The notes below the pieces were generated by a model that was not told the origin of the DNA, ran no database searches, and saw nothing but the letters and a program-made list of their open reading frames with translations. Shown here in pieces: positions 1 through 12,533 of a stretch of 12,533 bases of DNA; the stretch's first letter is position 1; the number at the start of each line of letters is the position of its first letter. The stretch is from Omnitrophica WOR_2 bacterium RIFCSPHIGHO2_02_FULL_52_10 (GTDB lineage Bacteria > Omnitrophota > Gorgyraeia > Zapsychrales > Zapsychraceae), in NCBI GenBank assembly GCA_001805655.1, contig MHGR01000137.1, positions 2,287-14,819 of the forward strand, read 5' to 3'. The position numbers were made by a program, and so were the translations under genes.

Positions 1-436
1 CCAAAATGACCGCGACGTACCCGGCCAGATTGGCCTGCGAGCTCAAGGCGTCCATTTTTTGGGCGATGGTGGAGCGGGGAATCATCTCCATGCTGATGGC
101 GCTGATGTTGTTTTTGACAAATTCGTCGATTAATTGGGGTTCGTTGAAGGGGTCAAGGAAACTGATGTGGAGCGACCCTTTTTTGAGCCTGCTGATTTCC
201 TCCTGCGGCGGCTTGCGCAGGCGCAGGACAATGTCGCTGGAGGCAAGAATGGTGCCGCGGTCGGTGACGGCGGCCCCGGCCCTCTTGTAATCGTCATCGC
301 TGAGCCCGATGGCCGCGCCGATGCCGGATTCGACCGAGATTTGGGCCCCTTTTTTGACCAGTTTTTCTACCGAAGCGGGGATGAAGGCCGCGCGATTCTC
401 GCCAACATAGGTTTCTTTAGGAACTCCGATGACCAT
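1..436 (-). CDS. pntA: NAD(P) transhydrogenase subunit alpha, N-terminal part (truncated by window edge)
   Basis: Read on the minus strand, 145 codons stay open from an ATG at 436 to the window edge, so only the N-terminal third is present. The protein begins MVIGVPKET. It contains RKPPQEE near residues 74-80, SMEMIPR at 115-121 and DALSSQANLAGY at 129-140, which match the NAD(H)-binding domain I of proton-translocating transhydrogenase alpha subunits. Alanine dehydrogenase shares this fold, but the SQANLAGY stretch favours PntA. The family makes NADPH from NADH at the cytoplasmic membrane using the proton gradient. An in-frame stop lies ten codons upstream with no other ATG between, which fixes the start; I see no good Shine-Dalgarno. 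It is divergent from fprA, whose product consumes NADPH, so a shared redox role with sulfite reduction is plausible. The plus-strand reading frames over this stretch are shadows. Confidence 0.88.
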   Translation of the reverse strand, partial: MVIGVPKETYVGENRAAFIPASVEKLVKKGAQISVESGIGAAIGLSDDDYKRAGAAVTDRGTILASSDIVLRLRKPPQEEISRLKKGSLHISFLDPFNEPQLIDEFVKNNISAISMEMIPRSTIAQKMDALSSQANLAGYVAVIL

Positions 437-505
437 GGACGGTGTGTTTTCGAAATTTTAGGGAAGTTGGTGTAAGACTTGAGGTGCGTCCTCTTAATTC
501 CATTT

Positions 506-533
506 ACATTATCAGAATCCATTTTGTTGTCAA
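506..533 (-). promoter_or_regulatory. Putative sigma70-like promoter of pntA
   Basis: On the minus strand TTGACA (533-528) is followed after 16 bp by TAATGT (511-506), with a TGA just before it resembling an extended -10. It points toward pntA, whose ATG lies about 70 bp downstream. It is the mirror image of the fprA promoter. Confidence 0.5.
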
Positions 534-562
534 GGGGAATTCAGAAATTGTGCCTTGACAAC
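526..562. repeat. 10-bp perfect inverted repeat between divergent promoters
   Basis: GTTGTCAAGG (526-535) and CCTTGACAAC (553-562) are perfect inverted copies separated by 17 bases. Each arm contains the -35 hexamer of one of two divergent promoters, so the repeat may be only the consequence of mirrored -35 boxes, or an operator controlling pntA and fprA together. Confidence 0.55.
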
Positions 563-582
563 GGTCAATGGCAAGGTAATAT
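555..582 (+). promoter_or_regulatory. Putative sigma70-like promoter of fprA
   Basis: TTGACA (555-560) and TAATAT (577-582) are separated by 16 bp. Transcription would start near 590, leaving a leader of about 200 nt to fprA that contains the heptad repeat element. Confidence 0.55.
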
Positions 583-630
583 ACAGATTCGCGGAATAAT
601 CAGGATCTGGTTTATTGTATCGCATGACCA

Positions 631-775
631 AATTTAAGGAACAAGGTACAAACAATTTCCAAAAATCAAATTCGAAGCTCCAAACCCGCTGAAGGTCAGA
701 TGTTTGGATCTTGAACAATTGTAATTTGAGACTTGTTTGGTTTTTGTATCTTGCATCTTGTATCTTGTAATTTTG
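631..775. repeat. Heptad inverted-repeat element, copy A (upstream of fprA)
   Basis: The left arm (about 631-690) is rich in ACAAGGT/ACAAACA-type units. The right arm (about 700-775) is the complementary series and ends in tandem 7-mers: GTATCTT, GCATCTT, GTATCTT, then GTAATTT. The arms can fold as a long imperfect hairpin. The element ends about 18 bp before the fprA ATG. An in-frame ATG at 733 lies inside it and was rejected as the gene start. Confidence 0.75.
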
Positions 776-792
776 ATCAAAGGGAGAGCATC

Positions 793-2166
793 ATGCCGGT
801 CCAACTAGGAACAAATGAACGGCCTTTACGGGTGGCGATTGTGGGCAGCGGGCCCAGCGGTTTTTATGCCGCCGGAGCGCTCTTAAAAGCACCGGTCAAG
901 GTGGCTGTGGACATGTTTGACCGCCTGCCGGTGCCTTATGGCCTGGTCCGTTACGGTGTGGCGCCTGACCATCCCAAGATCAAGAATGTTACCAGTGTTT
1001 ACAAGAAGACCGCCGAGCTGGAAGGCTTTTCTTTCTTGGGCAATGTGAACGTCGGCACGGACATTGAGGTCAGTGAATTGAAAAAATATTATGACGCGGT
1101 TCTTTTCGCCTGCGGGGCGGAGACGGACCGCAAGTTAGGGATCCCCGGAGAAGATCTCAAGGGCAGCCACACGGCCACGGAATTCGTCGCCTGGTATAAC
1201 GGGCATCCGGATTACCGCGGTCGCGCGTTTGACCTCTCCGGCAAGTCGGCCGTGATCATCGGGCAGGGGAATGTCGCCATGGACGTCTGCCGGATCTTAA
1301 GCAAAACCGTGGACGAACTGAAGGCCACCGATATCGCCTGCCACGCCCTGGAAGCCCTGGCCGAAAGCAATATTAAGGAAATCCACCTGATCGGCCGCCG
1401 CGGCCCGGTACAGGCCGCCTTTACGCCGGTGGAAATCCGCGAATTCGGCGAGCTGGCGGACTGTCATCCCGTGGTCGACCCCAAGGATCTTGAGGTCAAC
1501 CAGGCCAGCCAGGCCGAGTTGGATGCCCCGGACAACGCCCAGCGCCGTAAAAATTACGAAATTTTAAAGAGTTTATCGGCGATGCAGCCGGGGAACAAGC
1601 GCAAGAGATTGATTGTCCATTTTCTTAAAAGCCCGGTTGAGCTGGTTGGCGATAAGGGGGTCCAAAAAGTCATTCTTGAGAAGAATAAGCTTACCGGGGA
1701 GGCCGGCAAACAAAAATCCGCAGGGACCGGGGAAAAAGAAGAGCTCAAATGCGACATCCTTTTCCGCAGTGTTGGTTACCGCGGCATCCCCATCAAGGGC
1801 GTGCCGTTTCACGAATCATCGGGCGTTTTCCCCAACGACAAGGGCCGTATCACCGAGAATGGTCAAGTTGTTCCCGGGCTATACACGACTGGCTGGATCA
1901 AGCGCGGGCCTTCCGGTGTTATCGGCACGAACAAGCCGGACAGTGAAGAGACCGTGGCCAGCCTGCTGGCCGATGCGGGCACGTTAACGCCGTGCGCCCA
2001 GCCTGACACCCGGGCCCTGACCAAAATTCTCAATGCCAAAGGCAAACGCGTGGTCACGTTCCAGGACTGGCTGAAGATCGATGCCGCGGAGATCCAGCGC
2101 GGCCAAAAGGCCGGGAAACCGCGGGAAAAATTTGTCGCGGTGGAAGAAATGATCAGTATTCTCTAA
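793..2166 (+). CDS. fprA: NADPH-ferredoxin reductase, FprA/adrenodoxin reductase type
   Basis: This 457-residue flavoprotein matches the family's usual size (about 450-460). It moves electrons between NADPH and a ferredoxin through FAD in the cytoplasm. Visible motifs are the FAD dinucleotide fold GSGPSG (18-23), the family signature [20 protein letters not shown] (45-64), the NADP-binding [11 protein letters not shown] (157-167), [14 protein letters not shown] (201-214) and the C-terminal FAD-contact stretch [20 protein letters not shown] (367-386). I chose ATG 793 because GGGAGAG lies just upstream and because the longer in-frame start at 733 falls in a repeat element and adds unrelated residues. 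The sulfite reductase downstream has no flavoprotein subunit and needs reduced ferredoxin, so FprA is a logical electron donor; no ferredoxin gene is present in the window. The pairing with SiR is inference from context. Confidence 0.95.
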
Positions 2167-2168
2167 GT

Positions 2169-2190
2169 CCCTGCCGGGGTAAGTTTTTTT
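2169..2190 (+). terminator. Weak possible terminator after fprA
   Basis: A short CCC/GGG stem around 2169-2179 is followed by a run of seven T (2184-2190). The stem is only 3-4 bp, so this may not terminate. It overlaps the lead-in to the hcyS promoter. Confidence 0.25.
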
Positions 2191-2192
2191 CC

Positions 2193-2221
2193 TTGATTAC
2201 ACAATCCTATTGCGCTATACT
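2193..2221 (+). promoter_or_regulatory. Sigma70-like promoter of the hcyS-metY unit
   Basis: TTGATT (2193-2198), a 17-bp spacer and TATACT (2216-2221) predict a start near 2228. The leader to hcyS would be about 175 nt and begins almost exactly at the first arm of a 12-bp inverted repeat. Confidence 0.6.
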
Positions 2222-2229
2222 TCCATCCC

Positions 2230-2367
2230 TATTGACGTCCGTATAGGGAATGGAACCTTTGCGGACGTCAATACTGCTACCGCTCCAACGAGTTGTGAAA
2301 GATGCACTGGTTCCATTGCTAATGCGGTGGTCTGTAAATCAGCCATAAATACGGTCCGCAAATCAGC
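2230..2367 (+). promoter_or_regulatory. Structured 5' leader upstream of hcyS
   Basis: A perfect 12-bp stem forms between TATTGACGTCCG (2230-2241) and CGGACGTCAATA (2262-2273) with a 20-base loop. AATGGAACC inside that loop (2249-2257) is perfectly complementary to GGTTCCATT (2309-2317), which would make a pseudoknot. A near-direct repeat follows, GGTCTGTAAATCAGC (2329-2343) and GGTCCGCAAATCAGC (2353-2367). I do not recognise a known riboswitch class; it does not look like a SAM-I or TPP element. One plus-strand frame is also open across roughly 2216-2380, so a gene remnant is an alternative explanation. Confidence 0.45.
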
Positions 2368-2404
2368 AAATTTCCATATATAAGACAAGGAGGCGCAGGG
2401 AGTT

Positions 2405-2686
2405 ATGAAATTAAAAGTCAACGGTAAAGAGCAGGCGTTCAGCAAAGCTTCCCTGTCCATAAAGGAACTGCTGACGGTGTGCAAGGTCAGCCAGCTGGAC
2501 ATGGTTTCGGTGCAGTTAAACGGGGCATTCGTGAATAAGGAGAATTACCAAGCCACCAAGGTCAAGGAAGGCGATGAGGTCGATTTCTTGTATTTTATGG
2601 GGGGAGGTACATTCGTTGCTCGTTGTTCGTTGCTCGCGAAAAACGAGAAACCACGAGCAACCAGCAACGAGCAACTACTATTATGA
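2405..2686 (+). CDS. hcyS: ThiS/MoaD-like sulfur carrier protein with C-terminal extension (HcyS-like)
   Basis: The first 68 residues form a typical small beta-grasp sulfur carrier, beginning MKLKVNGKEQ and ending in the signature FLYFMGGG (61-68). In this family the C-terminal glycine is adenylated and converted to a thiocarboxylate that carries sulfide. Most relatives stop at or within a residue or so of GG, but here the frame continues for 25 more residues (69-93), and nearly all of that tail is encoded by a heptad hairpin repeat. A protease would have to expose the glycine; the nearby JAMM protein is the obvious candidate, as HcyD removes a terminal alanine from HcyS in Wolinella. AAGGAGG at 2387-2393 supports the start. 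The stop overlaps the metY start as ATGA, suggesting translational coupling. The symbol is assigned from gene context; ThiS or CysO-like naming is possible. Confidence 0.85.
   Translation: MKLKVNGKEQAFSKASLSIKELLTVCKVSQLDMVSVQLNGAFVNKENYQATKVKEGDEVDFLYFMGGGTFVARCSLLAKNEKPRATSNEQLLL
2615..2675. repeat. Heptad inverted-repeat element, copy D, inside the hcyS 3' end
   Basis: The left arm (2615-2636) is tandem 7-mers, two GTTGCTC flanking one GTTGTTC. The right arm (2654-2675) is the complementary series built of GAGCAAC and CAGCAAC. The 22-base arms pair with two mismatches around a 17-base loop. The organisation is the same as in the other elements but the 7-mer differs. It encodes most of the HcyS tail and ends 7 bp before the metY ATG. 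Confidence 0.8.
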
Positions 2687-3921
2687 ATAAGCTCAAATTC
2701 ATCACCAAAATTTTACATAACCCTTTCCTCAAAGAGGACCCGCACGGCTCCCTGCAGATGCCCATCTATGACAACGTGGCCTTTGAATTCAAGACCTCGG
2801 AAGACATTGAGCTGGCGTTTCAGAGAAAGAAGCCGGCGCACATGTATTCGCGCATCAGCAACCCGACCGTGGAGGCCTTTGAGCAAAGGATCCGGGCGGT
2901 GACCGACGCGGCCGGGGTCATAGCGGTTTCCTCGGGGATGGCGGCCATCACCAACGTGCTCTTGGCAATCGCCAAACAGGGGGACAATATCATCAGCACC
3001 AAGCACCTGTTCGGCAACACCTATTCGCTCTTTACCAAGACCCTCAAGGAATGGGGGCTGGAGGTGCGCTTCACCGATCTGACCCGGCCGGAAAATGTCC
3101 AACCTTTGATCGACGGCAAGACTAGGGGCGTGTTTTTTGAAACTATTACCAATCCCCAATTGGAAGTCGTCGATGTTGCGGCCATCGCCAAGATCGCCAA
3201 GGCCAAGAACGTTCCAGTGATCGCCGACACCACACTGACGCCTCCCTATGCATTTAACTCGAAGGCATTTGGGGCGGACATCGAGGTGCTCTCCAGCACG
3301 AAATATATCTCCGGCGGGGCGACTTCGGTGGGCGGGGTCATCATCGATAACGGCACCTTTGACTGGAGCAAGAACCCGAAGCTGAAGGAGGAGGCCAAGC
3401 AGTTTGGGCCCTTTGCCCTGATCAACCGCCTGCGCCGCGAGGTGTTCCGCAATCTCGGCTCGTGCATGTCGCCGCATACCGCCTTTCTGCAGAGTGTCGG
3501 TCTCGAAACCCTGCCGCTGCGCGTCGATGCCACCTCGGCCAACAGCCTCAAGATCGGCGCATTTTTGGAAGGCCACAACAAGGTCAAGGCGGCCCATTAT
3601 CCGGGCTTGAAGAGTTCGCCGTTCTTCAAGATCACGACCAAACAATTCGGGGAAAGGGCCGGCGGGCTGTTGACGTTTGACTTATCATCTAAAAAAGAAT
3701 GTTTTAAATTCATGGACGCGTTGAAACTCATCCGCCGCGCAACGAACTTGAATGACAACCGCACGCTCATCCTGCACCCGGCGTCGACGATCTTTTGCGA
3801 ATTTGACGAGGCCACGCGCAAAGAGCTGAACGTGCGCGAAACGATGATCCGGTTGTCGGTGGGCATTGAAGATACGGACGATTTAATTGCGGACATTGAA
3901 GGGGCGTTTAATCAAATTTGA
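2683..3921 (+). CDS. metY: PLP-dependent homocysteine synthase (MetY/O-acetylhomoserine sulfhydrylase type)
   Basis: This 412-residue enzyme of the Cys/Met-metabolism PLP family shows YSRISNPT (55-62), SSGMAA (83-88), the PLP-ring aspartate in ADTT (181-184), the Schiff-base lysine K207 in SSTKYISGG (204-212), and a C-terminal HPAST followed by IRLSVGIED (about 389-397). MetY adds sulfide, or in the HcyS pathway a carrier thiocarboxylate, to O-acetyl- (or O-succinyl-) homoserine. Cystathionine gamma-synthase has the same fold, but the carrier, E1 and JAMM neighbours favour the thiocarboxylate-dependent MetY role. ATG 2683 is chosen because an upstream in-frame TTG at 2623 lies in a hairpin repeat. 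There is no Shine-Dalgarno before 2683, only the ATGA overlap with hcyS, so translation probably depends on re-initiation after hcyS. Confidence 0.9.
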   Translation: MNKLKFITKILHNPFLKEDPHGSLQMPIYDNVAFEFKTSEDIELAFQRKKPAHMYSRISNPTVEAFEQRIRAVTDAAGVIAVSSGMAAITNVLLAIAKQGDNIISTKHLFGNTYSLFTKTLKEWGLEVRFTDLTRPENVQPLIDGKTRGVFFETITNPQLEVVDVAAIAKIAKAKNVPVIADTTLTPPYAFNSKAFGADIEVLSSTKYISGGATSVGGVIIDNGTFDWSKNPKLKEEAKQFGPFALINRLRREVFRNLGSCMSPHTAFLQSVGLETLPLRVDATSANSLKIGAFLEGHNKVKAAHYPGLKSSPFFKITTKQFGERAGGLLTFDLSSKKECFKFMDALKLIRRATNLNDNRTLILHPASTIFCEFDEATRKELNVRETMIRLSVGIEDTDDLIADIEGAFNQI

Positions 3922-3970
3922 CGTAGGGCGACCAGCCGGGCAACCCTTAGAACAATTTAAAAGATAAGCA

Positions 3971-4106
3971 ATTTTAAGTAACAAGATACAAGGTACAAAC
4001 AAATCTCAATGTTCAAAATTCAAGCCTCAAACGGATAAGTTGGCTGGTTTGGAATTTGAATCTTGGAGTTTGGAAATTGTTATTTGTATCTTGTTTCTTG
4101 TAATTT
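3971..4106. repeat. Heptad inverted-repeat element, copy B (metY-hcyF junction)
   Basis: The left arm (3971-4030) carries ACAAGAT/ACAAGGT-type units. The right arm from about 4051 can be read as consecutive 7-mers such as GGAATTT, GAATCTT, GGAGTTT and GGAAATT, running to GTATCTT, GTTTCTT and GTAATTT. The central ACGGATAAG is shared with copy C. The element ends about 26 bp before the hcyF ATG, and an in-frame ATG at 4063 inside it is not the gene start. Confidence 0.75.
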
Positions 4107-4131
4107 AACGGTCAAATTATTTAGGGAAGCA

Positions 4132-4944
4132 ATGGATTTGAACGAACAACAACTAGAGCGCTACAGCCGCCACATCATCTTAAAGGACGTCAGCATCGAG
4201 GGCCAGCAGAAGATCATGGCGGGCAAGGTCCTGATTATCGGTGCCGGCGGCCTGGGCGCACCGGCAGCCCTTTACCTTGCCGCCGCGGGTGTGGGCACGA
4301 TCGGTTTGGTGGACGACGACGTCGTGGACCTGACGAACCTGCAGAGGCAGGTCATCCATTTCACCCCGGATGTCGGCAAGCCGAAGGTGATCTCCGCCAA
4401 GGAAAAGATCCTCCAGATGAACCCGGACGTCCAGGTGGTGACGTATCAGGAATTGGTCATGGCCAATAATATCGAGCGGATCATCAAAGACCGAGATTAT
4501 GATTTTATCATCGACGGGACGGACAACTTTCCGGCGAAATTTCTCGTCAACGACGCCTGCGTGTTCCTGAAAAAGCCGTATTCGCACGGCGGCATTTTGC
4601 GGTTTGACGGGCAGACCATGACCTACACGCCGGGCAATGCCTGCTACCGCTGCATTTTCGGTTTTATGCCGTCGCTCAATGCCGTGCCGTCATGTTCCCA
4701 GGCGGGCGTATTGGGGGCCATCGCGGGGATGTTAGGCACCATCCAGGCGGCCGAGACGTTGAAGTATCTGGTCGGCAAAGGTGAGCTGTTGACGAACCGT
4801 TTGCTGATCTTTAACGCCTGGAACATGGATTTCCGCACGGTCAAGGTCAAGAAAAACCCGGATTGCCCGGTCTGCGGCAAAAAACCGACGATCACAAAAC
4901 TGGTTGATGAAGAGCAGAAAGCCTGTGATTTGAAGGAAAATTAG
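4132..4944 (+). CDS. hcyF: E1-like sulfur-carrier adenylyltransferase (ThiF/MoeB/HcyF family)
   Basis: This 270-residue protein adenylates the C-terminal glycine of a ThiS/MoaD-like carrier so that sulfide can displace AMP. It shows the nucleotide-binding GAGGLGAP (37-44), the DDD acidic patch (61-63), the arginine-finger stretch NLQRQ (69-73), DGTDN (128-132), two zinc-binding CxxC pairs CYRC (171-174) and CPVC (245-248), and SCSQAG (187-192) holding a conserved cysteine. Length and motifs fit MoeB/ThiF without a C-terminal rhodanese domain, consistent with free sulfide from SiR as sulfur source. The start at 4132 has AGGGAAG just upstream; a longer frame from 4063 begins inside a repeat. 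Lying between metY and the JAMM gene it is best read as HcyF, though MoeB or ThiF cannot be excluded by sequence alone. Confidence 0.92.
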   Translation: MDLNEQQLERYSRHIILKDVSIEGQQKIMAGKVLIIGAGGLGAPAALYLAAAGVGTIGLVDDDVVDLTNLQRQVIHFTPDVGKPKVISAKEKILQMNPDVQVVTYQELVMANNIERIIKDRDYDFIIDGTDNFPAKFLVNDACVFLKKPYSHGGILRFDGQTMTYTPGNACYRCIFGFMPSLNAVPSCSQAGVLGAIAGMLGTIQAAETLKYLVGKGELLTNRLLIFNAWNMDFRTVKVKKNPDCPVCGKKPTITKLVDEEQKACDLKEN

Positions 4945-4948
4945 AAAT

Positions 4949-5099
4949 ATTTAAATCACAAGATACAAGGAACAAGAAACAAACAAATCCCAATACTCAA
5001 ACTCCAAGATACAAACGGATAAGAATCGGTGTTTGGAATTTGATTATTGGTTTTTGGAAATTGTTTGTACCTTGTATCTTGTTTTTTGTAGCTTTAAAT
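4949..5099. repeat. Heptad inverted-repeat element, copy C (hcyF-hcyD junction)
   Basis: The left arm (4949-5020) has ACAAGAT/ACAAGGA-type units. The right arm (5030-5099) reads as 7-mers GGAATTT, GATTATT, GGTTTTT, GGAAATT, then GTACCTT, GTATCTT, GTTTTTT and GTAGCTT. The centre contains ACGGATAAG, as in copy B. The element ends about 10 bp before the hcyD start. Confidence 0.75.
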
Positions 5100-5109
5100 T
5101 CATAATTTT

Positions 5110-5505
5110 ATGAGAATAAAGAAGGATATCTTAGAGCAGATCATAAAGCACGCGCAGGAAGGGGCGCCCATTGAGATGTGCGGCTATTTGGCCGGCCGAA
5201 ACGGCGTCATCTGCAAGCAATATAAGATGACAAATACCGATCACAGCGAAAAGCATTTTGCCTTTGACCCCAAGGAGCAGTTTGCGGCGGTGAAAGACGC
5301 CCGGGCTGAAGGGCTGGAGTTCAGCGCCGTGTACCACAGCCACCCTGCCAGTCCCGCGCGACCTTCCCAAGAAGATATACGCCTGGCGTATGACCCCTCG
5401 ATCAGCTACGTGATCATTTCCCTGGCCGGAAAACAGCCCGATGTCCAATCCTTCAAGATCAAAGATGCCCAAGTCGCCCGCGAGGACATTGAAATCGTCG
5501 AATAA
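5110..5505 (+). CDS. hcyD: JAMM/MPN+ metalloprotease (HcyD/Mec+ type)
   Basis: This 131-residue single-domain protein carries the full JAMM zinc motif: glutamate E22 in IEMCGYL, HSHP (76-79), S86 and D89, spaced as HxH-x7-S-x2-D. Relatives cut next to the terminal glycine of beta-grasp carriers. Mec of Mycobacterium releases cysteine from CysO; Wolinella HcyD trims HcyS-Ala and later frees homocysteine from HcyS. Here it could do both jobs and would additionally have to remove the 25-residue HcyS tail. All catalytic residues are present. I see no Shine-Dalgarno before ATG 5110; the upstream sequence is AT-rich and directly abuts repeat copy C, so initiation may depend on the hairpin region or on coupling. 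It is preceded by hcyF and followed by a separately promoted sir. Confidence 0.9.
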   Translation: MRIKKDILEQIIKHAQEGAPIEMCGYLAGRNGVICKQYKMTNTDHSEKHFAFDPKEQFAAVKDARAEGLEFSAVYHSHPASPARPSQEDIRLAYDPSISYVIISLAGKQPDVQSFKIKDAQVAREDIEIVE

Positions 5506-5546
5506 TTTTGAAAAGAAAGCACTTAAGTCTACCAAACCGGTCGTGT

Positions 5547-5573
5547 TAAATAAGTCTTGATTTGACTTATTTA
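5547..5573. promoter_or_regulatory. Inverted-repeat operator candidate overlapping the sir -35
   Basis: TAAATAAGTC (5547-5556) and GACTTATTTA (5564-5573) are perfect 10-bp inverted arms around a 7-base centre that contains the -35 hexamer. Position and symmetry fit a dimeric repressor site. The regulator is unknown and not encoded in the window. Confidence 0.55.
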
Positions 5574-5584
5574 TGTGTTATAAT
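5557..5584 (+). promoter_or_regulatory. Sigma70-like promoter of sir
   Basis: TTGATT (5557-5562), a 16-bp spacer and a perfect TATAAT (5579-5584) preceded by TGT as an extended -10. The predicted start near 5591 gives a leader of about 35 nt, with AAGGCGG (5611-5617) as ribosome binding site for ATG 5626. Confidence 0.7.
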
Positions 5585-5625
5585 TTCAATGAATCTAAAT
5601 AATCTTATCAAAGGCGGAACACGGC

Positions 5626-8049
5626 ATGATCAAACCGTTTAAAACTTATCAATTGCCCGATAACCTCGAAGACGAAATCAATGCCCTTGAGCAAAATGTG
5701 GAGCGCTTCAAGAGGGGGGAGATTTCGCTGGTCGAGTTCAAGGTGCAGCGCGTGCCGTTCGGCTGTTATGAACAGCGCAAGAAGGACACCTACATGGTCC
5801 GCATCCGCTGCGCCGGCTCCGTCGTGAAGCCGCAACAGCTGAAAAAGATCGCCGAGATTTCGAAAGTCCACGCGGCCAGCTATATCCACTTAACGACCCG
5901 CCAGGAGATCCAGCTGCACTATGTCCTGCTGGACAGCCTGATCCCCGTCATCCGGGAGTTGAAAACCGTCGGCCTTTCCCCGCGCGGCGGCGGAGGGAAC
6001 ACCATCCGGAATATCATGGCCCAGGAGGATGCCGGCATCGCCGCGGACGAGGCCTTTGATGTTTCTCCTTACGCGATCGCGTTAACGACGCGTTTCACCT
6101 CGGAACCGGATTCCTGGAACCTGCCGCGCAAATACAAGCACGCCTTTTCCGGGTCGGCGGAGGACCGCGGGTACGCGTCGATCCATGATGTGGGATTTAT
6201 CGCGAAAATCAAGGACGGGCAAAAGGGCTTTAAGGTGTACCTGGCCGGGGGCCTGGGCGCCAAGCCGCAGCTGGCTATCGTGGTCCACGATTTTATTCCC
6301 GAGTCGGAAGTGTATAATGTCGCCAAAGCGGCCAAAAATCTTTTTTATAAGAACGGCAACCGCAAAAATAAGCACGCGGCCCGCCTGCGCTTCGTGCTCA
6401 AGAAGCTCGGCGAAGTGGAATTCAAGAGGAAATATTTCGAGGAGCTGGAAGCGGTGCATAAAGAACATTATCCGCCGCTGGAAATCAGCGAGATCGATAA
6501 TGTGGCGGTCGATCCCGGCATTCCTGTAGACACGGTGGCCGACCGCAAGGATTTTGAATTATGGAAAAAGCGCTTTGTCCAGGAGCAGAAGCAGAAGGGG
6601 GCGTTTTGCGTCATCCTCCCGGCGCATTTGGGCCACGTGGATAACGACAATGCCATTGCCCTGGCCGACTTTTTGGCGCCGTTCGGCGAAAACACCCTCC
6701 GCATCCGCAAGGACCAGAACTTCCTGGTGCGCAATATCCCGGAGAAATATTTACCCAACGTCTATACCATGCTCAAGGCGCATTTCGAGAATTTCAACCA
6801 GCCGTTCATCATCGACAAGATCATCGCCTGCGCCGGCGCGTCTACCTGTCAGCTGGGGATTTGTCTCTCCCCGGGCGCGGCCACGGCCATCAAGCGCACG
6901 CTCGAGCACGTCGATTTTGACTTGGACGCGGCCAGCGACGCGCGCATCAATATTTCCGGCTGCCCGAATTCCTGCGGTCAGCACCACGTGGGGCACATCG
7001 GTTTTTACGGCAAGGTCAGCCGCAAGGGGGACAAAGTCATTCCGGCTTACAACGTCATGACCGGCGGCAAGGTCAAGGACGGCGAGACGGAGTTGGCGCA
7101 GCAAGTCGGTGAGATCGCCTCGAAAGACGTCCCGAACCTTGTGCGCGACGCGCTGAAAACCTATGTTGGGAAAAAGGCGAAATACCCCACGTTTGAGGAA
7201 TACACCCGCAGCGAAGAAGGCCGGGCCGACATCAAGGCGCTCTGCGCCACGTATAAAAAGGACAGCGATCTCGCGCAGGAATATTATTTCGACTGGGGCA
7301 CGGACAAGATCTTTTCGGTGGCCGAGCGCGGCAAGGGGGAGTGCTCCGCGGGCATCTTTGATCTCATCGAGAGCGACCTGGGGCATATCCAGAAGGCCCA
7401 GAAGCTCATCGAAGAGATCGAAACCAACGGCGGGGACGCCGGGCAGAAGGCCGGGCTTTTAAAGGACGTGGTCTTTTATTCTTCGCGCGTGCTGCTGGTT
7501 TCGCGGGCCCTGGAGCCGAAATCCGTCCAGGAAGCGTATAATTATTTCCGCGAGCATTTCATCAACACCGGTTTGGTCGAAAAGTCATTTGACGATCTGC
7601 TGAAGATCGCCGAGTCGGGCGATTTTAACGCCCTGATCGACAAAAAAGACCGGGTCTTTGCCTTGGCCACGCGCATGCAGCTGTTGTATGATGTCATGGA
7701 CCCGTCCTTTAATTTTCAGTTACCCGGCGGCGAAGTCATCACCGCGCCGGCGGATAAAGTGGGCATGACGGCTTCGGCCTCCGCGACAGCGGCAAAGACG
7801 GCCGTCCAGGACGCGGTTGCGGGGAAACCGGCGGCGGTCAAGGATTTCCGCGGCGTCGGCTGCCCGATGAACTTTGTCAAGACCAAGATCGAGCTGGCCA
7901 AGCTCAAACCCCACGACATCCTCGAGATCTATCTGGACGACGGCGCCCCCATCGAAAACGTCCCCGGCTCCGTCCGGGAAGAGGGGCACAAGGTCCTGGC
8001 GCAGAAAAAAGTCGGCGACCACTGGACCGTGTTGATCCAAAAGCAGTAA
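5626..8049 (+). CDS. sir: Siroheme sulfite reductase fused to a TusA-like domain
   Basis: This 807-residue cytoplasmic protein has two repeats of the nitrite/sulfite reductase fold (about 45-290 and 325-515). The 4Fe-4S/siroheme cysteines C402, C408, C446 and C450 appear as CAGASTC and SGCPNSC. Substrate- and heme-binding arginines are likely in HLTTRQEIQ (88-96) and GNTIRNI (124-130). SiR reduces sulfite to sulfide with six electrons from ferredoxin. A helical region I do not recognise (about 540-700) and an Ala-rich linker (about 712-737) lead to a TusA/SirA-like domain (738-805) with its cysteine C746 in GVGCPMNF and the stretch LDDGAPIENVPGS. This may receive or hand over reduced sulfur. 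Most assimilatory ferredoxin SiRs are well under 700 residues, so the fusion is notable. It lies next to hcyD with its own promoter. Sulfite is favoured over nitrite because of the sulfur-carrier neighbours. Confidence 0.93.
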   Translation: MIKPFKTYQLPDNLEDEINALEQNVERFKRGEISLVEFKVQRVPFGCYEQRKKDTYMVRIRCAGSVVKPQQLKKIAEISKVHAASYIHLTTRQEIQLHYVLLDSLIPVIRELKTVGLSPRGGGGNTIRNIMAQEDAGIAADEAFDVSPYAIALTTRFTSEPDSWNLPRKYKHAFSGSAEDRGYASIHDVGFIAKIKDGQKGFKVYLAGGLGAKPQLAIVVHDFIPESEVYNVAKAAKNLFYKNGNRKNKHAARLRFVLKKLGEVEFKRKYFEELEAVHKEHYPPLEISEIDNVAVDPGIPVDTVADRKDFELWKKRFVQEQKQKGAFCVILPAHLGHVDNDNAIALADFLAPFGENTLRIRKDQNFLVRNIPEKYLPNVYTMLKAHFENFNQPFIIDKIIACAGASTCQLGICLSPGAATAIKRTLEHVDFDLDAASDARINISGCPNSCGQHHVGHIGFYGKVSRKGDKVIPAYNVMTGGKVKDGETELAQQVGEIASKDVPNLVRDALKTYVGKKAKYPTFEEYTRSEEGRADIKALCATYKKDSDLAQEYYFDWGTDKIFSVAERGKGECSAGIFDLIESDLGHIQKAQKLIEEIETNGGDAGQKAGLLKDVVFYSSRVLLVSRALEPKSVQEAYNYFREHFINTGLVEKSFDDLLKIAESGDFNALIDKKDRVFALATRMQLLYDVMDPSFNFQLPGGEVITAPADKVGMTASASATAAKTAVQDAVAGKPAAVKDFRGVGCPMNFVKTKIELAKLKPHDILEIYLDDGAPIENVPGSVREEGHKVLAQKKVGDHWTVLIQKQ

Positions 8050-8059
8050 TCCAATATCA

Positions 8060-8090
8060 ACCCACATCAACTTCGTAGGTTGATGTGGGT
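8060..8090 (+). terminator. Terminator-like hairpin after sir
   Basis: A perfect 12-bp stem, ACCCACATCAAC (8060-8071) with GTTGATGTGGGT (8079-8090), and a 7-base loop begin 11 bp after the sir stop. The following sequence is only modestly T-rich, so it may act as an mRNA-end stabiliser rather than a strong intrinsic terminator. Confidence 0.6.
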
Positions 8091-8187
8091 CATTTCATCC
8101 CCCCACAGTAGCCCTCTCAATAACCTTATCCCTTGTGTACGCCCTTTTTCACCGGTCCCTGTTTAGGAGTACCTCAATTATTTATTT

Positions 8188-8216
8188 TTGGCAGGGGGAT
8201 AATAGCATGATATACT
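8188..8216 (+). promoter_or_regulatory. Sigma70-like promoter of the riboswitch-pilin operon
   Basis: TTGGCA (8188-8193), a 17-bp spacer and TATACT (8211-8216) with TGA immediately before it. The start near 8223 is directly in front of the riboswitch. The 97 bases between the sir terminator hairpin and this promoter hold nothing else I recognise. Confidence 0.65.
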
Positions 8217-8225
8217 TAATACAGG

Positions 8226-8421
8226 ATATCTGTGTACAATGGTAAACCATTCGAAAGAATGGGGCACAAAGCTATCCCGGTTTCCGACTTTTGGAGGCTC
8301 CGACACTCATGTTTCGCATGAGGTCGGAGTGCCGACCGAAGTGTCGGCATCGGGACTCCGAGTGAAGCGTCGGAGTTAGGGCCCTCGGCCGGTCGCCAGG
8401 GCAGCCAGCTGCCGCAGAAAA
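8226..8421 (+). ncRNA. Cyclic-di-GMP-I (GEMM-I) riboswitch with expanded P3
   Basis: The segment GGTAAACC, a CCATTC-GAAA-GAATGG hairpin (8247-8262, GNRA tetraloop), then GGGCACAAAGC matches the conserved core of the GEMM-I aptamer (GGCAAACC, tetraloop hairpin, GGACGCAAAGC). The 3' core appears as GGCAGCCAGCTGCC (8400-8413). A short P1 can form between TCTGTG (8229-8234) and CGCAGA (8413-8418), with C8413 also adjoining the 3' core. P3 can pair CCGG (8277-8280) with CCGG (8389-8392) and CCGA (8284-8287) with TCGG (8385-8388). P3 normally holds a few tens of bases; here about 125 bases separate the conserved cores, mostly a triple-hairpin repeat. The family binds c-di-GMP and often controls motility and pilus genes, which fits the pilin operon 150 bp downstream. 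Class assignment is strong; continued function is uncertain. Confidence 0.82.
8298..8376. repeat. Triple-hairpin palindromic repeat inside the riboswitch P3
   Basis: Three hairpins lie in tandem. The first is CTCCGAC plus CTCATG paired with CATGAG plus GTCGGAG (8298-8329). The second is TGCCGAC with GTCGGCA (8330-8349). The third is ACTCCGA with TCGGAGT (8355-8361 and 8370-8376). They share CCGAC/GTCGG words, as expected for a dispersed REP-like element rather than riboswitch sequence. Confidence 0.7.
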
Positions 8422-8442
8422 GGGACAGTGGTTTTCTTTGCG

Positions 8443-8476
8443 CCTATTCTTCGAATGAGGAATAGGATTTTTTTTT
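8443..8476 (+). terminator. Intrinsic terminator in the pilin operon leader
   Basis: The 7-bp stem CCTATTC (8443-8449) with GAATAGG (8460-8466) is followed by nine T (8468-8476). It lies 20-30 bp after the aptamer and before the first pilin gene, so it is the likely expression platform: c-di-GMP would alter read-through. No clean antiterminator pairing with the aptamer was identified by eye. Confidence 0.7.
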
Positions 8477-8477
8477 G

Positions 8478-8536
8478 ATCCGCCTTCGGCGGATTTCGCC
8501 GAAGAATTAAAAGATACCACGGGTGTGAACCCGTGG
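8478..8536. repeat. Overlapping hairpins before the first pilin gene
   Basis: ATCCGCC/GGCGGAT (8478-8494) and CTTCGGCG/CGCCGAAG (8484-8504) share bases and exclude each other. A separate perfect 8-bp hairpin, CCACGGGT/ACCCGTGG (8517-8536) with a GTGA loop, lies 27 bp before the pilin start. They may be repeat-derived or part of the regulatory leader. Confidence 0.55.
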
Positions 8537-8563
8537 AGCTTCATCAGCAACCGTAGAGACTGG

Positions 8564-9028
8564 ATGAACATGAAAAAACACAGGGTTCATGGGAAAAGGG
8601 GTTTCACGTTCGTAGAATTATTGACCGTTACGGCGATTCTTGTATTCCTCTTTGCGGGGGCGGTGGTGGCCTTTTTTCGCAGTATTCAATTGGCGGAAAT
8701 ATCGCGCAATTCCTCGGCGGCCCTTTTAGTTTTAAAAAATCGCATGGTGCAGATAAGGGACAACCCGTTCAATCAGATCTTTGCGACCTTCAATAACGCG
8801 ACGTTCTCAACGGCAGGTTTAAACGGTATCGGCGTAAGTTATGTGGATAACACCAACCCGAACCTTTACCAGGTCACAATCGCCTTTTGCTGGCAGGAAA
8901 AGAACGGCAGGGTGTTCGGCGAAGATCTCAATCTTGACGGCCAGTTAAACGCCGGTGAAGATCAAAACGGCAATGGTTTTATCGATTCGCCCGTTGAGAT
9001 CACAAGCCTCATCTACAATGGCGGGTGA
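8564..9028 (+). CDS. Type IV minor pilin, PilV/PilE-like
   Basis: This protein of about 154 residues has a short basic leader and a class III prepilin signal, KRG|FTFVELL, with the cleavage glycine followed by Phe and the conserved Glu at +5, then a hydrophobic helix (TAILVFLFAGAVVAFF). It would be processed by PilD and assembled into or primed into a type IV pilus in the inner membrane. The C-terminal half holds an Asp/Asn-rich segment, DLNLDGQLNAGEDQNGNGFID, that resembles dockerin or EF-hand calcium loops, often seen in minor pilins. ATG 8564 and ATG 8570 are both possible; the ribosome site is weak, and the GTG at 8525 lies in a hairpin and was rejected. It is the first gene of a riboswitch-led operon and ends 1 bp before the next start. 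Exact pilin subtype is not certain. Confidence 0.82.
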   Translation: MNMKKHRVHGKRGFTFVELLTVTAILVFLFAGAVVAFFRSIQLAEISRNSSAALLVLKNRMVQIRDNPFNQIFATFNNATFSTAGLNGIGVSYVDNTNPNLYQVTIAFCWQEKNGRVFGEDLNLDGQLNAGEDQNGNGFIDSPVEITSLIYNGG

Positions 9029-9029
9029 T

Positions 9030-9815
9030 ATGCAGATCAGAGGGAATAGAGGGTTTACGTTGATTGAGGCGCTGATGGTTATGGGGATTTTTTCCGTGAT
9101 CATGGGGGCGACCTATTTTGTCCTATTTTCCGGCAAATCCGTCTGGGCGACACTGGATGTGCAGATTCAATTACAGGAAAATTTACGGAACACGATCGGG
9201 AGGGTTTCAAAGGAATTAAAGGAAACAGGGGCCGACGGTAACGGCGTTATGCAATTGAGCATAAGCGATGGGACAGGAGTCAATAATTCGGACGTCATAA
9301 GATTTTCGATTCCCGTATGCGTCTGCAGCAATATTGTCATTGACGCAAACGGGAACGTGGCTCACTGGGGAGCTCCCCTGGCCTGGGGGAAATTAAGCTG
9401 TATCACGGATGTCAATACCATCATTGCGGATTCGGAAGGAAAGGCGGATATTTGCCACCTTCCTCCCGGTAACCCTGAAAATACGCAAGATTTGAGCGTC
9501 GCCCTTAGCGCGGTAAGCGCCCATTTGGCGCACGGCGATTGGGTGGGGACATGCGCTCCCTGCACAACGGACAATAATAAGTTCATTGAATACCGTTTAA
9601 ACGCGGCCAACCAATTGGTCCGGCGGATCTTGAATAGTAACACGGTTCTTGTCAGGGAAGATGTGTTTGCCCTAGGCATTGCTGATTTTCAGGCCAGTTT
9701 AAACGCGGCTCAGGACGTGGTTACGATCGTCGTGACGGCGTCCCGCAACACGATTTTCAACAGGCCGATGTCCAGGACAATCAGCATGGATGTATTTTTA
9801 AGGAATAAAGGATGA
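9030..9815 (+). CDS. Prepilin-type PilW-like minor pilin with CHxPPGNP module
   Basis: This 261-residue protein starts MQIRGNRG|FTLIEAL, a class III prepilin site (cleavage after G8, Glu at +5), followed by a membrane helix to about residue 34. Size and position between a PilV-like and a PilX-like gene suggest PilW. Residues 140-175 contain ICHLPPGNP and, after a spacer, AVSAHLAHGDWVGTC. This cysteine/histidine module recurs in many secreted or surface proteins of diverse bacteria, function unknown to me; two further Cys (97, 99) and C124, C178 surround it. ATG 9030 lies right after the previous stop (TGA at 9026-9028), with GGCGGG upstream. An in-frame ATG at 9018 is possible; one at 8955 would overlap the previous gene and was not used. 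The gene ends 5 bp before the PilX-like gene, so they are one operon. Confidence 0.82.
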   Translation: MQIRGNRGFTLIEALMVMGIFSVIMGATYFVLFSGKSVWATLDVQIQLQENLRNTIGRVSKELKETGADGNGVMQLSISDGTGVNNSDVIRFSIPVCVCSNIVIDANGNVAHWGAPLAWGKLSCITDVNTIIADSEGKADICHLPPGNPENTQDLSVALSAVSAHLAHGDWVGTCAPCTTDNNKFIEYRLNAANQLVRRILNSNTVLVREDVFALGIADFQASLNAAQDVVTIVVTASRNTIFNRPMSRTISMDVFLRNKG

Positions 9816-9819
9816 TGCT

Positions 9820-11523
9820 ATGATCACAAACATACGCAATGAGCGCGGCGTTGCGCTGATGATCGGCCTCACGCTTATCGTTGTGCTGGTGCCTCTCACA
9901 GGGATCATTGTTTTAAGGACTGTCAGAGAGAGCGTGATGGTAAAAAAAGAACGGGATACGTCCAGGGCATTTTTTATCGCTGAGTCAGGCGCGCTGGCCG
10001 GATTAGACAAGCTGGACGGCCTTATTAATACGGACATGGACAATACGCTCAATGCCATGAGCCCCACGACCGTTATCAGCACCGCGTTGACCCATTTAGA
10101 TGACGGAGTGCAGTTTTTACTGCTAACGGTAAAAGAGAATGGTGTGGCCCAATTGACGTTGAATGAAACGCAGGCCGAATATGCGGGCAATAATACCAAT
10201 TTTGGCGATGGGGCGTATCAGTTTAAAATCCTTTTGAGGGAGAAATCCGACCCGGTCACGATCAACTCTGACACATGGGATTTCCCTTATAACTTTCAAG
10301 TCACGTCCATGGGGGTTTTTAACGGCATTGTCAGCAGAATATTGTTGAGCGGGGACTTCACGGCCCGCGTGCAGAGGGACAGTTTCGCCCGGTACGCCCT
10401 TTTTACAAACCAGCAGACGCTGGCGGACGGCACGACCAATGTATGGTTTACGGGCAATACCAATTTTGCCGGCCCCATTCATACCAACGGGCGATACAAT
10501 ATTTACGGCAATCCCAGCGGGACATTCGAAGGCATTGTTACTCAACAAGAACAGTCGGCCAGATTCTACAATAATGGCTCATCGATACTGCTGGACGCGG
10601 ATTTTAACGGGACCAGAGACGTCCCCACCTTTCATGAGGGATTTGACAGAGGGGTTGATGCCATTGCCCTTTCTTCCGAAGTTCAAAAGCAAGATCTGAT
10701 CGATCAGGCGAAAGGCGGAGAAGCATTTCCGGGCAACGGCATCTTTGTCGCCAACAACGGCACAACATTGACGGGAGGCATTTACGTCAACGGGGACAGC
10801 ACGATCAACATGTCGGTGGATGCCAACAATAATGCCGTATATTCCATCACGCAGGGGGGGACGACTAAGATCATCACTGTTGACCAAATCAATAATCAGA
10901 CAACGGTGGATGCCGGGGGGGGCGGGAGCACGGTCTACCAAAGCGTTCCTGATGGGATCGATAACATGGGGTCGATCATATTTGTCGACGGGAATGTGAC
11001 CAGTTTAAACGGGACCGTTCAGGGAAATACGGAATTAACCATTTCCAGCGAGAATGATATTGTTATCGCGGATCATGTCCGGTATGCCGACTATGCCGCC
11101 GCCATAGCCAGCCCGGGAGATCCCGGCTATGTCCCTCCTAACGCGGAAGAGGCCGTGAATTTATTGGGGATCGTCGCGTGGAACGGCGATGTTCGTGTCG
11201 GGACATCCGCCCCTGACGACGTGAATATTCACGGGACGATATTGGCGCAAGGCGGAGTTTTCCGGGTTGATAATTATAATAATATCGGCACGGGCCCAAG
11301 GGGAACGGCGACCTTACTGGGGGGCGCCATAACGGATAATTACGGGGCCTTCGGATTATTTAACGGATCGAGCGGAACATACCTCTCAGGTTATGGGCGC
11401 AATTTTGTTTATGACACACGGATGCAGGGAGGCAAAACACCTCCTTATTTTCCTACTTTGAGCGCTTTTATAGGGTTTTCAAATGATATAAAAGATAAAA
11501 TCGTCTGGCAGGTGGGAGGATAA
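9820..11523 (+). CDS. Large PilX-like pilus assembly protein
   Basis: This 567-residue protein begins RGVALMIGLTLIVVLVPLTG (residues 9-28), a hydrophobic helix, then TSRAFFIAESGALAGLDKL, matching the PilX N-terminal signature (small pilin-like protein with AxxAxxAGl-type segment, no Glu+5 prepilin motif). The rest is a long beta-rich, Asn/Gly-rich region with GPIHTNGRYNIYGNPSGTF (about 224-242), resembling the DUF4900-type domain that follows PilX_N in several phyla, a Gly-rich break (DAGGGGS), and an aromatic C-terminus with TPPYFPTLSAF and KIVWQVGG. Pseudomonas PilX is near 195 residues, so this is much larger and probably surface-exposed. AAGG at 9808-9811 serves ATG 9820. It lies in one operon with the two pilins and the following small gene (TAATG junction). 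Confidence 0.8.
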   Translation: MITNIRNERGVALMIGLTLIVVLVPLTGIIVLRTVRESVMVKKERDTSRAFFIAESGALAGLDKLDGLINTDMDNTLNAMSPTTVISTALTHLDDGVQFLLLTVKENGVAQLTLNETQAEYAGNNTNFGDGAYQFKILLREKSDPVTINSDTWDFPYNFQVTSMGVFNGIVSRILLSGDFTARVQRDSFARYALFTNQQTLADGTTNVWFTGNTNFAGPIHTNGRYNIYGNPSGTFEGIVTQQEQSARFYNNGSSILLDADFNGTRDVPTFHEGFDRGVDAIALSSEVQKQDLIDQAKGGEAFPGNGIFVANNGTTLTGGIYVNGDSTINMSVDANNNAVYSITQGGTTKIITVDQINNQTTVDAGGGGSTVYQSVPDGIDNMGSIIFVDGNVTSLNGTVQGNTELTISSENDIVIADHVRYADYAAAIASPGDPGYVPPNAEEAVNLLGIVAWNGDVRVGTSAPDDVNIHGTILAQGGVFRVDNYNNIGTGPRGTATLLGGAITDNYGAFGLFNGSSGTYLSGYGRNFVYDTRMQGGKTPPYFPTLSAFIGFSNDIKDKIVWQVGG

Positions 11524-11525
11524 TG

Positions 11526-11846
11526 ATGAGGAGTTATAAAAAGCTTGGCATAATAACGTTGATTATTTTCATTTTGCTCGCGTTCGCCGTATATAAAGTA
11601 AACGCCTTGATCCTCAAACAACTCGAACAAGTAGGAACTGTAGAGACACCGGTTTTTGAACCGCCTAGCCAGGGGAATGAGGAGGAGTTAGAACGCGTCT
11701 ATAAAGCGATCGAAGGGATAGTGATCGAAGGTCAGTCACCCCCCGCCGTCATAAAAGAAAAACCGCCGTCCGCCGCCATCCAAAGCCGAAAAAAGGAGGG
11801 GGCTATTTATGAGCCGTCCTCCAACGATCCTATTTTAATTCAATAG
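11526..11846 (+). CDS. Small single-pass membrane protein of the pilin operon
   Basis: I do not recognise this 106-residue protein. It starts MRSYKKLG, a basic N-terminus, then a hydrophobic helix of about 20 residues (IITLIIFILLAFAVYKV), followed by a charged, proline-rich tail (VETPVFEPPSQ, KEKPPSAAIQSRKKE) predicted to be periplasmic. That is the layout of an inner-membrane anchored accessory or assembly protein. GGGAGGA at 11514-11520 is well spaced for ATG 11526; the alternative ATG 11523 overlaps the PilX-like stop (TAATG) and would add one Met. It is the last gene of the operon: a repeat element begins within a few bases after its stop. Confidence 0.65.
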   Translation: MRSYKKLGIITLIIFILLAFAVYKVNALILKQLEQVGTVETPVFEPPSQGNEEELERVYKAIEGIVIEGQSPPAVIKEKPPSAAIQSRKKEGAIYEPSSNDPILIQ

Positions 11847-11850
11847 AGCT

Positions 11851-11979
11851 CATTTCATAACCCAAATGGCCATAACCCGGATTGTCATTCCCGCGAAAGC
11901 GGGAATCCATACCGACGGTAGTTCCAGTCTGGATCCCCGCTTAAAGCATGCGGGGATGACAAAAAGAGGTTATGAAATG
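11851..11979. mobile_element. MITE-like element with 12-bp terminal inverted repeats
   Basis: CATTTCATAACC (11851-11862) and GGTTATGAAATG (11968-11979) are perfect inverted ends. The interior holds two palindromes of a type widespread in bacteria: GTCATTCCCGCG with CGGGAAT, and GGATCCCCGC with GCGGGGATGAC. At 129 bp with no coding capacity, it fits a non-autonomous miniature element and may also act as the operon's transcript end. Confidence 0.6.
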
Positions 11980-12000
11980 GCTTCTAATTAGTAATCCTTG

Positions 12001-12038
12001 TTGTAGGGACACATTGTGCTGTCTCTACGTCCCTACAA
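12001..12038. repeat. 10-bp inverted repeat (TTGTAGGGAC / GTCCCTACAA)
   Basis: TTGTAGGGAC (12001-12010) and GTCCCTACAA (12029-12038) are perfect inverted copies around an 18-base loop that itself contains GTCTCTAC, a near copy of the right arm. It resembles GTAGGGAC-type dispersed palindromes. Confidence 0.55.
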
Positions 12039-12068
12039 ATAGAACATTCGCCATAATGGGGGCCGGTA

Positions 12069-12077
12069 TGATATAAT
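12069..12077 (+). promoter_or_regulatory. Possible extended -10 promoter
   Basis: TGATATAAT gives a perfect TATAAT (12072-12077) with a TGA upstream, but no good -35. It points toward the repeats and the DUF1016 gene 240 bp downstream. Confidence 0.35.
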
Positions 12078-12083
12078 CGATTC

Positions 12084-12146
12084 ATTTCTTACACTTATGG
12101 AGCCTGTCTGCCGAAAGGCAGGCGCAGCGACATAAGTGTTAGAAAT
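12084..12146. repeat. Long hairpin repeat with inner GAAA tetraloop
   Basis: Sixteen-base arms (12084-12099 and 12131-12146) pair with one mismatch. An inner CTGCC-GAAA-GGCAG hairpin lies at 12108-12121. The bases next to the arms are TTATGGAGC on the left and AGCGACATAA on the right. Confidence 0.6.
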
Positions 12147-12171
12147 AATCGCCCCGCGACCGACGAATGTT

Positions 12172-12209
12172 CAAGTTATGGAGCGAATGAAATGAGCGAA
12201 CATAACTTG
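12172..12209. repeat. Second hairpin repeat of the TTATGGAGC type
   Basis: CAAGTTATG (12172-12180) and CATAACTTG (12201-12209) are perfect inverted arms around a 20-base loop. It shares TTATGGAGC (12176-12184) and AGCGA plus CATAA (12195-12205) with the preceding hairpin. CGCGAC (12155-12160) and GTCGCG (12219-12224) can form an outer stem. The remaining bases to 12315 hold no gene I can support. Confidence 0.55.
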
Positions 12210-12315
12210 GTACATGTAGTCGCGCCGCGAGTGCCGTTGGCAAAATATCGACACGAGCAGGTGCTTCTACAATATTTTCAGGGGAGCAGGGGCCACCGCC
12301 CAAAGAGGGCTTGTT

Positions 12316-12533
12316 ATGCCCAATAAAATAGCCGCCAATTCCTATCCCGCCTTGCTTCAAAAGATCCGTAATGAAATCGACGGTGCCAGGCGCGCGATCG
12401 AATATACCCGCGCGCTGGCCTATTGGAACGTCGGCCGGCATATCAGCGAAGATATCCTCAAGAACCGAACGCGCGCCGGCTACGGCGACTTTCTGTACCG
12501 GCGCCTGGCCGGGGACCTGAACATGGGGGAGCG
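12316..12533 (+). CDS. DUF1016/YhcG-family protein, N-terminal part (truncated by window edge)
   Basis: An open frame from ATG 12316 runs off the window (72 complete codons). AGAGGG at 12304-12309 is a reasonable ribosome site. The protein starts MPNKIAANSYPALLQKIRNE and includes ARRAIEYTRALAYWNVGRHI and RAGYGDFLYRRLAGDL. This fits the N-terminal domain of DUF1016/YhcG proteins: a helical region with a conserved YW-x-(I/V)G-x-x-I and a GYG-x(n)-L-x-x-DL pattern, usually followed by a PD-(D/E)xK-like nuclease domain that is outside this window. These genes are common in accessory, repeat-rich or mobile DNA and are often poorly characterised. Identification rests on a short stretch. Confidence 0.7.
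   Translation, partial: MPNKIAANSYPALLQKIRNEIDGARRAIEYTRALAYWNVGRHISEDILKNRTRAGYGDFLYRRLAGDLNMGE

What the first reader, a model, noticed from the sequence alone, without database searches (positions are those of the whole stretch)
2600..2686. Sulfur carrier runs past its GGG end through a hairpin repeat
The HcyS-like frame has no stop after FLYFMGGG. Twenty-five more residues follow, nearly all encoded by heptad hairpin copy D, and the stop overlaps the metY ATG. A repeat insertion seems to have turned a glycine-ending carrier into a precursor needing JAMM cleavage, comparable to ubiquitin precursors and more extreme than HcyS-Ala. The ATGA overlap and lack of a metY ribosome site suggest the extension is maintained for coupling.
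Basis: partly seen in the sequence, partly recalled or inferred. Interest (0 to 1): 0.85.

Follow-up and report, generated by a model that had tools for sequence, protein, structure and literature searches.

The report
Repeat-coded cap on sulfur carrier
A small bacterial protein that carries sulfur for making methionine ends in an unusually long, probably disposable cap written by a hairpin DNA repeat, and relatives suggest that this cap can be almost anything, even the whole next enzyme.

Summary
hcyS (2405-2686, 93 aa) reads past FLYFMGGG for 25 residues; 61 of those 75 bases are a palindromic heptad repeat, and the stop overlaps the metY start (ATGA). Two metagenome proteins (92% and 86% identical) carry the same cap, so an assembly error is very unlikely. 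Of the 120 best homologues listed (503 found), 118 carry residues after GGG, 89 of them only 1-3; 2 end in GGG. The cap is predicted disordered, and the one JAMM gene detected in this draft genome lies in the operon. In the same phylum the 'cap' can be the whole next enzyme: 31 HcyS-MetY fusion proteins were listed, and all five sampled genomes with the fusion have a JAMM gene two genes on. The repeat family also sits in frame in other genes, twice in miaB, like Rickettsia palindromic elements. Best reading: the JAMM protease cuts after GGG whatever follows, so the cap is nearly free sequence in which a stop-free repeat was tolerated. Cleavage and any benefit (metY coupling) are inferred.

The parts
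2405..2608 (+). HcyS core: ThiS-type beta-grasp sulfur carrier ending FLYFMGGG
   Evidence: Pfam ThiS 4.1e-9; confident beta-grasp body in the AlphaFold2 model; GGG invariant in 36 aligned homologues
2609..2686 (+). 25-residue cap (2609-2683) and its stop codon (2684-2686)
   Evidence: Open frame; same cap in P0001 and P0002; mean pLDDT 52, 49 and 38 over residues 71-80, 81-90 and 91-93
2615..2675 (+). Heptad palindrome: arms 2615-2636 and 2654-2675 around a 17-nt loop
   Evidence: 91% complementary; z = -4.72; related copies in the genome
2683..3921 (+). metY, PLP-dependent O-acetylhomoserine sulfhydrylase type; its ATG overlaps the hcyS stop
   Evidence: Pfam Cys_Met_Meta_PP 7.3e-109; start position matches relatives
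4132..4944 (+). hcyF: ThiF/E1-like adenylating enzyme without a rhodanese domain
   Evidence: Pfam ThiF 3.3e-80 as the only domain
5110..5505 (+). hcyD: JAMM/Prok-JAB metalloprotease
   Evidence: Pfam Prok-JAB 1.5e-26; HSHPASPARPSQED motif; only Prok-JAB match in this draft genome
5626..8049 (+). Sulfite reductase with a C-terminal TusA domain
   Evidence: Pfam NIR_SIR, NIR_SIR_ferr and TusA
793..2166 (+). Pyridine nucleotide-disulphide oxidoreductase upstream of hcyS
   Evidence: Pfam Pyr_redox_2 5.4e-12 for 733-2166; start at 793 chosen by eye

Best explanation
HcyS is made as a capped precursor for the protein-thiocarboxylate route to homocysteine. A palindromic heptad repeat inserted inside an already present short cap and lengthened it to 25 residues. 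The JAMM protease HcyD recognises the folded carrier with its GGG end and cuts after GGG whatever follows, so the cap is nearly free sequence; HcyF then adenylates the exposed glycine, sulfide from the sulfite reductase gives the thiocarboxylate, and MetY uses it. The repeat was tolerated because its heptad is stop-free in every frame, it lies outside the folded domain, and the hcyS stop / metY start overlap was kept. Shown here: the frame, the repeat and its family, the same cap in two other sequences, variable caps in homologues, HcyS-MetY fusions, the conserved operon, the JAMM motif, the predicted disorder. Inferred: cleavage, the order of events, the reason for tolerance. The pathway steps and the names HcyS, HcyF and HcyD are recalled knowledge.
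For: Same cap in P0001 and P0002. Unconserved tails of 1-26 residues after GGG in 118 of 120 listed homologues. hcyS-metY-thiF-JAMM-sulfite reductase order complete in 18 of 20 loci of the phylum, the other 2 cut by contig ends. HSH-x7-S-x2-D in 31 of 31 JAMM frames found, window included. HcyS-MetY in one frame in five genomes, each with ThiF and JAMM next, and 31 such proteins listed in the large set, none with Met near the junction. Disordered cap. In-frame heptad insertions in miaB and at different sites in homologous proteins of G000 and G010. Removing 63 nt leaves GGG-TFLL-stop, with the same TTATGA ending as the short cap of G019. Precedents: capped carriers need a protease (PMC6006322, passages); DRJAMM cleaves MoaD-MoaE (PMC8832034, passages).
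Against: No cleavage data for this protein. 2 of 120 homologues (P0024, P0120) and the CysO-like L212 end directly in GGG, so a cap is not obligatory. The cap changes no faster than the core (1, 3 and 2 of 25 against 6, 10 and 8 of 68), which could mean constraint rather than free sequence, though three sequences are too few.
Confidence: 0.75

Rival explanations
1. The cap and its hairpin are kept because they couple metY to hcyS: the hairpin blocks free entry at metY, which has no ribosome site of its own, so mainly ribosomes that read the cap and stop at ATGA start metY. Compatible with the best explanation; adds selection.
For: ATGA overlap, no Shine-Dalgarno motif before metY (by eye), strong hairpin, cap length unchanged in three sequences, cap changing no faster than the core.
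Against: Overlap without the repeat is common: 9 of 16 unfused loci overlap, window included. The repeat also sits in genes where coupling makes no sense, such as inside miaB.
Confidence: 0.3
2. The hairpin loops out and brings the GGAGG inside the glycine codons (2603-2607) near the metY ATG, so metY is started directly with a split ribosome site.
For: GGAGG at 2603-2607; without the hairpin it lies 14 nt from the ATG. Phage T4 precedents for looped-out ribosome sites are recalled only.
Against: 14 nt is long; translation of hcyS would melt the hairpin; the glycine codons are not generally kept as a ribosome site (GGA is the middle codon in 20 of 50 rows).
Confidence: 0.08
3. The repeat turned a glycine-ending carrier into a precursor.
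For: 2 of 120 listed homologues end in GGG, and one of them, P0024, is 71% identical to the window protein over the aligned part.
Confidence: 0.05
4. Assembly or frameshift artefact.
For: Palindromes are prone to assembly error and the window comes from a draft genome of 137 contigs, 76% complete.
Against: Two further proteins with substitutions in core and cap have the same length and cap.
Confidence: 0.02

Closest known systems
[quoted passage not shown] details recalled)
   Same: ThiS-like carrier, JAMM protease, E1-like enzyme, MetY and sulfite reductase in one operon; carrier made with a C-terminal cap
   Different: The cap is one alanine there (recalled) and 25 repeat-encoded residues here
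Capped sulfur carriers cleaved by QbsD-type JAMM proteases (PMC6006322, passages)
   Same: Residues after GG must be removed before activation; capped MV or C in PtmS2 and PtmS3
Operon class 4e of Iyer et al. 2006 (PMC1779556, passages)
   Same: ThiS/MoaD-like, JAB, E1-like without rhodanese, SirA/TusA domain, sulfite reductase, O-acetylhomoserine sulfhydrylase; the paper suggests that JAB could free fused ThiS/MoaD
   Different: HcyS-MetY and carrier-cysteine synthase fusions and repeat caps were not in the passages read
MoaD-MoaE fusion cleaved by DRJAMM in Deinococcus (PMC8832034, passages)
   Same: A ubiquitin-like sulfur carrier joined to its partner enzyme and freed by a JAMM protease
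   Different: Molybdopterin pathway; cleavage shown there, only inferred for HcyS-MetY and for the window's cap
Rickettsia palindromic elements and other in-frame small mobile repeats (PMC2229807, passages)
   Same: Dispersed palindromes found in intergenic regions and in frame inside unrelated genes
   Different: Rickettsia elements are 105-146 bp single units; here short heptad arrays of about 60 bp or less in the cases read, no shared sequence known

Membership tests
HcyS/HcyD thiocarboxylate methionine operon | ThiS-fold carrier with glycine end and removable C-terminal cap | tested here: met
   Pfam ThiS, GGG plus 25 residues; that the cap is removed was not tested
HcyS/HcyD thiocarboxylate methionine operon | Adjacent JAMM protease with metal-binding motif | tested here: met
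   Prok-JAB at 5110-5505, HSH-x7-S-x2-D; the upstream Glu was only read by eye (residue 22 of the translation)
HcyS/HcyD thiocarboxylate methionine operon | E1-like enzyme, MetY and sulfite reductase in the same operon | tested here: met
HcyS/HcyD thiocarboxylate methionine operon | Biochemical cleavage and thiocarboxylate transfer to homocysteine | not testable with these tools
   Needs protein work
Rickettsia-type protein-coding palindromic elements | Palindrome dispersed in the genome | tested here: met
Rickettsia-type protein-coding palindromic elements | In-frame insertions in genes of unrelated function | tested here: met
   miaB twice, the C-terminus of a 23S_rRNA_IVP protein, a 1992-aa frame
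Rickettsia-type protein-coding palindromic elements | Unit of 105-146 bp | tested here: not met
   The hcyS palindrome spans 61 bp of heptads; so it works like, but is not filed as, a Rickettsia element
Ubiquitin-type fusion precursor | Ubiquitin-like domain ending in Gly followed in frame by another functional protein | tested here: not met
   The window's cap is a 25-residue disordered peptide; the feature is met instead by relatives with HcyS-MetY

The most novel reading that the evidence does not exclude
In these bacteria the stretch after the carrier's GGG is an open evolutionary slot: because the JAMM protease clears whatever follows, the slot can hold nothing, a few residues, a selfish hairpin repeat, or a whole partner enzyme. 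In the window the repeat both fills the slot and, as an RNA hairpin before the metY start, makes metY translation depend on reading the cap: a step between overlapping genes and the ubiquitin-style HcyS-MetY fusions of relatives.
Probability: 0.35. Interest if true: 0.72.

Novelty: new variant of a known kind. Interest (0 to 1): 0.58.

Why it matters
It gives a natural series after one ubiquitin-like carrier (no cap, 1-3 residues, 25 residues, a whole enzyme), in most loci read next to a JAMM protease, so what such a protease tolerates after the glycine becomes directly testable. It suggests why a selfish repeat can survive in a small metabolic gene: the peptide that it encodes is thrown away. 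And it points to natural HcyS-MetY and carrier-cysteine synthase fusions as possible bacterial counterparts of ubiquitin fusion genes.

Tried and rejected
Known RNA families: Rfam at gathering thresholds gave only a c-di-GMP-I riboswitch elsewhere in the window; upstream of hcyS only sub-threshold hits. Heptads special because stop-free: 50% of all heptads are stop-free on both strands in all frames, so this explains tolerance but is not remarkable. Glycine codons as a general metY ribosome site: GGA is the middle codon in 20 of 50 rows (rows include CysO-like loci, and L032 and L190 are one contig). Longer MetY from TTG 2623: relatives' MetY begins where the window's ATG lies. Heptad-pattern hits in FabF and SMC were judged chance. 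Single origin of the 31 MetY fusions: 29 group together and P0148 and P0151 fall elsewhere, but one group is not rejected (p 0.221), so no claim of several origins. Literature: searches listed no paper whose title or opening abstract lines described a repeat-derived carrier cap or an HcyS-MetY fusion; most subscription journals are not in that library, and only passages of the cited papers were read.

Full report
OBSERVATION. The frame 2405-2686 encodes a 93-aa ThiS-family protein. Its glycine triplet is 2600-2608; 25 codons follow (2609-2683), and the stop TGA (2684-2686) overlaps the metY ATG (2683-2685). A palindrome with 22-nt arms (2615-2636 and 2654-2675, 91% complementary) spans 61 of the 75 cap bases. 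The RNA folds far better than shuffles (z = -4.72). The unit is GTTGCTC on one arm and GAGCAAC on the other.

NOT AN ARTEFACT. The protein search listed two metagenome proteins of the same length, 92% and 86% identical, with the same cap. Against the window they differ at 6 and 10 of 68 core positions and at 1 and 3 of 25 cap positions. The window's K in KNEKP is Q in both, which fits a fuller GAGCAAC unit in the ancestor (inference).

WHAT THE FAMILY DOES. The search found 503 homologues and listed 120; all 120 hold F[LM][YF]FMGGG. Two end there, 89 have 1-3 further residues, 18 have 4-7, 8 have 12-15, two have 25 (P0001, P0002) and one has 26 (P0025, an unrelated tail). The first residue after GGG varies widely. 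A paper on thiocarboxylic acid biosynthesis describes capped carriers that need a protease such as QbsD (PMC6006322, passages). The Wolinella HcyS-Ala paper is not held; I know it from citations and recall.

OPERON. The window's order is oxidoreductase, hcyS, metY, thiF-like hcyF, JAMM hcyD, sulfite reductase-TusA. In the 20 stretches taken around the best 20 HcyS matches of other genomes of the phylum (384 genomes searched), hcyS-metY-hcyF-JAMM-sulfite reductase is complete in 18; the other two (L185, L187) are cut by contig ends. HSH-x7-S-x2-D is present in 31 of 31 JAMM frames found in 41 stretches, the window and CysO-like loci included. A Prok-JAB search finds one match in the window's genome (76% complete), the one in this operon.

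FUSIONS. In five genomes of one genus (G122, G183, G169, G345, G249) HcyS runs straight into MetY in one frame of 478-523 codons (stop to stop), with hcyF and JAMM next (Pfam for one of them). A search with the HcyS part of such a protein, limited to fusion-sized candidates, listed 32 proteins: 31 HcyS-MetY of 475-481 aa and one HcyS-ThiF. None of the 31 has a Met in the first 20 residues after GGG. A CysO-like carrier is likewise joined to a cysteine synthase: 12 proteins were listed, 11 with Met directly after GGG. In 15 such loci read as DNA the junction codon is ATG in 6, TTG in 2 and no start codon in 7, so part of these could start internally and part cannot at that codon. Iyer et al. 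suggested that JAB proteins free fused ThiS/MoaD (PMC1779556, passages), and DRJAMM cleaves MoaD-MoaE (PMC8832034, passages). I saw neither the HcyS-MetY nor the cysteine synthase fusion in the passages read.

THE REPEAT. Exact hits to GAGCAACNAGCAAC: G000 7, G010 11, G015 16, the other 34 genomes 2; reversed control 2, 0, 1 and 4. In 258,531 bases of G000, period 7 gives 11 arrays at score 12 or more, against 2 at period 6, 4 at period 14 and 0 at the other 15 periods from 4 to 21; 7 of those 20 contigs were chosen for repeat hits and an eighth is the window's own, so the density is biased upward. Of 11 G000 places read, four lie in frame inside or at the end of a gene: miaB twice, the C-terminus of a 23S_rRNA_IVP protein, and a 1992-aa frame. 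The two miaB stretches face gaps of 13 and 9 residues in the alignment to MiaB of known structure. FabF and SMC hits were set aside as chance; the rest are intergenic, at gene edges or in doubtful frames. In G010 a protein 49% identical to part of the 1992-aa frame has the heptad peptide at a different site. Of 23 relatives' loci read (21 places), four places lie inside or at the start of a gene-sized frame (L123/L125, L129/L131, L133, L142). Other, A/T-rich heptad hairpins lie before the oxidoreductase, between metY and hcyF and between hcyF and hcyD in the window, and similar ones are seen by eye in two gaps of G019's operon.

WHY TOLERATED. A repeated heptad reads as the same seven residues in any frame; GAGCAAC is stop-free on both strands, as are 50% of heptads. 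The AlphaFold2 model (36 sequences, mean pLDDT 78.5) has a confident beta-grasp body and a disordered cap. Cutting 63 nt around the palindrome leaves GGG-TFLL-stop with the same TTATGA ending as G019's GGG-AHIFSL-stop; cuts of 61 and 62 nt give other frames. The 63-nt view is a plausible, not a proven, empty state.

COUPLING. Of 16 unfused hcyS-metY pairs of the phylum, window included, 9 overlap and 7 are separated by 12-208 nt; for L178, L187 and L192 I read the overlap by eye. Overlap is thus ordinary; the long hairpin cap is not. With no ribosome site before metY, coupling is plausible but untested.

LIMITS. The 68-column tree does not separate the three repeat-capped sequences from three short-capped ones and does not reject one origin (p 0.467). 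Constraint on the cap was not measured at DNA level. Cleavage is by analogy throughout.

VERDICT. Real and correctly spotted; the precursor idea is right but older than the repeat. A new variant of capped, JAMM-processed carriers, made by a heptad palindrome that behaves like protein-coding palindromic elements.

Noticed in passing
L173:8144-9580, and L174, L175, L176, L177: HcyS and MetY fused in one frame with no start codon at the junction, hcyF and JAMM next; 31 such proteins listed in the large protein set.
   Followed up: yes
L195:4888-6021 (- strand) and others among L193-L209: CysO-like carrier joined in frame to a cysteine synthase (PALP), 16 of 20 loci with both parts matched in one frame; junction codon is a start codon in 8 of 15 read.
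   Followed up: partly
L100:8817-10241: miaB of the window's genome carries two in-frame heptad-repeat insertions.
   Followed up: partly
L101:7617-13592 (- strand) and L129:918-3014: A 1992-aa frame with phosphoglycerate kinase, histidine phosphatase and UDPGP domains; it and its G010 homologue carry heptad peptides at different sites.
   Followed up: partly
8231-8288: c-di-GMP-I riboswitch above the gathering score, upstream of frames at 8525-11846 that look pilin-like by eye.
   Followed up: no
624-773, 3964-4106, 4953-5101: A/T-rich heptad hairpins at three other gene junctions of the operon.
   Followed up: partly
2230-2273: A palindrome upstream of hcyS (arms 2230-2247 and 2256-2273) with no Rfam family at threshold; unexplained.
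   Followed up: partly
L050: A contig labelled Ectothiorhodospiraceae carries a partial MetY 82% identical to the window's and a cap-less HcyS; possibly misbinned.
   Followed up: no
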